From Dyella flava (GTDB lineage Bacteria > Pseudomonadota > Gammaproteobacteria > Xanthomonadales > Rhodanobacteraceae), in contig NZ_JADIKE010000035.1 of NCBI RefSeq assembly GCF_016904955.1, positions 62,001-126,000 of the forward strand: a DNA stretch of 64,000 nucleotides. Reading direction: 5' to 3'. Positions 1-64,000 of this stretch are shown here, in pieces. Position 1 is the stretch's first letter; each line of letters opens with the position of its first letter. The notes beneath the pieces were generated by a model. That model did no database searches and was not told the DNA's origin. It was given only the letters and a program-made list of their open reading frames with translations. Made by a program: the position numbers and the translations under genes.

Positions 1-65
1 CACGGTAGGCTTACACCTACGGCAGTTTTCAAGACTGCTGCCTTAAACCACTCGGCCATCTCTCC
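1..65 (-). tRNA. tRNA-Ser (anticodon UGA), 3' end cut by the window
   Basis: On the minus strand the sequence begins GGAGAGATGGCCGAGTGG. It has an anticodon stem-loop whose loop reads CTTGAAA, giving anticodon UGA, and then the long GC-paired variable arm typical of serine tRNAs. The T-arm and acceptor 3' strand lie outside the window. It is co-oriented with and downstream of serS, the enzyme that charges it. Confidence 0.95.
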
Positions 66-122
66 GATTTGTTTGCCGGCCGGCTTATGAGTCTGTCCAG
101 CCTTGCGAGGTCGATAATCCTA

Positions 123-1810
<1,688 letters not shown>

Positions 1811-1891
1811 TTATCGCTGCCGCGCCTCCGCCGTCGCAACGCGGCATGCTCCCGGACGCGGAAGGCTTCCAGCCTCCGCGCCCGGATTCAC

Positions 1892-2473
1892 TCAGGCCGA
1901 TTTCCGCTGCCCCCGCCCCCGCCCCAGCCACCACGCCATCACGGCGCCGGCCAGCAGCCAGCCGATGACTTGCTCGATCAGGGCGGCCCAGGTGAAGTCG
2001 GCAGGAAAACGATACCAATTCCAATAGGGCACCAGGACGCTAAGCCAGGCAAAGACTGGCGCAGCGACCGCGATAGCCATGCGCTTGGCGAACCCAAAGG
2101 TGGACAACCCCATCAGGAAGGCCAAGGCCAACGACGCCAGGGTGTCCGACGCCCACTGGCGCGGCAACTGGCGGCCCATCTTGGTCATATCCTCGCCTTG
2201 CGGCAGGTAGACCACCAGCGCGTAGGGCAATGCGACCGCCTTTTGCTGGTAGGCCGCCTTGGCAGCCGGGTCGTTCCATTGGTGAGGATCAAGGGAAGGC
2301 AGCAGATAGACGCCTGCCTGCTCACCCAGCCCCTCGTGCAGGCTACCGAGCACGGCGTCCTCATGCGCCGGCTGATGGATGCCCTGATTGCCCAGCCCCA
2401 GCGCCATATGCGCTACGGCGCCCCAGCAGAACATCACGATGCCACCGAATATCGCTGCAACCAGTATGCGCAT
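1892..2473 (-). CDS. Hypothetical membrane protein, 193 residues
   Basis: The start is the ATG at 2473, preceded by a GGGGAGGG ribosome-binding site; the open frame continues upstream but lacks a better start. The protein begins with a hydrophobic segment (MRILVAAIFGGIVMFCWGAV) that looks like a membrane anchor. A soluble stretch of about 90 residues follows, then three more hydrophobic segments in the C-terminal half, ending in a basic tail (GRGRGQRKSA). No catalytic motif is visible and I do not recognise the family with certainty. It lies between serS and rarA on the same strand, about 115 bp from serS. Confidence 0.8.
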   Translation of the reverse strand: MRILVAAIFGGIVMFCWGAVAHMALGLGNQGIHQPAHEDAVLGSLHEGLGEQAGVYLLPSLDPHQWNDPAAKAAYQQKAVALPYALVVYLPQGEDMTKMGRQLPRQWASDTLASLALAFLMGLSTFGFAKRMAIAVAAPVFAWLSVLVPYWNWYRFPADFTWAALIEQVIGWLLAGAVMAWWLGRGRGQRKSA

Positions 2474-2607
2474 GGGTAGCCCTCCCCGGCTGGATGTTAG
2501 CCTCCACTCTAGGTGCGGGGCTGGTGAAGCGCAATTTATTGGCAAACGGCGCGACCGCAATGAATCCGCCCCTCGCCCGGAGGGGAGAGAGTCAGTTCAC
2601 ACAAGGG

Positions 2608-3960
2608 TTAAGCGCTCTTCCCTTTTTTCTCGCTACGCGCCTTCGCGCGCGCTTCGCGCAACGCCAGCAACTTCTCGCGCAGCTTCAGTTCGAGTCCGCG
2701 TTCGACCGGCTGGTAGAACTCAGTACCAGCCAGCGCATCCGGCAGACATTGCTGATCCAGCGCGATGCCACCTTCGGCGTCGTGGTCGTATTGATAGCCC
2801 TTGCCGTACCCCAGCCCTTTCATCAGCCTGGTCGGCGCATTGCGCAAATGCATCGGCACGTCCAGCGTGCCGGTTTCGCCGACCACGGCACGTGCCTGGT
2901 TGTAGGCCATGTAGGCGGCATTGCTCTTGGGTGCGATCGCCAACCAGATCGCCAGTTGCGCCAAGCCCAGTTCACCCTCCGGGCTGCCAAGACGTTCGTA
3001 GGTATCCCACGCATCCAGGGCCATGCGCCAGGCGCGCGGTTCAGCGAGGCCCACATCTTCCACCGCCATGCGTGTCAGGCGGCGTGCGAGGTAGAGCGGA
3101 TCGCAGCCGCCGTCCAGCATGCGCACGAGCCAGTACACCGCGGCGTCCGGATCGGAAGAGCGCACGGATTTATGCAACGCCGAAATCTGGTCGTAGAACT
3201 GCTCGCCGCCTTTGTCGAAGCGGCGTGTGCGGTCGGCCAGTACCTGCTCCAGCGTGCCGTGGTCGATCACACCGCCATCGGCCAGCTCGGCGGCGATTTC
3301 CAGCAGGGTCAGGGCACGGCGCACATCGCCATCAGCTGCCTGGGCAATGAGTTGCAAGGCGGAATCGGCGACATCGAGCTTCAGCGCGCCAAGACCACGC
3401 TCGTCGTCAGCCAATGCACGACGCAGGGCGCCGGTGATGTCGTCGGACGAGACCGCATCCAGCACATGCACGCGGCAGCGCGAGAGCAAGGCCGAATTCA
3501 GTTCAAAGGATGGGTTTTCGGTGGTTGCGCCGATGAAGATGATGACGCCGCGCTCGATATGCGGCAGAAAGGCGTCCTGCTGCGCCTTGTTGAAGCGATG
3601 CACCTCGTCGACGAACAACACGGTGCGCCGCCCCTGCGCAAAATTGGCTTCGGCTTCGGCCAGCGCCTTGCGCACTTCGGGCAAGCCGGAAAGCACGGCT
3701 GAAATGGCGCGGAAATCCGCATCGGCATAGCGCGCCACCAGCAGCGCGAGGGTGGTCTTGCCACAACCTGGAGGCCCCCATAGCACCATCGAATGCACAC
3801 GCCCGCTTTCCAGCGCGCGCCGCAGCGCCTTGCCCGGTGCGAGCAGGCGCTGCTGGCCTACGATCTCTTCAAGGCTGCGCGGGCGCATGCGCTCGGCCAG
3901 CGGCTTGAGTTCTTCCGAGTCGGTCGCGAACAGTTCGGAGGTGTGATGCGGTCGATCCAT
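2608..3960 (-). CDS. rarA: Replication-associated recombination protein A (AAA+ ATPase)
   Basis: RarA/MgsA, relative of eukaryotic WRNIP1, is a AAA+ ATPase acting at stalled replication forks. Walker A GPPGCGKT is at about residues 62-69 and Walker B VLFVDEVHR at 114-122. The sensor region GATTENPSFELNSALLSR is followed by the C-terminal tetramerisation part (KSNAAYMAYNQAR, then P-M-HLRNAPT). The likely start is the ATG at 3960; another ATG six codons upstream (3978) is possible and neither has a convincing ribosome-binding site. In E. coli rarA lies between lolA and serS. Here a receptor-phosphatase pair on the other strand separates it from lolA. Confidence 0.96.
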   Translation of the reverse strand: MDRPHHTSELFATDSEELKPLAERMRPRSLEEIVGQQRLLAPGKALRRALESGRVHSMVLWGPPGCGKTTLALLVARYADADFRAISAVLSGLPEVRKALAEAEANFAQGRRTVLFVDEVHRFNKAQQDAFLPHIERGVIIFIGATTENPSFELNSALLSRCRVHVLDAVSSDDITGALRRALADDERGLGALKLDVADSALQLIAQAADGDVRRALTLLEIAAELADGGVIDHGTLEQVLADRTRRFDKGGEQFYDQISALHKSVRSSDPDAAVYWLVRMLDGGCDPLYLARRLTRMAVEDVGLAEPRAWRMALDAWDTYERLGSPEGELGLAQLAIWLAIAPKSNAAYMAYNQARAVVGETGTLDVPMHLRNAPTRLMKGLGYGKGYQYDHDAEGGIALDQQCLPDALAGTEFYQPVERGLELKLREKLLALREARAKARSEKKGKSA

Positions 3961-4116
3961 CACCGGATAATAGGGCATCTGGCCGAGCCTCGTTTTGGCC
4001 CACTACTCCGGGCCTTTAAGGCGGGCCACAGGAGCGCCTCAGGCTCTCCTTGCCGATCTGCGCCGGAGGAGGTTCAGAACATTGCGTTCCGACTGCACAT
4101 CCCATCTTGCAGTCAA

Positions 4117-4255
4117 CGATTATTCACGATTATTATTTCTTAAAATCGTCATTACGCTGATGCTTCATTTCTTAGAGCAAGCTTAAATTGCTCAATAAAT
4201 AATCACAAAATCGTCACTTCATTACAGCGATTATTCAAACCTTAGAGCAGGCTTA
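4117..4255 (+). repeat. Imperfect direct repeats in the receptor promoter region
   Basis: Two related units, 4142-4185 and 4207-4255, both begin AAAATCGTC and end CTTAGAGCArGCTTA, with related CATTAC/GATTATT-type sequence inside. The octamer CGATTATT also occurs at 4117-4124, 4127-4134 and 4228-4235, the first two in exact 10-bp phase. Such spacing suggests binding sites for a regulator on one face of the helix. No protein is identified. Confidence 0.6.
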
Positions 4256-4298
4256 GCGTATTATCTTTCGCATTAAATAAAATAACGATTTAATGCAT

Positions 4299-4320
4299 TT
4301 GTTATGTAATTGTCATATCG
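4299..4320 (+). promoter_or_regulatory. Candidate Pho box (PhoB site)
   Basis: Two adjacent 11-bp units, TTGTTATGTAA and TTGTCATATCG, match the arrangement of the PhoB consensus (11-bp direct repeats built on TGTCATA). The site lies about 50 bp upstream of the receptor start codon. The link fits the downstream acid phosphatase, but the match is partial and judged by eye. Confidence 0.45.
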
Positions 4321-4371
4321 CGTCTCTACGGTGTCGGCCTTTCACCACCCCGCCAACACCGGAAAAAAACA

Positions 4372-6606
4372 ATGACGCGATCGACACATGCGCTGCTCCG
4401 CTGCCCCCCTGCCTATCTTGCATTGTGCCTTGCCATGGCTATTGCCACATCGGTTTCTGCGCAGGATGCGACCAATAACGGCAATGCCCCGGTAAATGGC
4501 CCAAGCACCACCAGCAACTCGAATAACGGCACCTCATCAAATAATGCAAAAACCCTGGCAAGCATGCAGGTGACGGCTAATTCAGCCGTTAGCGCCATTG
4601 CCCCCACCCAGGGCTCGACCATTGCCGCGGAGCCGCAGTCGATCATCGGCAGCAAGTACATTGAGGAAAACATTCCGCCCACCGGCGACTACACCGACGC
4701 CATCGCCATTTCACCGAGCGTGTACACCATCGCGCCGAATGGCTCGGGCCTGATGGAAACACAGATCGCTTCCATCCGCGGCTTCCAGGACGGCCAATAC
4801 AACGTGACGTTCGACGGCATTCCGTGGGGCGACTCCAACGACTTCACCCACCACTCCACCTCATACTTCACCAATGAAGACACCAGCAGCGTGACAGTCG
4901 ATCGCGGCCCGGGCACGGCCAGCACGATCGGCGACGCCACCTTCGGCGGCACCGTCTCGGTGGAATCGATCAATCCGCAGGATCAATTCAACATCCGGCC
5001 GTACATCAGCTTCGGCAGCTGGGAAACCGCCGTGGAAGGCGCGCGTATCGATACCGGCAAGCTCGACAGCAGCGGTACCAGTGCCGTCATCAATGTGCAG
5101 AACGGAGAGTCGGACGGCGCCCTTACCTACGCCGGCCAGCGCCGCCAGAATGTGTTCGCCAAGGTCGTGCAGCCGTTGGGCGAGAACACCACGCTGACCT
5201 TCGGCGGCATGTGGAACAAGATCAACCAGTACGTGCCCCTCGGCGCCACCAAGGCACAGATTGCCGAATACGGCTCGAACTATGCCTTGAACAACAATCC
5301 GGACAGCCAGTCTTATTACCGCTATAACCAGGACCAGATCAGCACCTACATGGGCTATATCGGCCTGCATTCGGAATTCGACGGCTGGACGATCGACAAC
5401 AAGGCCTACACCTACGCCTATAATCACTTCGGCTACAACGGCGAAGACGTCAATGGCAACACGCCCAACGGCACCGACTACAGTCCCGACGATGTGCCGG
5501 GCCAGCACATGCGCAACTGGTATCGCTCCTGGGGCGACACGTTCCGCATGAGCAAGGAAATCGGCCCGGGCGAAGCTCGCGCGGGTGTCTGGTACGACGA
5601 TCAGGACAATCTGCGCTGGCAGTACGAGTTCGACGATACGCTCGACCTGCCCAATTCCCCCGACGGTTCGTTGCTCGGCGCCGCTGACCGCATCATGACG
5701 GATTCGCTGCGCACCCTGCAGCCCTACCTGGAATACCAGTGGAACATCACCGACTCCGCATGGTTCATCGCCGGCGTGAAGTACGACGATTTCAAGCGCG
5801 ACATCGATGCCGAAGTGAACCAGAAGACCGGCTTGCCGCTGGATTACTCGAAGGAGTGGAATGCTACGTTGCCGTCGGCCTCGTTCCACTATGCCTTCAC
5901 CTCCAACTGGACCGCGTACGCCCAATGGGCCGAAGGTTTCCTGGCGCCGAACCTCAATCTGTTCTACGTACCCAATCCGGAATTTACCGACTCCGCGCTT
6001 CAGCCGGAAAAAACCACCAACAGCCAGCTTGGTACCACCTGGAGCAGCGACCGCCTGACGCTGTCGGGTGACGTCTACAAGATCGACTTCAACAATTTCA
6101 TCCAGAGTCACAAGGTCGGTGCGGACACGCAGTTCTACAACGGTGGCGGCGTGCATTACACCGGCGTCGAACTCGAGGGCACCTACATGCTGGGTGGCGG
6201 CTTCAGCGTTTACGCCAACGGATCGCTCAACCGCGCGATCCAGACTGACGACAATACGTGGAACCCCAACACCCCGCACAAGACTGCCACGCTGGGCTTT
6301 ATTTACAGCAATGGCCCGATCTACGCGTCGCTGGTTGACAAGTTCGTCGGCAAGACCTACTACACAGCGAACAACAACGATGACACGGTGATCGGCGGCT
6401 ATGCGATCACCAACTTCGCCGCCAGCTATACGTTCGATCCGCATATCAGCGATGTAAAGGACTTCAAGATCGGCGTGCAGCTCAACAACCTGTTCAACAA
6501 CACGACCATCAACGCGTTGGCCGGCACCACCGCGGATGGCACGCCGCTGTATTGGACCATTCCAGGCCGCAACTTCAACTTCACCGTTTCGGCGGATCTG
6601 TTCTGA
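4372..6606 (+). CDS. TonB-dependent outer-membrane receptor
   Basis: A 744-residue receptor for energy-dependent uptake across the outer membrane. It has an N-terminal signal peptide ending near SVSA-QD, a low-complexity Asn/Ser/Thr linker, a TonB-box-like ASMQVTAN, and a plug domain (IRGFQDGQYNVTFDGIPWG, then VTVDRGPGTASTIGDATFGG). A 22-strand-type barrel follows, ending in a C-terminal phenylalanine. The substrate cannot be read from sequence. The next gene, a secreted phosphatase, overlaps its stop codon, which suggests uptake of a compound released from a phosphorylated precursor. The AT-rich promoter region carries repeats and a possible Pho box. Confidence 0.93.
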   Translation: MTRSTHALLRCPPAYLALCLAMAIATSVSAQDATNNGNAPVNGPSTTSNSNNGTSSNNAKTLASMQVTANSAVSAIAPTQGSTIAAEPQSIIGSKYIEENIPPTGDYTDAIAISPSVYTIAPNGSGLMETQIASIRGFQDGQYNVTFDGIPWGDSNDFTHHSTSYFTNEDTSSVTVDRGPGTASTIGDATFGGTVSVESINPQDQFNIRPYISFGSWETAVEGARIDTGKLDSSGTSAVINVQNGESDGALTYAGQRRQNVFAKVVQPLGENTTLTFGGMWNKINQYVPLGATKAQIAEYGSNYALNNNPDSQSYYRYNQDQISTYMGYIGLHSEFDGWTIDNKAYTYAYNHFGYNGEDVNGNTPNGTDYSPDDVPGQHMRNWYRSWGDTFRMSKEIGPGEARAGVWYDDQDNLRWQYEFDDTLDLPNSPDGSLLGAADRIMTDSLRTLQPYLEYQWNITDSAWFIAGVKYDDFKRDIDAEVNQKTGLPLDYSKEWNATLPSASFHYAFTSNWTAYAQWAEGFLAPNLNLFYVPNPEFTDSALQPEKTTNSQLGTTWSSDRLTLSGDVYKIDFNNFIQSHKVGADTQFYNGGGVHYTGVELEGTYMLGGGFSVYANGSLNRAIQTDDNTWNPNTPHKTATLGFIYSNGPIYASLVDKFVGKTYYTANNNDDTVIGGYAITNFAASYTFDPHISDVKDFKIGVQLNNLFNNTTINALAGTTADGTPLYWTIPGRNFNFTVSADLF

Positions 6607-7322
6607 TGAAACGCTGCGTGCTGTTGTTATCGATGCTTGTCATTGGCCAGACCGCCCTGGCTGACGGCGATGGCGCGAAACCCGCCATCGTCGAACTGTC
6701 GAACTTGCTGCCGCCTCCGCCGGCAGCAGGTTCGATGGCGGCTCAACACGATTTGCAGGCCGTATTGATGGCGCAGCAAACGCGTACGCCCCCGGAGATC
6801 GCTGCCGCCAAGGCGGATAGCAAACGCTCTGTGTTTCGCTTCTTCGACGTACTGGGACCTGAATTGCAACCGAAAGCGCTGCCGAACACGGCAGCGTTTT
6901 TCGAACGCATCGCCGACTTTGACAAGGACGAGGTCAAGGAAGCCAAGAATTATTGGCGACATCCTCGGCCTGGCGCGGTATCCAGCGAAGTGCATCCGTT
7001 GGGGATAGAGATGCCCCACGACTGGAGTTATCCCAGCGGTCACGCCACCTTCGGCTACACCACCGCCGTATTGCTGGCGAACATGCTGCCGGAAAAACGG
7101 GCGGCGATTTTTGCCCGCGCCGATGTCTATGCCGAGCATCGCATCGTGATGGGCGTGCATTTTCCCAGCGATATCGAAGCCGGGCATATCGCCGGTACGG
7201 TGATCGCGGCGGAGATCTTGCAGGACCCGAACTGGCGGCAAGGTTATGAAGCGGCGCGGCTGGAATTGCGGCATGCACTGGGCCTGCCGGCCAATCCGCC
7301 GCCCGATGGTCAGAGTCACTGA
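6606..7322 (+). CDS. Secreted PAP2-family acid phosphatase
   Basis: A 238-residue periplasmic phosphatase resembling class A non-specific acid phosphatases (PhoC type). The signal peptide MKRCVLLLSML...TALA-DG is followed by the three PAP2 signatures: K-x6-RP in KNYWRHPRP, PSGH in YPSGHATFGY, and EHRIVMGVHFPSD in place of the usual SR-x5-H-x3-D. The start is the ATG at 6606, sharing its A with the receptor stop (TGATG); an in-frame extension inside the receptor gene is rejected because the signal peptide begins here. It probably dephosphorylates organic phosphates outside the inner membrane for the coupled receptor or for phosphate recovery. Confidence 0.93.
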   Translation: MKRCVLLLSMLVIGQTALADGDGAKPAIVELSNLLPPPPAAGSMAAQHDLQAVLMAQQTRTPPEIAAAKADSKRSVFRFFDVLGPELQPKALPNTAAFFERIADFDKDEVKEAKNYWRHPRPGAVSSEVHPLGIEMPHDWSYPSGHATFGYTTAVLLANMLPEKRAAIFARADVYAEHRIVMGVHFPSDIEAGHIAGTVIAAEILQDPNWRQGYEAARLELRHALGLPANPPPDGQSH

Positions 7323-7345
7323 AAAACGCCCAGCTCCCTGGGTGG

Positions 7346-7375
7346 GGTTACCCCCGGATCAAGTCCGGGGTAACC
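7346..7375. repeat. Palindromic repeat, copy 1 (shared 19-mer at 7352-7370)
   Basis: The inverted repeat GGTTACCCCCGGA...TCCGGGGTAACC lies between the convergent phosphatase and lolA genes. Its 19-base core CCCCGGATCAAGTCCGGGG recurs exactly at 30154-30172, so it belongs to a dispersed intergenic family. It may also act as a bidirectional terminator. Confidence 0.7.
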
Positions 7376-7388
7376 AAGCTGCAAAAGA

Positions 7389-8048
7389 TCAGTTCTTGAG
7401 CGGCTGCGTGGTGAGTTCCGGCAAATCGCCGATCACATCCGCACCCTTGGGCGGCGTGAAGTTGAAATCCTGCGGCGGGATCTGCGGATTGCGTTGCCAG
7501 TTGGAGAAATGGATGTCGGTGACAGCACCCAGCTGATCCTTGAACTGCATGCGCACCAGCCCACTCGCATCGAAGCCCAGATCGGCGTAGCTGAATTGCG
7601 GATCCTGGCCGGCCGAGGTCAGGCGCAGCCACACCAGACCGTCATGCTCGCCCTGCTCGGTGACGGTGAATTCCTTGTCCAACTGTTTCAGGTCGGTCAG
7701 CACCGTCAGCGGGCTGTGCGCTTCTTCCGTGTCTTGCCTGCGTACCGTCACCTGCTCCAGATCCGGATCGTAAAGCCATACGCGGCTGCCATCGGCAACG
7801 ATGGTCTGCTTGTAAGGCGTCAGCGTATCCCAGCGAAACTGGCGCGGCGCTTCCAGCACCAGGGTGCCGTTGCTGGTTTGGACCTTGCCGCCGGGATCGG
7901 TCATGGTTTGCGTGAAGTTGCCGGAAATGGCATGCAGTCCCTGAGCGAAGGCGTCGAGCCGCGCACGCGCCGGGCCGGCAGCCTGGACCAGACTGCTGAG
8001 GGACAACGCAAACAAGCCGACGAGTGCGACGAAGCGAAGGCGTTTCAT
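7389..8048 (-). CDS. lolA: Outer-membrane lipoprotein carrier protein LolA
   Basis: Periplasmic chaperone that takes lipoproteins from the LolCDE complex and hands them to LolB at the outer membrane. The 219 residues start at the ATG at 8048 (AGGAACAGG ribosome-binding site), with a signal peptide ending LVQA-AG. The mature part has the family pattern: ISGNFTQTM, LVLEAPRQFRWDTLTPYKQTIVADG, VWLYDPDLEQVTVRR and a C-terminal FTPPKGADVI. It lies downstream of ftsK, as in E. coli, separated here by a long purine-rich hairpin. Confidence 0.96.
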   Translation of the reverse strand: MKRLRFVALVGLFALSLSSLVQAAGPARARLDAFAQGLHAISGNFTQTMTDPGGKVQTSNGTLVLEAPRQFRWDTLTPYKQTIVADGSRVWLYDPDLEQVTVRRQDTEEAHSPLTVLTDLKQLDKEFTVTEQGEHDGLVWLRLTSAGQDPQFSYADLGFDASGLVRMQFKDQLGAVTDIHFSNWQRNPQIPPQDFNFTPPKGADVIGDLPELTTQPLKN

Positions 8049-8105
8049 GGGACCTGTTCCTGATGAACCAAATAAGCCAAGTGTGCGGCGGAAAAGCTTA
8101 ACGGC

Positions 8106-8192
8106 AGGAGAGAGTGGAGAGGAGTGAGGAGTAAGAGAGAGCCGAGATTCTCCATGCTTTCTCTCACTTCTCACTCCTCTTCCCTCACTCCT
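8106..8192. repeat. Long imperfect inverted repeat, purine/pyrimidine-rich, between ftsK and lolA
   Basis: The arms 8106-8141 (almost pure A/G) and 8157-8192 (almost pure C/T) pair over about 36 positions with roughly seven mismatches and a 15-base loop. The repeat directly abuts the ftsK stop codon. It would form a long RNA hairpin in an ftsK-lolA transcript, or a triplex-prone DNA segment. There is no T-run typical of an intrinsic terminator. Confidence 0.7.
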
Positions 8193-10554
8193 AGCTTCTC
8201 GGTGGGGGCGGCGCCAGCACCTCGCGGTTGCCGTTGTGCTGGGGTGCGCTGACGACGCCGTCCTGCTCCATCTGCTCGATCAGGCGGGCGGCGCGGTTGT
8301 AGCCGATGCGCAGATGGCGCTGTACACCGGAGATCGAGGCACGGCGGGTTTCGGTGACGATGCGTACAGCCTTGTCGTAGAGCTGTGCGTCGGCGTCGCC
8401 GCCCTCCTCGCCTTCTTGCGGCAGGCCGGCGTCGTTGATGAACTTGCCGTCGCTGGTGGCCTGCACTTCTTCCAGCACACCTTCAATGTATTGCGGCGCG
8501 CCCTGTGCCTTGAGCCAGGCCACTACGTTGTGCACTTCGTGATCGTCGACAAAAGCGCCGTGCACGCGCTCGGGCGTCGCAGTGCCGGGAGGCAGGTGAA
8601 GCATGTCGCCGTGACCCAACAGCGTTTCCGCACCGGACTGGTCAAGGATCGTGCGTGAGTCGATCTTGCTGGATACCTGGAAGGCGATACGGGTGGGGAT
8701 ATTCGCCTTGATCAGACCGGTAATCACATCGACCGACGGACGCTGGGTGGCGAGCACCAGATGCACGCCCGCCGCACGCGCCTTCTGGGCAAGACGCGCG
8801 ATCAGCTCTTCCACCTTCTTGCCGACGATCATCATCATGTCGGCAAACTCGTCGATGATCACGACGATATAAGGCAGCGTCTCCAGCGGTTCGGCGGTGA
8901 GGCTGGGCATTTCCGGATTGGGACGGAACAGCGGATCCAGCATCGGCTGGCCGGCGTTCTCGGCGTCCTTCACCTTCTTGTTGAAGCCGGCCAGGTTGCG
9001 CACGCCCACCGCGGCCATCAGCTTGTAGCGGCGCTCCATCTCGGCCACGCACCAGCGCAATGCGTTGGCCGCTTCCTTCATGTCGGTGACGACCGGCGCC
9101 AGCAGATGCGGGATGCCTTCGTAGACCGAAAGCTCCAGCATCTTCGGGTCGATCATGATCATGCGCACGTCTTTGGCGCTGGCCTTGTACAACAGGCTCA
9201 GCACCATCGCGTTCACCGCCACCGACTTGCCCGAACCGGTGGTACCGGCCACCAACAGATGCGGCATCTTGGCCAGGTCAGCCACCACCGGGCGGCCGGC
9301 AATATCCTTGCCCAGCGCCAGCGCCAGCGGCGATTTCTGCTGGTCGTAGCGGTCGGAGCGCAGGATTTCCGACAGGTAGACGATCTGCTTCTTGGCGTTG
9401 GGGATTTCCAGGCCGATCACGTTCTTGCCCGGAATCACGTCGACCACGCGCACGCTGACCACCGAAAGGCCGCGCGCGATGTCCTTGTCCAGGCTCGACA
9501 CCTGGCTGCCGCGCACACCGGCGGCGGGCTCCAGCTCAAAGCGGGTGATCACCGGACCGGGATAAACGCCGACGACCTTGGCCTCGATCTTGAAGTCCTT
9601 GAGCTTCAGCTCGACCTGGCGCGACAGCACTTCCAGGGTTTCTTCCGAATAACCCGGCCCCTGTTCCGGCGCTTCATCCAGCAGCGACAGCGGCGGGAGC
9701 TCACCCGGCTGCGCAGCGCCGACGAACAGAGGAATCTGTGTTTCCACGCGCGCACGCTCGCTCTTCACCACCGGTGCAGCGGGCGCTTCGATGCGTACAG
9801 GTTCGCGCTTGGCCTGTTTGACCGCCTCGACTTTCTTGACCACTTCGCGCTCGGCGCGCGCCTGATGCGCGGCGATCATCTCGGGCGCCTCGCGCAACTT
9901 GCCGCCGAACCAGGAGAACAGCCTCAACACGCCCTGCCCGGTCAGGTCCATCACCTTGAACCAGGACAGCCCGGTCGCCAGCGTCACCGCGATCAGGAAC
10001 AGGGCCAGCAACAGCAGTGGCGCACCTTTATCGCCAAACGCGCGCAGCAGACCGTGGCCGACGGCATGGCCGATCACGCCACCGGCGCCCTCCGGTCCCA
10101 TGGTGCTGTCCGGAAAGTTGATCCAGAACAGGCCGGGCAAGGTGATGAAGAAAAACACCGAGCCGATCAGGCGCAGCGATGGCTCCCACGGCTGCACATT
10201 GCGCACGCCGTGATTGCGCAGCACCTGCACGCCCAGGAACAGCAGCAGCAAGGGGAAGAAATACGCCACTCCGCCAAACAGATAGCGCAACAAGTCTGCG
10301 ATATAGGCGCCCACCGTGCCGCCGAGGTTGTGCACGTGGTCGGTGGTATCGGCGTGCGACCAGCTCGGATCCGCGCCGTCGTAGCTCAGCAGGCAGACCA
10401 ACAGGTACAAGGCCAATGGCAGCAGCAGCAGCGCGCCGGCCTCGCGCAGGCGGCGCTTGAGCTCTTCGCTCATGCCCTCCTTTTCCTTGGTTTTTCGGAC
10501 GTTCGCGCTACGCGCCACCGGGGTCTTTTTCCTTGCAGTTTCGGGATTTGGCAT
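8191..10554 (-). CDS. ftsK: DNA translocase FtsK
   Basis: Septum-located DNA pump that clears the terminus and activates XerCD recombination at dif. A basic N-terminus is followed by about four membrane segments, a short Pro/Glu linker, the motor domain with Walker [10 protein letters not shown] and Walker [12 protein letters not shown], and a C-terminal winged-helix gamma domain that reads KOPS ([20 protein letters not shown]...[12 protein letters not shown]). At 787 residues it is much shorter than E. coli FtsK because the linker is short. The ATG at 10554 is used. An alternative ATG at 10473 has a strong AAGGAGGG site just upstream and gives 761 residues. Confidence 0.96.
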
Positions 10555-11846
<1,292 letters not shown>

Positions 11847-11896
11847 GTGGCCATTGCCCAGGCTGGCTAGCGCCGCACTTGATCCGCGGCGTAAGC

Positions 11897-11934
11897 CAAC
11901 TAGCCTGGCATTCGACAACTAGCCTGGCATTCGA
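11897..11934 (+). repeat. Perfect 19-bp tandem duplication
   Basis: The unit CAACTAGCCTGGCATTCGA occurs twice head to tail (11897-11915 and 11916-11934) in the gap between trxB and the FemAB-like gene. A GCTGGG/CCCAGC inverted repeat follows at about 11944-11968. Confidence 0.85.
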
Positions 11935-11995
11935 TGGAGATAAGCTGGGTTACGCTGCTAGCCCAGCCTACGTAACTTAAGTAACCCTGCCGCGC

Positions 11996-13132
11996 GTGAT
12001 CGAAGCACGTTTCCACGAAAGCATCGACGACATCCCTGCCGCGAAGTGGGATGCGTTGCGTCCGGATGACAATCCGTTTCTCTCGCACGCATTCCTCGCC
12101 GGCCTCGAGCGTACGGGTTGCATTCGTCCCGACTGGGGTTGGCAGGCCCATCATCTGGGTCTGTATCGCAACAGCGAACTGATCGCCGCGGCGCCGCTGT
12201 ACCTGAAAGGCAACTCGCACGGCGAGTTTGTGTTCGACTGGAGCTGGGCCAGCGCCTGGGAGCGTGCGGGCGGCGATTACTATCCCAAGCTGCTCAATGC
12301 CGTGCCCTATTCACCCGTTACCGGCCCGCGCCTGCTGGTGGGCCGCGATCCTGCGCAGGCGCCTGCTTTGCGCGAGTCTCTGGTTCAGGCAATGCAGCAG
12401 CAAACCGAGCGCCTGCAACTGTCGTCGATCCACGCCAATTTCCTGAGTGACGCGGATCTTGCCGCTTTCAAGGGCGACTGGATGGCACGCAGCGACGTGC
12501 AATTTCATTGGCACAATCGCGACTATGCAGACTTCGAGGCCTTCCTCGCCGCACTGAATCACAAGAAGCGAAAGAACATACGGCACGAGCGCCAACGAGT
12601 CGCCCGTCATGGCCTGCACATCGGGATGTACGGCGGCGCGGATCTGGATGCGCGCAGTTGGCTGCGCGTGCATGCGCTTTATGCCTCCACGTTTGACGCC
12701 AAGGGCAACCACGCCGCGCTAACTGAGGCTTTCTTCCAGTACTTGCGCAAGGAACTCGGCAACACCGTACAACTGGCGCTCGCCAAGCAAGGCGAGGACA
12801 TTGTCGCCATGGCCCTGCTGTTGCGCAGCGCCACGACCTTGTATGGCCGTTACTGGGGCGCCAGCGTCGACTTGCCTGACCTGCATTTCGAGCTGTGCTA
12901 CTACCAGGGTATCGAATACGCCATTGCACACGGGCTGCAACATTTCGAACCCGGCGCGCAGGGCGAACACAAACTGGCGCGCGGATTCCTCCCTGTCCGC
13001 ACATATTCGCGCCATTACCTGCTGCATGAAGGCTTCCGCAGCGCCGTGGGCCGGGCGCTTGCACAGGAGCGCGAAGGCGTGGACGCTTATGCCGAAGAGT
13101 TGCTCGATCACAGCCCCTACGCCAAACCATGA
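11996..13132 (+). CDS. FemAB-like / peptidogalycan-type N-acyltransferase (DUF482, GNAT fold)
   Basis: A 378-residue protein of the family once called DUF482 (PF04339), related to FemAB/GNAT acyltransferases. Recognisable parts are the N-terminal WDALRPDDNPFLSHAFLAGLE, a central basic stretch (LNHKKRKNIRHERQRV) and the C-terminal FEPGAQGEHKLARGFLPV, which is characteristic of the family. The substrate is not established. An aminoacyl- or acyl-transfer role fits its coupling to aat, a known aminoacyl-tRNA transferase. It starts with GTG at 11996, and its stop overlaps the aat start by 4 bp. Confidence 0.88.
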   Translation: MIEARFHESIDDIPAAKWDALRPDDNPFLSHAFLAGLERTGCIRPDWGWQAHHLGLYRNSELIAAAPLYLKGNSHGEFVFDWSWASAWERAGGDYYPKLLNAVPYSPVTGPRLLVGRDPAQAPALRESLVQAMQQQTERLQLSSIHANFLSDADLAAFKGDWMARSDVQFHWHNRDYADFEAFLAALNHKKRKNIRHERQRVARHGLHIGMYGGADLDARSWLRVHALYASTFDAKGNHAALTEAFFQYLRKELGNTVQLALAKQGEDIVAMALLLRSATTLYGRYWGASVDLPDLHFELCYYQGIEYAIAHGLQHFEPGAQGEHKLARGFLPVRTYSRHYLLHEGFRSAVGRALAQEREGVDAYAEELLDHSPYAKP

Positions 13133-13878
13133 TTCGCCTGCCCTTACTCGACGAGCACGCACTGGATCGTTTCCCTGATCCACACACCGCGCTCGCCGAA
13201 CCGAATGGGCTGCTCGCTTTCGGGGGTGATCTTTCACCCGAGCGGCTGAAGATAGCGTACGCACACGGCATATTCCCCTGGTTCAACGAAGGTGAGCCGA
13301 TCCTGTGGTGGTCGCCTGATCCACGCTGCGTCTTTCATACCGAAACGCTGCGGCCCAATCGCAGCCTGCGCCGCGCCGTGGCCGGCAAGGGATGGCAGGT
13401 GACCGTCGATCGCGCTTTTCGCCGGGTCATGGAAGCCTGCGCGGCGCCGCGCCCCAGCCAATCCGGCACCTGGATCGGCCCGGCCATGATCGATGCGTAC
13501 GATGAACTGCATGTGCAGGGCTACGCGCACAGTGTGGAAGTGTGGGAGGGAGACCAGCTGATCGGTGGTGTTTACGGCGTATCCATCGGCAAGCTGTTTT
13601 GTGGCGAGTCGATGTTCAGCGCACAGAGTGGCGGATCGAAGCTCGCGCTATGCGCGCTGGCCGCCTTGCTGCGTCAATGGGGGTTTCCACTGATCGATGC
13701 ACAGGTCAGCAATCCTCACCTGCTGGGCCTTGGCGCCGTTGAAATGCCACGCAGCGCTTTTCTACGCAGCATCACGACGCTGGCAACGGCACCGTTCGAC
13801 CCAAAACATTGGAACGACCTGCCCATCCTTACGGCAACGCGGATTTTGGAAGACGATCATTTGATGGGTTCGGCGTAA
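13129..13878 (+). CDS. aat: Leucyl/phenylalanyl-tRNA-protein transferase
   Basis: Transfers Leu or Phe from tRNA to N-terminal Arg/Lys of proteins, making N-degrons for ClpS-ClpAP. The 249-residue length is normal. The family landmarks are present: FPDPHTALAEPNGLLAFGGDLSPERL, YAHGIFPWF, ILWWSPDPRCVF, then GVYGVSIGKLFCGESMFS and QWGFPLIDAQVSNPHLLGLGA. It overlaps the preceding gene as ATGA. Its last 50 bases overlap the 3' end of the convergent HD-GYP gene, and infA does not follow as it does in E. coli. Confidence 0.97.
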   Translation: MIRLPLLDEHALDRFPDPHTALAEPNGLLAFGGDLSPERLKIAYAHGIFPWFNEGEPILWWSPDPRCVFHTETLRPNRSLRRAVAGKGWQVTVDRAFRRVMEACAAPRPSQSGTWIGPAMIDAYDELHVQGYAHSVEVWEGDQLIGGVYGVSIGKLFCGESMFSAQSGGSKLALCALAALLRQWGFPLIDAQVSNPHLLGLGAVEMPRSAFLRSITTLATAPFDPKHWNDLPILTATRILEDDHLMGSA

Positions 13879-14731
13879 GCGCCAGCGTTTTCAGTGCCGC
13901 GTAATTGTTGAGGAAGAGCTGTACCAGCCTGGGATCCAGCTGACCACCGGCGGCGTCCTTCAAGTAGTTCAAGACATCTGTCTCCGGCCACGCCGGTTTG
14001 TAGACACGTGGAAAACTAAGCGCGTCCCATACATCCACAACGCTGAAAATGCGCGCCGCCAGCGGAATGGTTTCGCCAGCCAGACCTTGCGGATAACCGG
14101 TGCCGTCCCAGCGCTCGTGATGACTGTATGGAATGGCGCTGGCTCCGCGCAAAAATTCGATCCGTTGCAACATGTCGTAACCCATGCGCGGATGCGTGCG
14201 CATCAGGCGTGTTTCGTCTTCGTCCAGTTTGCCCGGCTTGATGAGGATGCTATCCGGCAAGGCAAGTTTGCCGATGTCATGCAGCAGCGCGCCGAACTTG
14301 ATATCACGCAGGGCGTCGCTATCCAGGCCCGCCAAGCGGGCCAAACCGGTCGCCATGCGTACGACGCGCTCGGAATGATCGCTGGTTTCCTTGTGCCGGA
14401 TATCCATCGCCTCGACCAGCACATGCAGGGTCTCCTCATGGCTCTTGAGCAGACGCCGGTTTGCCTCGGCCATCCGGCGCACCGTGCGGCCGATCATCCA
14501 GTACAGCAACAGGCCGGTTCCCAGCACAAACAGCCAGCCTTTGATGATCTGGTAGAAAACCAGCCGGTGCGGGTCATGCACCAAACTTCCCAGCAATTGC
14601 CCGGAGAGCCAGATATAGATGGCCGAAACCAGCACATAGGTGCCGGCGGTACGGAACTGCGGGCTTAGGACCACGAAACTGCCCTCCCCCGGGGGCGCCT
14701 GACGAACGCGCATTGTGTCATCCGCCATCAT
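13829..14731 (-). CDS. Membrane-anchored HD-GYP domain protein (putative c-di-GMP phosphodiesterase)
   Basis: A 300-residue protein with two membrane segments (about residues 31-51 and 61-80) and then an HD-GYP domain. The HD pair is in HDIGK (about 151-155), followed by the second histidine pair and GYP signature in SHHERWDGTGYPQGL (about 203-217). The usual metal ligands appear intact, so c-di-GMP hydrolysis to pGpG or GMP is plausible. No receiver or periplasmic sensor domain is present, so input may come through the membrane. The start is one of two adjacent ATGs (14731 or 14728). It runs convergently into aat with a 50-bp overlap. Confidence 0.92.
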   Translation of the reverse strand: MMADDTMRVRQAPPGEGSFVVLSPQFRTAGTYVLVSAIYIWLSGQLLGSLVHDPHRLVFYQIIKGWLFVLGTGLLLYWMIGRTVRRMAEANRRLLKSHEETLHVLVEAMDIRHKETSDHSERVVRMATGLARLAGLDSDALRDIKFGALLHDIGKLALPDSILIKPGKLDEDETRLMRTHPRMGYDMLQRIEFLRGASAIPYSHHERWDGTGYPQGLAGETIPLAARIFSVVDVWDALSFPRVYKPAWPETDVLNYLKDAAGGQLDPRLVQLFLNNYAALKTLALTPNPSNDRLPKSALP

Positions 14732-14821
14732 GCCCCCAGTGTGTTGCGATGCGCAAATCATCTACCGGGCGACGCGAAAATCTCGAGCAATCCAGCACGG
14801 ACCCAACCAACCACCTCGAAC

Positions 14822-16765
14822 TCAAGCTTGACGCCGCAATGCCACCTGCAAGATGCGACGTTGCAAACGATCACGCAAACTCACTGCGTCCACCAGCCCC
14901 ATGCGCTCCAGTGCCGCCGCTTCCTCGACACGCGGCTCCCCCGGACGCAACAGCGCTTCAAGCAACTGCCACCTGCCCTTCCAGTTCGCGCTGGATGACT
15001 TGAGCCATTCCAGTGCCGGTAGCAGGCGTTGCTCCACGTCAGTGAAGTCGCTGCCAAACGGGAATGTCGGCATCAATCCCTTGCGCATCGGCTTGGCCAG
15101 CGCCTGCTGCAGAAGCTCGGGGCGATGTTGGCGCCAGCCGTCGGGAATCTTGAAATCCGCGGCCAGCTTGCCGTGCGACTTCGCTTCGGCCGCCAAGGCA
15201 TCGATAAAACGCGCATCGCTGATCCCCAGCATCGCTTCGATACATTCGCTGTCGCTTTTGCCGCGCAGGTCGGCCACGCCATATTCGGTAATCACGATGT
15301 CACGCAGATGACGCGGGATCGTAGTGTGGCCGTAATTCCAGCGGATGTTGGTTTCGACCCCATTCTGGCCTTTGCGGGTGGCGCGCAGCATCAAGGCCGA
15401 ACGGCCGTCCGGCAGTTCGTGCGCCATCGCGACGAAGTTGTATTGGCCGCCCACCCCGCTCACCACATGACCGTCGTCCAGGCCATCGGATACCGCCGAG
15501 CCGAGCAAGGTCGCCATCATGCAACTGTTGAAGAAACGCGCGCCGCGCCGCTGCAACACGGCCAGTTGCTGATGGTCGCCGTAAAGCTGGTTGACGTTGG
15601 AGATGCGGCACATATCGATCGCATCCGGATCGCTGCCGGCAGTGACATCCAGCCATTCATAAAGATCGCGCGATCCAAGAAAGAAACCGCCACGCAAATA
15701 ATGGCCGCCCGGCACATCCTCCGGCAGACGGCCAGCTATCGCAGCGCGTTCCAACGCCAGGTTGTCCCAGCTCCGCCGCTTGAGAATGCCCGCCTTGGCC
15801 AGATGCATGAAGCCATCCAGCACCATTTCGCTGGCGCCGTACAGACCGGTCTTGAAGCTGGTCAGCCCACCCAGGCGCCCTGCCAGCGCGTGCGTCGAGC
15901 CACCTGCATCCAGCGCCAGCAGCGCCTGCCGCCACGCGACGTTGTCCTGATGCCGCAGCAACAAGCCTTTGACGAGCGCATCGGATAAGGCGCCGATGCC
16001 GATTTGCAGACAACCGCCATCCTTCACCAACGCACTGGCATGCAGACCCAACGCGTATTCGTTGATGTCCACCGGCGAACGCGGCAGTGCAAACAGTGGC
16101 GGGGAGGACGACGGCGACAGTTCGAGATCGAAGAAGTCATGCGGCACCTCGGCATTCCCACCGATATACGGCAAGGCCGGATGCACGACGGCCACGCACA
16201 GCGGCCGCGCTTTGCCCGCCGCCTTGACGCGATCCAGGAAATCCAGGGTCAGATCCGGATTGCAGGAAAGGCTGTAGCGCACACCACCCGGCGTGTCGTG
16301 CCGCGCCACCAGTTGCACCAGCAGATTGATGTCCTGCACCACCAGGTCGCGCGCCACATGGGAGTAGTTCTGGCTGATGTAGTTGCGCTGGGCGCTGGCC
16401 GAGTGCAGCAGCGTGCCGGATTGCATGTAGAACTCATGCACCGCCACATTCGGCGGCAATTTGCCCAGCTGTTGATCAAGGGCATACTGCGGATCGAGGT
16501 AATCCGCGCCGAAATGCCGCTCCAGGAAGGGGCCAAGAAAACGCGCTTCCAGTCCGGGCTTGGGCAAGGGCCGAGTGAGTGACAAGGCCGTGTACAAGGT
16601 CATCGAGCGCCAGGTATCTGCCTGCATCAAGGCGTACAAGGCATTGAGCAAACCGTGCGGCTTGCCGAGCCCCAAGGGGGCGGCAACACGTAGATCGGCA
16701 CCCAGCCGCTCGACGATCAGCTGCGCACAGGCGTCGGTGTCCGTAAAACGCTGCTCCGGCAACAT
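14822..16765 (-). CDS. Acetyl-CoA hydrolase/transferase family protein
   Basis: About 647 residues, in the family of Cat1/YgfH-type CoA transferases and acetyl-CoA hydrolases. The central part reads LQIGIGALSDALVKGL; the C-terminal domain has KTGLYGASEMVLDGF, VSGVGGQYNFVAMAHELPDGRSALMLRATRK (split here for brevity) and ITEYGVADLRGKSDSECIEAML, typical of AcetylCoA_hyd_C. A long N-terminal region of about 250 residues is less conserved. The exact acyl-CoA substrate is not readable. The ATG at 16765 is preferred; the frame stays open to 16861, right against the divergent phospholipase-D-like gene. No operon partner is evident. Confidence 0.85.
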   Translation of the reverse strand: MLPEQRFTDTDACAQLIVERLGADLRVAAPLGLGKPHGLLNALYALMQADTWRSMTLYTALSLTRPLPKPGLEARFLGPFLERHFGADYLDPQYALDQQLGKLPPNVAVHEFYMQSGTLLHSASAQRNYISQNYSHVARDLVVQDINLLVQLVARHDTPGGVRYSLSCNPDLTLDFLDRVKAAGKARPLCVAVVHPALPYIGGNAEVPHDFFDLELSPSSSPPLFALPRSPVDINEYALGLHASALVKDGGCLQIGIGALSDALVKGLLLRHQDNVAWRQALLALDAGGSTHALAGRLGGLTSFKTGLYGASEMVLDGFMHLAKAGILKRRSWDNLALERAAIAGRLPEDVPGGHYLRGGFFLGSRDLYEWLDVTAGSDPDAIDMCRISNVNQLYGDHQQLAVLQRRGARFFNSCMMATLLGSAVSDGLDDGHVVSGVGGQYNFVAMAHELPDGRSALMLRATRKGQNGVETNIRWNYGHTTIPRHLRDIVITEYGVADLRGKSDSECIEAMLGISDARFIDALAAEAKSHGKLAADFKIPDGWRQHRPELLQQALAKPMRKGLMPTFPFGSDFTDVEQRLLPALEWLKSSSANWKGRWQLLEALLRPGEPRVEEAAALERMGLVDAVSLRDRLQRRILQVALRRQA

Positions 16766-16864
16766 GCGTTGATCATGCCAGAAGCATGCGATGTTGCGCA
16801 CAGCTCCCTGCAATACGACGTTGTAGGCAAGTGACGCGCAGAAGGCGGTCGATATACTCACAGC

Positions 16865-18316
16865 ATGGTCACCACCTCGACACCCACGCCAAGTCGACTG
16901 CTAGCCGAGCAGGCATTGAGCCGCACCGCTGGTGCTCCATTGCTTGGCGGCAACAAGGTCGAATTGCTGATCGATGCAGAGGCCCACTTCGCTGCCTGGC
17001 TTGCAGCCATCCGCAGCGCCCGGCAACGAGTGCTGCTGGAGAACTACATCATCCGCGACGATGAGGTCGGCCACGCCTTTCTTGATGCTTTGACCGAGCG
17101 TGCACGCGAGGGCGTATTCGTGGCGGTGGTGGTGGACTGGATGGGCTGCCTTGGGCAGTCCGGCTCGTCGTTCTGGAAACCCTTGCGCGCGGCCGGCGGT
17201 CAGGTACGGGTCTTCAATTCGCCGCAGTTTGGGCATTCGTTGGGCTGGATGAGCCGCGATCACCGTAAGCAACTGGTGATCGACGGTCGACAGGGTTTTC
17301 TTTCCGGCGTATGCATCAGCGCGAAATGGCTTGGCCACGCCGCGCGACATATTCCGCCATGGCGCGATACGGGTGTAGCGCTGCACGGCCCGGCCGTCGC
17401 CGAGCTGGAAGCAGGGTTTGCCGATAGCTGGAATGCGTCGGGCGGGTCACCGCTTGCCTTCGCGTCACCACCCAGCGAAGAGCCGGCGGGTGACGTGGCC
17501 ATGCGGGTGATCGCCACGCAGCCGGCCACCACCGGCATGTACCGGCTCGATCAGTTGATCGCGGCCATGGCTCGCCGCAGCCTGTGGCTGACCGATGCCT
17601 ACTTCGTCGGTGTGCCTCCCTACGTACAGGCCTTGTCGGCAGCCGCGCGTGATGGCGTGGATGTGCGCTTGCTGGTGCCGGGGACCAGCGATATTTCCGT
17701 CGTCGCCAGCCTGTCCCGTTCCGGTTACCGGCCGCTGCTCAGGGCAGGCGTTCGCGTGTTCGAATGGAACGGCTCCATGCTGCATGCCAAGACCGCAGTG
17801 GCCGATGGGCAATGGGCGCGCGTCGGCTCATCGAATCTCAACCTCGCCAGCTGGCTGAGCAATCGCGAGATCGATGTCGCCATCGAAGACGGCGGTTTCG
17901 CCGCACAACTTGCCGCGCAATACGAACGAGATCTGCAGAACGCAACCGAGATCGTGCTGGCGCCACGCCGCTATCGACGTGGCGAACGCATCCGCAGCAG
18001 CGAGGTGCGGCGAGCGCAACCAAGGCACATCGGCGGCAGCTCCGGCCGTGCGGCGGCGGGCGCGCTGCGCATCGCCAACAGCGTGGGTGCAGCACTGACC
18101 GAGCGGCGCGTCTTGGGCGATACCGAATCCGGCGCACTGGTCAGCACCTCGATGGCGCTGGCCGCGCTCACGATAGTCGCCGTGCTATGGCCGGCGGTGG
18201 TGGGCTGGCCGATTGCTGCGATCGCCGCATGGTTTGCCATCAATACAGGTATCCGCGCATGGCAGCTGCGCAGGCAGCACTTGCGCCGGATCCGCGGTAT
18301 CGATGAACCCGACTAG
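16865..18316 (+). CDS. Phospholipase D-like / cardiolipin synthase family protein
   Basis: A 483-residue protein with two HKD motifs: HRKQLVID at about residues 133-140, and HAKTAVAD followed by GSSNLN near 307-320. Two such motifs form one active site in cardiolipin synthases (ClsB type) and other phosphatidyltransferases. Two or so hydrophobic segments at the C-terminus (AALTIVAVLWPAVVGWPIAAI) suggest membrane attachment. It most likely makes cardiolipin or transfers phosphatidyl groups at the inner membrane. The start is an ATG at 16865, divergent from the acetyl-CoA hydrolase gene. Confidence 0.88.
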   Translation: MVTTSTPTPSRLLAEQALSRTAGAPLLGGNKVELLIDAEAHFAAWLAAIRSARQRVLLENYIIRDDEVGHAFLDALTERAREGVFVAVVVDWMGCLGQSGSSFWKPLRAAGGQVRVFNSPQFGHSLGWMSRDHRKQLVIDGRQGFLSGVCISAKWLGHAARHIPPWRDTGVALHGPAVAELEAGFADSWNASGGSPLAFASPPSEEPAGDVAMRVIATQPATTGMYRLDQLIAAMARRSLWLTDAYFVGVPPYVQALSAAARDGVDVRLLVPGTSDISVVASLSRSGYRPLLRAGVRVFEWNGSMLHAKTAVADGQWARVGSSNLNLASWLSNREIDVAIEDGGFAAQLAAQYERDLQNATEIVLAPRRYRRGERIRSSEVRRAQPRHIGGSSGRAAAGALRIANSVGAALTERRVLGDTESGALVSTSMALAALTIVAVLWPAVVGWPIAAIAAWFAINTGIRAWQLRRQHLRRIRGIDEPD

Positions 18317-18427
18317 GGCAATAAAACAAGTAAAATCATCAATTTATATGAATTGAATGAGAAAAAGCCTGCGCATCGCACGCCAATCGAATGTTCTCCA
18401 AGCCGTTCGTGCTAGTCTCCCGCCTCC

Positions 18428-19795
18428 ATGCACGCGCCCGACGACTTCAGCGACAGTGCGGGCGGTCAGCCGCCTCGGCACATCCTCACGCCCAGCACAC
18501 TCAATCGGCTGGTGCGCGGGTTGCTGGAAGACGCGCTGCCGCTGGTCTGGGTCGAGGGTGAGCTGTCCAATGTCGCACGCCCGGCTTCGGGCCATCTTTA
18601 TTTCACCCTGAAAGACAGTGCGGCGCAGGTGCGCTGCGCGATGTTCAAACCCAAGACCAGCTGGCTGCGCTTCAAGCCTGCCGATGGCATGCAGGTGCTG
18701 ATCCGTGCACGCGTGGGCCTGTATGAGCCGCGCGGTGAATTCCAGCTGGTTGCCGAGCACATGGAACCGGCCGGCGAAGGCGCCCTGCAACGCGAGTTCG
18801 AACGGCTGAAGGCGCAACTGGACGCCGAAGGCCTGTTCGCCCAGGAACGGAAACGCCCCCTGCCCCGGTTTGCACGCCGTATTGGCGTAATCACATCCGC
18901 TACCGGCGCCGCCATCCGCGACGTATTGAGCGTACTCAGTCGCCGCTGGCCCCTGGTGGCGGTGGAAGTGCTGCCCGTACCGGTGCAAGGCCGCGAAGCG
19001 CCGCCAGCCATCGTATCGATGCTGCGCAGGGCCTCGGCCAGTGGCCGTTACGACGTATTGCTGCTGACCCGAGGCGGTGGCTCGCTGGAAGACCTGTGGG
19101 CCTTCAACGACGAACAGGTGGCTCGCGCCATCCACGCCAGCAAGGTGCCGGTGGTCAGCGCCGTCGGGCACGAGATCGACTTCAGCATTGCCGATTTCGT
19201 CGCCGACCTGCGTGCGCCGACCCCATCCGCTGCCGCGGAATTGCTGGTACCGGATGCACGTGCGCAGCAGCGGCAACTGGATCAACTGCGTCAGCGCATC
19301 GTTGCGATCCAGGAACGCCGCCTGCAAGCCCACATCCAGCGCATCGATCATTTGCTGGCGCGTTTGCAGGCACAACGCCCGCAAGCGAGGCTGGCACGTG
19401 ATCGCGAACGCTTGCTGCAACTGCACCGTCGCCTGCTCGCCGCACGTCGAGCGCAACTGACCCAGCTGAAAGCCCGGCTCGATCGCACCCATGCACACCT
19501 GCTCGCCCAGCACCCGCGCCAACAGCTCGCCCTGCTGCGGCAACGGCTTGAGCAACATGCCGTGCATTTGCGCCGGCTGGTCGAGCACAAGCTGGAACGC
19601 GAGCGGCTGACCTTGCAACAAACGGCCCGCGCGCTGCACGCAGTCAGCCCGCTCGCCACGCTGGAGCGCGGTTACGCGATCCTGTTCGATACCGAAGGCA
19701 AGGTGCTGCGTTCGGCCCAAAACATCGCGGCCGATACACGGCTGCGTGCGCGTCTTGCCGATGGCGAATTGCCGTTGCGGGTGAGCGACGAATAA
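18428..19795 (+). CDS. xseA: Exodeoxyribonuclease VII large subunit
   Basis: Large subunit of the single-strand-specific exonuclease VII, working with XseB (not in this window). The 455 residues have an N-terminal OB-fold (VWVEGELSNVARPASGHLYFTLKD), the catalytic core with GVITSATGAAIRD, DVLLLTRGGGSLEDLWAFNDE and SAVGHEIDFSIADFVADLRAPTPSAAAE, then a long helical, Arg/Leu-rich coiled-coil segment and a C-terminal RGYAIL motif. An AT-rich stretch (18317-18360) upstream probably carries its promoter. A similarly long antisense open frame is a shadow. Confidence 0.97.
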   Translation: MHAPDDFSDSAGGQPPRHILTPSTLNRLVRGLLEDALPLVWVEGELSNVARPASGHLYFTLKDSAAQVRCAMFKPKTSWLRFKPADGMQVLIRARVGLYEPRGEFQLVAEHMEPAGEGALQREFERLKAQLDAEGLFAQERKRPLPRFARRIGVITSATGAAIRDVLSVLSRRWPLVAVEVLPVPVQGREAPPAIVSMLRRASASGRYDVLLLTRGGGSLEDLWAFNDEQVARAIHASKVPVVSAVGHEIDFSIADFVADLRAPTPSAAAELLVPDARAQQRQLDQLRQRIVAIQERRLQAHIQRIDHLLARLQAQRPQARLARDRERLLQLHRRLLAARRAQLTQLKARLDRTHAHLLAQHPRQQLALLRQRLEQHAVHLRRLVEHKLERERLTLQQTARALHAVSPLATLERGYAILFDTEGKVLRSAQNIAADTRLRARLADGELPLRVSDE

Positions 19796-19913
19796 CGCTC
19801 GTTTTAGCAAAGCCGAGTTTCAGCAAAAGATGTATTTTGCGGTAGCGGATATCCCCAAAAACGTCATTCTTGCCTTGTCATTACTTTGCATGATCATTTG
19901 AGCACTTAAAGTC

Positions 19914-19943
19914 GTCGGATTCCGGCTTTTGCCGGGATGACGG
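19914..19943. repeat. ATTCCGGC...GCCGGGATGAC intergenic palindrome
   Basis: Imperfect inverted repeat with the core ATTCCGGC-TTTT-GCCGGGAT, in the xseA-to-ThDP-enzyme gap. It resembles the better-paired copy at 25498-25533 (GTCATTCC...GGAATGAC), so both may belong to a dispersed palindromic family. Confidence 0.5.
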
Positions 19944-20082
19944 TATTTATGCAGTAGCTCCAGTAAGCACGTGCTTTTCGGCTCAATCTGTTTAATTTCT
20001 TACACGAATTAAACATTTCTCCGAACGAATCGAATATTCCTGTACAAATAGCAGCTGCTTTTCTCCACTAAGGAGGCGATGC

Positions 20083-21726
20083 ATGAAGGCCGCCACTCTA
20101 TTTGTGAAAGCGCTGGAAGCCGAAGGCGTACGCAGTATCTTCGGTGTCCCTGGCGAAGAGAACCTGGATATGGTCGAGGCCCTGCGCGAGTCCTCGATCC
20201 AGTTGATCGTCACCCGCCACGAACAAGCCGCCGGCTTCATGGCGGCCACCTGGGGGCGGCTCACCGGTGAGGCAGGTGTGGCGCTTTCCACGCTTGGCCC
20301 CGGCGCGACCAATCTGGTCACCGCCGCGGCCTATGCCCAGCTCGGTGCGATGCCGATGTTGATGATCACCGGCCAGAAACCGATCCGCCTGCACAAGCAG
20401 GGCCTGTTCCAGCTGGTCGACGTGGTCGACATGATGCAGCCGCTGACCAAGTACACGCGGCAGATCGTTTCGGCAGCAACTATTCCCGCGCGCATTCGCG
20501 AAGCATTCCGCCGTGCGGAAGAGGAACGTCCCGGCGCCGTGCATCTGGAACTGCCCGAAGACATTGCCCGTGATGAGGTCACGGATTTCGTGTTGCTTCC
20601 CACTGAGTACGCGCGGCGGCCCTCCCCCGACGATGCTGCGCTGGTGCAGGCCGCCGAAGCCATCAGCAACGCCAAGCACCCCATCCTGATGATCGGCGCC
20701 GCGGCCAATCGCCAACGCACGGCGCTGGCCTTGCGCGCCTTTATCGACAAGCTGGGCATTCCCTTCTTCACCACACAGATGGGCAAGGGCGTGGTGGACG
20801 AAGATCATCCCCTGTGGCTGGGCAACGCCGCGCTTTCCGATGGCGATTTTGTCCATCGCGCCATCGATGCCGCCGATGTGATCATCAACGCCGGCCATGA
20901 CGTGGTGGAAAAGCCTCCATTCTTCATGCAACGCGGACGGCGCACAGTCATCCACATCAACTTCTCATCGGCGGAAGTGGATAGCGTTTACTTCCCGCAG
21001 ATCGAAGTCGTCGGCGATATCGCGCATACCATCGAACGCCTGACCGATGCGCTCGCCGAGCAGCCAAACTGGGATTTCAGTTACTTCAACAAAGTACGGC
21101 ACGCCTTCCACGAGCAGCTCCGCGATTATGCGGAAGAGCCGCGGTTCCCCATGCACCCGGTGCGGGTGGTCAGCGATACCCGCAAGTACATGCCGGATGA
21201 CGGCATCCTGTGCCTGGACAATGGCATGTACAAACTCTGGTACGCGCGTTACTACAAGGCGCGCCAGCCCAATACAGTGCTGCTCGACAACGCGCTGGCG
21301 ACGATGGGTGCCGGGTTGCCCTCGGCGATGGCGGCGAAGATGGTGTATCCCGAACGCAAAGTACTGGCCATCTGCGGCGACGGCGGCTTCATGATGAATG
21401 CGCAGGAGCTGGAAACGGCCGTGCGCCTGAAGCTCGATCTGGTGATCCTGCTGCTGCGCGATGACGCCTTCGGCATGATCCGCTGGAAACAGGCCGATAT
21501 GGGTTTTGCCGATTACGGCATGGAGTTCAGCAATCCCGATTTCGTGCGCTTTGCCGAAGCGCATGGTGCACACGGGCATCGTCCTGAGCAGGCCGACGAG
21601 TTTCTGCCGACCCTGCAACGCGCTTTCGACCAGGGCGGCGTCCACCTGATCGATCTGGCTATCGATTATTCCGACAACCACCGCGTGCTTAACGAAGAAA
21701 TCCGTAGCCTGAGCGCTGCTGTCTGA
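20083..21726 (+). CDS. Acetolactate synthase-like ThDP-dependent enzyme (large subunit type)
   Basis: A 547-residue thiamine-diphosphate enzyme. The ThDP-activating Glu is in TRHEQAAGFMA near residue 47, with STLGPGATNLVTAAAYA following. The C-terminal ThDP/Mg site reads GDGGFMMNAQELETAVRLKL...DDAFGMI. The sequence is closest in style to acetolactate synthases (IlvB/AlsS). No small regulatory subunit gene follows. Instead an aldehyde dehydrogenase gene starts 17 bp downstream, so a 2-keto-acid decarboxylase or carboligase feeding an aldehyde to the neighbour is possible. Translation starts at an ATG behind a strong TAAGGAGGCGATGC site. Confidence 0.88.
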   Translation: MKAATLFVKALEAEGVRSIFGVPGEENLDMVEALRESSIQLIVTRHEQAAGFMAATWGRLTGEAGVALSTLGPGATNLVTAAAYAQLGAMPMLMITGQKPIRLHKQGLFQLVDVVDMMQPLTKYTRQIVSAATIPARIREAFRRAEEERPGAVHLELPEDIARDEVTDFVLLPTEYARRPSPDDAALVQAAEAISNAKHPILMIGAAANRQRTALALRAFIDKLGIPFFTTQMGKGVVDEDHPLWLGNAALSDGDFVHRAIDAADVIINAGHDVVEKPPFFMQRGRRTVIHINFSSAEVDSVYFPQIEVVGDIAHTIERLTDALAEQPNWDFSYFNKVRHAFHEQLRDYAEEPRFPMHPVRVVSDTRKYMPDDGILCLDNGMYKLWYARYYKARQPNTVLLDNALATMGAGLPSAMAAKMVYPERKVLAICGDGGFMMNAQELETAVRLKLDLVILLLRDDAFGMIRWKQADMGFADYGMEFSNPDFVRFAEAHGAHGHRPEQADEFLPTLQRAFDQGGVHLIDLAIDYSDNHRVLNEEIRSLSAAV

Positions 21727-21743
21727 CCTCCACGGAAACGACC

Positions 21744-23174
21744 ATGCTCGAGAAAACCTACCCCTACTACCTCGCCAACCAGCCGCAGACCTCCAAGACC
21801 ATGATGGAGGTCTACGACAAATACAGCGGCAAGGTCGCCACGCGCGTGGCGGTACCGGATGACAGCGCTACCGAGAAAGCCATCAAGGCCGCGGTCAAGG
21901 GGGCCGGACCGATGAAGGACTTCCGTCCCTGGGCACGGCAGGCGGTATTGCAGCATTGCGCCCGCCGCTTTGAAGAGCGCCGCGATGAGCTGGCGATGGC
22001 GCTGTGCATCGAGGCCGGCAAGCCGATCAAGGATTCGGCCGGCGAAGTCACGCGGCTGATCGAAACCTTTCGCATTGCCGCAGAAGAAGCGGTACGCATC
22101 AACGGTGAAACACTGAACCTGGAATTGGCATCGCGGCTGGATGGTTATCACGGTTACACCAAACGCGTACCGCTGGGGCCCGTATCGTTCATCACGCCGT
22201 TCAATTTTCCATTGAATCTGGTTGCACACAAAGTGGCACCGGCGCTAGCGGCAGGCTGCCCGTTTGTGTTGAAGCCGTCGGAAAAAACACCGATCGGCGC
22301 ATTGATCATCGGTGAGATCCTGGCGGAAACCGATCTGCCCAAAGGCGCATTCTCGGTACTTACACTGGATGGCAAGCACGCTACGCCACTGGTGGAAGAT
22401 CCGCGCCTGAAGCTGCTCTCCTTCACCGGAGGACAGATCGGCTGGGACCTGAAAGCCAAGGCAGGCCACAAGAAAGTGACGCTGGAACTGGGCGGCAATG
22501 CGGCCTGCATTATCGACGCCGACCAGGAACCGCATCTGGACAAGGTCATCGAACGGCTGGTCTTCGGCGCTTTCTATCAATCCGGGCAAAGTTGCATCAG
22601 CGTGCAGCGCATCTACGCGCATGCTTCGATTTACGACGCGTTGAAAAAGCGCCTGGTCGAAGCCGTGAAAGCGCTCAAGGCCGGCGATCCGAAAAAGAAA
22701 GATGTCTTCCTGGGACCGATGATCGACGAAGCCGCCGCCGAACGCCTCGAAGGCTGGATCAACGAAGCGCACAAAGCCGGCGGCAAGATCCTGTGCGGCG
22801 GCAAGCGCAAGGGCAACATGCTCGACGCCACGCTGATGGAAAACGTGCCCAGTGATGCCAAGGCCAACCGCATGGAAGCCTTCGGGCCATTCGCCTTGCT
22901 CGCCCCATTCAAAAAGATCGACGATGCCATCGCGATGGTCAACGACTCCGACTTTGGCCTGCAGGCCGGCATCTTTACCGACAGCCTCGCCAATGCGATG
23001 CGTGCGTGGAACGAACTGGAGCAAGGCGGCGTGGTGGTCAACGATGTACCGAGCTTCCGCGTGGACAACATGCCTTACGGGGGCCTTAAGCTCTCGGGCA
23101 TCGGCCGTGAAGGCGTGCGTTACGCGATTGAGGATATGACCGAGATTCGGTTGATGGTGATGCGCGAGCTTTGA
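21744..23174 (+). CDS. NAD(P)-dependent aldehyde dehydrogenase family protein
   Basis: A 476-residue member of the aldehyde dehydrogenase superfamily, oxidising an aldehyde to the acid. Motifs in order: PLGPVSFITPFNFPLNLVAHK, KPSEKTPIGA, the nucleotide-contact SFTGG, the general-base Glu in LELGGNA, the catalytic Cys in FYQSGQSCISVQR and the C-terminal EAFGPFALL and PYGGLKLSGIGREG. It starts 17 bp after the ThDP enzyme and is followed by a hairpin terminator, so the two genes form a compact operon. The substrate is unknown. Confidence 0.94.
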   Translation: MLEKTYPYYLANQPQTSKTMMEVYDKYSGKVATRVAVPDDSATEKAIKAAVKGAGPMKDFRPWARQAVLQHCARRFEERRDELAMALCIEAGKPIKDSAGEVTRLIETFRIAAEEAVRINGETLNLELASRLDGYHGYTKRVPLGPVSFITPFNFPLNLVAHKVAPALAAGCPFVLKPSEKTPIGALIIGEILAETDLPKGAFSVLTLDGKHATPLVEDPRLKLLSFTGGQIGWDLKAKAGHKKVTLELGGNAACIIDADQEPHLDKVIERLVFGAFYQSGQSCISVQRIYAHASIYDALKKRLVEAVKALKAGDPKKKDVFLGPMIDEAAAERLEGWINEAHKAGGKILCGGKRKGNMLDATLMENVPSDAKANRMEAFGPFALLAPFKKIDDAIAMVNDSDFGLQAGIFTDSLANAMRAWNELEQGGVVVNDVPSFRVDNMPYGGLKLSGIGREGVRYAIEDMTEIRLMVMREL

Positions 23175-23186
23175 TACCGCACATGA

Positions 23187-23213
23187 CTCCCTCTCCCTTC
23201 CAGGGAGAGGGAG
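23187..23213. terminator. Hairpin after the ThDP enzyme-aldehyde dehydrogenase operon
   Basis: A perfect 12-bp inverted repeat CTCCCTCTCCCT/AGGGAGAGGGAG with a 3-base loop lies 12 bases past the stop codon. No T-run follows, so termination efficiency is uncertain. It lies between convergent genes and may serve both. Confidence 0.6.
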
Positions 23214-23278
23214 CCGCCGATGCAAAGTGGGGCGGCTGCTGAGCTAACAGCGCTGTTTGCTCGGACGAAAACGGTCGC

Positions 23279-24205
23279 TCAACAACGGATGGACCGCAAC
23301 CGATTCACATCGCGCAGCGGCGGTGCGCCATGATGACGGCTGTATTCGCGGCTGAATTGCGACGGGCTCTCATAACCGACTCGATGGGCCGCGGTGGCCA
23401 CGTCGCAGCCCTCGGCGAGCAGAAGGCGGCGCGCTTCATGCAGACGCAGCACCTTCTGGTATTGCAACGGACTCATCGCGGTGATTTCACGGAAATGGTG
23501 ATGCAGCGATGAAGCGCTCATATTGACCATGTTGGCGAGATCGCCGATGCGCAATGGCTTGTTGTAGTGCTGCTGTAACCACTGAATCGCGCGCGCAATC
23601 TGCTGACCCTGGCCTCCCGCGACGGCAATCTGCGCCAGTCGCGCACCCTGCTCGCCCGTCAGCAGGCGATAAATCAATTCGCGCTCGATCAGCGGCGCCA
23701 GCAGCGACAGATCACGCGGCGAATCGAGCAGGCGTACCAGACGTAGTAAGGGATCCAGAATCTCGGCACTGACCGGGCTCAAGGCGATGCCGCGAGCGGT
23801 GGCCGTCGCCAGCTTGGGCAACTTCACCTCCGACAGCCATTCGCCAATACGCGGCGGATCCAGGCGCAAGGTCAGGCACAGGCAGGGCTGTTGGCGCGAC
23901 GCCCGCATCACCTGCGCCGACACCGGGACCTCGATGGAACTGATCAGGTAGTGGCCGTTCTCCTGCTCGAAGCGCTCCTCGCCCATCAGGATGTGCTTGT
24001 TGCCCTGGAGCAGCAGACCCAGGCACGGCTCGTACATGGCGCAGGTGCGGTCACTGGGCGAGTCGGCGCGGAAGAACGACAAGGCGGGCCAGTGGGTCAT
24101 GGTGACGCCTTCGATCTGAGCGTATTGTTCAACGAGGGCTGTCAATTCCTCGCGATCCTGCTCCAGGCGCGAAAACGAGTCCATCGGCTTCAACTGGCTG
24201 CTCAT
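23279..24205 (-). CDS. AraC-family transcriptional regulator
   Basis: A 308-residue regulator with the N-terminal AraC_N-type effector region (MYEPCLGLLLQGNKHILMG, then YLISSIEVPVSAQV) and a C-terminal double helix-turn-helix (PLRIGDLANMVNMSASSLHHHFREIT and VATAAHRVGYESPSQFSREYSR). The N-terminal type is the one in E. coli YqhC, which activates the aldehyde reductase gene yqhD. Here the gene is divergent from an alcohol dehydrogenase with 180 bp between them, so control of that gene, perhaps in response to aldehydes, is likely. The ATG at 24205 is chosen; the longer frame starts at 24229. Confidence 0.92.
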   Translation of the reverse strand: MSSQLKPMDSFSRLEQDREELTALVEQYAQIEGVTMTHWPALSFFRADSPSDRTCAMYEPCLGLLLQGNKHILMGEERFEQENGHYLISSIEVPVSAQVMRASRQQPCLCLTLRLDPPRIGEWLSEVKLPKLATATARGIALSPVSAEILDPLLRLVRLLDSPRDLSLLAPLIERELIYRLLTGEQGARLAQIAVAGGQGQQIARAIQWLQQHYNKPLRIGDLANMVNMSASSLHHHFREITAMSPLQYQKVLRLHEARRLLLAEGCDVATAAHRVGYESPSQFSREYSRHHGAPPLRDVNRLRSIRC

Positions 24206-24385
24206 GGGGACAAACCGGACCTTCACCAAAGTCGACAGATTGCCTGTTCCTACAGACGATGGCGAGTGCCCGGGGCAGAGTTTGCAGAATCAGGCAAGCT
24301 TTTCGCAGTTTTCAGCTACCCGCAAGGGTTCCTCGCTGCGCATACTTCTCGCTTGTTCGATGTTCTCGTTCCCCAGGAGAAAAAC

Positions 24386-25447
24386 ATGGCTCTGAGCATC
24401 CGTGGCTATGCCGCGCAATCCGCCACCACCCCGCTGGCCCCGCACCGCTTCGAGCGCCGCGATCCACGTCCGGACGACGTAGTCGTCGACATTCTGTATT
24501 GCGGCGTCTGCCACTCCGACATCCACCAGGCTCGTAATGAATGGGGCGGCAGCAAGTACCCGCTGGTGCCCGGCCACGAAATCATTGGCCGGGTGGCCTC
24601 GGTCGGTGACAAGGTCACCGCCTTCAAGCCCGGTGACATGGTTGGGGTCGGCTGCATGGTCGACTCCTGCCAGCACTGCGATGCCTGCGCGCAGGGCCTG
24701 GAGCAATACTGCAAGGAAGTCCCCACCTTCACCTACAACAGCACGGACCGCCACGATGGCTTGCCGACCTACGGCGGCTACTCTGAGCGCATCGTGGTGT
24801 CGGACAAGTTTGTACTGCGCATTCCCGATGGTGTCGATCCCAAGGCCGCCGCGCCGCTGCTGTGCGCGGGCATTACCACGTGGTCGCCGCTGCGCCACTG
24901 GAAGATCGGCAAGGGCCAGAAAGTGGCAGTGATCGGTCTGGGCGGCCTGGGCCACATGGGCCTGAAGTTCGCCAAGGCGATGGGCGCAGAGGTCACCCTG
25001 TTCACCCGCTCCCCCGGCAAGGAACAGGAGGCACGTCGCCTCGGCGCCGATCACGTGGTGCTGTCCACCGATCCGAAGCAGATGGAGGCAGTGGCCGGAC
25101 AGTTCGATTTCATTCTCGACACCGTGCCGCATCAGCATGATCTCAACCCCTATCTGGCTACGCTGAAGCTGGATGGCGTGCACGTGCTGGTCGGGCTGGT
25201 CGAGCCGATCGAACCGCCGACGCATGCCGGCACTTTGATCTTTGGCCGCCGTTCCGTTGCCGGCTCGCTGATCGGCGGCATTCCGGAAACGCAGGAGATG
25301 CTGGATTTCTGCGCGCAGCACAACATCAATGCCGATGTGGAAATGATCGACATGCAGGACATCAATGCCGCGTATGCGCGCATGTTGAAGAGCGATGTGC
25401 GCTATCGCTTTGTGATCGATCTGGCATCGCTGAAAAACGAAGGCTGA
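24386..25447 (+). CDS. Zinc-dependent NAD(P)-alcohol dehydrogenase / aldehyde reductase
   Basis: A 353-residue medium-chain dehydrogenase of the cinnamyl-alcohol/YahK type. The catalytic zinc site is in CGVCHSDIH (Cys42, His43) with PGHEIIG (His64). The structural zinc cysteines are in DSCQHCDACAQGLEQYC. The Rossmann motif is GLGGLGHMGLKFAKAMG. It probably reduces aldehydes with NADPH. The start is the ATG at 24386 behind CAGGAG; a longer open frame (from 23891) crosses the divergent regulator and is rejected. Confidence 0.94.
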   Translation: MALSIRGYAAQSATTPLAPHRFERRDPRPDDVVVDILYCGVCHSDIHQARNEWGGSKYPLVPGHEIIGRVASVGDKVTAFKPGDMVGVGCMVDSCQHCDACAQGLEQYCKEVPTFTYNSTDRHDGLPTYGGYSERIVVSDKFVLRIPDGVDPKAAAPLLCAGITTWSPLRHWKIGKGQKVAVIGLGGLGHMGLKFAKAMGAEVTLFTRSPGKEQEARRLGADHVVLSTDPKQMEAVAGQFDFILDTVPHQHDLNPYLATLKLDGVHVLVGLVEPIEPPTHAGTLIFGRRSVAGSLIGGIPETQEMLDFCAQHNINADVEMIDMQDINAAYARMLKSDVRYRFVIDLASLKNEG

Positions 25448-25497
25448 TGCTGCCTTGATGGAGGGGGCTCACCCGGCCCTTTTGCATCATCTCAAAC

Positions 25498-25533
25498 GCA
25501 CCGTCATTCCGGCTTTCACAGGAATGACGGTGC
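25498..25533. repeat. Perfect inverted repeat GCACCGTCATTCC...GGAATGACGGTGC
   Basis: 13-bp perfect arms (25498-25510 and 25521-25533) with a 10-base loop between convergent genes. This is the likely bidirectional terminator of the alcohol dehydrogenase and YdcF-like genes, and a relative of the palindrome at 19914-19943. Confidence 0.75.
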
Positions 25534-25553
25534 GTATATCGGCTATAGCCCAT

Positions 25554-26312
25554 TCACGGGGCGCCATAACGGCTAGGCGGCGCATTCCAACCCATCATGT
25601 TGTAGAAGTGATAGGCCAACACGCCGATGTACTCGTGCACGGCAAAATCGGTCAGCGTCATATTCCAGCCATTCGGCCAATAGGTCATGCGCACGTCGGC
25701 GTAATCGCCACGCACCGGTATCACATCCATGCCGAAGCGCGCAAAGAACAGGCTTGCGCGGTTCAAATGGGGCGCGGAAGACACCAGCAGCGTTTGTTCC
25801 GGCGCATACTCCTTGAGTATCGGCTGCACGAATTGGGCGTTCTGCCAGGTATTCATGCTGCGCGATTCCAGCAGCAGATCGGAACCGGCCACACCCATCG
25901 TCTTCAACACCTCACCATAAGCCACCGCCTCCGCGACGCCATTGCGAAACGCATCGCCGCCACTGATGACCAGCTTGCAGTCGTTACCGCCCTGCCGGCA
26001 GGACCGGTAGAGTGCATACGCCTCGATAATGCGGCCGTTGGCAAAGATGTTCGGTTCCACCTGATGGGTGCCGACCACACGGGTAGTACCCGATCCCAGC
26101 AAGACGATCGCATTACGCTGCGCCCAGGTAATGGTCGGCCGCGTGGCGTAGGGCGCCTGTAACCATTTCAGCAACAAGGCAGGCAGCGGTCCGCAACCTG
26201 CAGCAAAAAAAAGCACCAGGGCAAGGCCGTAGAACGTCCAGGTGCAACGCCGCCAGCGAAGGCGGCCAAAGATAAAACCCAGCAAGCAAAGCACCACCAG
26301 CAAGATCAACAT
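25554..26312 (-). CDS. YdcF/ElyC-like protein (DUF218)
   Basis: A 252-residue protein with two N-terminal membrane segments (about residues 1-17 and 25-50) followed by a DUF218 domain. Family marks are AIVLLGSGT, RIIEAYALYR, KLVISGGDAFRNGVAEA, LLLESRSMNTWQNA and LLVSSAPHLNRASLFFARFG. ElyC-type members act in envelope biogenesis and SanA-type members in envelope barrier function; the precise role here is unknown. The ATG at 26312 has AGGAAAG upstream. It is divergent from the yigZ-like gene with about 80 bp between them. Confidence 0.88.
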   Translation of the reverse strand: MLILLVVLCLLGFIFGRLRWRRCTWTFYGLALVLFFAAGCGPLPALLLKWLQAPYATRPTITWAQRNAIVLLGSGTTRVVGTHQVEPNIFANGRIIEAYALYRSCRQGGNDCKLVISGGDAFRNGVAEAVAYGEVLKTMGVAGSDLLLESRSMNTWQNAQFVQPILKEYAPEQTLLVSSAPHLNRASLFFARFGMDVIPVRGDYADVRMTYWPNGWNMTLTDFAVHEYIGVLAYHFYNMMGWNAPPSRYGAP

Positions 26313-26392
26313 GCTTGTTCTTTCCTGTGAAATGTTCTCGGCCCGGCGCAGACGATGCGATATCGCGCTACGCTCTGCAAACCCTGCACCGC

Positions 26393-26989
26393 ATGATTCC
26401 GATGTTACATACCCTGGTCGCCATGGCATGTCATGGCGAGGACATCCGCAAAAGCCGTTTTCTCGCCCAGGCTGCCCCGGTCGAAACGCCACAACAGGCC
26501 CTGGCTTTTGTGCAGGCCGTCAGTGACGCAAGCGCCACCCATAATTGCTGGGCCTACCGGATCGGCCAGGATTATCGCTTCAACGATGACGGCGAACCCG
26601 GCGGCACCGCTGGCCGCCCTATCCTGCAGGCCATCGAGGGGCAAGGCATGGATCGCGTGGCGGTGGTGGTGACGCGTTGGTACGGCGGCATCAAGCTCGG
26701 TGCGGGTGGACTGGCCCGTGCTTATGGCGGTACGGCAGCCGAATGTCTTCGGCTTGCCGAGCGTGTACCCATCATCGCCATGGCGCGACTGGGCGTGCAT
26801 TGCGATTTTGCCGACCTTGCGCGCATGAAGGCACGCCTGAAAGAACTGGGCGCCGACATCGAACAGGAAAGCTTCGATGCCAACGGCGTGACCTTGCACC
26901 TGCGTCTGCCGCAAGTCCAACTGGCCAAAGCCCGCCTGCGCATTGTGGATATCAGCCGCGGACGTAGCGAAGCCTATTCGCTGGAATAG
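26393..26989 (+). CDS. yigZ: YigZ/IMPACT family protein (UPF0029)
   Basis: A 198-residue protein with the IMPACT signature: SDASATHNCWAYRIG, FNDDGEPGGTAGRPIL and VTRWYGGIKLGAGGLARAYG, then a C-terminal DUF1949-like ferredoxin fold. Eukaryotic IMPACT regulates GCN2; the bacterial function is not settled. Two starts are possible, ATG 26393 or ATG 26402. A hairpin terminator-like element follows 25 bases after the stop. Confidence 0.93.
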   Translation: MIPMLHTLVAMACHGEDIRKSRFLAQAAPVETPQQALAFVQAVSDASATHNCWAYRIGQDYRFNDDGEPGGTAGRPILQAIEGQGMDRVAVVVTRWYGGIKLGAGGLARAYGGTAAECLRLAERVPIIAMARLGVHCDFADLARMKARLKELGADIEQESFDANGVTLHLRLPQVQLAKARLRIVDISRGRSEAYSLE

Positions 26990-27010
26990 CGCGAACCATT
27001 TGGCCGCCAT

Positions 27011-27032
27011 AAAAAAGCCCGCATTCGGGCTT
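27011..27032. terminator. Hairpin with flanking A-run
   Basis: Stem AAGCCCG/CGGGCTT (27015-27021 and 27026-27032) with a 4-base loop and six As on the left. On the minus strand this reads as a stem followed by a T-run. On the plus strand, downstream of yigZ, the U-run is only two bases, so termination there would be weaker. Confidence 0.6.
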
Positions 27033-27123
27033 ATGGACGTCGACTGCCCTGTCTATGCTTGCAACTTCGACAGGCGATGGACCTGAGCGGGGGCTCGCGC
27101 TCGCCTGACTGGGGGATGGATCC

Positions 27124-28221
27124 TTGAACCGCATGCCTGGCCTCGACCTGCTACGCGCCATCGCCATCGTCTGGGTGATGCTGTTCCATTCCTGGATGGT
27201 GGGTGGATTGGGTGGACCGCTTCAGCCCATCGCAGACTATGGATGGATGGGCGTGGATCTGTTCTTCGTTCTGAGCGGCTACCTGATCGGCTATCAGCTG
27301 CTGAAACCGCTCAGCCTTGGCCAGCCATTTTCTTTGGGCGAGTTCTATCGGCGCCGCGCGTATCGCATCCTGCCTGCGTTTCTAGCAGTGCTGTTGGTGT
27401 ACGAGTGGTTTCCCGCGTGGCGGGAGGCGCCAGGCATGCAGCCCGCCTGGCAGTTCTTGAGCTTCACGTTGAACCTGCTGATCGACTACCAGCGCAATCA
27501 GGCCTTTTCTCACGCCTGGTCCTTGTGCGTGGAAGAGCAGTTCTACCTGCTGTTCCCGCTGCTGGCATGGTGGCTGACACGCCGGCCTTCGCTGCGGGTA
27601 ACGGCCGCTGTGTGTGTGGCCATTGTCGTGGGCGGCATGCTGATACGCGCTTACGCATCACTCCATCAATGGGATTATCTGGAAAGCATCTACTACCCGA
27701 CCTATACCCGGCTCGATGGCTTGCTCGCCGGCGTTGTCCTCGCAGCCATCCAGACCTATCGCCCGAAGGCCTGGCACCTGCTGCAATCACACGCACGCCT
27801 TGTGACGGTAGCGGGCCTGGTCATCGCGGGCTTCGCCATCTGGCTATTCCGTGATCGCATGGCTTTTATCGCCAACGTCTACGGGTTTCCGCTGCTGTCC
27901 CTAGGCATCGCCTTGCTGGTCGCCGCAGGGGCCGGCCGGCAGAGCTTCGGGCGCTGGCCGGTGCCTGGAGCGGCTTGGGTGGCAGCGATGTCATACAGCC
28001 TGTATCTGAGCCACAAGCTTGCGCTGCGTGGGGTGACCGTCTGGCTGGCCTCGCGGCCGGCGATCCATGGCTGGCCGGCCTTTGCACTCTACGCTGCGGC
28101 GATTCTCGCTGTCGGTATGGTGCTTCACTACGGCATTGAACGGCCGTTTCTACGCCTGCGGGCTCGGCGCACGAGCGTCGGCGTGCGGGAGGACGACAGG
28201 CCTTGTGCCTCGACCGGGTAA
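27124..28221 (+). CDS. Membrane acyltransferase (acyltransferase 3 / OafA family)
   Basis: A 365-residue integral-membrane acyltransferase with about ten hydrophobic segments. The N-terminus has the family pattern LDLLRAIAIVWVMLFHSW (conserved Arg and His) and GWMGVDLFFVLSGYLI, then FYRRRAYRILPAF and WSLCVEEQFYLLFPLL. Such enzymes acylate surface polysaccharide, lipid A sugars or peptidoglycan. The target is not visible, and no polysaccharide cluster surrounds it. The frame begins with TTG at 27124 (GGGGGA upstream); an ATG at 27133 is the alternative. Confidence 0.92.
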   Translation: MNRMPGLDLLRAIAIVWVMLFHSWMVGGLGGPLQPIADYGWMGVDLFFVLSGYLIGYQLLKPLSLGQPFSLGEFYRRRAYRILPAFLAVLLVYEWFPAWREAPGMQPAWQFLSFTLNLLIDYQRNQAFSHAWSLCVEEQFYLLFPLLAWWLTRRPSLRVTAAVCVAIVVGGMLIRAYASLHQWDYLESIYYPTYTRLDGLLAGVVLAAIQTYRPKAWHLLQSHARLVTVAGLVIAGFAIWLFRDRMAFIANVYGFPLLSLGIALLVAAGAGRQSFGRWPVPGAAWVAAMSYSLYLSHKLALRGVTVWLASRPAIHGWPAFALYAAAILAVGMVLHYGIERPFLRLRARRTSVGVREDDRPCASTG

Positions 28222-28297
28222 TCTTGGCCGTCCCACCGTAATTGAATCGCCGGGTGGGGGCCCCATGTGAATTTGGTCCTGTTTGCGACGAGGCCTC

Positions 28298-30070
28298 ATG
28301 AGCACACCCCCAGCGAACGATCCAAAACCCCGCCGTCGCATCGGCTCCCTGAACCTGTTGTGGCCCTTCATCAAGCCGCATTGGCGACTGGCGCTGGGCT
28401 GGCTCGTATTCCTGGGGATGTCTTCAGGCGCCACGCTGATCCTGCCGACAGCCGTGCGGCACATGATCGACCACGGCTTCCGCAATTCCAACGCCGCCGC
28501 GATCAATAGCAGCTTCCTGCAACTGTTTATCGTGGCCCTGGTGATGGCTTTCGCTACGGCCCTGCGCTTTTACTGCATCTCTCTGCTGGGCGAACGCACC
28601 CTGGCGGCGCTGCGTGCAAAGCTTTATGCCCATGTCATCCGGCTGGACGTCAGCTTTTTCGAACGCAATCGCGTCGGCGAACTGATTTCCCGTCTCGGCA
28701 CCGATACCGAAGTGGTACAGGCGCTGGTCGGCTCAGGCATTTCGGTGGCACTGCGCAGCGCAGTGATGTTGATTGGCGCCACCGCTGCGATGATCTGGAC
28801 CAGCCCGCGTCTGGCCGGACTGACCACGCTGGTGATTCCGGCCGTGGTGCTGCCGATCCTGATTTTCGGACGACGCGTACAGAAGCTTTCGCGCGCCAGC
28901 CAGGATCGCCTGGCCGATACCGCGGCGATTGCCAATGAGACTTTGAATGCCGCGCCCGCGGTGAAGGCCTATGCACGCGAAGGGATCGAAAGCCATCGCT
29001 ATGGCGATGCGATTGCGCGCGCGCTGGCGACGGCGCGCCAACGTATCGGCATGCGTACCTTCCTTACGGCGGTGGTCATCGTGCTGTTTTTTGGCGCCAT
29101 CACGCTGGTGCTGTGGATCGGTGCGCGCGATGTGCTGGCCGGTACGCTTGATAACGGTGTGCTGGCGCAGTTCGTGTTGTACGCGATGCTTTCCGGCGGC
29201 TCGATGATGGGGCTCTCCGACGTATGGGGTGACGTGTTGCGGGCGGCCGGCGCCATGGAACGTATCGGCGAACTGTTTGGCGAGCAGGCAACGATTACCG
29301 ATCCGCCGCACTCACAGTCCCTGCCATTACCCGTGCGCGGTGGGCTGCGTTTCGAGGATGTCGAGTTCCACTATCCGTCGCGCCCGGATGCCCCTGCCCT
29401 GCATCAGTTCAATCTGGACATCCGTCCGGGTGAAACGGTCGCGCTGGTTGGACCATCCGGCGCCGGCAAGAGCACGGTGTTTGCGCTGCTGCTGCGCTTC
29501 TACGATCCGCAACGTGGCCGGATCAGTTTCGACGGCATCGACCTGCGCGCCATGACCGTGTCGGAGCTGCGCGGGGCGATCGCCCTGGTCCCTCAGGAAA
29601 CGGTGATCTTTGGCGGCACGGCGGCTGACAACATCCGTTTCGGCAGGCAGGACGCCAGCGACGAGGAAGTACACGCCGCCGCACGTGCCGCCGAGGCGCA
29701 TGACTTTATCCAACTGCTGCAGAATGGCTACGACGCGGAACTGGGCGAGCGCGGGGTGCGCCTTTCCGGCGGCCAGCGTCAGCGCATCGCTATTGCCCGT
29801 GCGATCCTGCGCAACGCACCGCTACTGCTGCTGGACGAAGCCACCTCCGCCCTGGATGCGCAATCGGAAGCAGCGGTCCAGCAGGCGCTGGAGCGATTGG
29901 AAAAAGGTCGTACCACACTGGTCATTGCACACCGGCTGGCCACCGTGCAGCGGGCGGACCGCATCGTGGTGATGGATGGCGGGCGCATCGTGGCGCAGGG
30001 CACGCATGAAAGCCTGCTGGCTGAAGACGGCTTGTATGCGGAATTGGCGCGGCTGCAGTTTGTGGCTTGA
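28298..30070 (+). CDS. MsbA-like ABC exporter (fused membrane and ATPase domains)
   Basis: A 590-residue half-transporter. The N-terminal six-helix exporter domain has coupling-region elements (FFERNRVGELISRLGTDTE and ANETLNAAPAVKAYAREG). The nucleotide-binding domain carries Walker A GPSGAGKST, Q-loop LVPQETVIFGG, signature LSGGQRQRIAIARA, Walker B LLLLDEAT and the H-loop VIAHRL. It is a homodimeric ABCB/MsbA-type exporter, probably of a lipid or hydrophobic compound. True lpxK-linked msbA is not indicated by the neighbours. The ATG at 28298 is used, with GACGAGG upstream. Confidence 0.94.
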   Translation: MSTPPANDPKPRRRIGSLNLLWPFIKPHWRLALGWLVFLGMSSGATLILPTAVRHMIDHGFRNSNAAAINSSFLQLFIVALVMAFATALRFYCISLLGERTLAALRAKLYAHVIRLDVSFFERNRVGELISRLGTDTEVVQALVGSGISVALRSAVMLIGATAAMIWTSPRLAGLTTLVIPAVVLPILIFGRRVQKLSRASQDRLADTAAIANETLNAAPAVKAYAREGIESHRYGDAIARALATARQRIGMRTFLTAVVIVLFFGAITLVLWIGARDVLAGTLDNGVLAQFVLYAMLSGGSMMGLSDVWGDVLRAAGAMERIGELFGEQATITDPPHSQSLPLPVRGGLRFEDVEFHYPSRPDAPALHQFNLDIRPGETVALVGPSGAGKSTVFALLLRFYDPQRGRISFDGIDLRAMTVSELRGAIALVPQETVIFGGTAADNIRFGRQDASDEEVHAAARAAEAHDFIQLLQNGYDAELGERGVRLSGGQRQRIAIARAILRNAPLLLLDEATSALDAQSEAAVQQALERLEKGRTTLVIAHRLATVQRADRIVVMDGGRIVAQGTHESLLAEDGLYAELARLQFVA

Positions 30071-30153
30071 GGCTGTCGGGGGCCCAACTCCTGCCAATGC
30101 TGATTTGCAGCCGCGTTGCTGTAACTCATCGCGAGGTTGGCCCCTCACTCAAT

Positions 30154-30173
30154 CCCCGGATCAAGTCCGGGGG
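30154..30173. repeat. Palindromic repeat, copy 2
   Basis: The 19-mer CCCCGGATCAAGTCCGGGG (30154-30172) is identical to 7352-7370. It lies in the 258-bp gap between the ABC exporter and the convergent cold-shock gene. Confidence 0.7.
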
Positions 30174-30275
30174 CAGGCTCTCTCCTCGCTCCTCAGAGCC
30201 GAGCACATCCATGTGCTCTCCCCGCGTACCCCGAAGGGCAGAGGAGGCAAATGCGAAAAGCGCGTCATCAATAAG

Positions 30276-30303
30276 AAAAAGCCCTGCATGAGCAGGGCTT
30301 TTT
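30276..30303. terminator. Bidirectional intrinsic terminator after the cold-shock gene
   Basis: Perfect stem AAAAAGCCCTGC/GCAGGGCTTTTT with a 4-base loop, with As before and Ts after, so it works on both strands. It terminates the minus-strand cold-shock gene about 25 bases past its stop, and possibly the ABC-exporter transcript. Confidence 0.9.
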
Positions 30304-30328
30304 CAGAACTGCATACGACGGGTGTTGA

Positions 30329-30535
30329 TCAGACCGCGAGTTCGACCCCGGAAGCCTGGGCGCCCTTCGGGCCCTGGGTAACTTCGAACTTCACGCGCTG
30401 GCCTTCCTGCAGACTGCGGAAGCCCTTGGCATTGATAGCCGAGAAGTGGACAAACACGTCCTCCCCACCGTCCTCGGGTGCGATAAAGCCGAAACCCTTG
30501 GCGTCGTTGAACCACTTGACCGTACCGAAACGCAT
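30329..30535 (-). CDS. Cold-shock-domain protein (CspA family)
   Basis: A 68-residue single cold-shock domain. RNP1 is KGFGFI within [21 protein letters not shown], which also holds RNP2 VFVHF. The N-terminal [10 protein letters not shown] is typical. It binds single-stranded RNA/DNA and acts as an RNA chaperone. The start is the ATG at 30535 with AGAGG upstream; the longer frame to 30619 reads into the leader. A candidate promoter about 90 bases upstream implies a fairly long leader, as in cold-regulated csp genes. Confidence 0.96.
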
Positions 30536-30625
30536 TGCGTGAACCTCTGAATCTAAGGACTGGATGCACCAAGTCTTTGCGAGAACCACCTCTACCCCTA
30601 GGTCCGCCGCCCCTGGCACAGGGAA

Positions 30626-30655
30626 AGTATCTGCATGTTTTCAGGTAAAGCGCAA
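30626..30655 (-). promoter_or_regulatory. Candidate promoter of the cold-shock gene
   Basis: On the minus strand TTGCGC (30650-30655) and GATACT (30626-30631) are separated by 18 bases. This places the transcript start about 85-90 bases before the cold-shock ATG. Judged by eye; moderate fit. Confidence 0.35.
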
Positions 30656-30696
30656 TATGTGCCTGCGTTTGGTATGACCAATACCCCGAAGATTGC

Positions 30697-31446
30697 TTAG
30701 CTTTTAAGCAGTTCGGCGAGGATCGGCGGCACCGCAGCAGTGGCGGCCGCCAGGTGGGCAAAGATTTCCTCGATGCTGATTTCAGCCTCGTCGCCGCAGC
30801 CGGCAGCAAAATTGGCGACCAGCGCCAGACAGGCGTATTCCAGTTCCAGCTCGCGTGCCAGGGCGGCTTCGGGCATGCCGGTCATACCCACCAGATCGCA
30901 GCCATCGCGTTTCATACGGGCAATCTCGGCGCGGGTTTCCAGACGCGGCCCCTGGGTGGCGCCATAGCAACCGCCATCGATGACGGCAATACCGGCCTTG
31001 TGCGCTGCAGCCAGCAAGGCCGCACGCAACGCGGCGGTGTAGGGTTCGCTGAAGTCGATGTGCCTGACCTCCGCACCTTCCACGTCGCAAAAGCTGGTGT
31101 AGCGGCCATGGGTGTAGTCGATAACCTGATCCGGCACCACGATCACGCGCGGCCCCATGTCATCGCGAATGCCGCCCACTGCATTCACACCGATCACCCG
31201 GCGCGCGCCGAGGTGGTGCAAGGCCCACAGGTTGGCGCGGTAGTTCACGCGATGCGGCGGCAGCGTATGGCTTTCACCATGCCGCGCCAGGAAGGCGATG
31301 CGGCGACCGGCGAAATCGCCGATCACCACATCACCGGAAGCCGGGCCATATGGAGTGTCCACGCTTTGCCGCGAGGTGTTTTCCAGGCCCGGAAAGTTGT
31401 AGAGGCCGCTGCCGCCGATGACGGCCAGATCGATGGAGTGAGTCAT
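30697..31446 (-). CDS. 5'-methylthioadenosine / S-methyl-5'-thioinosine phosphorylase
   Basis: A 249-residue purine-nucleoside phosphorylase-like enzyme of the MTAP type, cleaving methylthio-nucleosides with phosphate. Motifs include VIGGSGLYNFPGL, LARHGESHTLPPHRVNYRANLWAL, GVNAVGGIRDDMGP, CYGATQGPRLETRAEI and DLVGMTGMPEAALARELEL. Pseudomonas aeruginosa has a relative (PA3004) specific for methylthioinosine. Immediate linkage to hpt, which recycles hypoxanthine, favours that specificity here. It starts at ATG 31446, 24 bases after the hpt stop. Confidence 0.93.
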   Translation of the reverse strand: MTHSIDLAVIGGSGLYNFPGLENTSRQSVDTPYGPASGDVVIGDFAGRRIAFLARHGESHTLPPHRVNYRANLWALHHLGARRVIGVNAVGGIRDDMGPRVIVVPDQVIDYTHGRYTSFCDVEGAEVRHIDFSEPYTAALRAALLAAAHKAGIAVIDGGCYGATQGPRLETRAEIARMKRDGCDLVGMTGMPEAALARELELEYACLALVANFAAGCGDEAEISIEEIFAHLAAATAAVPPILAELLKS

Positions 31447-31470
31447 AAAGAACTATTCCGGTGTATGGAT

Positions 31471-32034
31471 TTAGCGAAGCGCGTAAATGGCCGGCAGATT
31501 ACGGCCCTGCTCGTAGTAGTCCATGCCGTAGCCGAAGACATAGCGGTCGGGAACCTCCACGCCGTTGAAATCGCTGCGTATGCCCTCCGCACAACGGTCG
31601 TGCCGCTTGCAGCAGAGTGTCGCCACCAGCACACGCTTTGCACCGCGGCGCAGGCAATCATTACGCACTGCCTTCAGCGTGTGGCCTTCGTCGAGAATGT
31701 CGTCGACCAGCAGCACTGTGCGGTCTTGCAGCGATACCGCCGGTTCGCGCAGCCAATGCAGATCGCTACCTGAAGTGGCACCGCGGTAACGGGTGGCGTG
31801 CACGTAATCGAATTCCAGGTCAGTGCGGATCGATAAGGCAAGCTGGCCGCCAAACATCAGCGCGCCGTTCATGACGGTGAGAAACACGGCGCGTTCGCCG
31901 TCGAGCGCGGTATCGATGGCGCGCCCCATATCGGCAATGACGGTATCCAGTTCTTCCCGCTCGAACAGTACGTCGGCCTGCAGCAGCGCATCGGCCAGAA
32001 CGGGAGCAGCCTGGTTGGAGAGAGATGGACTCAT
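31471..32034 (-). CDS. hpt: Hypoxanthine(-guanine) phosphoribosyltransferase
   Basis: A 187-residue type I phosphoribosyltransferase converting hypoxanthine (and perhaps guanine) plus PRPP to IMP/GMP. The PRPP loop VLLVDDILDEGHTLKAV is diagnostic, and the C-terminal PDRYVFGYGMDYYEQGRNLP is typical. It overlaps nagZ by 4 bp and is followed by the methylthio-nucleoside phosphorylase, whose product could be its substrate. Confidence 0.95.
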   Translation of the reverse strand: MSPSLSNQAAPVLADALLQADVLFEREELDTVIADMGRAIDTALDGERAVFLTVMNGALMFGGQLALSIRTDLEFDYVHATRYRGATSGSDLHWLREPAVSLQDRTVLLVDDILDEGHTLKAVRNDCLRRGAKRVLVATLCCKRHDRCAEGIRSDFNGVEVPDRYVFGYGMDYYEQGRNLPAIYALR

Positions 32035-33038
32035 GGCAGATCCAATGCAGTAACACGGGCGACGAAACGGTCGCGTTGCGGGTTGTCGAGCAGACCAGCC
32101 CAGGTCGCGCCAATGGCGCCGCGCAGGCTGGCAATGCGTTGCAGGCTGGCTGACGATGGCGACGAGGGTATGGCGGCAATCGCCTCCTCCACCACCTCCG
32201 GGAAGCAGGCCAGTACCAGATCGCAGCCGGCCGCCAGATGCGCCTGGACACGCGCCCTGACCCCACCGGCCACACCAGCCGCGGCCATGCTGATGTCATC
32301 ACTGATGACCGCGCCCTGGAAACCCAGCTCTTCGCGCAGGATGCCGTGGATCCAGCGATGCGAGAAGCCCGCCGGCTGCTCGTCGACCGCGGGATAGACC
32401 ACGTGAGCCATCATCACTGCTTCGGCATGCGCGGAGAATGCCTCGGCGAAGGGGCGTAGGTCGTTCTGGCGGATGTCATCCAGCGAACGCGGATCGATCG
32501 CCTGGGCCTTGTGCGTATCCACAGCCACCGAGCCATGTCCCGGGAAATGCTTGAGCACGGCCGCCATGCCGCCCAGGTGCATGCCGCGCACATAGGCGTG
32601 GATCAGCTCGGCCGTCACGCCCGGATCGGCGTGGAAGGCACGCGCACCGATAGCGGCGTTTCCGCGTGCCAGATCGGCCACCGGCGCAAAGCTGAAATCG
32701 ATACCACTGGCGCGTAGCTCGCTGGCCATTACCCAGGCGTGTTCTTCGGCCAGGCGCGCCGCTTCGCCGGGATCACGGTCGTACATCTCGCCGATCCTGG
32801 CCAAGGCAGGCAGCCGCGTAAAGCCGTCGCGGAACCGCTGTACAGGCCCCCCTTCCTGGTCGACCGCCAACAGAAAATCTTCCCCGGCGACGGCGCGAAT
32901 CGATTCAACCAGCGCGAGCAACTGATCGCGGCTGGCAAAATTGCGCGAGAAGAAAATGACACCCGCAACACCTGGCGCGGTCAGCCAGGCGCGTTCGTGC
33001 GGCTGCAGCTCGGTGCCGGCGATACCAATCAACAGCAT
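32031..33038 (-). CDS. nagZ: Beta-N-acetylhexosaminidase NagZ
   Basis: Cytoplasmic family-3 glycosidase that removes GlcNAc from anhydro-muropeptides in cell-wall recycling, and so affects AmpC induction in many Gram-negatives. The 335 residues include VDQEGGPVQRF, FAPVADLARGNAAIGARAF, the catalytic-site KHFPGHGSVAVDTHK (His of the acid/base dyad) and the nucleophile Asp in AVISDDISMAA. It lies in a tight operon: its start shares a base with the CYTH stop (TGATG) and its end overlaps hpt by 4 bp. Confidence 0.96.
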   Translation of the reverse strand: MLLIGIAGTELQPHERAWLTAPGVAGVIFFSRNFASRDQLLALVESIRAVAGEDFLLAVDQEGGPVQRFRDGFTRLPALARIGEMYDRDPGEAARLAEEHAWVMASELRASGIDFSFAPVADLARGNAAIGARAFHADPGVTAELIHAYVRGMHLGGMAAVLKHFPGHGSVAVDTHKAQAIDPRSLDDIRQNDLRPFAEAFSAHAEAVMMAHVVYPAVDEQPAGFSHRWIHGILREELGFQGAVISDDISMAAAGVAGGVRARVQAHLAAGCDLVLACFPEVVEEAIAAIPSSPSSASLQRIASLRGAIGATWAGLLDNPQRDRFVARVTALDLP

Positions 33039-33577
33039 CAGGCATGATCTCCCTGGGCGAGCTGCGCATCAGTCGCATCGCGCTCGGCATCCGTCCATTT
33101 GGCGAACGGATGCTCGATCAGATTGACGTTGTAATAGCGCGCCAGATCGCTGACTTCGCGCCCCAACCAGGCTGGACGCGGAAAATCTGCATCGGTGGCG
33201 GGCAGTTCGATTTCCGCGACGATCAGGCCCCGGTTATCGCCGAGAAACTCATCGATCTCGAACAGCCAGCCGTCAATGTCAACGTGATGGCGCGTTTTCT
33301 CCAGCGTGCCATCGCACAAGGTTTCCAGCATGGATTGCGCATCGGCCAACGGCAAAGGGAGTTCGTATTCGCTGCGGGCAATGCCGAGCTCTACCGACTT
33401 GATGTTGAGCCAAGCCTGCTCGCCACTGATACGCACCCGCACCGATGCGCGGGCCGCGCCATCGCGCAGTGCGCGCACGTTGACCAGATAACCCTGCGCA
33501 ATGTGCTTGCTGTGCGTGACAGCTGCGCGCCAGGCGTCACTGGCGAGCAGGAATTTGCGTTCGATTTCAATACCCAT
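33038..33577 (-). CDS. CYTH-domain protein (triphosphate-binding tunnel family)
   Basis: A 179-residue single CYTH domain. The defining EIERKFLL is at the N-terminus, with alternating charged strands (ASVRVRISG, WLNIKS, RSEYELPLP, EIDEFLGDN, LIVAEIEL) lining the tunnel. Bacterial relatives are inorganic triphosphatases, thiamine-triphosphatases or class IV adenylate cyclases; a triphosphatase is the safer guess. The native-looking start is the ATG at 33577. Right behind it begins a 30-bp inverted-repeat end that supplies its ribosome-binding region, and an in-frame ATG inside the repeat would add MDKSIP. Confidence 0.9.
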   Translation of the reverse strand: MGIEIERKFLLASDAWRAAVTHSKHIAQGYLVNVRALRDGAARASVRVRISGEQAWLNIKSVELGIARSEYELPLPLADAQSMLETLCDGTLEKTRHHVDIDGWLFEIDEFLGDNRGLIVAEIELPATDADFPRPAWLGREVSDLARYYNVNLIEHPFAKWTDAERDATDAQLAQGDHA

Positions 33578-33773
33578 AGGGATGCTCTTATCCATTATTC
33601 GTAGGCGTCACCAGCCCTACGCTTCAATTTCAAATGACCAGGCGATGTCCAGAAGGCTCGCAGGACGTGCCGCGCGGATTGAACAGACGGCCAGTCTGCC
33701 CTGCGCCACCCAACATACCCTGAGAGCTTTCTGGACATCATGCCGCCTACGAATAATGGATAAGAGCATCCCT
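33578..33773. mobile_element. 196-bp MITE-like element with perfect 30-bp terminal inverted repeats
   Basis: The terminal arms 33578-33607 and 33744-33773 are perfect inverted copies (30/30). Inside them a second, imperfect inverted pair (GATGTCCAGAA-GCTC at about 33644-33660, complemented at 33719-33738) extends the foldback. The remaining core is about 55 bases. No transposase or convincing protein is encoded. The element exactly fills the gap between the CYTH start codon and the rlmD stop. Each end carries an outward-facing ATGGATAAGAGCATCCC. No target-site duplication is obvious. Confidence 0.75.
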
Positions 33774-33778
33774 GGATT

Positions 33779-35092
33779 TTACCTGCGCTCGAACAGTGCA
33801 ATGGATTCGACATGCGCGGTGTGCGGGAACATGTCCATCACACCTGCCGAAACCAGCCGGAAACCATGCTGATTGACCAGGATGCCGGCGTCGCGCGCCA
33901 GCGAGGCTGGATGGCACGACACATAGACGATGCGCCCGGTCTCTTTGTGCGGCAGATATTCCAGCACCTTGTCGGCGCCCGCGCGCGGCGGATCGAGCAG
34001 TAGCTTATCCCAGGGTTTGCGCGCCCAATCGGTACCGCGCTGATCTTCGAACAGGTTGGCTACGTTGAAGCTCGCGTTGGCAATGCCATTGCGAGTGGCA
34101 TTATCGGCTGCGCGCGCGACCAGGCCATGTTCACCTTCAACGCCGGTGACTTCGGCGACACGCCGCGCCAACGGCAAGGTGAAGTTGCCCAGGCCGCAGA
34201 ATAGATCGAGTACGCGATCTTGCGGTTGCGGGTCCAGCAACTCCAGCGTGCGCGCCAGCATGCGCCGGTTCATGCCGGCATTGACCTGCACGAAATCAAG
34301 CGGCTGGAACTCCAGCTCGACGTCCTCAACCCCTTCGCCGCCCGGAATGCGGAACGCAAGCCGCGGGTTTTCCGGCCACAGCGCATGCACGCTGCTAATG
34401 CCACCGGGCTGCAGATAGATGGCAAAACCATGCGCTTGCGCGAACGCCACCAGCTTGGCGCGATCGCTGTCACTCAAAGGTTTGAGGTGGCGAAACACCA
34501 GCGCAACCGTGTCGTCACCCGCGGCGAATTCGATCTGCGCGATATCGGCCGCGGAATCCATGCTGCCGACCAGCTCGCCCAGCAGGCCGATCTTCGGGCC
34601 GATGGCGGGATGCACGACATCGCAATGCGTAATATCCGCCACGAAGCGCGGATTGCTTTCTTCGCGAAAACCCACCAGCACACGCCCTTTTTTTGCGACG
34701 GCGCGTACCGACAGGCGCCCCTTGCGCCGATAGCCCCAGGGCTCATCGGTAAGCGGCGGCAGCCAGTTTTCCGGTTCGACCTTGCCGATGCGTGTGAAAT
34801 TGTCGACCAGTACGCGCTGCTTGGCTTCAATCTGCGCGAAAGCATCCAGATGCTGCAATGAGCATCCGCCGCACTGGCCGAAGTGACGACAACGCGGCTC
34901 CACGCGATGAGGCGACCGGGTAAGCACCTCGATCGTTTCGGCCTCGTCGAAATTGCGGTGGCGCTTGCGGATCTTCAAGCGCACCTGCTCGCCAAGCAAT
35001 GCGCCACTGACAAAAACGGTCTTGCCGTCGATCCGGGCCACACCCCGGCCGTCGTGACTCAAATCGGTGATGGGAGCTTCTAACTCGCTCAT
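33779..35092 (-). CDS. rlmD: 23S rRNA (uracil-1939-C5)-methyltransferase
   Basis: SAM-dependent enzyme making m5U1939 in 23S rRNA. The 437 residues comprise an N-terminal TRAM domain (ITDLSHDGRGVARIDGKTVFVSGAL), an iron-sulfur cluster motif (CRHFGQCGGCSLQH), the SAM site (VLDLFCGLGNFTLPLA) and the catalytic cysteine region (LLDPPRAGADKVLEYL, then VYVSCHPASLARD). The ATG at 35092 is taken; two codons upstream a GTG is also in frame. The stop lies 6 bases from the inverted-repeat element. Confidence 0.97.
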   Translation of the reverse strand: MSELEAPITDLSHDGRGVARIDGKTVFVSGALLGEQVRLKIRKRHRNFDEAETIEVLTRSPHRVEPRCRHFGQCGGCSLQHLDAFAQIEAKQRVLVDNFTRIGKVEPENWLPPLTDEPWGYRRKGRLSVRAVAKKGRVLVGFREESNPRFVADITHCDVVHPAIGPKIGLLGELVGSMDSAADIAQIEFAAGDDTVALVFRHLKPLSDSDRAKLVAFAQAHGFAIYLQPGGISSVHALWPENPRLAFRIPGGEGVEDVELEFQPLDFVQVNAGMNRRMLARTLELLDPQPQDRVLDLFCGLGNFTLPLARRVAEVTGVEGEHGLVARAADNATRNGIANASFNVANLFEDQRGTDWARKPWDKLLLDPPRAGADKVLEYLPHKETGRIVYVSCHPASLARDAGILVNQHGFRLVSAGVMDMFPHTAHVESIALFERR

Positions 35093-35232
35093 TGGCACTC
35101 TTTGTAAAGCGTAGCGCCCAGATCCGCCGACCCGGGCAAGATGAAAGAAAGTATCAGGCTAAAGAAGCCTCGCTAGCTGTCCATGATACCAGCCAGGGCC
35201 GGCTGCCTCCGGACCTGCTTTCCTGACAGCAC

Positions 35233-37254
35233 TTAGCGCTCGGCCACCGCCCCCTGGGACGCCGCCTTCAGACGGCGCAGGAATACCGGCCATTCGATCC
35301 GGTTTTGTTCCCCCACCACGTGAAGATAGGGCAAGCCCGAGCCTTCCACGATGGTGTAGCCGTTATTGCCGCCATCCAGACCGCTGAAGGTACAAATGCC
35401 ATTTTGCAGGCTGCTGTTGATGCCCATGCGCTTGTAGCTAAGCGTTTTGAACAACTTCATCACCGCGCCCTGCAGCCCGCTTGCGGGGGTGCCGCCGGTA
35501 ACGACCGACAGATTGTTGGCAGCGCGCAAACTGATGCGTCCACCGTTCTGAGCCAATAGCGCAGCCGTAAATGCAACCGGGCTGCCACCGGCCAGCTGCA
35601 AGCCATCGATCGAGCCATCCAGCCTTCCGGTCATGCTGCCGAAATTGAAGGCATCGGCCAGCGGAGCCAGGTCCAATTGATGCAGGCTGACGTCGCCAGC
35701 CACCATTGGACTGTTACTGAAAGGCTGCTGCATAGACAAATGCCGGATGACGGCCGTGCCGTCGAAGGCCTTGATGGTCAGTTGACCTTGCAAGGCGTAG
35801 CGCCCGTCGACCCACTGCATGGAAGCAATGTTGCCGCCAAGCGTGCCAGCAAACGGCATCCAGCCCACGCTCTGGTTGAGCGTAGCCATGTCTAGGCCAG
35901 ACAGGTCAGCGGCAAGATTGAAGCGCTCGGCTTTCGGTGCGGCAGGGCGCCATTCCAATGCAGTGAAATGAACCTGCCCTTTCAAAATGGAAATATCGAG
36001 CGGCGATTGCAGGTTCAAGCTGCCGCCACGACTACGCCAACGCGACTGCGCCGCACCGATCGCGAACTGGCGCATGACCAGCTGATTCCAGGCCAAGGTC
36101 GTCGTGGACTTGTCGCCCTGCGCCGCCCAATCGAGATCGCCGCGCACACCGTTGGCCTGCAACTGCCCGTTGCCGTCAGCAAGATCGAGCCCATCGCTAT
36201 GGAAGGCGAAGCTGCGCCAGGTATCGGCTGCGTAATCGACATGCCCGTTAACTTGCCCGGCGATGTGCAGGTTGGGAGCCGCTGCGCTGTCAAGCCAAGG
36301 CTGGCCGTAACGATCATAAGCGGCCGGAAAACGCGCCTGGAAATGATCCAGTTTGAGCTTCTGCACATTGCCTTTGGCATCGATGGCGATTGAGCCATCC
36401 AGTAGCAAGGCATCTTCATCGTCCAGGTGCAGATGGCTGATGGCTACCCCACCTTTTTCCATATTCGCACCAAGATCAAACACCACGTCATGTTCGGGCA
36501 AACGCGCCAGCACGGGACCGAACTGCAATTGGCCGCCGTGCACTCCACCGTTGAGTATCAGCTGCGCTGGGTGAGTGGTGGCATCGACTGCGAATCGCGC
36601 ATGACCCGTAAGGCCGTCACCTGACGGATTACCGGTGGGCGTGACGTACTTGAGATCCGTGATATTGAGATCACCCGACGATTGATAACCTTGATCACGC
36701 ACATCCAGCGCAAGATCCGCATCCAGCTTGCCCCCCGTGATGTGGCCCGGCCACACCGTCGCCAGCAAGCCTTGCAGCCAGCTGGCTGGAAGGTTCCGCA
36801 GGTTGATCTGCGCGTGGCTGGGTTGATCCAGGGGAAATGCCGTACCGATATGAGTCGCGCCCTGATCGGCGTTGATCGCCAAGGTATTGGCCGAGGCATC
36901 GATCACCAAATTGATCTTGGCATTAGCCAATGCCCCACCTGGCGCACCAGTGAGCTGCGCCGCACCATCGAACATCCAGCGCATCTGGACATCACGCTGC
37001 AGGTTGCCGGTCAGCGTGAGCGCAACATGTCGCCAACCAACCGCAGGGATGTCGGCTTTGCCGGCACGCAGAACAACTTGCATCGTATTCGGGATGGCAC
37101 CGGGGGTGAGCTGCGTCTGTACATCCTGGAGGCTTACGCCGGGTAGATCGATCCGTTTGGCCGCGAGCACGGTATCCGCCCACGCCGGCGCGGACCCAAG
37201 GAGGCCGCAACAGATGAACAGGCATAGCAGGAGGCGGTGTGATGGACACATCAT
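35233..37254 (-). CDS. AsmA/YdbH-like periplasmic protein
   Basis: A 673-residue exported protein with a signal peptide (about 26 residues, ending APAWA-DT). A long beta-rich, low-complexity body of repeating short hydrophobic strands follows (for example GGKLDADLALDV, GGVHGGQLQFGPVLARLP, GGNIASMQWVDGRYALQGQLTI). The end, YKRMGINSSLQNGICTFSGLD...LHVVGEQNRIEWPVFL, matches the C-terminal style of AsmA/YdbH/TamB-type inter-membrane lipid-transfer proteins. A role in phospholipid transport or outer-membrane maintenance is inferred from fold style only. Two adjacent ATGs (37254, 37251) can start it. Confidence 0.75.
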   Translation of the reverse strand: MMCPSHRLLLCLFICCGLLGSAPAWADTVLAAKRIDLPGVSLQDVQTQLTPGAIPNTMQVVLRAGKADIPAVGWRHVALTLTGNLQRDVQMRWMFDGAAQLTGAPGGALANAKINLVIDASANTLAINADQGATHIGTAFPLDQPSHAQINLRNLPASWLQGLLATVWPGHITGGKLDADLALDVRDQGYQSSGDLNITDLKYVTPTGNPSGDGLTGHARFAVDATTHPAQLILNGGVHGGQLQFGPVLARLPEHDVVFDLGANMEKGGVAISHLHLDDEDALLLDGSIAIDAKGNVQKLKLDHFQARFPAAYDRYGQPWLDSAAAPNLHIAGQVNGHVDYAADTWRSFAFHSDGLDLADGNGQLQANGVRGDLDWAAQGDKSTTTLAWNQLVMRQFAIGAAQSRWRSRGGSLNLQSPLDISILKGQVHFTALEWRPAAPKAERFNLAADLSGLDMATLNQSVGWMPFAGTLGGNIASMQWVDGRYALQGQLTIKAFDGTAVIRHLSMQQPFSNSPMVAGDVSLHQLDLAPLADAFNFGSMTGRLDGSIDGLQLAGGSPVAFTAALLAQNGGRISLRAANNLSVVTGGTPASGLQGAVMKLFKTLSYKRMGINSSLQNGICTFSGLDGGNNGYTIVEGSGLPYLHVVGEQNRIEWPVFLRRLKAASQGAVAER

Positions 37255-37301
37255 GTCAGCGCATTCTGCCAAACTAAGCTGAACGATACGGACACAAAGC
37301 C

Positions 37302-38036
37302 ATGGTGGGCCCGACAGAGGCGCACTTGCCCCCTACTCATCCGCCCCATGTGCTGGTAGCCGACGACGATGCCACCAGCCTTTGCTTTCTGGGCGACGCC
37401 CTGCATCAGCTGGGGGCCAGTGTCGCCTTGGCGGCGGATGGCGGGTCCGCGCTGGAGCAAGCCCGTGCCGAGGCGTTCGACCTGCTGATATTCGATTGCC
37501 GCATGCCCGATACCGATGCCGTGGGCCTGTTGACCCGCCTGCGCCATGAGCCGGATGCGCGTTCAGCTTGCAGCCCTGCCGTGGCGAGCAGCGCGGAACT
37601 TGATGCCCAGGCGCAACGCAGCCTGCTTGCCGCCGGCTTCCATGGAGTATTGGTGAAGCCGTGCACGTTGAAAGATCTGAGGGAGATCCTGACGCTGGCC
37701 GTGGCCGATCGGCATCGTCTGCCGCTGCTGGATGATGGGGTGGCACTGAGCACCAGCGGTACGCCCGCTGTCGTACAGGCGCTGCGTGGCCTGTTCTACC
37801 AGGAGCTGGTGACGATCGATCAGGAACTGGACGCGTTGAGCCAGGACGCCACCGTGCTGGAGGCCCGCCTGCACAAGCTGCGCTCATCCTGCGGTTTTTG
37901 CGGTGCGTCTTCGCTGAGCGGACACATCGCCTGTTTGCAGACGCATCTGAAACTCTGCCATCAAGGAGTCATGCTGCCTTTGGAGGAGTTTCGTCAGTCG
38001 CTGCGGCAAACAATGGCCGCCTTGGCAAAGGCGTAA
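37302..38036 (+). CDS. Response regulator with receiver and HPt-like domains
   Basis: A 244-residue two-domain signalling protein. The receiver (about residues 15-125) keeps the acidic cluster in VLVADDDATS, the phospho-acceptor Asp in LLIFDCRMPD, a Ser at the Thr/Ser switch (AVASSAE) and the conserved Lys in VLVKPCTLKD. The C-terminal part contains ARLHKLRSSCGFCGASSLSG, which matches the HPt helix with its phosphorylatable His. No DNA-binding or enzyme output is present, so it probably relays phosphate within a phosphorelay. No sensor kinase is adjacent; it lies between the AsmA-like gene (divergent) and recO (convergent). Confidence 0.85.
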   Translation: MVGPTEAHLPPTHPPHVLVADDDATSLCFLGDALHQLGASVALAADGGSALEQARAEAFDLLIFDCRMPDTDAVGLLTRLRHEPDARSACSPAVASSAELDAQAQRSLLAAGFHGVLVKPCTLKDLREILTLAVADRHRLPLLDDGVALSTSGTPAVVQALRGLFYQELVTIDQELDALSQDATVLEARLHKLRSSCGFCGASSLSGHIACLQTHLKLCHQGVMLPLEEFRQSLRQTMAALAKA

Positions 38037-38050
38037 GCGCCGGCCGGCGG

Positions 38051-38761
38051 TCAGCGGTGGGAAAGCGCACCACGCAACACACGCCATGCGCGTAACTCGA
38101 CTCCGCCAAGATGAAAACGGATCAGTTCACGCATCATGCCGCGCAAGGCATGCAAACCTTGAGGGTCGGGCATGCGGTCTTCCAGCAACAAGCGAAGATC
38201 GCTGCCGCGTATCGCGTGCGGCTCGGTTGCACGGCAACGCACCGGGCCGTGTTCGGGGCGGTAGATATACAGAGCATCGCCCTGCAGCGGCTCGCCACTG
38301 TCGGCATCGTCTTCGAGCTGCAGGGCGTAGCCGAGCGCAGACAGCAAATCACGTTCGAAACGACGCAGTTGCCATGCCAGCGATGGCTCCTGCGTCATTC
38401 GGACCAGGGTCTGCGCATAGGCGGTATAGAGCGTTGGATGGGGGTCCTGCCGCTCAGTGAGGCGTACCACCAATTCGTTGATATACAGACCGGCCAGGCC
38501 TGCATCGCCCTGCAAGCGCGGGGGCGGCCCGGCCGGCTCCGCCGTACGCAGTGTCGCCAGCTCGCCGCGCAGATGAAGATCCAGCAACAGGGGCTGAAAC
38601 GGTTCGAGCTGCGATCGCTGCACGCGCCCACGCTGACTGCGTACGCCGCGCGCAACGACGCCGATGCGACCGTGATCGCGGCTCAGGCATTCGAGCAGCA
38701 GCGAGGTTTCCCGGTACGGACGGGTATGCAGTACAAAGGCGGGTTGTTGCTCGATGAGCAT
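38051..38761 (-). CDS. recO: DNA repair protein RecO
   Basis: Mediator of RecA loading in the RecF pathway, working with RecR. The 236 residues include an N-terminal OB-fold (PAFVLHTRPYRETSLLLECLSRDHGRIGVVARGVR, quoted in part: TSLLLECLS and GRIGVVARG), a helical core (GLAGLYINELVVRLT, LRRFERDLLSALGYAL) and a C-terminal region with LRGMMRELIRFHLGG. The zinc-type cysteines seen in some RecO proteins are absent. The ATG at 38761 is used. It is last in the lepB-DUF4845-rnc-era-recO series. Confidence 0.95.
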   Translation of the reverse strand: MLIEQQPAFVLHTRPYRETSLLLECLSRDHGRIGVVARGVRSQRGRVQRSQLEPFQPLLLDLHLRGELATLRTAEPAGPPPRLQGDAGLAGLYINELVVRLTERQDPHPTLYTAYAQTLVRMTQEPSLAWQLRRFERDLLSALGYALQLEDDADSGEPLQGDALYIYRPEHGPVRCRATEPHAIRGSDLRLLLEDRMPDPQGLHALRGMMRELIRFHLGGVELRAWRVLRGALSHR

Positions 38762-38790
38762 CAAGCGTTTCTCTCCGCCTCGCCTAACGA

Positions 38791-39729
38791 TCAGTCGGTA
38801 TAACCGAACTGCTTGAGCATCGCCTCGTCGTCCACCCAGCCTTCACGCACCTTGACCCACAGCCGCAGGAACACCTTGCGATCGAACATGCGCTCCATGT
38901 GACGGCGCGCTGCGGTGCCAATCGCTTTGAGCTGCGCGCCGCCCTGGCCGATCACGATGGCTTTCTGACCCTCGCGTTCGACCCAGATCACGGCATGGAT
39001 CTCTGCCAAGCCATCCGGACGGTCCTTGAATTGCTCGATCTCGACCGTGGTGGCGTAAGGCAATTCCTCATCGAGGCGCAGCATCAACTGTTCGCGCACC
39101 ATTTCGGCGGCGAGGAAGCGCTCGCTGCGATCGGTGATTTCGTCTTCGCCGAAGACCGGCGCGCGCACCGGCAAGCGTGTCAGGATGTCCCGCGTCAGCG
39201 CATCCAGGCCCTTGCGCTTGAGCGCGCTGACGTAATGCACGGCTTCAAAGCTGTGCTTCTCGGACAACTCGGCGACGAACGGTAGCAAGGCGGCCTTGTC
39301 CTTGCTGAGGTCGACCTTGTTGATCACCAGCAGGCGCGGAATCTTCTGTTCGTCCAGGGCTTCATAGAGCGCCTGGTCCTCATCGGTCCAGCGGCCCGCC
39401 TCGATCACTTGCGCGGCCAACTCGACTTCGCTGATGGCCGAGCGCACGGCGCGGTTGAGACTGCGGTTCATGGCGCGCTTGGCGCCGCGATGCAGGCCGG
39501 GGGTATCGACATAGAGAATCTGTCCGGCCTCGCTGGTGGCGATGCCGAGTATCCGATGCCGCGTGGTCTGCGGCCGGGGGCTGACAATCGACAGCCGGAA
39601 GCCGATCAACGCATTGAGCAAGGTCGACTTGCCGACGTTCGGACGGCCGGCCAGTGCTACGAAGCCGCACCGGAAATCCGGGTGGGGCAGCTCGTTCTCG
39701 GCGATGTCGTCATCGCGTTCATCGTTCAT
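38791..39729 (-). CDS. era: GTPase Era
   Basis: Essential GTPase that binds the 3' end of 16S rRNA during 30S maturation. The 312 residues include G1 [10 protein letters not shown]2 region [12 protein letters not shown]3 DTPG, G4 NKVD and SAL at G5, followed by the KH domain ([22 protein letters not shown]). The ATG at 39729 is preferred over the longer frame. It lies between rnc and recO in the conserved order. Confidence 0.98.
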
Positions 39730-39859
39730 GGCACGCAGTACTCTTTGTAGACGGGTATAAGCATGGCGCCACGCATCGGCGAACGCCACTGACAAGAAAA
39801 CACTTACCCGCGGGGAAACGGGTTCAAGGCCGCCCTGGGCAGCCAGCACCGACGGGGCA

Positions 39860-40516
39860 CTACCCGTCCAGGGGCTCCAGCAAGCGATTCAGTACCAGCT
39901 CGGCAGCATCCTGCTCGGCAAGGCGGCGGCTGCTGCCGCGGCCTGCCGCGGTAATCACCATGGGTTCGTTCACCACACAGTTCACATCAAAGATGCGCGC
40001 GTGATCCTCGCCTTCGGTTCCTACCAGCTCGTACTGCGGCAAAGGCCATCCATGCGCCTGCAACCATTCCTGCAGCCGGGTTTTGGCATCCTTGGACGAA
40101 CGCGGCAAGGCGGCCACGCGATCGGCGAACAGGGTTCTCACCGTGTCACGACAAGCATCGAAGCCGCCATCAAGGTACACCGCGGCGACCAGAGCTTCAA
40201 AAGCATCGGCGAGAATCGAATCGCGCCGGAAACCGCCGCTTTTCAGCTCACCGGAACCCAGCTTGAGTCGGTCGCCGAGCTCCAGCTCACGCGCCAACCC
40301 CGCCAGCGCCTGGCCATTCACCAGCTGCGACCGCAAGCGCGACATCTCGCCCTCGGTCGCCTTGGGGTGGGTCTCGTAGAGCATCTCGGCGACGATCGCC
40401 CCGAGCAGGGCGTCGCCGAGAAATTCCATGCGCTCGTTATTGGGCTTGCCTGCGCTACGGTGAGTTAAGGCGAGCGCAGCAAGCGAGGCATCGCGAAAGT
40501 GATAAGCCAGTTCCAC
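39860..40516 (-). CDS. rnc: Ribonuclease III
   Basis: Double-strand-specific endoribonuclease for rRNA and mRNA processing. The 218 residues have the catalytic signature [21 protein letters not shown], the second acidic site in [15 protein letters not shown] and a C-terminal dsRNA-binding domain ([20 protein letters not shown]...[23 protein letters not shown]). It starts with GTG at 40516 (MELAYHF), 7 bases after the DUF4845 stop. Confidence 0.97.
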
Positions 40517-40523
40517 TGTGTTC

Positions 40524-40910
40524 TTAGTTGGGCGCCACGATCGTGCCCTGCACAGGCACGCTCTTGTCGAAATGAATCAGAAAGTCGATGTTGTACATGA
40601 AGGGAACGTCCTTGTCGTAGCTGACATGCAGCTCGTTGCCGCTAGCCCCCGGACCGATCGTGATATCGCTGGGATGAATGGTTGCGTCGTCCACGTACTG
40701 GAAGCCCAGCTTGAACATCAGTTCACGACGGATTTGGTCGAGGGATTTGCCGTCGACGCCCTCGCTGGAAACCTGTTCCATCGCCTTTACGACGCCCGCG
40801 TATTCGGTATAAGCCGGCACCAGCTTCATCGCCATGTAAGCGAAAAAAACAACTACCGCCAAAACCACCAGGAATCCAATCAGCGTGATGCCTGTCTGCT
40901 TCGATTTCAT
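40524..40910 (-). CDS. DUF4845 small membrane-anchored protein
   Basis: A 128-residue protein with an N-terminal hydrophobic segment that resembles a type IV pilin-like start (KQTGITLIGFLVVLAVVVFFAYMAMKL) and a short globular part. DUF4845 proteins are conserved between lepB and rnc in many gammaproteobacteria; their function is unknown. The ATG at 40910 is used, with a G-rich site upstream. The position within the operon supports the call. Confidence 0.88.
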   Translation of the reverse strand: MKSKQTGITLIGFLVVLAVVVFFAYMAMKLVPAYTEYAGVVKAMEQVSSEGVDGKSLDQIRRELMFKLGFQYVDDATIHPSDITIGPGASGNELHVSYDKDVPFMYNIDFLIHFDKSVPVQGTIVAPN

Positions 40911-41035
40911 AGTCCCCCCGCTGTGCCGCCAATATGGTGAGCCTTGCCCGAGCCTCAGGGACATACTTTGCCCGGTCGGCACGCGCACCGCCAGCGACAT
41001 GATCACGATTCCCTATTGAACCGTCACCTGGCGCC

Positions 41036-41932
41036 TTAGTGAATGATCGTACCAATGCGGTGGAAATCGACCGCCCCCGTATGCAGCCCCTTCCAGCTGA
41101 ACCAGATCATGAAGGCCTTGCCGACCAGGTTTTGCTCCGGCATACAGCCCCACCAGCGGCTGTCTTCGCTGTTTTCGCGGTCGTCGCCCATCACAATGTA
41201 GCAATTGGGCGGCACCAGGGACGGCACGCGTGCATTCGGGATCGGCGGCGTCTGCAGCGAAGGCATGCGGGCGATCACGTGCTTGACCGTGCCCAGCTGC
41301 TCGCTCCACACGCTGGCATTGTTATAGAGCAGGTAGTTGTCTTCGGCACGGTTGGGGTTGCCCTGGAACGGGCCAATCTGCGTATCGATCACCGGCTTGC
41401 CATTGATGACAACCTGGCTGTCGTGGATTTCGATCGTGTCGCCCGGCAGCCCCACCACGCGCTTGATCCAGTTCTGGCTGGCCACCGGCGCATGCGGGTC
41501 GGCGCAAGTCATGTCGCCGCTGCGGACAGTTTTGCCATTTTCGTCCTGGCAGAGATAGCCCGGAAACCGGAACACCACCACATCGCCACGCTTGGGTTCG
41601 CCCAGGCTCAGGATCTTGTTGTTGAACGCCGGCAGGCGCAGGCCATAGGCAAACTTGTTGACCAGGATGAAGTCACCGACATCCAGGGTGGGCATCATCG
41701 AGCCCGACGGGATGCGGAACGGCTCGGCCACGAAGGAGCGCAGCAGCAGCACGACAAAGATCACCGGGAACAGCGAACGCGCCCAGTCTACCGTTACCGG
41801 ATCCTGGTATTCCTCGCCCGCTGCGTCGAAACGCGCCTTGCGCTGCTTGTAGAAAAACAAGCGATCAAGCCCCCACACCACGCCGAAGACGACGGTAAGG
41901 GCAAGCAAAATGGCCGAAAAATCAAAATCCAT
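41036..41932 (-). CDS. lepB: Signal peptidase I
   Basis: Inner-membrane serine protease removing signal peptides from exported proteins. The 298 residues have two N-terminal membrane segments (about 6-27 and 52-68), the catalytic Ser78 in PSGSMMPTL, the general-base Lys157 in NWIKRVVGLPGD and the C-terminal box GDDRENSEDSRWWG. It follows lepA, as in most proteobacteria. A second, shorter signal peptidase is at 62038-62745. Confidence 0.97.
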   Translation of the reverse strand: MDFDFSAILLALTVVFGVVWGLDRLFFYKQRKARFDAAGEEYQDPVTVDWARSLFPVIFVVLLLRSFVAEPFRIPSGSMMPTLDVGDFILVNKFAYGLRLPAFNNKILSLGEPKRGDVVVFRFPGYLCQDENGKTVRSGDMTCADPHAPVASQNWIKRVVGLPGDTIEIHDSQVVINGKPVIDTQIGPFQGNPNRAEDNYLLYNNASVWSEQLGTVKHVIARMPSLQTPPIPNARVPSLVPPNCYIVMGDDRENSEDSRWWGCMPEQNLVGKAFMIWFSWKGLHTGAVDFHRIGTIIH

Positions 41933-41954
41933 GCAATGACTCCATAGCTCGTTG

Positions 41955-43745
41955 CTATTTGTCCACTTTGAGCACGGCGAGGAAGGCTTCCTGCGGAATC
42001 TCGACCCGACCGACCTGCTTCATGCGCTTCTTGCCTTCTTTTTGCTTTTCAAGAAGCTTCTTCTTACGGCTGACGTCGCCGCCATAGCATTTGGCAAGGA
42101 CGTTCTTGCGCAGAGCTTTCACGGTTGAGCGCGCAATGACCTGGGCGCCGATGGCGGCCTGGATCGCCACGTCGAACTGCTGGCGCGGGATCAGGTCCTT
42201 CATGCGTTCGACCAGGTCGCGTCCGCGGCGATCCGCGTGGCTGCGGTGCACGATCAGGCTGAGCGCGTCGACGCGATCGCCATTGATCAGTACATCCACA
42301 CGCACGAACGGACCGGCATCGAACCGCTCCAGGTGATAGTCCATCGACGCATAGCCACGTGACACCGACTTGAGCTTGTCGAAGAAATCCAGCACCACTT
42401 CGGCCAGCGGCAACTCGTAGCTGATCTGCACCTGGGTGGCCAGATACTGGATCGAACGCTGGATGCCGCGCTTCTCTTCGCACAGGGTGATGATGTTGCC
42501 GATGTAGTCCGGTGGCGTGAGGATGTTCGCCACGATCACCGGCTCACGGATTTCCTCGATCTGCGGCGTCGGTGGCAGGCGTGCCGGGTTATCCAGCTCC
42601 ATCACCGTGCCATCGGTCTTCAGGATCTCGTAGACCACGGTTGGCGCGGTGGTAATCAAGTTCAGGTCGTATTCGCGCTCCAGACGCTCCTGCACGATTT
42701 CCATATGCAGCATGCCGAGGAAGCCGCAACGGAAACCGAACCCCATCGCTTCGGAGCTTTCAGGCTCGAAGAACAAGGCAGCATCGTTGAGACGCAGCTT
42801 GTCCAGCGCTTCGCGCAGCGCAGGATAGTCATCGGCGGAAACAGGGAACAGGCCGGCGAACACGCGCGGCTGCATGGTCTGGAAACCAGGCAGCGGGTGC
42901 GGCGCAGGTTTGCCTGCCTGGGTCAGCGTGTCACCCACCGGTGCGCCGTGCACGTCCTTGATCGCGGCGGTAATCCAGCCCACTTCGCCAGCGGACAGCT
43001 TCTCGAGCTTCTTGCGCTTGGGCGTGAACACGCCGACTTCGCTGACCTCGTGAGCACGCCCGGTCGACATCACCAGCAGCTTGTCGCCCGGCTTGATTTC
43101 ACCTTGCATGATGCGCACCAGCGACACCACGCCAAGGTAATTGTCGAACCAGGAATCGATGATCAATGCCTGCAGGCGGTCGGTGTCGCGCGGCTTCGGC
43201 GGCGGAATCCGTGCGACGATCGCTTCGAGCACTTCGATCACGTTCTGCCCGGTCTTGGCGCTGACCGCTACGGCGTCGGTAGCGTCGATACCGATCACCG
43301 CCTCGATTTCGCCCTTCACCTTTTCCGGATCGGCCGTAGGCAGGTCGATCTTGTTGAGTACCGGCACCACTTCCAGCCCCTGCTCCACCGCCGTGTAGCA
43401 GTTGGCCACCGACTGCGCTTCCACGCCCTGGGCGGCGTCAACCACCAGCAGCGCGCCTTCGCACGCAGCGAGCGAGCGGCTTACTTCATACGAAAAGTCG
43501 ACGTGGCCGGGAGTGTCGATGAAGTTGAGCTGATAGGTCTTGCCGTTCCGCGCCTTGTACGGCAACGACACGGACTGCGCCTTGATGGTGATCCCACGTT
43601 CACGCTCGATCGGGTTGCTGTCCAGCACCTGGGCTTCCATCTCGCGCTCGGCCAATCCGCCGCAAATCTGGATGATGCGATCGGCAAGCGTGGATTTGCC
43701 GTGATCGATATGCGCGATGATGGAGAAATTGCGGATCAGTTCCAT
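41955..43745 (-). CDS. lepA: Elongation factor 4 (LepA)
   Basis: Ribosome-bound GTPase related to EF-G, affecting translation initiation and elongation. The 596 residues include G1 [20 protein letters not shown]3 DTPGHVDF, G4 NKID, EF-G-like domains and the LepA-specific C-terminal domain ([23 protein letters not shown]). The ATG at 43745 is taken; a GTG seven codons upstream is in frame. It is transcribed toward lepB with a 22-base gap. Confidence 0.98.
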
Positions 43746-43869
43746 GGAATACGCTGTCAGCTGCACCGCCTTGCGCGATGCGCAGGCAGCCTATCACCGG
43801 GATGGCGATATTAGCCGCTCATTATCGCATGGATTGAGAAACCGGATTGAACTCAACCGTTCGCAAATT

Positions 43870-43897
43870 CAGGGACCTGCCTCAAGGCAGGCCCCTG
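43870..43897. repeat. Inverted repeat between mucD and lepA
   Basis: CAGGGaCCTGCC-TCAA-GGCAGGcCCCTG, with 11 paired positions and one mismatch. It lies just past the mucD (DegP-like) stop on the minus strand, but no T-run follows in that direction, so it is at best a weak terminator or RNA end-protecting hairpin. Confidence 0.5.
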
Positions 43898-43910
43898 GGT
43901 GATGACGGGG

Positions 43911-45392
43911 TCAGCCGTCCTTGTTGCTCTCGGGAACCGTAAGCGCAATGAAATTGCTGTCGTCGCCACGGCGAACCAGCAGGAGCACGGTATCTCCGGG
44001 CTTAACGCCGGCAGTGGCGGCGCGGAACGCGTCCACGCTGCCCACCTTCTTCTGGTTGACCATCAGGATCACGTCGCCGGACTGCAAGCCGGCCTGGGCG
44101 GCCACAGACCCGTTAACGTTCGCGACAGCCACCCCCTCGCCCGCCTGCAGACCGAGCTGGCTGCGGGTGGCGGCGTCCAGGCCCTGCACCGTCAAGCCCA
44201 ATGCATCCGCGCCCTTGCTCGACGCAGTTGCGCCCACCCCGGCCACGGAATTCTGGTCCCGCGGCATGGTGCCGATGGTGACGCTGATCGTCTTGTCCTT
44301 GCCATCCCGCAGGATCTGCACCGGCACCGTCGTGCCAGGCTTGGTCATCGATACCAGCGGCGGCAGGTCCGCGCCCTGATCGATGGTGCGGCCGTTGTAG
44401 GCAAGAATGATGTCACCGGACTGCAAACCGGCCTTTTGGGCCGCACTGTTCGGGGACACGTTGACAATGATCGCACCCTGCGCCCGATCCAGCTTGAGCG
44501 CCCTGACCACGTCGTCATCGACCGGCTTGATCAGCACGCCCAACTCGCCGCGCGTGACATAGCCCTTGGTCTTGAGCTGTTCGACGACATTCATCGCCAG
44601 ATCGATCGGAATCGAGAAGGCTACGCCCTGGTAGCCCCCGGTGCTCGAATAAATCTGCGAGTTCACGCCAACCACCTGCCCTTGCAGGTTGAACAGCGGA
44701 CCGCCGGAGTTGCCTCGGTTGATCGGCACATCGGTCTGGATAAAGGAAGTCGCCGGCTGATCGCGGTTACCGAGATTACGTCCGACCGCGCTGACAATAC
44801 CCTGGGTTACGGTGTAATCGAAGCCGAACGGCGAACCAATCGCCAGCACCCACTGCCCCGGCTTGAGCAGCTGCGAATCACCAACGCTCACTGCCGGAAG
44901 GGGAGTTCCAGCATTGACCTTCAGCAGGGCAATGTCATAAGTGGAGTCGGTACCCACCACCTTGGCAGTCAGCGTACGGCGATCCTGCAGGCGCACAGTG
45001 ACGCTATCGGCCCCATCGACCACGTGGTTGTTGGTAATGATGTAACCGTCACTGGAGATGATGAAACCCGACCCCAGTGAGGTACGGGCCTGGTCTTCGG
45101 GCGACGGCATCATGGGCATGCCGAAGAAGCGGCGGAAGAGTTCCGCCTGCCCAGGATCCATGCCCTGGATCTGCATGCCGTTGGGGCCGCTGGGACGACG
45201 AGCAGAATATTTCGCTTCCACATGCACCACGGCCGGTGCGTTTTTCTGCACGATGCCCGTGAAATCAGGCAGGCCAGCAACAACCGGAGCGGTTTGCGCC
45301 CACGCCATACCCGGACCAGCAAGACCCATGGCGATGGCGCAGCACATCAAGCTGCTGAAAAGACGGTTGCTGACGAGACGCGGATGACTCAT
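43911..45392 (-). CDS. mucD: Do-family periplasmic serine protease (DegP/MucD)
   Basis: Envelope quality-control protease and chaperone. The 493 residues begin with a signal peptide (ending MAWA-QT). The trypsin-like domain has His123 in ITNNHVV, Asp153 in TYDIALLK and Ser229 in RGNSGGPLF. Two PDZ domains follow (around 300-390 and 410-490). The ATG at 45392 follows a strong GAGGAGGAACC site; the frame opens 9 codons earlier. It is downstream of rpoE-rseA, the Xanthomonas-type arrangement, so sigma-E control is likely. A hairpin covers its leader. Confidence 0.96.
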   Translation of the reverse strand: MSHPRLVSNRLFSSLMCCAIAMGLAGPGMAWAQTAPVVAGLPDFTGIVQKNAPAVVHVEAKYSARRPSGPNGMQIQGMDPGQAELFRRFFGMPMMPSPEDQARTSLGSGFIISSDGYIITNNHVVDGADSVTVRLQDRRTLTAKVVGTDSTYDIALLKVNAGTPLPAVSVGDSQLLKPGQWVLAIGSPFGFDYTVTQGIVSAVGRNLGNRDQPATSFIQTDVPINRGNSGGPLFNLQGQVVGVNSQIYSSTGGYQGVAFSIPIDLAMNVVEQLKTKGYVTRGELGVLIKPVDDDVVRALKLDRAQGAIIVNVSPNSAAQKAGLQSGDIILAYNGRTIDQGADLPPLVSMTKPGTTVPVQILRDGKDKTISVTIGTMPRDQNSVAGVGATASSKGADALGLTVQGLDAATRSQLGLQAGEGVAVANVNGSVAAQAGLQSGDVILMVNQKKVGSVDAFRAATAGVKPGDTVLLLVRRGDDSNFIALTVPESNKDG

Positions 45393-45410
45393 GGTTCCTC
45401 CTCGGTTCGG

Positions 45411-45458
45411 GCACCCCACTCCCGCTCCATGGCCTGTGGGCGGAGCGAGAAGGGGTGC
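45411..45458 (-). promoter_or_regulatory. Leader hairpin upstream of mucD
   Basis: Imperfect inverted repeat with 17-18-base arms (45411-45428 and 45442-45458), ending about 7 bases from the GAGGAGG ribosome-binding site. In mRNA it would sit next to the site and could modulate translation or stability. It could also be an intercistronic processing site after rseA. Confidence 0.5.
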
Positions 45459-45514
45459 AGTCTTGGAAAGGGGAATAGAACAGCCCTGGCCGATAGCCAG
45501 GAGATGCGGGGGAA

Positions 45515-46198
45515 TTAACGCCCCGCACTCACCTGATAGGCCGAATTCTGTGCAGCGGCCTTGGCCTGCGGGGTATCGATCAGCAGCAGATAGCTACCAT
45601 CGTGATTGTTCAAGGTCCGATAGCCATTGTTCGAAAAACTCTGGCTGGACGGGTACTGCTGGAACAGCGGATTGTCTGACGGATCGCCCAAGGTCACCGA
45701 TGCGCGCTGGCTAAGACCGGAAGCCGAGTAAGCGCTGAGGGAGGGCGGCACGGCTGTCAGCACATCATTGTTGGCGCGGTTCGTATTGGCGGAGGCCAGG
45801 GCCGCACCGGCCGATGCGCCTTGCGGCGTCACGCTGGCGGTCGAAGGGGTGTGCTCGGAATCGAGTGCCGTCGGCTGGGAGATCATCAAAGCAGCAACGG
45901 CCACGCTGGCGGCAATGGCGCCGCCGACGGATAGACGCAACCAATCCCGGCGCTTGGGCGCGACCTGGATGCTTGTCGCCTGCTCGCCTTCGATCACTTC
46001 CATGACCCGGGCGGCAAAGCCCGCGCTGGCCATGGGCGGCAGTTGACGGCGCAGACCGTCACCAGCCACGTGATAGCGGGCCCAGGCGTCCAGCAGCGAA
46101 GCATCGCGATCGAGCCGGCGCAGCAAAAAGCGCAACTCATCTTTGGACAGTTGCCCGTCCATCGCAGCAGAAAGGGTTTCCATGTTCGCTTCACTCAT
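45515..46198 (-). CDS. rseA: Anti-sigma-E factor RseA-like protein
   Basis: A 227-residue membrane protein that holds RpoE inactive until cleaved by DegS/RseP-type proteases. The N-terminal cytoplasmic domain fits RseA_N (ETLSAAMDGQLSKDELRFLLRRLDRD...WARYHVAGDGLR). A single membrane helix lies near 90-107 (GGAIAASVAVAALMIS), followed by a Ser/Ala/Asn-rich periplasmic part. It overlaps rpoE by 4 bp. No rseB gene separates it from mucD. Confidence 0.93.
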   Translation of the reverse strand: MSEANMETLSAAMDGQLSKDELRFLLRRLDRDASLLDAWARYHVAGDGLRRQLPPMASAGFAARVMEVIEGEQATSIQVAPKRRDWLRLSVGGAIAASVAVAALMISQPTALDSEHTPSTASVTPQGASAGAALASANTNRANNDVLTAVPPSLSAYSASGLSQRASVTLGDPSDNPLFQQYPSSQSFSNNGYRTLNNHDGSYLLLIDTPQAKAAAQNSAYQVSAGR

Positions 46199-46791
46199 GA
46201 CATCCGATCCTCGCGGTCTGAAAGTAACGGCCGCAACTTTTCGTCGATCGCCTCGCGTGCCCGGAAGATGCGCGAACGCACCGTACCGATCGGGCAGCCC
46301 ATGGCCTCGGCAATCTCTTCATAGCTGAGGCCTTCCACTTCACGCAGGGTGATGGCCGTCCGCAGCTCCTCGGGTAAAGCTTGGACAGTGGCAAACACCG
46401 TTTGTTCAATTTCTTGGCGCATTAATTCGCGTTCGGGGGTGGCCCCCTCCTGCATGCGGTCGGCGCCGGGCACGAAAACCGCGTCCTCGACCGCAATATC
46501 GTCCATGGGGGGGCGCCGGCCCATCGCCACCAGGTGGTTCTTGGCGGTGTTGACGGCAATCTTGTACATCCAGGTGTAGAAAGCACTCTCGCCCCGGAAC
46601 GAGCCGATCGCACGCCAAGCCCTGACGAAGGCCTCCTGGGCTACGTCTTCACATTCGGCATGGTTGTGCACGTAGCGGGAAATAAGCCCCAGGACCTTGT
46701 GCTGGTACTTGCGCACCAGCAGATCGAAAGCACGCCTGTCCCCATTTTGAACACGCTCAACCAGCGCACTATCGAGTTCGTTTTCGCCCAT
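46195..46791 (-). CDS. rpoE: RNA polymerase sigma factor RpoE (ECF)
   Basis: A 198-residue group 4 sigma factor for envelope stress. Region 2 reads VRKYQHKVLGLISRYVHNHAECEDVAQEAFVRAWRAI in part (AECEDVAQEAFVRAW), with the -10-binding FYTWMYKIAVNTAKNHL. Region 4 has LPEELRTAITLREVEGLSYEEIAEAMGCPIGTVRSRI (LSYEEIAEAMGCPIGTVRSR quoted). It is the first gene of rpoE-rseA-mucD and is preceded by a promoter matching its own recognition pattern. Confidence 0.97.
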   Translation of the reverse strand: MGENELDSALVERVQNGDRRAFDLLVRKYQHKVLGLISRYVHNHAECEDVAQEAFVRAWRAIGSFRGESAFYTWMYKIAVNTAKNHLVAMGRRPPMDDIAVEDAVFVPGADRMQEGATPERELMRQEIEQTVFATVQALPEELRTAITLREVEGLSYEEIAEAMGCPIGTVRSRIFRAREAIDEKLRPLLSDREDRMS

Positions 46792-46853
46792 CCGGGCCGT
46801 CTCCTTCGTGTCTGCACCATGCCGGGATGCCGTCCATCGGATGGGTAGGCTGC

Positions 46854-46880
46854 TCTGACCCGTTCCGTGGCCGCAAGTTC
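46854..46880 (-). promoter_or_regulatory. Sigma-E-type promoter of rpoE (autoregulation)
   Basis: On the minus strand GAACTT (46875-46880) is followed, after exactly 16 bases, by TCAGA (46854-46858). This matches the RpoE consensus GGAACTT-N16-TCnrA in spacing and most positions. It lies about 60 bases upstream of the rpoE ATG, consistent with positive autoregulation. Confidence 0.65.
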
Positions 46881-46934
46881 AGCCCGGATGTCACGGACTA
46901 TCGAGATTCTAAGATAAGGACGCCCCCGCAGGGC

Positions 46935-49535
46935 TCAAGCCGGCAGCTTTTCCAACGCGTCAGACAGCAGGCGTTCGCGTTCGGTCAGCAGGCGTTCGAA
47001 GCTGCTTTGCGGCAGCGGCCGGCAGAACAGGTACCCCTGCAGCTCATCGCAATGATTGGTGCGCAGGAACTGCAGGTGCTGCTCAATCTCCACGCCCTCG
47101 GCCACCACCCCGCGCTTGAGGCGATGCGCCATCTCGATAGTGGCGCGCACGATGGCTTCGTCGTCCGGGTCGACGCCGATATTGCGCACGAAGCTCTGGT
47201 CGATCTTGATGCGGTCGGCGGGCAGTTTGCGCAGATAGTCCAGTGACGCGGCGCCGGTACCGAAGTCGTCGATGGCGATATGGCAACCGAGCCGATGCAG
47301 CTTCTGCATATTCTCCATCAGATTGGGAGCCGCCTTGATGCTGATGCTCTCGGTGACTTCCAATTCGAGCAGTCCGGGATCCAGCCCCGTCTCCTCCAGC
47401 ACCGTCGCCACGACTTCGGAAAGGTCGGGCTGCATGAGCTGCACGGCCGACAGATTGACCCCGAGCCGCAAACCCAGACCGAAACGGTCTTCCCATGCCT
47501 TTGCCTGTTTACAGGCGGTACGCAGCACCCATTCGCCGATCGACACGATCAGCCCGGTTTCTTCCGCCAGCGGGATGAAGAATCCGGGGCCGATGTTGCC
47601 GAGCTCCGGATGCTCCCAGCGCAACAATGCCTCCATGCCGACAATGTCTTCCGTTCCCGCGTTAATCTGCGGCTGATAGAACACACGCAACTCGCCATTG
47701 CCTTCGGCGTGACGAAGGCGTGCTTTCAATGCCGCGTTCTGCTGTTCCTGCGCAGGGCTGACGTCGTACACGCGATAGTTGTTGCGCCCCATGCTCTTGG
47801 CCGCGTACATCGCCTCGTCGGCGTGCTTGAGCAAGGTCTCGGCATCTGGCGCATCTTCCGGGAAGAAGCTGATACCGATGGACGCCGTCACCTGCAATTC
47901 CGGACCATCGTCCAGATGCAACGGCACATCCATCAACTGCACGATTTTTTCGGCGACACGCAGCACATCGTCGGTCTTGACGATATGCCGCAGCACAATA
48001 GTGAACTCGTCACCGGCATAACGCGCCACGGTATCGGAAGCGCGCACGCTACTGCGCAGCCGTTGCGTGACGGCAACCAATACCTGATCGCCTACGGCGT
48101 GGCCCAGCGTATCGTTGATGAACTTGAAGCGATCCAGGTCAACAAACAGCACGGCGAAAGTTTCGCCGGTGCGATTCGCTTCCCGGATGATAGTGTCGAG
48201 ACGGTCATTGAACAGCAGGCGATTAGGCAAGCCGGTCAGCGCGTCCAGCAAGCCTTCCGCACGTCCCTGCTCGCGAGTGCGGCGCAGTTCAAGCATGTGC
48301 GCAAAGTGCGCCGCCGCGCAGTGCAGCACCGGCTCCACGATCTCTGGCTCGCCGAACGGATTGCGGCTGCCTGCCATCAACGCCCCAAGCACACTGTGGC
48401 GCTCATCCAGCAGGGGTAAGCCGACGAATCCACGCAAACCCAGTTGACCAATCAGCGGATCGACATCGGCCAGCCGTCGCGCATCATGTGGATGCATCAG
48501 CGTCCGGCCACCCAGCACCAGCCGCAACGAACTCTGCAGCTGCGGTCCGGGCAGGGCCTTATCGTCACCGCGCAAGCGCTGCACGACTTGCACCGGAACG
48601 CTGTTGTCCTCCGGACGTGCGGACCAGACGGCGAGGTAATCCATCCCCATCTCGTCCAGCAGCAACTGCGCAGCATCGGAGACATCCGCATCATCATGCC
48701 CACCACTGAACAGGCGGGCCAGCAAGGTCAAGGCGACGACTGGACGTACGCCCGCACGATTGCTGCGAAATTGCAGGGCGACCAGCTCGCGACCACCGTG
48801 ACGCACGCGGCGCACGCTTGCCTCGCCCGTGTCATGCCCGCGAATCGATTTGCGCTGGCAAGCCAGCCAGCGCCGATCCGCGTCGATGAACGCTTTTTCC
48901 ATGCTGACCTGTTCATAGGACAGCACTTCGCGCAGTGGCAAACCGGTCAGCACACTATTGGCTAAACCACTATGCCGCATGTATGCCGGACTGGCTTCCA
49001 CGACGCGCTCGGCGAGCGGATCGACGATCAGCCAATCACCATCGCCATCCTCGAAGACAAAACGGTAATCGCCACTGGGCTGCGGTACAGCCGGTGCAAC
49101 AGGTGCAACCGGTGTACTCACCGGCTTTTCGACAACCGCCACCACCGGTTCGCCGCTATGCAATTGCTGCCAGCGTGGAATCAACTCGGTACCCACCTGG
49201 GATGCGTAGAGCCAACCGGCCACCATGGTGGGCAACTGCGTCGGCTTGATCGTTGCGTCATCCACCAGCACGGCAATGATCGGAGCCTCGGTGCACGGCG
49301 GCAGCAATCGCAACTGTTCGCACAAGGTCAGGCTGGAACGGCCGTCGCCATCGAAGGCAACGACAATCAACGCCAGCGGCTCACGACCCTCCAGCAGGAT
49401 CGCGGCATGGGTCGTATCGCGCGCGGAATGAATGGTCGGATGGCCTTCACCATCGAGTGCATCGAACAACTCACGCCGCAATTCACGTTGCGACGCCACC
49501 AGCAGGATGCCGGTTGTGGACGTTGTGCCGGTCAC
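46935..49535 (-). CDS. PAS-GAF-GGDEF-EAL cyclic-di-GMP signalling protein with degenerate receiver
   Basis: An 866-residue soluble protein. Residues 1-125 look like a receiver fold lacking the usual acidic pair (ILLVASQRE). A PAS-like region (about 160-260) and a GAF-like region (about 270-410) follow. The GGDEF domain has DALTGLPNRL and the signature AGDEF (one change from GGDEF, seen in active cyclases). The EAL domain has EALLRW, ELEVTES, DDFGTG, KIDQSF, AEGVE and QGYLF, the full set for c-di-GMP hydrolysis. It probably acts mainly as a phosphodiesterase tuned by GAF/PAS ligands. It overlaps the small upstream gene by 4 bp. Confidence 0.93.
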   Translation of the reverse strand: MTGTTSTTGILLVASQRELRRELFDALDGEGHPTIHSARDTTHAAILLEGREPLALIVVAFDGDGRSSLTLCEQLRLLPPCTEAPIIAVLVDDATIKPTQLPTMVAGWLYASQVGTELIPRWQQLHSGEPVVAVVEKPVSTPVAPVAPAVPQPSGDYRFVFEDGDGDWLIVDPLAERVVEASPAYMRHSGLANSVLTGLPLREVLSYEQVSMEKAFIDADRRWLACQRKSIRGHDTGEASVRRVRHGGRELVALQFRSNRAGVRPVVALTLLARLFSGGHDDADVSDAAQLLLDEMGMDYLAVWSARPEDNSVPVQVVQRLRGDDKALPGPQLQSSLRLVLGGRTLMHPHDARRLADVDPLIGQLGLRGFVGLPLLDERHSVLGALMAGSRNPFGEPEIVEPVLHCAAAHFAHMLELRRTREQGRAEGLLDALTGLPNRLLFNDRLDTIIREANRTGETFAVLFVDLDRFKFINDTLGHAVGDQVLVAVTQRLRSSVRASDTVARYAGDEFTIVLRHIVKTDDVLRVAEKIVQLMDVPLHLDDGPELQVTASIGISFFPEDAPDAETLLKHADEAMYAAKSMGRNNYRVYDVSPAQEQQNAALKARLRHAEGNGELRVFYQPQINAGTEDIVGMEALLRWEHPELGNIGPGFFIPLAEETGLIVSIGEWVLRTACKQAKAWEDRFGLGLRLGVNLSAVQLMQPDLSEVVATVLEETGLDPGLLELEVTESISIKAAPNLMENMQKLHRLGCHIAIDDFGTGAASLDYLRKLPADRIKIDQSFVRNIGVDPDDEAIVRATIEMAHRLKRGVVAEGVEIEQHLQFLRTNHCDELQGYLFCRPLPQSSFERLLTERERLLSDALEKLPA

Positions 49536-50023
49536 AGCAGCCAGCGCCCATCGCGCAGACGTGGACGCAGCGTCACCGGCGCTGTCGTGCTCAGGCGCAC
49601 GGCCACATCATCGACACTGGCGACCAACGCCGGCGCCGCATCCAGCAATACCACCCGGCGAACATGACCTGCCGGCGCGCGTGCTAGCTGCCGCAGCAAG
49701 GCGCTATCCGTCGCCGACAGCGGCAATGGAAACCGCGAAAGCAGGTACACGCCGAAGTGAATGCTCTGCTGGATGTAGCGCAGCGCGATGCTCAGCCGTT
49801 GCGAACCCGGAACCCGCGCATGCGCTTCGCGCAAATTCTCCATGCCGTTTTCCGGGTGCCAGAGATAGACGGTCTGGCCGTTGTGTCTTGCGAGGACGCG
49901 AAATTGCTCGATCAGGGCCGCACTGTCGTCTTGCTCAAGCACGACCAACCCGCCGGGCGCAGTCAGGATGCGCTCGTAGATGTCGCTGCCGGCAAGCGGC
50001 GCTGGAGCCATCAGAGGAGTCAT
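49532..50023 (-). CDS. Unknown protein, translationally coupled to the GGDEF-EAL protein
   Basis: A 163-residue protein with no domain I recognise. It alternates strands and helices (GLVVLEQDDSAALIEQFRVL, GQTVYLWHPENGMENLREA in parts) and contains RRVVLLDAAPAL, reminiscent of a Walker B strand. No P-loop is present, so it could be a degenerate RecA/KaiC-like fold. No signal peptide or membrane segment is seen. The ATG at 50023 (or 50011) is chosen; the open frame runs further up to 50260 across the divergent fadB-like promoter region. A 4-bp overlap with the c-di-GMP protein suggests joint function. Confidence 0.7.
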   Translation of the reverse strand: MTPLMAPAPLAGSDIYERILTAPGGLVVLEQDDSAALIEQFRVLARHNGQTVYLWHPENGMENLREAHARVPGSQRLSIALRYIQQSIHFGVYLLSRFPLPLSATDSALLRQLARAPAGHVRRVVLLDAAPALVASVDDVAVRLSTTAPVTLRPRLRDGRWLL

Positions 50024-50237
50024 AGCGCCCACAAAAAAGAGAAGTCGTCTCGCCTCGTAAGGTACGCACTCACGCGCCAAGCGCAATAGCCGAATTGCCG
50101 TGGCGTGACGCACACGGCATCCAGAAAGGTCCTGTCTTGCGGCAATGCGGCATAACCGCCTTTTCTGGACTGAGGCGTCTCGCAATCCACGCTGCGGGAC
50201 GGTATGGTGAGAGTTTCCCGACCATATCCCTAGGCCT

Positions 50238-52313
50238 ATGTTCGAAGGACTGCGTTTCAATCATTGGAAAACGAGCCTGGATGACAGTGGCATCGTCACC
50301 CTCACCCTGGATCGCGCCAATAGCAGCGTCAACGCGATTTCACGGGAAGTGCTTGATGAGCTTGGGCAAATCGTCGAACGCCTGGCGATCGAAAAGCCGG
50401 CCGGGGTGATCATCCATTCGGCCAAGTCGAATGGATTTGCGGTGGGTGCGGATATCAAGGAGTTCGTCGAATACGCCAAGCACGGCACCGTGCAGGAAAA
50501 CATCGAGAACGGCCAGCGGGTATTCGAAGCCTTGGCACGCCTGCCCTGTCCGACCGTAGCAGCCGTACATGGTGCTTGCATGGGTGGCGGCACCGAGCTA
50601 ATCCTGGCCTGCAGTCAACGTATCGCAGCCGACGATGACAAAACCCGCATTGGCCTGCCCGAGGTCATGCTGGGCATCCACCCCGGCTGGGGTGGGTCGG
50701 CACGTCTGCCGCGCCTGATCGGCGCGCCCGAAGCACTACCCATCATGTTGACGGGCAAGGCCCTGTCGGCGCGCCGCGCCAAGTCCCTTGGCGTCGTAGA
50801 CCGCCTCGCCCGCCCCGAAGAGCTGCTGCCCGAAGCACGCGCATTACTGCGCCACCCGCACGCGCGCCCCTTTGCGCAGCGTGCCGCTGCATGGGCAACC
50901 AATACCTGGGTCGCGCGGCAAATCCTTGCGCCGATGGTCATCAAACAAACCGCGGCGAAGGTGCGCAAGGAACATTACCCTGCACCCTTCGCGCTCATCG
51001 ATGTCTGGAAGCGCGGCGGCAGCCAAATACAGCAGCGCCTGAAACTGGAAGCACGCTCGGTATCCAAGCTTGCCGATACACCTACGGCGCACAACCTGAT
51101 CCGCATCTTCTTCCTGCAGGAACGCCTGAAAAGCCAAGGCAGCGGCATCGACGCCGAGATTCGTCATGTGCACGTGGTAGGTGCTGGCGTGATGGGAGGA
51201 GATATTGCGGCATGGGCCGCCTTCAAAGGTTTCGACGTCACGCTGCAAGACCGCGAGATGAAGTACATCCAGCCCGCGCTGGATCGTGCGCGTGCGCTGT
51301 ATGAGAAAAAACTCAAGACGCCGGAAAAGGTCGAGGCAACCAGCCGCCGCCTGCGTCCGGACGTGGAAGGCGCCGGTGTTGCCAAAGCTGATCTGGCGAT
51401 CGAAGCCATCTTCGAAAACGTCCAAGCCAAGGAAGCGTTGTACGCCACGATCGAACCGCAATTCCAGAACCAGGAAATCCTGGCGAGCAATACCTCGTCC
51501 ATTCCGCTGGATGAACTGCGCAAAGGCCTGAAGGCACCGCAACGTTTCCTCGGCCTGCACTTTTTCAATCCGGTCGCGCAGATGCCGCTGGTCGAAGTGG
51601 TTCGTCACGATCAACTGGATCCCGCGATCGAGAAACGCGCACTGGCGTTCTGCAAAGCCATCGGCAAATTACCGGTTGCAGTCAAGGGCACGCCCGGTTT
51701 CCTGGTCAATCGCATCCTGATGCCTTACCTGCTTGAGGCGCTACGTCTTTATAACGAAGGCGTCCCCGGTCCCGTGCTGGATAAACAAGCCAAACGTTTC
51801 GGCATGCCGATGGGACCGATCGAACTCGCCGACACCGTTGGCCTGGACGTGTGCGCATCGGTAGGCAAGGAACTGGCCCCCTTCCTCGGTCTTGAGCTTC
51901 CGCCTGGTCTGGAAGACAAACTCGAAGCCGGCAAGCGCGGCAAGAAGGACGGCCAGGGCTTGTACACCTGGCAGGATGGCAAGCCGCAAAAGCCGCAGGT
52001 AGACCCTGACTACACGCCGCCGCCGGATCTGCAGGAGCGCATGATTCTGTCGATGGTCAACGAAGCGGTCGCCTGCCTGGGTGACGGTGTCGTCGATGAC
52101 GCAGACCTGCTGGACGCCGGCGTGATTTTCGGCACCGGCTTTGCGCCGTTCCGTGGCGGCCCCATTCAATACGTTCGCAGTGAAGGCGCAGAAGCGATCC
52201 GCCAGAAGCTCGAATCGCTGGCGAAGCGTTACGGCGAACGTTTCACACCCAAGAACGGGTGGGATCATCCTGCACTCAAGCAGAGCGGCTTCGAGTTTCC
52301 GTCCGGCAGTTAA
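50238..52313 (+). CDS. Fatty-acid oxidation multienzyme (enoyl-CoA hydratase / 3-hydroxyacyl-CoA dehydrogenase)
   Basis: A 691-residue FadB/FadJ-type alpha subunit of beta-oxidation. The N-terminal crotonase domain has HGACMGGGTELILACSQRIA and the catalytic-Glu region GLPEVMLGIHPGWGGSARLP. The dehydrogenase part begins near residue 315 with VVGAGVMGGDIAAWAA and has SNTSSIPLDEL, HFFNPVAQMPLVEVV and GFLVNRILMPYL. No fadA thiolase follows. The start is an ATG at 50238, with the c-di-GMP genes divergent. Confidence 0.94.
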   Translation: MFEGLRFNHWKTSLDDSGIVTLTLDRANSSVNAISREVLDELGQIVERLAIEKPAGVIIHSAKSNGFAVGADIKEFVEYAKHGTVQENIENGQRVFEALARLPCPTVAAVHGACMGGGTELILACSQRIAADDDKTRIGLPEVMLGIHPGWGGSARLPRLIGAPEALPIMLTGKALSARRAKSLGVVDRLARPEELLPEARALLRHPHARPFAQRAAAWATNTWVARQILAPMVIKQTAAKVRKEHYPAPFALIDVWKRGGSQIQQRLKLEARSVSKLADTPTAHNLIRIFFLQERLKSQGSGIDAEIRHVHVVGAGVMGGDIAAWAAFKGFDVTLQDREMKYIQPALDRARALYEKKLKTPEKVEATSRRLRPDVEGAGVAKADLAIEAIFENVQAKEALYATIEPQFQNQEILASNTSSIPLDELRKGLKAPQRFLGLHFFNPVAQMPLVEVVRHDQLDPAIEKRALAFCKAIGKLPVAVKGTPGFLVNRILMPYLLEALRLYNEGVPGPVLDKQAKRFGMPMGPIELADTVGLDVCASVGKELAPFLGLELPPGLEDKLEAGKRGKKDGQGLYTWQDGKPQKPQVDPDYTPPPDLQERMILSMVNEAVACLGDGVVDDADLLDAGVIFGTGFAPFRGGPIQYVRSEGAEAIRQKLESLAKRYGERFTPKNGWDHPALKQSGFEFPSGS

Positions 52314-52327
52314 GTAATACCGATCTT

Positions 52328-52353
52328 GTCGTCCCGGCCGCGGCCGGGACGAC
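52328..52353. repeat. Perfect 26-bp palindrome
   Basis: GTCGTCCCGGCCG directly followed by its exact complement CGGCCGGGACGAC, 14 bases after the fadB-like stop and between convergent genes. A cruciform or hairpin with no loop; a possible bidirectional terminator, but no T-run. Confidence 0.75.
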
Positions 52354-52393
52354 CGCTAGTCAAAGCGGAAATGCGGCGTTATGTCCTTGCGAC

Positions 52394-52954
52394 TTACCAC
52401 ATCAAATCATCTGGCACGCCATCTTCACCGACACCGCCAGTAGCAGGATCCACCAGCAAGGCCAGCAAGTGCGGATCGATATCGCGAACCTGCTCGGCAA
52501 TCGACTGCGTTACCAACACATAATGCCCGCCATGCTGCACGATGCCCAGCTTGCCGGCGTTGAGTTCAGCCAATTGCGGCGCGTCCACGTATACACGACG
52601 AATCTTGCCGCCATATTCAAAATGGCGCACCTGATCCGCATCCGCTTTGTTGAGCGCCTTCCCTTCCAGTAACTGCTGCAGCTTGGCCTTGCGTTCGCGC
52701 TTCAGGCGCGCCTGCTCGGCAGCCGCCTGTTCTAAGCGCTTGCGCTCGGCGGCTTCCGTTTGCGCACGCATGGCGTAAGCCTTGGCAAGGTCCATTTCTT
52801 CCTGACTGCGCGCAGGCTTGTTGGGCCTGTGCGGCGGCTTGCCTTTGCCATGTGGACTGCCTTGCCTGGCCGGAGGTTGCTGCTGACGCTTCTCATCCTT
52901 GAGCTGTTTGACGATGCCGCTCTTGAGCAGCTGATCTCGCAGTGAGTCGACCAT
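52394..52954 (-). CDS. DUF2058 family protein
   Basis: A 186-residue highly charged protein. It starts MVDSLRDQLLKSGIVKQLKDEK, followed by a Pro/Lys/Gln-rich segment, a long Ala/Glu/Lys/Arg coiled-coil helix (about 50-95) and a compact C-terminal part (FEYGGKIRRVYVD, IVQHGGHYVLV). This matches DUF2058 (YaiL type), a nucleic-acid-associated-looking family of unknown role. The ATG at 52954 is used rather than the longer frame. It is downstream of slyX. Confidence 0.9.
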   Translation of the reverse strand: MVDSLRDQLLKSGIVKQLKDEKRQQQPPARQGSPHGKGKPPHRPNKPARSQEEMDLAKAYAMRAQTEAAERKRLEQAAAEQARLKRERKAKLQQLLEGKALNKADADQVRHFEYGGKIRRVYVDAPQLAELNAGKLGIVQHGGHYVLVTQSIAEQVRDIDPHLLALLVDPATGGVGEDGVPDDLMW

Positions 52955-52985
52955 GATCGAAAACCCGAATATCGCGTGTTGCGTT

Positions 52986-53201
52986 TCAATAATGTGGCGG
53001 TGGTGGTTCGGAATGTGGGTCGTGTCCATGCCCCGTGCGCACCGAAGCCAGCTCGCTGCGCAGCTCGCGCACCAGGCGCTCCAGCTCGGCAATGCGCAAG
53101 GATTGGTCGGCGTCAGCCACGGTCAACGCCTGCACGGCATCATCAATGAAGGTGAGCCGCACTTCCAGTTCCGCAAGTCGTTGTTCGAGGTCGCTCATCA
53201 T
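52986..53201 (-). CDS. slyX: SlyX family protein
   Basis: A 71-residue mostly helical protein ([22 protein letters not shown]...[17 protein letters not shown]) ending in HSEPPPPHY; the PPHY end is typical of SlyX. It forms a coiled coil; the function is unknown. Two adjacent ATGs overlap the ugd stop codon. Confidence 0.92.
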
Positions 53202-54544
53202 GACTCAGGACGCGAGATGCTACGCCCCCGGCCGATCCCGTAATACGCCAGCCCTGCCTCTTCGACAGCTTCCGGCTCATACAGGTTACGCCCGTCGAAA
53301 ATGGCCGGCTCCTTCAACATCGCGCGAATGCGCGCAAAGTCAGGACTGCGGAAGGCTTTCCACTCCGTGACAATGGCCAGCACATCCGCGCCGTCCAGCG
53401 CCTGATACGCGCTATCGCACAGCACAAGATCGTTGCGCTCACCGTACACGCGACGTGTTTCGTCGCGCGCTTCGGGATCGAAGGCACGCACCGTGGCACC
53501 GGCATCCCACAAAGCTTCCATCAGGCGGCGGCTGGAAGCCTCGCGCATGTCGTCGGTATTGGGCTTGAACGCGAGTCCCCACAAAGCAATGGTTCGACCG
53601 CGCACGTCACCATTGAAATAACGCTGGATGAAGCCGAACAGCTTGGTCTTCTGGCCATGATTGACCGCTTCCACTGCGCCTAGCAAACGCGCGTCATAAC
53701 CGACCGAGCGAGCGGTGCGCTCCAGTGCTTGTACATCCTTGGGAAAACACGAACCGCCATACCCGGCGCCTGGGTAGATGAAATGGTAGCCAATGCGCGG
53801 ATCCGAGCCGATGCCCTGGCGCACCAGTTCCACGTCCGCGCCTACCCGCTCGGCGATATTGGCAATCTCATTCATGAAGCTGATCTTGGTCGCCAGCATC
53901 GCATTGGCCGCGTACTTGGTCAGTTCGGCCGATCGCACATCCATCACCACGGTGCGGTCGTGATTGCGATTGAATGGCGCGTACAGCTTACGCAGCAGAT
54001 CAATCGCACGCTCGCTGGAACTGCCGATGACGATGCGATCGGGGCGCAGGCAATCCTCGACGGCATCGCCTTCTTTCAGGAACTCAGGGTTGGAAACCAC
54101 ATCGAATTCGATGCTCGCGCCACGCGTGGCCAGCTCGGCTGCCACGGCTTTATGTACGCGATCCGCAGTGCCCACCGGCACGGTGGATTTGTTGACGATT
54201 ACCGCATAGCGATCCAGATGGCGGCCGATCGACTTGGCCACACCCAGCACATACTGCAGATCGGCGCTGCCATCCTCGTCCGGCGGCGTGCCTACGGCAA
54301 TGAAGATGATCTGCGCATGCGCAATGGCCGAGGCCGCTTCGGTCGTGAAATCGAGCTGCCCATTGGCGTGATTGCGCCGCACGATGGGTTCCAGCCCTGG
54401 TTCGAAAATGGGTACCTCGCCACGCTCCAGACGAGCCACCTTGGCCTGATCAATATCCACGCAGACAACATGGTTACCCATTTCGGCCAAACAGGCCCCA
54501 GTGACCAAGCCCACATAACCGGTGCCGAAAATGGTGACTTTCAT
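53198..54544 (-). CDS. ugd: UDP-glucose 6-dehydrogenase
   Basis: Oxidises UDP-glucose to UDP-glucuronate with two NAD+, supplying surface polysaccharide or lipid A-modifying sugars. The 448 residues begin with the Rossmann motif [52 protein letters not shown] and the catalytic cysteine in [10 protein letters not shown] follow. The ATG at 54544 is used. It heads ugd-slyX-DUF2058. No capsule cluster is adjacent. Confidence 0.97.
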
Positions 54545-54647
54545 CGTATGGATCACAACCTTGCTCAGAAGGCGCCGATTCTAGCAGGGCATATAAGAAA
54601 CCCCAGTGTCACCCATGAAGGTCATTAAGCGCATAAACACAAAGAAA

Positions 54648-54673
54648 CAGGGCGCGAATTGCTTCGCGCCCTG
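54648..54673 (-). terminator. Intrinsic terminator after the FKBP-type isomerase
   Basis: Perfect 11-bp stem CAGGGCGCGAA/TTCGCGCCCTG with a 4-base loop, followed on the minus strand by TTTCTTTGTGTTT. It lies about 30 bases past the isomerase stop. Confidence 0.85.
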
Positions 54674-54703
54674 CTCTTAGTCTCCCTGGTATGCCAGCAA
54701 CGA

Positions 54704-55516
54704 TTACTGCTCGCCGCCGCCACCATTGCCGCCACCGGCATCACCACCAGCGTCGCCGCCGGGACCGCCAGCAGCGCCGGCCGCGGTCGGACCGGTGCTG
54801 ACCAGGGTCACGTCGAAGATCAGCGTGGAATTCGGCGGGAACGGACGCTGCGGCTCAGCACCGTAGGCGAGGTTCGCCGGGATGAAGAGCTTGTAGTGAC
54901 CGCCAACCTGCATCAGCTGCAAGCCTTCGCGGAAGCCCGGAATCACGCGAGCCAACGGGATCGAAGTCGGTCCCGGCGGGTTGTTCTTCGACGAGCTGTC
55001 GAAAACTTCGCCATTCACGAACGTACCGGTGTAGTTCACCTTCACGGTGTCATTCGGGCCCGGGCGAGCGCCGGTACCCTGGGTGAGCACCTGATACTGC
55101 AGACCCGAGGCGGTGGTCTTCACGCCAGCAGCAGTCTTGTTCTTGGCAAGGAAAGCGTCGCCTTCAGCCTTGTTCTTGACCGAAGCAGCATCGAACTCAG
55201 CCTTGGCCTTGGCACGCAGCTGGGCTTCGAAAGCCTGAGCGGTGGCGTTGAACTCCGCTTCGCTCATCGGCGGCTTCTTGCCGGAAAGCGCGTCCTGGAC
55301 GGCCTTGGCAACGGTCGCCGGATCAACGGCGTCACGCATGATCGGCGGTACGGAACCGGCCAATTCATAGCCGACCACGGTGCTGGCCTTGATCTTGTCT
55401 ACGGTGCCCGTCGCAGTGCTGGCGCTGCTGGACGTCTGTGCCTGCGCGCCAGCGGTCATGCCCAGCGCAACGGCTAGCGCGGCCGCCGTCAGCGTGGGTC
55501 GCAGAAATTGCTTCAT
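54704..55516 (-). CDS. FKBP-type peptidyl-prolyl isomerase (FkpA/Mip family)
   Basis: A 270-residue exported isomerase and chaperone. The signal peptide ends GAQA-QT. An N-terminal helical dimerisation domain follows (about 50-130), then the FKBP domain with GLQYQVLTQGTGARPGPNDTVKVNYTG (in parts), GEVFDSSSKNNPP, VIPGFREGLQLM, LFIPANLAYG and LIFDVTLV. An unusual Gly/Ala/Asp-rich tail of about 29 residues ends the protein. The ATG at 55516 follows GAGGGAA. It acts in the periplasm or at the outer membrane on prolyl bonds. Confidence 0.95.
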   Translation of the reverse strand: MKQFLRPTLTAAALAVALGMTAGAQAQTSSSASTATGTVDKIKASTVVGYELAGSVPPIMRDAVDPATVAKAVQDALSGKKPPMSEAEFNATAQAFEAQLRAKAKAEFDAASVKNKAEGDAFLAKNKTAAGVKTTASGLQYQVLTQGTGARPGPNDTVKVNYTGTFVNGEVFDSSSKNNPPGPTSIPLARVIPGFREGLQLMQVGGHYKLFIPANLAYGAEPQRPFPPNSTLIFDVTLVSTGPTAAGAAGGPGGDAGGDAGGGNGGGGEQ

Positions 55517-55682
55517 TTGGTATTCCCTCGTTATGGATATGCCGGCGTGCCGGTCGGACCTCCCCCGTGTGGAGGCTGGCCCCGCATTGTGCGGTGTCCA
55601 GTCTGGTCTTGGCAACGACGTTCAGGGTCTGACAGCCGTTCCGATCAAAGGTTCATCGGCGTGAGTGTGCCAAACGTCTCAT

Positions 55683-57449
55683 TCAGCTCTGTTTGTGATC
55701 GGCGGGTGAAGGCTTGTCCAGCGTCTCGCGCAGGGCCGCCTGCAAGCGCGCATGCACTTTCACGAACCCGCGCCAAAGCACAATGGCGAGCAAGACACAC
55801 GCGCCAACAAGGGATAAAGCCACGCCGCGCGGCGGCAAAATCGCCGAACCCAGCGCACTGACAAGGAACGCCAGGACAATCAGCGTGGTCAGCGGAATCA
55901 ACTTCGCAAGAATCTGCCGGATGGCCTGGGTATACGCCCCGGCAAAACGCTCCCGTATGCCCAGTTCCGCCAGCAGCATGCCCAGCGCCTCCGCCTTGCG
56001 ATACACCGCGATCAGCAACGGCAGCGACAAGAACAAGGCACACGCCCAGATCAGGGAATGACGCATATCACGGCTGAGCCCCCAATGCTCGAACCAGGCG
56101 GCGTTATGCGCATTGATGTAGGCACCGATGACGAACAGCGTCACGACCAACGCAATATTTATCGCGATATGCCAGAGCAAACGGCGAAACATCGCTGCGA
56201 GTACGGCGTTTTCGTCGACGGGACGCAGGTTCTCCACCCACCCGCTATAACTGGTCAACAGCAACCGCAAAGGACGCGGTACGACACGTGCCGCCACATG
56301 CGCAAGCAGATCAGCTGAGCGAAGCAGATAAGGCGACGCAAGCATGCAGATCAACGCCACGGCCACCGCAATCGGGTAGATGAAATCGCTGACCGCACCC
56401 AACGTAAGACCCAGCGTGGCAATCACAAACGAAAACTCACCGATCTGTGCCATGCACAATCCGGTGCGCAGGGATGTCCGCACATCGTGGCCGATGAAAA
56501 ACATGCCGGCGCTGCATACTACGCTTTTGCCGATCATCACCGCGAGAGCGATCAACACCGCCGGCCAGACATGATGCGCCAGTTGTGCGGGATCGATTTT
56601 CAAACCGATGGCGACAAAGAAAAGCGCAGCGAACATATCCCGCAGCGGTTCGACCAGATGCACCACGCGCGGCGCGCTGCGCGCCTCCGCCACCACGGCA
56701 CCGGCAAGAAAAGCGCCCAGCGCCACGCTGAAACCCAGCCATGCTGCAAGCAGGCTTGCACCAAAACAGATACCGAGCGTGCTGACCAACAAGGTCTCAT
56801 CACGCTCCAGGCGGGCGACGTAATCCACCAGGCGCGGCAACAGCAGCAAGCCCACGATCATGCCAGCCACCACAAACAGACCCAGATGCCCCACCAGGCT
56901 GAAGGCCGCAATCGTCTGCACGGTTCCGCTGATCGCGATCGCAGTAAGCAAGGTGAGCAGCACGATGGTCAGCATGTCCTCGGCCACCAGCATGCCCACC
57001 ACCAGACGCGCGAACGGCCATTGGCGCAAGCCGTTCTCCGTCAAAGTGCGCGTGGCCACCATGGTCGAAGACAGCGCCATGATCGCGCCAAGAAACAAGG
57101 CGTTGCGGCCACCCCAGCCGAACAGCAGCCCGAGCTGGTAGCCCACCCACAACATGAAGCCCACTTCGAACACGGTAACCAGCAGCAAGCTCCCGCCAAC
57201 CTGCCGCAGCTTGCGCACGCTGAATTCGAGCCCGAGCGTGAACATCAGCAGCACCACACCGAGATTGGAGATATCGGCGATGGTGCGCGGATCCGCCACC
57301 AGTACACCCGGCGTATGCGGGCCAATCACCACGCCGGCAAGGATGTAACCCGGCAGCACCGGCAAGCGCAGGCGCTGGAACAGCACCGTGGTGGCGCCTG
57401 CCACCAGCATCACCAATGCAAGGTCACGAATGAAGCCGATGTCGTGCAT
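55683..57449 (-). CDS. CPA2-type cation:proton antiporter without an RCK domain
   Basis: A 588-residue membrane protein. The first about 390 residues form the Na+/H+-exchanger core (LPVLPGYILAGVVIGP, LGVVLLMFTLGLEFS, GAIMALSSTMVATRTL, GFSVALGAFLAGAVVAE, CMAQIGEFSFVIATLGL). KefB/KefC-type relatives then carry a soluble TrkA-N domain. Here the C-terminal about 190 residues instead have four or so further hydrophobic segments and a short charged tail. Probably K+/H+ or Na+/H+ exchange with unusual regulation. The ATG at 57449 has AAGAGGAAG upstream. Confidence 0.9.
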   Translation of the reverse strand: MHDIGFIRDLALVMLVAGATTVLFQRLRLPVLPGYILAGVVIGPHTPGVLVADPRTIADISNLGVVLLMFTLGLEFSVRKLRQVGGSLLLVTVFEVGFMLWVGYQLGLLFGWGGRNALFLGAIMALSSTMVATRTLTENGLRQWPFARLVVGMLVAEDMLTIVLLTLLTAIAISGTVQTIAAFSLVGHLGLFVVAGMIVGLLLLPRLVDYVARLERDETLLVSTLGICFGASLLAAWLGFSVALGAFLAGAVVAEARSAPRVVHLVEPLRDMFAALFFVAIGLKIDPAQLAHHVWPAVLIALAVMIGKSVVCSAGMFFIGHDVRTSLRTGLCMAQIGEFSFVIATLGLTLGAVSDFIYPIAVAVALICMLASPYLLRSADLLAHVAARVVPRPLRLLLTSYSGWVENLRPVDENAVLAAMFRRLLWHIAINIALVVTLFVIGAYINAHNAAWFEHWGLSRDMRHSLIWACALFLSLPLLIAVYRKAEALGMLLAELGIRERFAGAYTQAIRQILAKLIPLTTLIVLAFLVSALGSAILPPRGVALSLVGACVLLAIVLWRGFVKVHARLQAALRETLDKPSPADHKQS

Positions 57450-57560
57450 GCCTTCCTCTTGGCGTGGTCTCGCTGTCAGCTTAAACCGTAGCAAGATTCA
57501 CGCTGCAGACGAGATGGAACATCGGCTCATCGAATCATGAAATTTTTCTAAAAAATTGCT

Positions 57561-57589
57561 TGACTGAATTGAAAACCCAGCCTATTCTT
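57561..57589 (+). promoter_or_regulatory. Strong sigma-70 promoter of the tRNA cluster
   Basis: TTGACT (57561-57566), a 17-base spacer and TATTCT (57584-57589), followed by a GC-containing discriminator and the first tRNA 16 bases later. An A/T-rich upstream stretch (57540-57560) looks like an UP element. Confidence 0.75.
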
Positions 57590-57605
57590 TCGGGCTTCCA
57601 GCGGC

Positions 57606-57681
57606 GGGGCCATAGCTCAGCTGGGAGAGCGCCTGCATGGCATGCAGGAGGTCGGCGGTTCGATCCCGCCTGGCTCCACCA
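57606..57681 (+). tRNA. tRNA-Ala (anticodon GGC)
   Basis: GGGGCCA/TGGCTCC acceptor stem, D-arm AGCTCAGCTGGGAGAGC, anticodon loop ATGGCAT with anticodon GGC, T-arm GGTTCGATCC and encoded CCA. First of a three-tRNA cluster. Confidence 0.97.
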
Positions 57682-57689
57682 ACATACAC

Positions 57690-57765
57690 GTCCCCATCGT
57701 CTAGAGGCCTAGGACATCACCCTTTCACGGTGGCGACCGGGGTTCGAATCCCCGTGGGGACGCCA
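57690..57765 (+). tRNA. tRNA-Glu (anticodon UUC)
   Basis: GTCCCCA/TGGGGAC acceptor stem, loop CTTTCAC with anticodon UUC, T-loop TTCGAAT and encoded CCA. Eight bases after tRNA-Ala, so on the same primary transcript. Confidence 0.97.
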
Positions 57766-57862
57766 ATTCAAGCGATAGCCTGACCGGCCATCATCTGGAA
57801 TTGGAAATGGACTTAGTGTGTAGGTCGCTGGAAGGTAGTAACAAGCAAGCTGGTTAGAACGC

Positions 57863-57939
57863 GGAGCGGTAGTTCAGTCGGTTAGAATGCTGGCCTGTCA
57901 CGCCGGAGGTCGCGGGTTCGAGTCCCGTCCGCTCCGCCA
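57863..57939 (+). tRNA. tRNA-Asp (anticodon GUC)
   Basis: GGAGCGG/CCGCTCC acceptor stem, loop CTGTCAC with anticodon GUC, T-arm GGGTTCGAGTCCC and encoded CCA. It is 97 bases after tRNA-Glu and followed by a terminator. Confidence 0.97.
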
Positions 57940-57963
57940 TTAACCAGAAAGCGTTACCCAAGA

Positions 57964-57989
57964 AGCTCGCCATCGTGCGGGCTTTTTTG
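57964..57989 (+). terminator. Intrinsic terminator of the tRNA cluster
   Basis: 8-bp stem AAGCTCGC/GCGGGCTT with one G-U pair and a 6-base loop, followed by four Ts, 25 bases past tRNA-Asp. Confidence 0.8.
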
Positions 57990-58008
57990 TTGCCTGAAAA
58001 CAGGCCAC

Positions 58009-58479
58009 CTATGCGCGTTTCGCCACCTGCTCCAGCGTACCGGCCGAATGCCCCTGCTCCGCCAGATACTCCAGCCAGCGCGCGAGAAAACTGTTCATCT
58101 GCAAGCGATGCTGAAACACGGTATGAGCAGGCGTGAAAGGTCCCAACACCTGCCACAGATGCCGGCCCGGATGGCAATGCAAGGCTTCCGCCACATGCGC
58201 GTCGTTGTACACGCGCAACTGGGCCGAAGGCGCACGGCGCCCCGTTTGAGCGTCGACAAAACCGTAGGTGAGTTCCAGCTCCAGCGTGTACGGATGGCAC
58301 TCCTGCACGACCAGATGCACCGGCAAGCCGTCGTCGACATCGGACACGTAATCGCCCACCGCCAGCTTCTGCGGCGCAAACAGACGCGTCAGCCGATGGT
58401 AGTTTTCGGCATACAGTCCCATCAGGAACTCAAAGCGTCCTGGCAGCAAGGCGGTGCGGCGGTCGAGTACGGCACTCAT
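58009..58479 (-). CDS. DUF1249 family protein (YqiB-like)
   Basis: A 156-residue soluble protein. Typical stretches are FEFLMGLYAENYHRLTRLF, VQECHPYTLELELTYGF, QLRVYNDAHVAEAL and LQMNSFLARWLEYLAEQGH. This fits DUF1249 (YqiB); no activity is known. The ATG at 58479 is used; the frame extends upstream into ppsR. It follows ppsR by 20 bases and may be co-transcribed. Confidence 0.9.
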   Translation of the reverse strand: MSAVLDRRTALLPGRFEFLMGLYAENYHRLTRLFAPQKLAVGDYVSDVDDGLPVHLVVQECHPYTLELELTYGFVDAQTGRRAPSAQLRVYNDAHVAEALHCHPGRHLWQVLGPFTPAHTVFQHRLQMNSFLARWLEYLAEQGHSAGTLEQVAKRA

Positions 58480-58499
58480 AAGGGGCGGTAAATCTCCAC

Positions 58500-59315
58500 T
58501 CAGAACATGGTTCTTTCTATACCGAATTGATCGAAGATTTTGCTGGCAATCTCTTCGATCGATACGTGGGTTGTATTGAGACAAGGAATGCCGGCCTGCC
58601 GCAATAGGCGGTCGGCCTGTTCCAGCTCCCACTGGCATTGCTTCAGTGTGGCGTAACGGCTGCCCGGGCGTCGCTGTTCGCGGATCTGGGCCAGGCGAGC
58701 GGGCTCGATGGTCAGGCCGAACAGGCGATTCTTGTAAGGCCGCAAACGCGCGGGAAGTTCGAGTTTTTCCAGATCCTCGTCAGTGAGTGGGTAATTGGCG
58801 GCGCTCACCCCGTAATGCAAGGCCATGTACAGACAGGTTGGCGTCTTGCCCGAGCGCGACACCCCCACCAGGATCAGATCGGCCTTGGCGTAGTCCACGT
58901 CGATACCGTCGTCGTGGCTCAGCGCGTAGTTGGTGGCATTGATGCGGGCCTCGTATTTCTCGAAATCCACCAAGCCATGGGAGCGGTTCACCGCACCGGA
59001 ATGACGGGTGGCCAACTCATCCTCCAGCGGCCCGATAAACGGGGCAAACACGTCCAGCATCAGCGCGCCACTGGTGGCGACGATGTCGCACAGCGTGCGG
59101 TCGGCCATGGTATTGACCACGATCGGCCGCTCCCCGCTCTGCGCATAGCGGGTCTTGATGCGCGTCGCCGCCGCCTCGGCTTTTTGCGGGTCATCGATAA
59201 ACGGCAGGCGGTGTTTTTCGAACTGCACCCCCTCGAATTGGGCAAGGATGCTGTTTCCGATGGTCTCGGCCGTAATACCAGTGGAATCGGAAATGAAAAA
59301 AACCGAACGTTGCAT
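58500..59315 (-). CDS. ppsR: PEP synthase regulatory kinase/pyrophosphorylase
   Basis: Bifunctional enzyme that inactivates PpsA by ADP-dependent threonine phosphorylation and reactivates it by phosphorolysis. The 271 residues begin RSVFFISDSTGITAETIG. They contain the P-loop GVSRSGKT at 151-158 and the conserved LYMALHYGVSAANYPL, RLFGLTIEPARL and NTTHVSIEEIAS. The ATG at 59315 is preferred over the longer frame. It is divergent from its target ppsA across about 225 bp. Confidence 0.96.
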   Translation of the reverse strand: MQRSVFFISDSTGITAETIGNSILAQFEGVQFEKHRLPFIDDPQKAEAAATRIKTRYAQSGERPIVVNTMADRTLCDIVATSGALMLDVFAPFIGPLEDELATRHSGAVNRSHGLVDFEKYEARINATNYALSHDDGIDVDYAKADLILVGVSRSGKTPTCLYMALHYGVSAANYPLTDEDLEKLELPARLRPYKNRLFGLTIEPARLAQIREQRRPGSRYATLKQCQWELEQADRLLRQAGIPCLNTTHVSIEEIASKIFDQFGIERTMF

Positions 59316-59542
59316 GCGTGTTCCGTGGGCTGAGGAGGTTCCTGCCCTGCACCATATCGCAAGCAGGAATCCCTGTCTTTGCTTGACCAACACCTGACTG
59401 GTATGCAGTTGGCGCGGCTTCCGAGCGCAATGGTCTTCTTGTGCCACGCACCATCGACAGGGACAATACCAGTCTTTCGCGGTTCGGATTTCTCTGACAC
59501 CGCTCCCAGCTTATTAATGACGAGCTCTTGAGGAGACTTCCC

Positions 59543-61915
59543 TTGAACGACCTGGTGCTTTGGCTCGACCAACTGCGCATGACCGACCTTGGCAAGGTTG
59601 GCGGCAAAAATGCGTCACTCGGCGAGATGATCGGTAACCTGGCCCAGCTCGGAGTATCCGTGCCGGGCGGCTTTGCCACCACGGCCGACGCCTTCCAGCA
59701 ATATCTGGAAAAGAGTGGTCTGTCCAAGCGCATCGCCGAACGGCTGGCCACGCTGGACGTCGATGACGTGGACGCCCTGGTTGCCGGCGGCAAGGAAATC
59801 CGCGGCTGGATCGTCGACACCGCCCTGCCCGCCGACCTGGAAAACGCCATCCGCGCGGCCTACACCAAGCTCTGCAAAGACGCCGGCAGCGACAACATCG
59901 CCGTCGCCGTGCGCTCCTCCGCCACCGCCGAAGACCTGCCGGATGCCTCGTTCGCCGGCCAGCAGGAAACCTTCCTCAATGTGGTCGGCATCGACGACGT
60001 GCTGCACAAGGTGAAGGAAGTCTTCGCTTCGCTTTACAACGATCGCGCCATTGCCTATCGCGTGCACCAGGGCTTCAAGCACGAAGACGTGTTCCTCTCC
60101 GCCGGCGTGCAGTTGATGGTGCGCTCGGATGTCGGCGCCTCCGGCGTGCTGTTCACGCTCGACACCGAATCGGGTTTCCGCGACGTGGTGTTCGTCACCG
60201 GCAGCTACGGCCTGGGCGAAATGGTCGTGCAAGGCGCGGTGAACCCCGACGAGTTCTACGTGTTCAAGCCCACGCTGAAGGAAGGCAAGCCCGCCGTGCT
60301 GCGCCGCAGCCTCGGCGCCAAGCAGCAGCGTATGGTGTATTCCAACCAGCCGGGCGAGCGCGTGCGCATTGAAGAAACACCCGCCACCGACCGCAACCGC
60401 TTCTGCATCAGCGACGCCGACGTGCAGGAACTGGCCAAGCAGGCACTGGTGATCGAAAAGCACTACGGCCGCCCGATGGATATCGAATGGGCGAAGGACG
60501 GCAACACCGGCAAGCTGTACATCGTGCAGGCGCGCCCGGAAACCGTGAAGTCGCGCGCGCATGCCACCCAGATGGAGCGCTTCCACCTCAGCGAGAAAGG
60601 CAAAGTGCTGGCCGAAGGCCGCGCCATCGGCCAGAAGATCGGCGCCGGCAAAGCGCGCGTGATCCGCTCGCTCGCCGACATGAACAAGGTGCAGCCGGGC
60701 GACGTACTGATCGCCGACATGACCGACCCCGATTGGGAGCCGGTGATGAAGCGTGCCTCGGCCATCGTCACCAACCGCGGCGGCCGCACCTGCCATGCCG
60801 CGATCATCGCGCGCGAGCTGGGCGTACCCGCCGTGGTCGGCACCGGCAATGCGCTGGATGCCATTCCGGACGGCCATGAGGTCACCGTGTCCTGCGCCGA
60901 AGGCGACACCGGCACGATCTACGAAGGCCAGCTCAAGTTCGAACGCGTCACCGCGGATCTCGGCGCCATGCCCGAAGCGCCGCTGAAAATCATGATGAAC
61001 GTGGCCAACCCCGAACGCGCCTTCGACTTCGGCATGCTGCCGAACGCCGGCATCGGCCTGGCCCGCCTGGAAATGATCATCGCCAGCCACATCGGCGTGC
61101 ATCCCAAGGCCCTGCTCGAATACAGCAAGCAGGACGCCGACACCAAGGCCAAGATCGACGCGCGCATCGCCGGCTATGCCGATCCGGTGAGCTTCTATAT
61201 CGATCGCCTGGCCGAAGGCATCGCCACCATCGCCGCGTCGGTGTATCCGAAGCCGGTGATCGTGCGCCTGTCCGACTTCAAGTCCAACGAATACGCCAAC
61301 CTGCTCGGCGGTTCGCGCTACGAGCCGCATGAAGAAAACCCGATGATCGGCTACCGCGGCGCCAGCCGTTACGTCGATGCCGGTTTCGCCGAGTCGTTCG
61401 GCCTGGAGTGCAAGGCCGTCAAGCACGTACGCGAAGTGATGGGCCTGACCAACGTATGGGTGATGATCCCGTTCGTTCGCACGCTGGAAGAAGGCCGCAA
61501 GGTCGTCGGCGTGCTCGGCAAGAACGGCCTCAAGCAAGGCGAGCATGACCTGAAGGTCATCATGATGTGCGAGCTGCCGTCCAACGCGCTGTTGGCCGAC
61601 GAATTCCTCGACATCTTCGATGGCTTCTCGATCGGATCCAACGACCTCACCCAGCTCACCCTGGGTCTGGACCGCGACTCCGGTGTGGTCGCCCACCTGT
61701 TCGACGAACGCGATCCCGCCGTGAAAAAGCTCTTGTCGCTGGCGATCCAGACGGCACGCAAGCGCGGCAAGTACGTCGGCATCTGCGGCCAGGGACCGTC
61801 CGATCACCCGGATCTGGCCGAATGGCTGATGGACCAGGGCATCGAATCGGTATCGCTCAACCCCGATACCGTGGTCGACACCTGGCTGCGCCTGGCCAAG
61901 AAAAAAGCCGGTTGA
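59543..61915 (+). CDS. ppsA: Phosphoenolpyruvate synthase
   Basis: Makes PEP from pyruvate and ATP (products AMP and phosphate) for gluconeogenesis. About 790 residues: N-terminal ATP-binding domain ([22 protein letters not shown] in parts), the swivelling phosphohistidine domain with His418 in [11 protein letters not shown], and the C-terminal PEP/pyruvate barrel with Cys748 in [11 protein letters not shown]. The start is a TTG at 59543, placed by an AGGAGA site 7 bases upstream; no ATG lies in a suitable position. It is divergent from ppsR, its regulator, and followed by a strong terminator. Confidence 0.97.
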
Positions 61916-61933
61916 TGCTTGAGCAATAAAGCA

Positions 61934-61959
61934 ACGGGGCGGTGGCAACACCGCCCCGT
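61934..61959 (+). terminator. Intrinsic terminator of ppsA
   Basis: Perfect 11-bp stem ACGGGGCGGTG/CACCGCCCCGT with a GCAA tetraloop, 18 bases past the ppsA stop; a short TT-G follows. Confidence 0.85.
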
Positions 61960-62037
61960 TTGCATGGGCGAGGCTGAAACTCCCAAACGCCCGCGCTGTC
62001 AGTATTCCCATCCATCGCCAACTGACCAGGGAATGCC

Positions 62038-62745
62038 ATGCGCCGCTTGCTGCAATGCCTTGCCAGGAACAAAGGGTTCATCACCTTCATGCTCTGCCTG
62101 ATCATGTTCCGCAGCGCATGCGCTGACTGGAGCGTGGTCCCCACCGGCTCCATGCAACCCACCATCCAGATCGGCGACCGCATTTTCATTGACAAGGCCG
62201 CCTACGACATTCGCCTCCCGCTCACCCATATCTCGCTGATCCACCTCGCCGATCCGCAACGCGGCGACATCGTGGTGCTCGACTCCCACGCCGCGAAGGA
62301 GCGCCTGGTGAAGCGCGTCATCGGTATTCCCGGCGACCAGGTGGCGCTGCGCGACAACGTGCTCTACATCAACGGCGTGGCCGCCACCTACTCCCCGGTG
62401 AGCGTCAACGGCATCCACGACGACCGGCGCGATCCCGCCCACTATGACGTGGAGCAGCTGGGCAGCCTCCAGCACCTGGTCCGGCTCTCGCGCTACTACC
62501 CCAGCGAGATGCGCAATTTCGGGCCGGTCACCGTCCCCGCCGGCCACTACCTGCTGATGGGTGACAACCGCGACAACAGCGAAGATTCGCGCTACCTGGG
62601 CTTCTTCCCGCGCAACGAAATCGTGGGGCGCTCGCGCTACGTCGCCCTCTCACTGGACCCGAATAACGATTACCTGCCCCGCCGCCAGCGCTTTGCCGCC
62701 CCGCTCGACGGCCCGCTCACCGCCTCCAGGCATGCCACCGAATAA
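62038..62745 (+). CDS. Second signal peptidase I (short form)
   Basis: A 235-residue S26 peptidase with one N-terminal membrane segment (about residues 12-28), the catalytic Ser38 in VPTGSMQPTI, the general-base Lys92 in LVKRVIGIPGD and the C-terminal box GDNRDNSEDSRYLGFF. It is shorter than the main LepB and has a single anchor. It may process a subset of substrates or be a backup enzyme. It stands alone between ppsA and tRNA-Ser. Confidence 0.93.
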   Translation: MRRLLQCLARNKGFITFMLCLIMFRSACADWSVVPTGSMQPTIQIGDRIFIDKAAYDIRLPLTHISLIHLADPQRGDIVVLDSHAAKERLVKRVIGIPGDQVALRDNVLYINGVAATYSPVSVNGIHDDRRDPAHYDVEQLGSLQHLVRLSRYYPSEMRNFGPVTVPAGHYLLMGDNRDNSEDSRYLGFFPRNEIVGRSRYVALSLDPNNDYLPRRQRFAAPLDGPLTASRHATE

Positions 62746-62822
62746 ATCGGCCGCCGACCAGTTGTCACAAGCAGGGTCACCCCTTATCATGTTCGGCTCG
62801 CGCGGACCACGCGCACCTTTTC

Positions 62823-62914
<92 letters not shown>

Positions 62915-62920
62915 AGACCC

Positions 62921-62950
62921 AAAAAGCCCCTGAGAAATCGGGGGCTTTTT
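62921..62950. terminator. Terminator after tRNA-Ser (bidirectional)
   Basis: Perfect 10-bp stem AAAAAGCCCC/GGGGCTTTTT with a 10-base loop. On the minus strand it also terminates the abi gene, whose stop is 36 bases away. Confidence 0.85.
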
Positions 62951-62986
62951 GTTTTCTCGAACGTGCCTTCACCATCCCAACTATGG

Positions 62987-63727
62987 TCAGGTAACGGCCG
63001 TTGTCTCGTGCGGGGAATCATCGGGAGTCACTGCCTCTAGCGGGGCTTCTGTAATAACTACCGCCCTCACTTCGTTAAAGCGGCAAAAGGTTTTAAGGTG
63101 GCCATGGACCTGAGGAGAAAAAGCCTTAATCAACGTCATCAGGCTACGGTACCGATCTGGTAGATCGGAAATGTGCGCTATAGGCTCGTGATGAAAAACG
63201 CGGTTCCTCAGCTTGCGTGCCTTCTCCATGAGGTCAGCTATATCCCTGCGATTCCTCAGCGGCTTGGGTGCTCGCGGCACCAACTTGGGAATAAGGGCAG
63301 GCCAAAACTGACCGCCGTGCTCATATCGAGCATTCAAGATTGCGCACCAAAAACCGAATGAGAGCGCTGCAACAAGGTTATCTGGCGTTTGTGGCTTGGA
63401 ATGTTGAACAAGTTTATCTTCAGCCTCCTTGACAAGTTTCAAGTCCGCGCTGGTGAGCCCGACTTTGTAGAACCACTCGGGAGTACCTGCATGCACGCTC
63501 AGAACCTCGTGAACGCGATTTCGAACCACGATCTCGAGCATGTGGAGTGCCGGATACAGAGCTTCGCTTATGAGCAAATTCTGCGCATGCAGGACCACTC
63601 CTAGCTCGTGGTCATGCCCGGAAGGATCGAACCGAGCCATCCTTGGGACCGACAAGCATCCGGAGATGTCGAGAGCATCAGCAGGGGAAATATGAACAGC
63701 CCATGCCGGGGAGTTGAATCGTGGCAT
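62987..63727 (-). CDS. Abi-family (HEPN-like) protein, putative abortive-infection factor
   Basis: A 246-residue soluble protein with Abi-like features: SEALYPALHMLEIVVRNRV, DNLVAALSFGFWCAIL and KARKLRNRVFHHEPI. The last gives an Arg-x4-His pair (about residues 174-179), the HEPN ribonuclease signature. Abi proteins of this kind are linked to phage exclusion and toxin systems. The ATG at 63727 has GAGGAAGGG upstream. The base composition looks less GC-rich than the neighbours, and the gene sits beside a tRNA-Ser, consistent with acquisition. No antitoxin gene is visible within the window. Confidence 0.75.
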   Translation of the reverse strand: MPRFNSPAWAVHISPADALDISGCLSVPRMARFDPSGHDHELGVVLHAQNLLISEALYPALHMLEIVVRNRVHEVLSVHAGTPEWFYKVGLTSADLKLVKEAEDKLVQHSKPQTPDNLVAALSFGFWCAILNARYEHGGQFWPALIPKLVPRAPKPLRNRRDIADLMEKARKLRNRVFHHEPIAHISDLPDRYRSLMTLIKAFSPQVHGHLKTFCRFNEVRAVVITEAPLEAVTPDDSPHETTAVT

Positions 63728-63754
63728 CCCTTCCTCTACGCTTTTCCATGAAGT

Positions 63755-63813
63755 CCCCGGATGTCCCCCTCCCCGCACTGCTTAAAGCGGGTGATGGCGC
63801 CGGGGTTTTTTTT
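63755..63813 (+). terminator. Possible plus-strand terminator upstream of abi
   Basis: Outer pair CCCCGG (63755-63760) and CCGGGG (63800-63805) enclose a smaller CCCGC...GCGGG hairpin, followed by eight Ts (63806-63813). It points away from abi, so it would end a transcript antisense to the abi 5' end, or be a structured leader element on the other strand. Confidence 0.4.
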
Positions 63814-64000
63814 GCCCTTCGGATCGCAGCAGAGAGCCATAGGCTACTTGCCGCGATCCGAAAGCAATTCAGCCCAAAGCTTACCTTCAATCGAACGTGA
63901 CTGCGCTCAGGTTTTCGGTGAATTCAAATACGGGCGCGCACTTTTAAAAGATCGTTCGGAACCATCGCGTTCAAAGTCGGCACACGTTTCAGCCCCGCTT
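63814..64000. other. Window end, no gene recognised
   Basis: Contains an 8-bp inverted repeat CGGATCGC/GCGATCCG (63820-63827 and 63853-63860) and otherwise no coding region I can support. The promoter of abi is expected here. Confidence 0.5.

Follow-up and report, generated by a model that had tools for sequence, protein, structure and literature searches.

A shortened member of a MITE-like foldback family at the rlmD–CYTH junction of Dyella flava, and the concerted evolution of the family's paired arms

The rlmD–CYTH junction

In the 64-kb stretch of the Dyella flava genome considered here (referred to below as the window), a 196-bp foldback occupies positions 33578–33773, between a gene resembling rlmD and a CYTH gene. 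The rlmD gene lies upstream of CYTH and the two are read in the same direction. The features of the junction, from the upstream gene to the downstream one, are these:

33779–35098, minus strand: rlmD-like uracil-5-methyltransferase gene (PF05958, E 4.7e-23; the name rlmD comes from the initial reading of the sequence)
33578–33773, no strand assigned: the whole element, internally shortened (196 bp against a usual full length of about 265–288 bp)
33741–33773, minus strand: right terminal inverted repeat, arm B of the outer stem, paired with arm A
33640–33743, plus strand: hairpin 2, with the nested stem 33644–33664/33719–33739
33611–33639, plus strand: deletion point (hairpin 1 gone) and linker, seen as a gap against full-length copies
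33578–33610, plus strand: left terminal inverted repeat, arm A of the outer stem, with 0 mismatches to arm B in the 28 positions counted from GGATGC
33593–33595, minus strand: element-borne ATG in the CYTH frame, which on translation adds MDKSIP
33038–33577, minus strand: CYTH gene with its own ATG (PF01928, E 4.7e-14)

The perfect terminal inversion of 30 nt that was first noticed in the bare sequence is present; by our own estimate, a perfect inverted pair of this length is expected by chance at about 1e-11 for 64 kb. Taken as 33 nt each (33578–33610 and 33741–33773), the arms are 97% complementary. The nested imperfect pair described in the first-pass annotation was likewise recovered, at 33644–33664/33719–33739 (21 nt, 90% complementary), and the outward motif that it placed at each end, ATGGATAAGAGCATCCCT, can indeed be read at both termini. 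Folding of the 196-bp element lies far below that of shuffled sequences (z −12.7 and −12.6 for the two strands). In agreement with the first-pass annotation, no internal ORF codes for a transposase.

When the window copy is compared with the family profile, columns 1–39 align to 33580–33618 and columns 132–287 to 33616–33771. A covariance model of hairpin 2 (R1) matches G000:C33:95640–95743, which corresponds to hairpin 2 of the window and whose core palindrome, CAGACGGCCAGTCTG, is found at 33684–33698. Judged from these alignments, the window copy is an ordinary, if shortened, member of the family, from which hairpin 1 has been lost.

The first-pass annotation also saw an exact fit of the element between the CYTH start and the rlmD stop, together with start signals supplied to both sides. 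The fit is exact at one side only: the CYTH ATG (33577–33575) abuts the element, but the rlmD TAA (33779–33781) is five bases off. The start signals are a fact of the sequence on the CYTH side, where the in-frame N-terminal extension by MDKSIP from the element's ATG is real, but they show little specificity, and the ATG on the rlmD side is antisense to rlmD. An AAGAG stretch, proposed to be ribosome-binding-like, is present but in our judgement is a weak match. The ATG arises from one of three variants common at this place in the arm (A-U in 14, C-G in 8 and U-A in 6 of 28 copies). Our own hexamer gene caller finds 179 gene starts opposite the 150 insertions of the family, and it sets 10 of them at this place. 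CYTH retains its own ATG, which is there in all 41 of the relatives inspected (of 80 loci); the best-matching relatives of the gene are from Dyella.

Consensus scans of 33450–33900 found neither a sigma-70-like promoter nor an intrinsic terminator. In close relatives, CYTH starts within about ten bases of the rlmD end, so that the insertion parts CYTH from that stretch; from the arrangement of the sequence, altered CYTH expression through the insertion, such as the operon rewiring proposed in the first-pass annotation, is possible.

A dispersed family with three stems

The element is multicopy. The D. flava genome yields 36 BLASTN pieces of it at 19 places, and a search for the arm pattern with up to two mismatches gives 49 matches in the same genome against 0 for a reversed control. 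BLASTN matches were obtained in 20 of 41 genomes, including 15 of the 16 that belong to the genus Dyella (the D. flava genome counted). At the level of the order, a hairpin 2 covariance search (with strict filters and 26 candidates scored per genome) found matches at E ≤ 0.001 in 25 of 151 genomes, spread over 15 of 64 genera; 12 of those 25 genomes, in 7 genera, match at 1e-10, and the weaker matches short of this value may be due to chance. The element matches nothing in the phage and plasmid collections searched. In the open-access literature, searches naming Dyella returned no paper, and what one naming Rhodanobacter returned was off topic as listed. We take the family to be a MITE, built of three stems and ending in IS5-type tips, that is apparently undescribed.

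Three sets of elements are referred to below: 54 arm-bounded elements, then 127 distinct full-length copies and 150 distinct insertions. Copies were sampled from 140 genome stretches and from loci returned by searches, and make up a part of all copies; the collection rule, by which both arms match the consensus with at most 4 mismatches of 16, leans to intact copies. Gene contexts were taken from our own hexamer gene caller. Alignment A1 contains 28 of the 54 elements, namely those of 260–290 bp that could be oriented, minus five (L052_1329, L188_1169, L189_2143, L013_1503 and L047_1478), and alignment A2 omits L041.

In the full form, of about 265–288 bp, the terminal repeats pair as an outer stem of 28 bp, inside which come hairpin 1, a linker and then hairpin 2. 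At the centre of each hairpin is the palindrome CAGAC-GGCCA-GTCTG, which runs in opposite senses in the two. This three-stem architecture persists across genera though arm sequences differ. One copy in the D. flava genome (L012, 1474–1761) has very different outer arms (AAGGCAACGCTGATCAAG) that are matched to each other nonetheless, with the usual hairpins within. Several contigs begin within or beside element copies (C1, C6, C27, C38 and C43 of G012, at their starts, and C11 and C13 of G011).

Insertion sites and target

Empty sites are found in relatives as well as further copies, and the element is not a single copy held at this locus in all of them. When the window flanks are joined, they align with no difference in length to the corresponding loci L059, L063, L064, L070, L073 and L076; the remaining aligned CYTH loci give gaps of −11 to +53. 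In named genomes, a profile search (E 0.001) covering 80 CYTH loci found the element in none, the only match being a core fragment at L065. Sequence comparison thus places the insertion at rlmD–CYTH as one that arose in this lineage. In two Dyella species other foldbacks, with GAGCCTG tips, are located right after the rlmD stop (L062, 5732–5982, and L065, from 5828), that of L065 having the core palindrome in common with the window family. The rlmD–CYTH junction has therefore been struck more than once.

Across the family, TA is present at both ends of 63 of the 150 insertions, at one end of 42 and at neither end of 45, and the tip bases are paired in 146. Of the insertions with TA at both ends, 25 have CTAG on both sides and 11 have TTAA. 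Comparison with the empty site gives a length difference of −2, as a TA duplication would, at three independent insertions (L252; L055 with its orthologue L293; L186); the orthologue of L252, L241, gives −1, and other insertions range from −13 to +40. Our reading of these figures is that the target is a TA, duplicated within a palindromic site, with later change blurring the duplication. A 4-bp duplication of CTAG (25 of 63) was considered but is disfavoured by the −2 gaps and by pairs such as CTAA..TTAG. A target-site duplication is thus apparent from the sequences of the family as a whole but is not clear for the window copy, which has ATAG on the left, CTGG on the right and a gap of 0, with no clean TA duplication. 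The description of the element as MITE-like and non-autonomous holds: it is multicopy, with empty sites and TA or CTAG flanks, and lacks coding capacity.

At 118 gene ends that face an element, the stop codon consists of exactly TA plus the tip base in 26 cases and is a TGA inside the arm in 11. The insertions lie between tandem genes in 94 cases and between divergent genes in 41, with 12 convergent and 3 unclassed. A terminator or promoter role was set aside: none was found by consensus scan and only those 12 of the 150 insertions are between convergent genes.

Arms that evolve together

The two arms of each stem change in concert. Standard pairs fill 97.7% of cells in the 28 full-length copies, and double changes are seen in 62 of 97 pairs, a level reached in 0 of 500 shuffles; the structure used in this shuffle test came from the same 28-copy alignment. 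Over the 28-position arms, there are 1.88 mismatches within a copy against 6.33 between copies (n = 51, 3 of 54 pairings having been dropped; 0 of 5000 permutations). Double changes climb with the divergence of the copies compared, from 0.7 to 20.7 per comparison, and single changes are flat at 4–6 for divergences of 8–28% and stand at 6–8 beyond (comparisons under 230 columns were excluded).

The same pattern can be followed at fixed positions in the genome, for which six orthologous filled sites are available (L185/L199 among them). The three full-length orthologous pairs have 6, 8 and 9 double changes against 2, 4 and 2 single changes (23 against 8), every one of the double changes being from one Watson–Crick pair to another. 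The three partial pairs are less clear (3/8, 3/2 and 1/4 double/single). Compensated changes at orthologous sites indicate that the matching of the arms is maintained after insertion, although gene conversion by a copy elsewhere, or two separate insertions at one position, could conceivably account for them instead.

How the matching is maintained is a matter on which we can offer a tentative preference. It is possible, at something less than an even chance, that the arms are continually re-matched by a process acting on the DNA at fixed sites. Covariation would then arise without a functional RNA, and the arm sequences would turn over from one subfamily to another while the architecture and the core motif persist. 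Template switching between arms is described as a documented source of compensated changes in PMC8794818 and PMC8604942; the cases presented there are RNA genes and yeast coding genes, whereas here we are dealing with dispersed mobile elements and orthologous sites.

It is also possible, if somewhat doubtful, that purifying selection on the folded DNA (as a cruciform or hairpin), for example for a transposase or a host protein, keeps the arms matched. Sixteen young copies in the genome G019 have 20 single stem changes (11 distinct) and 0 double changes, which counts against instant copying and in favour of selection. At the orthologous sites, double changes amount to 7–11% per pair against 18–23% for unpaired changes; the stems are therefore slower per pair, which leaves room for selection, and the architecture is kept across genera despite the differences between arms. 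Set against this, matched long inner stems have no obvious value at fixed intergenic sites, and the divergence of unpaired columns is similar to that of the flanks at those sites (18–23% against 13–23%). The ratios of transitions to transversions (444:217 for double changes, 714:258 for single changes and 726:1022 for unpaired changes) are taken as non-decisive. In our assessment, copying and selection on the DNA fold are about equal, with DNA-level copying between arms slightly ahead as the likeliest cause of the matching.

A transcript with a conserved fold?

Covariation is usually read as strong evidence of functional RNA, and conserved covariation was the sign by which the first-pass annotation would have recognised a structural RNA in place of a mobile element. 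The covariation proved to be very strong, but it comes without the bias between strands that an RNA working within the transcript should show. The premise here is that a fold in the transcript would make G.U pairs more frequent than A.C pairs on the transcribed strand. In 83 tandem copies the transcribed strand has G.U 91 against A.C 115 (p 0.11), and none of five helix groups is in excess. The missing wobble excess on the transcribed strand favours, as far as the sequences allow, a DNA-level cause over RNA.

A conserved structural or regulatory RNA, with stems held by selection on RNA pairing, does find support in the strength of the covariation and in the compensated changes at fixed sites. 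It also finds support in the orientation of the 83 tandem full-length copies, of which 58 are antisense to transcription and 25 sense. Read in the orientation of the element itself, G.U slightly outnumbers A.C overall (176 against 134, p 0.02), and in the 127 copies G.U is in excess in the inner portion of hairpin 1 (56 against 12) and in deficit in the stem of hairpin 2 (13 against 32; 1 against 11 in the 28-copy set). These two helix biases, however, favour opposite strands. The sites are dispersed and mostly lineage-specific, with empty counterparts, which also speaks against a conserved RNA, and a search of Rfam gave only a weak match to MIR918 (26.3 against a gathering score of 268 bits). 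We regard such an RNA as unlikely, while acknowledging that a neutral reading at the DNA level accounts for neither the helix biases nor the orientation bias.

A candidate mobiliser

Insertion sequences (ISs) of the IS5 family with TA flanks are found in six genomes of the same bacterial family (G003, G009, G021, G173, G187 and G194). Their ends, recognised by an inverted repeat and TA flanks, were recovered in 10 of 34 loci, which correspond to six distinct ISs; the IS in G003 is 845 bp long without the TA and has 24 matches to the transposase query. NCBIfam assigns the transposases to the IS5 family, and the term ‘IS427 type’ is a label of ours, based on their size, their split frames and their flanks.

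At one of its ends (GGGCGTGTCATCAAT), the G021 IS is identical at 15 of 15 bases to the tip of a subfamily of elements in G019, which represents a different genus. The tips of the G003 and G187 ISs resemble those of the GAGCCTG elements, that of the G194 IS (GAGTGCCTAACAAAA) is unlike every element tip and the window tip has only a partial likeness to the recovered IS tips. Neither the listed arm positions nor the recovered IS ends revealed an IS that has the GGGATGCTCTGATC tip. Beyond the tips, the interiors of the element and of the ISs have no clear likeness. Within the IS5 family, most members of the IS427 group listed in PMC3281130 are given a 2-bp duplication. The element is like this group in having a 2-bp duplication, and its bacterial family has ISs of 816–848 bp that carry TA flanks and tips of similar sequence; the element differs in having no transposase, and the resemblance is limited to the tips. 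From these sequence likenesses we infer that the family is mobilised in trans by an IS5 enzyme of the IS427 type.

The G019 genome, which is complete, houses a subfamily of near-identical copies, which have GGGCGTGTCATCAATC at their tips and flanks that are mostly CTAG. Its inward arm pairs are spaced at 269 bp in 21 cases and at 146 bp in one, and 14 of the copies differ by 0–6 of 265 bases; no autonomous copy with these tips was seen in G019. A degenerate inward pair with a related tip lies 1.8 kb apart in the same genome (L372, 1697–3523); its ends enclose an unrelated ORF and an IS5-type transposase that is truncated.

Other candidates fell away. Inspection by eye of the listed positions for an autonomous copy with the window tip gave a single inward pair with a spacing in the range 0.6–3 kb, that of 2.1 kb in G000:C34, which consists of a 287-bp element and a two-mismatch match and has no recognised transposase; the gene within this spacing we take, by its motif, to be tsaD. 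The only PF01609 gene of the D. flava genome, 0.3 kb from a copy, is of the IS4 type, with different ends of its own, and the contig ends of G012 proved to be those of the element.

The TA flanks and terminal inverted repeats would suit an IS630/Tc1-mariner-type MITE such as Correia or RUP, but PF13358 (DDE_3, the IS630 domain) occurs in only 1 of the 16 Dyella genomes, G007, itself without a BLASTN match to the element, and the similar tips are on IS5-type ISs; we consider this origin very unlikely. A palindrome of the REP/BIME type, mobilised by a RAYT (IS200/IS605-like), a kind of multicopy extragenic palindrome that PMC2817692 describes in Xanthomonas and Stenotrophomonas, is scarcely credible for an element of about 265–288 bp at full length with paired termini, TA target flanks and tips that lack the REP head GT(A/G)G as defined there.

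Relation to known elements and proposed scenario

Correia/NEMIS, RUP and ERIC, as described in PMC2229807, are MITEs that like the Dyella element are small and non-coding, with terminal inverted repeats, TA ends, target duplication, a stable fold and inward-reading stop codons. The Dyella element differs from the MITEs treated in that review in being longer than their under-200-bp units and not A+T-rich, in being made of an outer stem, two hairpins and a linker, in having tips of IS5 rather than IS630 type and in the joint evolution of its arms. In the CIR elements of Caulobacter and Brucella, as presented there, a linker connects two hairpin arms, an arrangement shared with the Dyella element, but the ends of CIR do not pair into an outer stem.

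Taking the evidence together, we think it probable that the window foldback belongs, in shortened form, to a non-autonomous, MITE-like family that is mobilised by an IS5/IS427 enzyme, inserts at TA and has its arms re-matched after insertion. The hosts of the family are the Rhodanobacteraceae and some other Lysobacterales. Most likely, an IS427-type transposase acting in trans recognises the outer arms, and insertion would take place at the TA within CTAG or TTAA. The base at the tip would then complete a TAG or TAA at the target, with the result that insertions at gene ends are tolerated. One copy landed between rlmD and CYTH, in a row of genes read in the same direction, in this lineage, and lost hairpin 1 before or after landing. 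Following insertion, a change in one arm would be matched in the other, so that the arms stay complementary, perhaps by arm-to-arm copying in replication through template switching in the hairpin.

Implications

The repeat family is present in nearly all the Dyella genomes examined (15 of 16), where it breaks some assemblies and creates new gene ends. The concerted evolution of its arms is the unusual part and is worth specialist attention. Many dispersed mobile copies covary without transcribed-strand bias, and the orthologous sites allow the process to be tracked, which makes the proposed matching of hairpins by DNA template switching directly testable in ordinary soil bacteria. If the proposed reading is true, the family would offer a natural assay of template switching as well as a warning for covariation-based RNA discovery.
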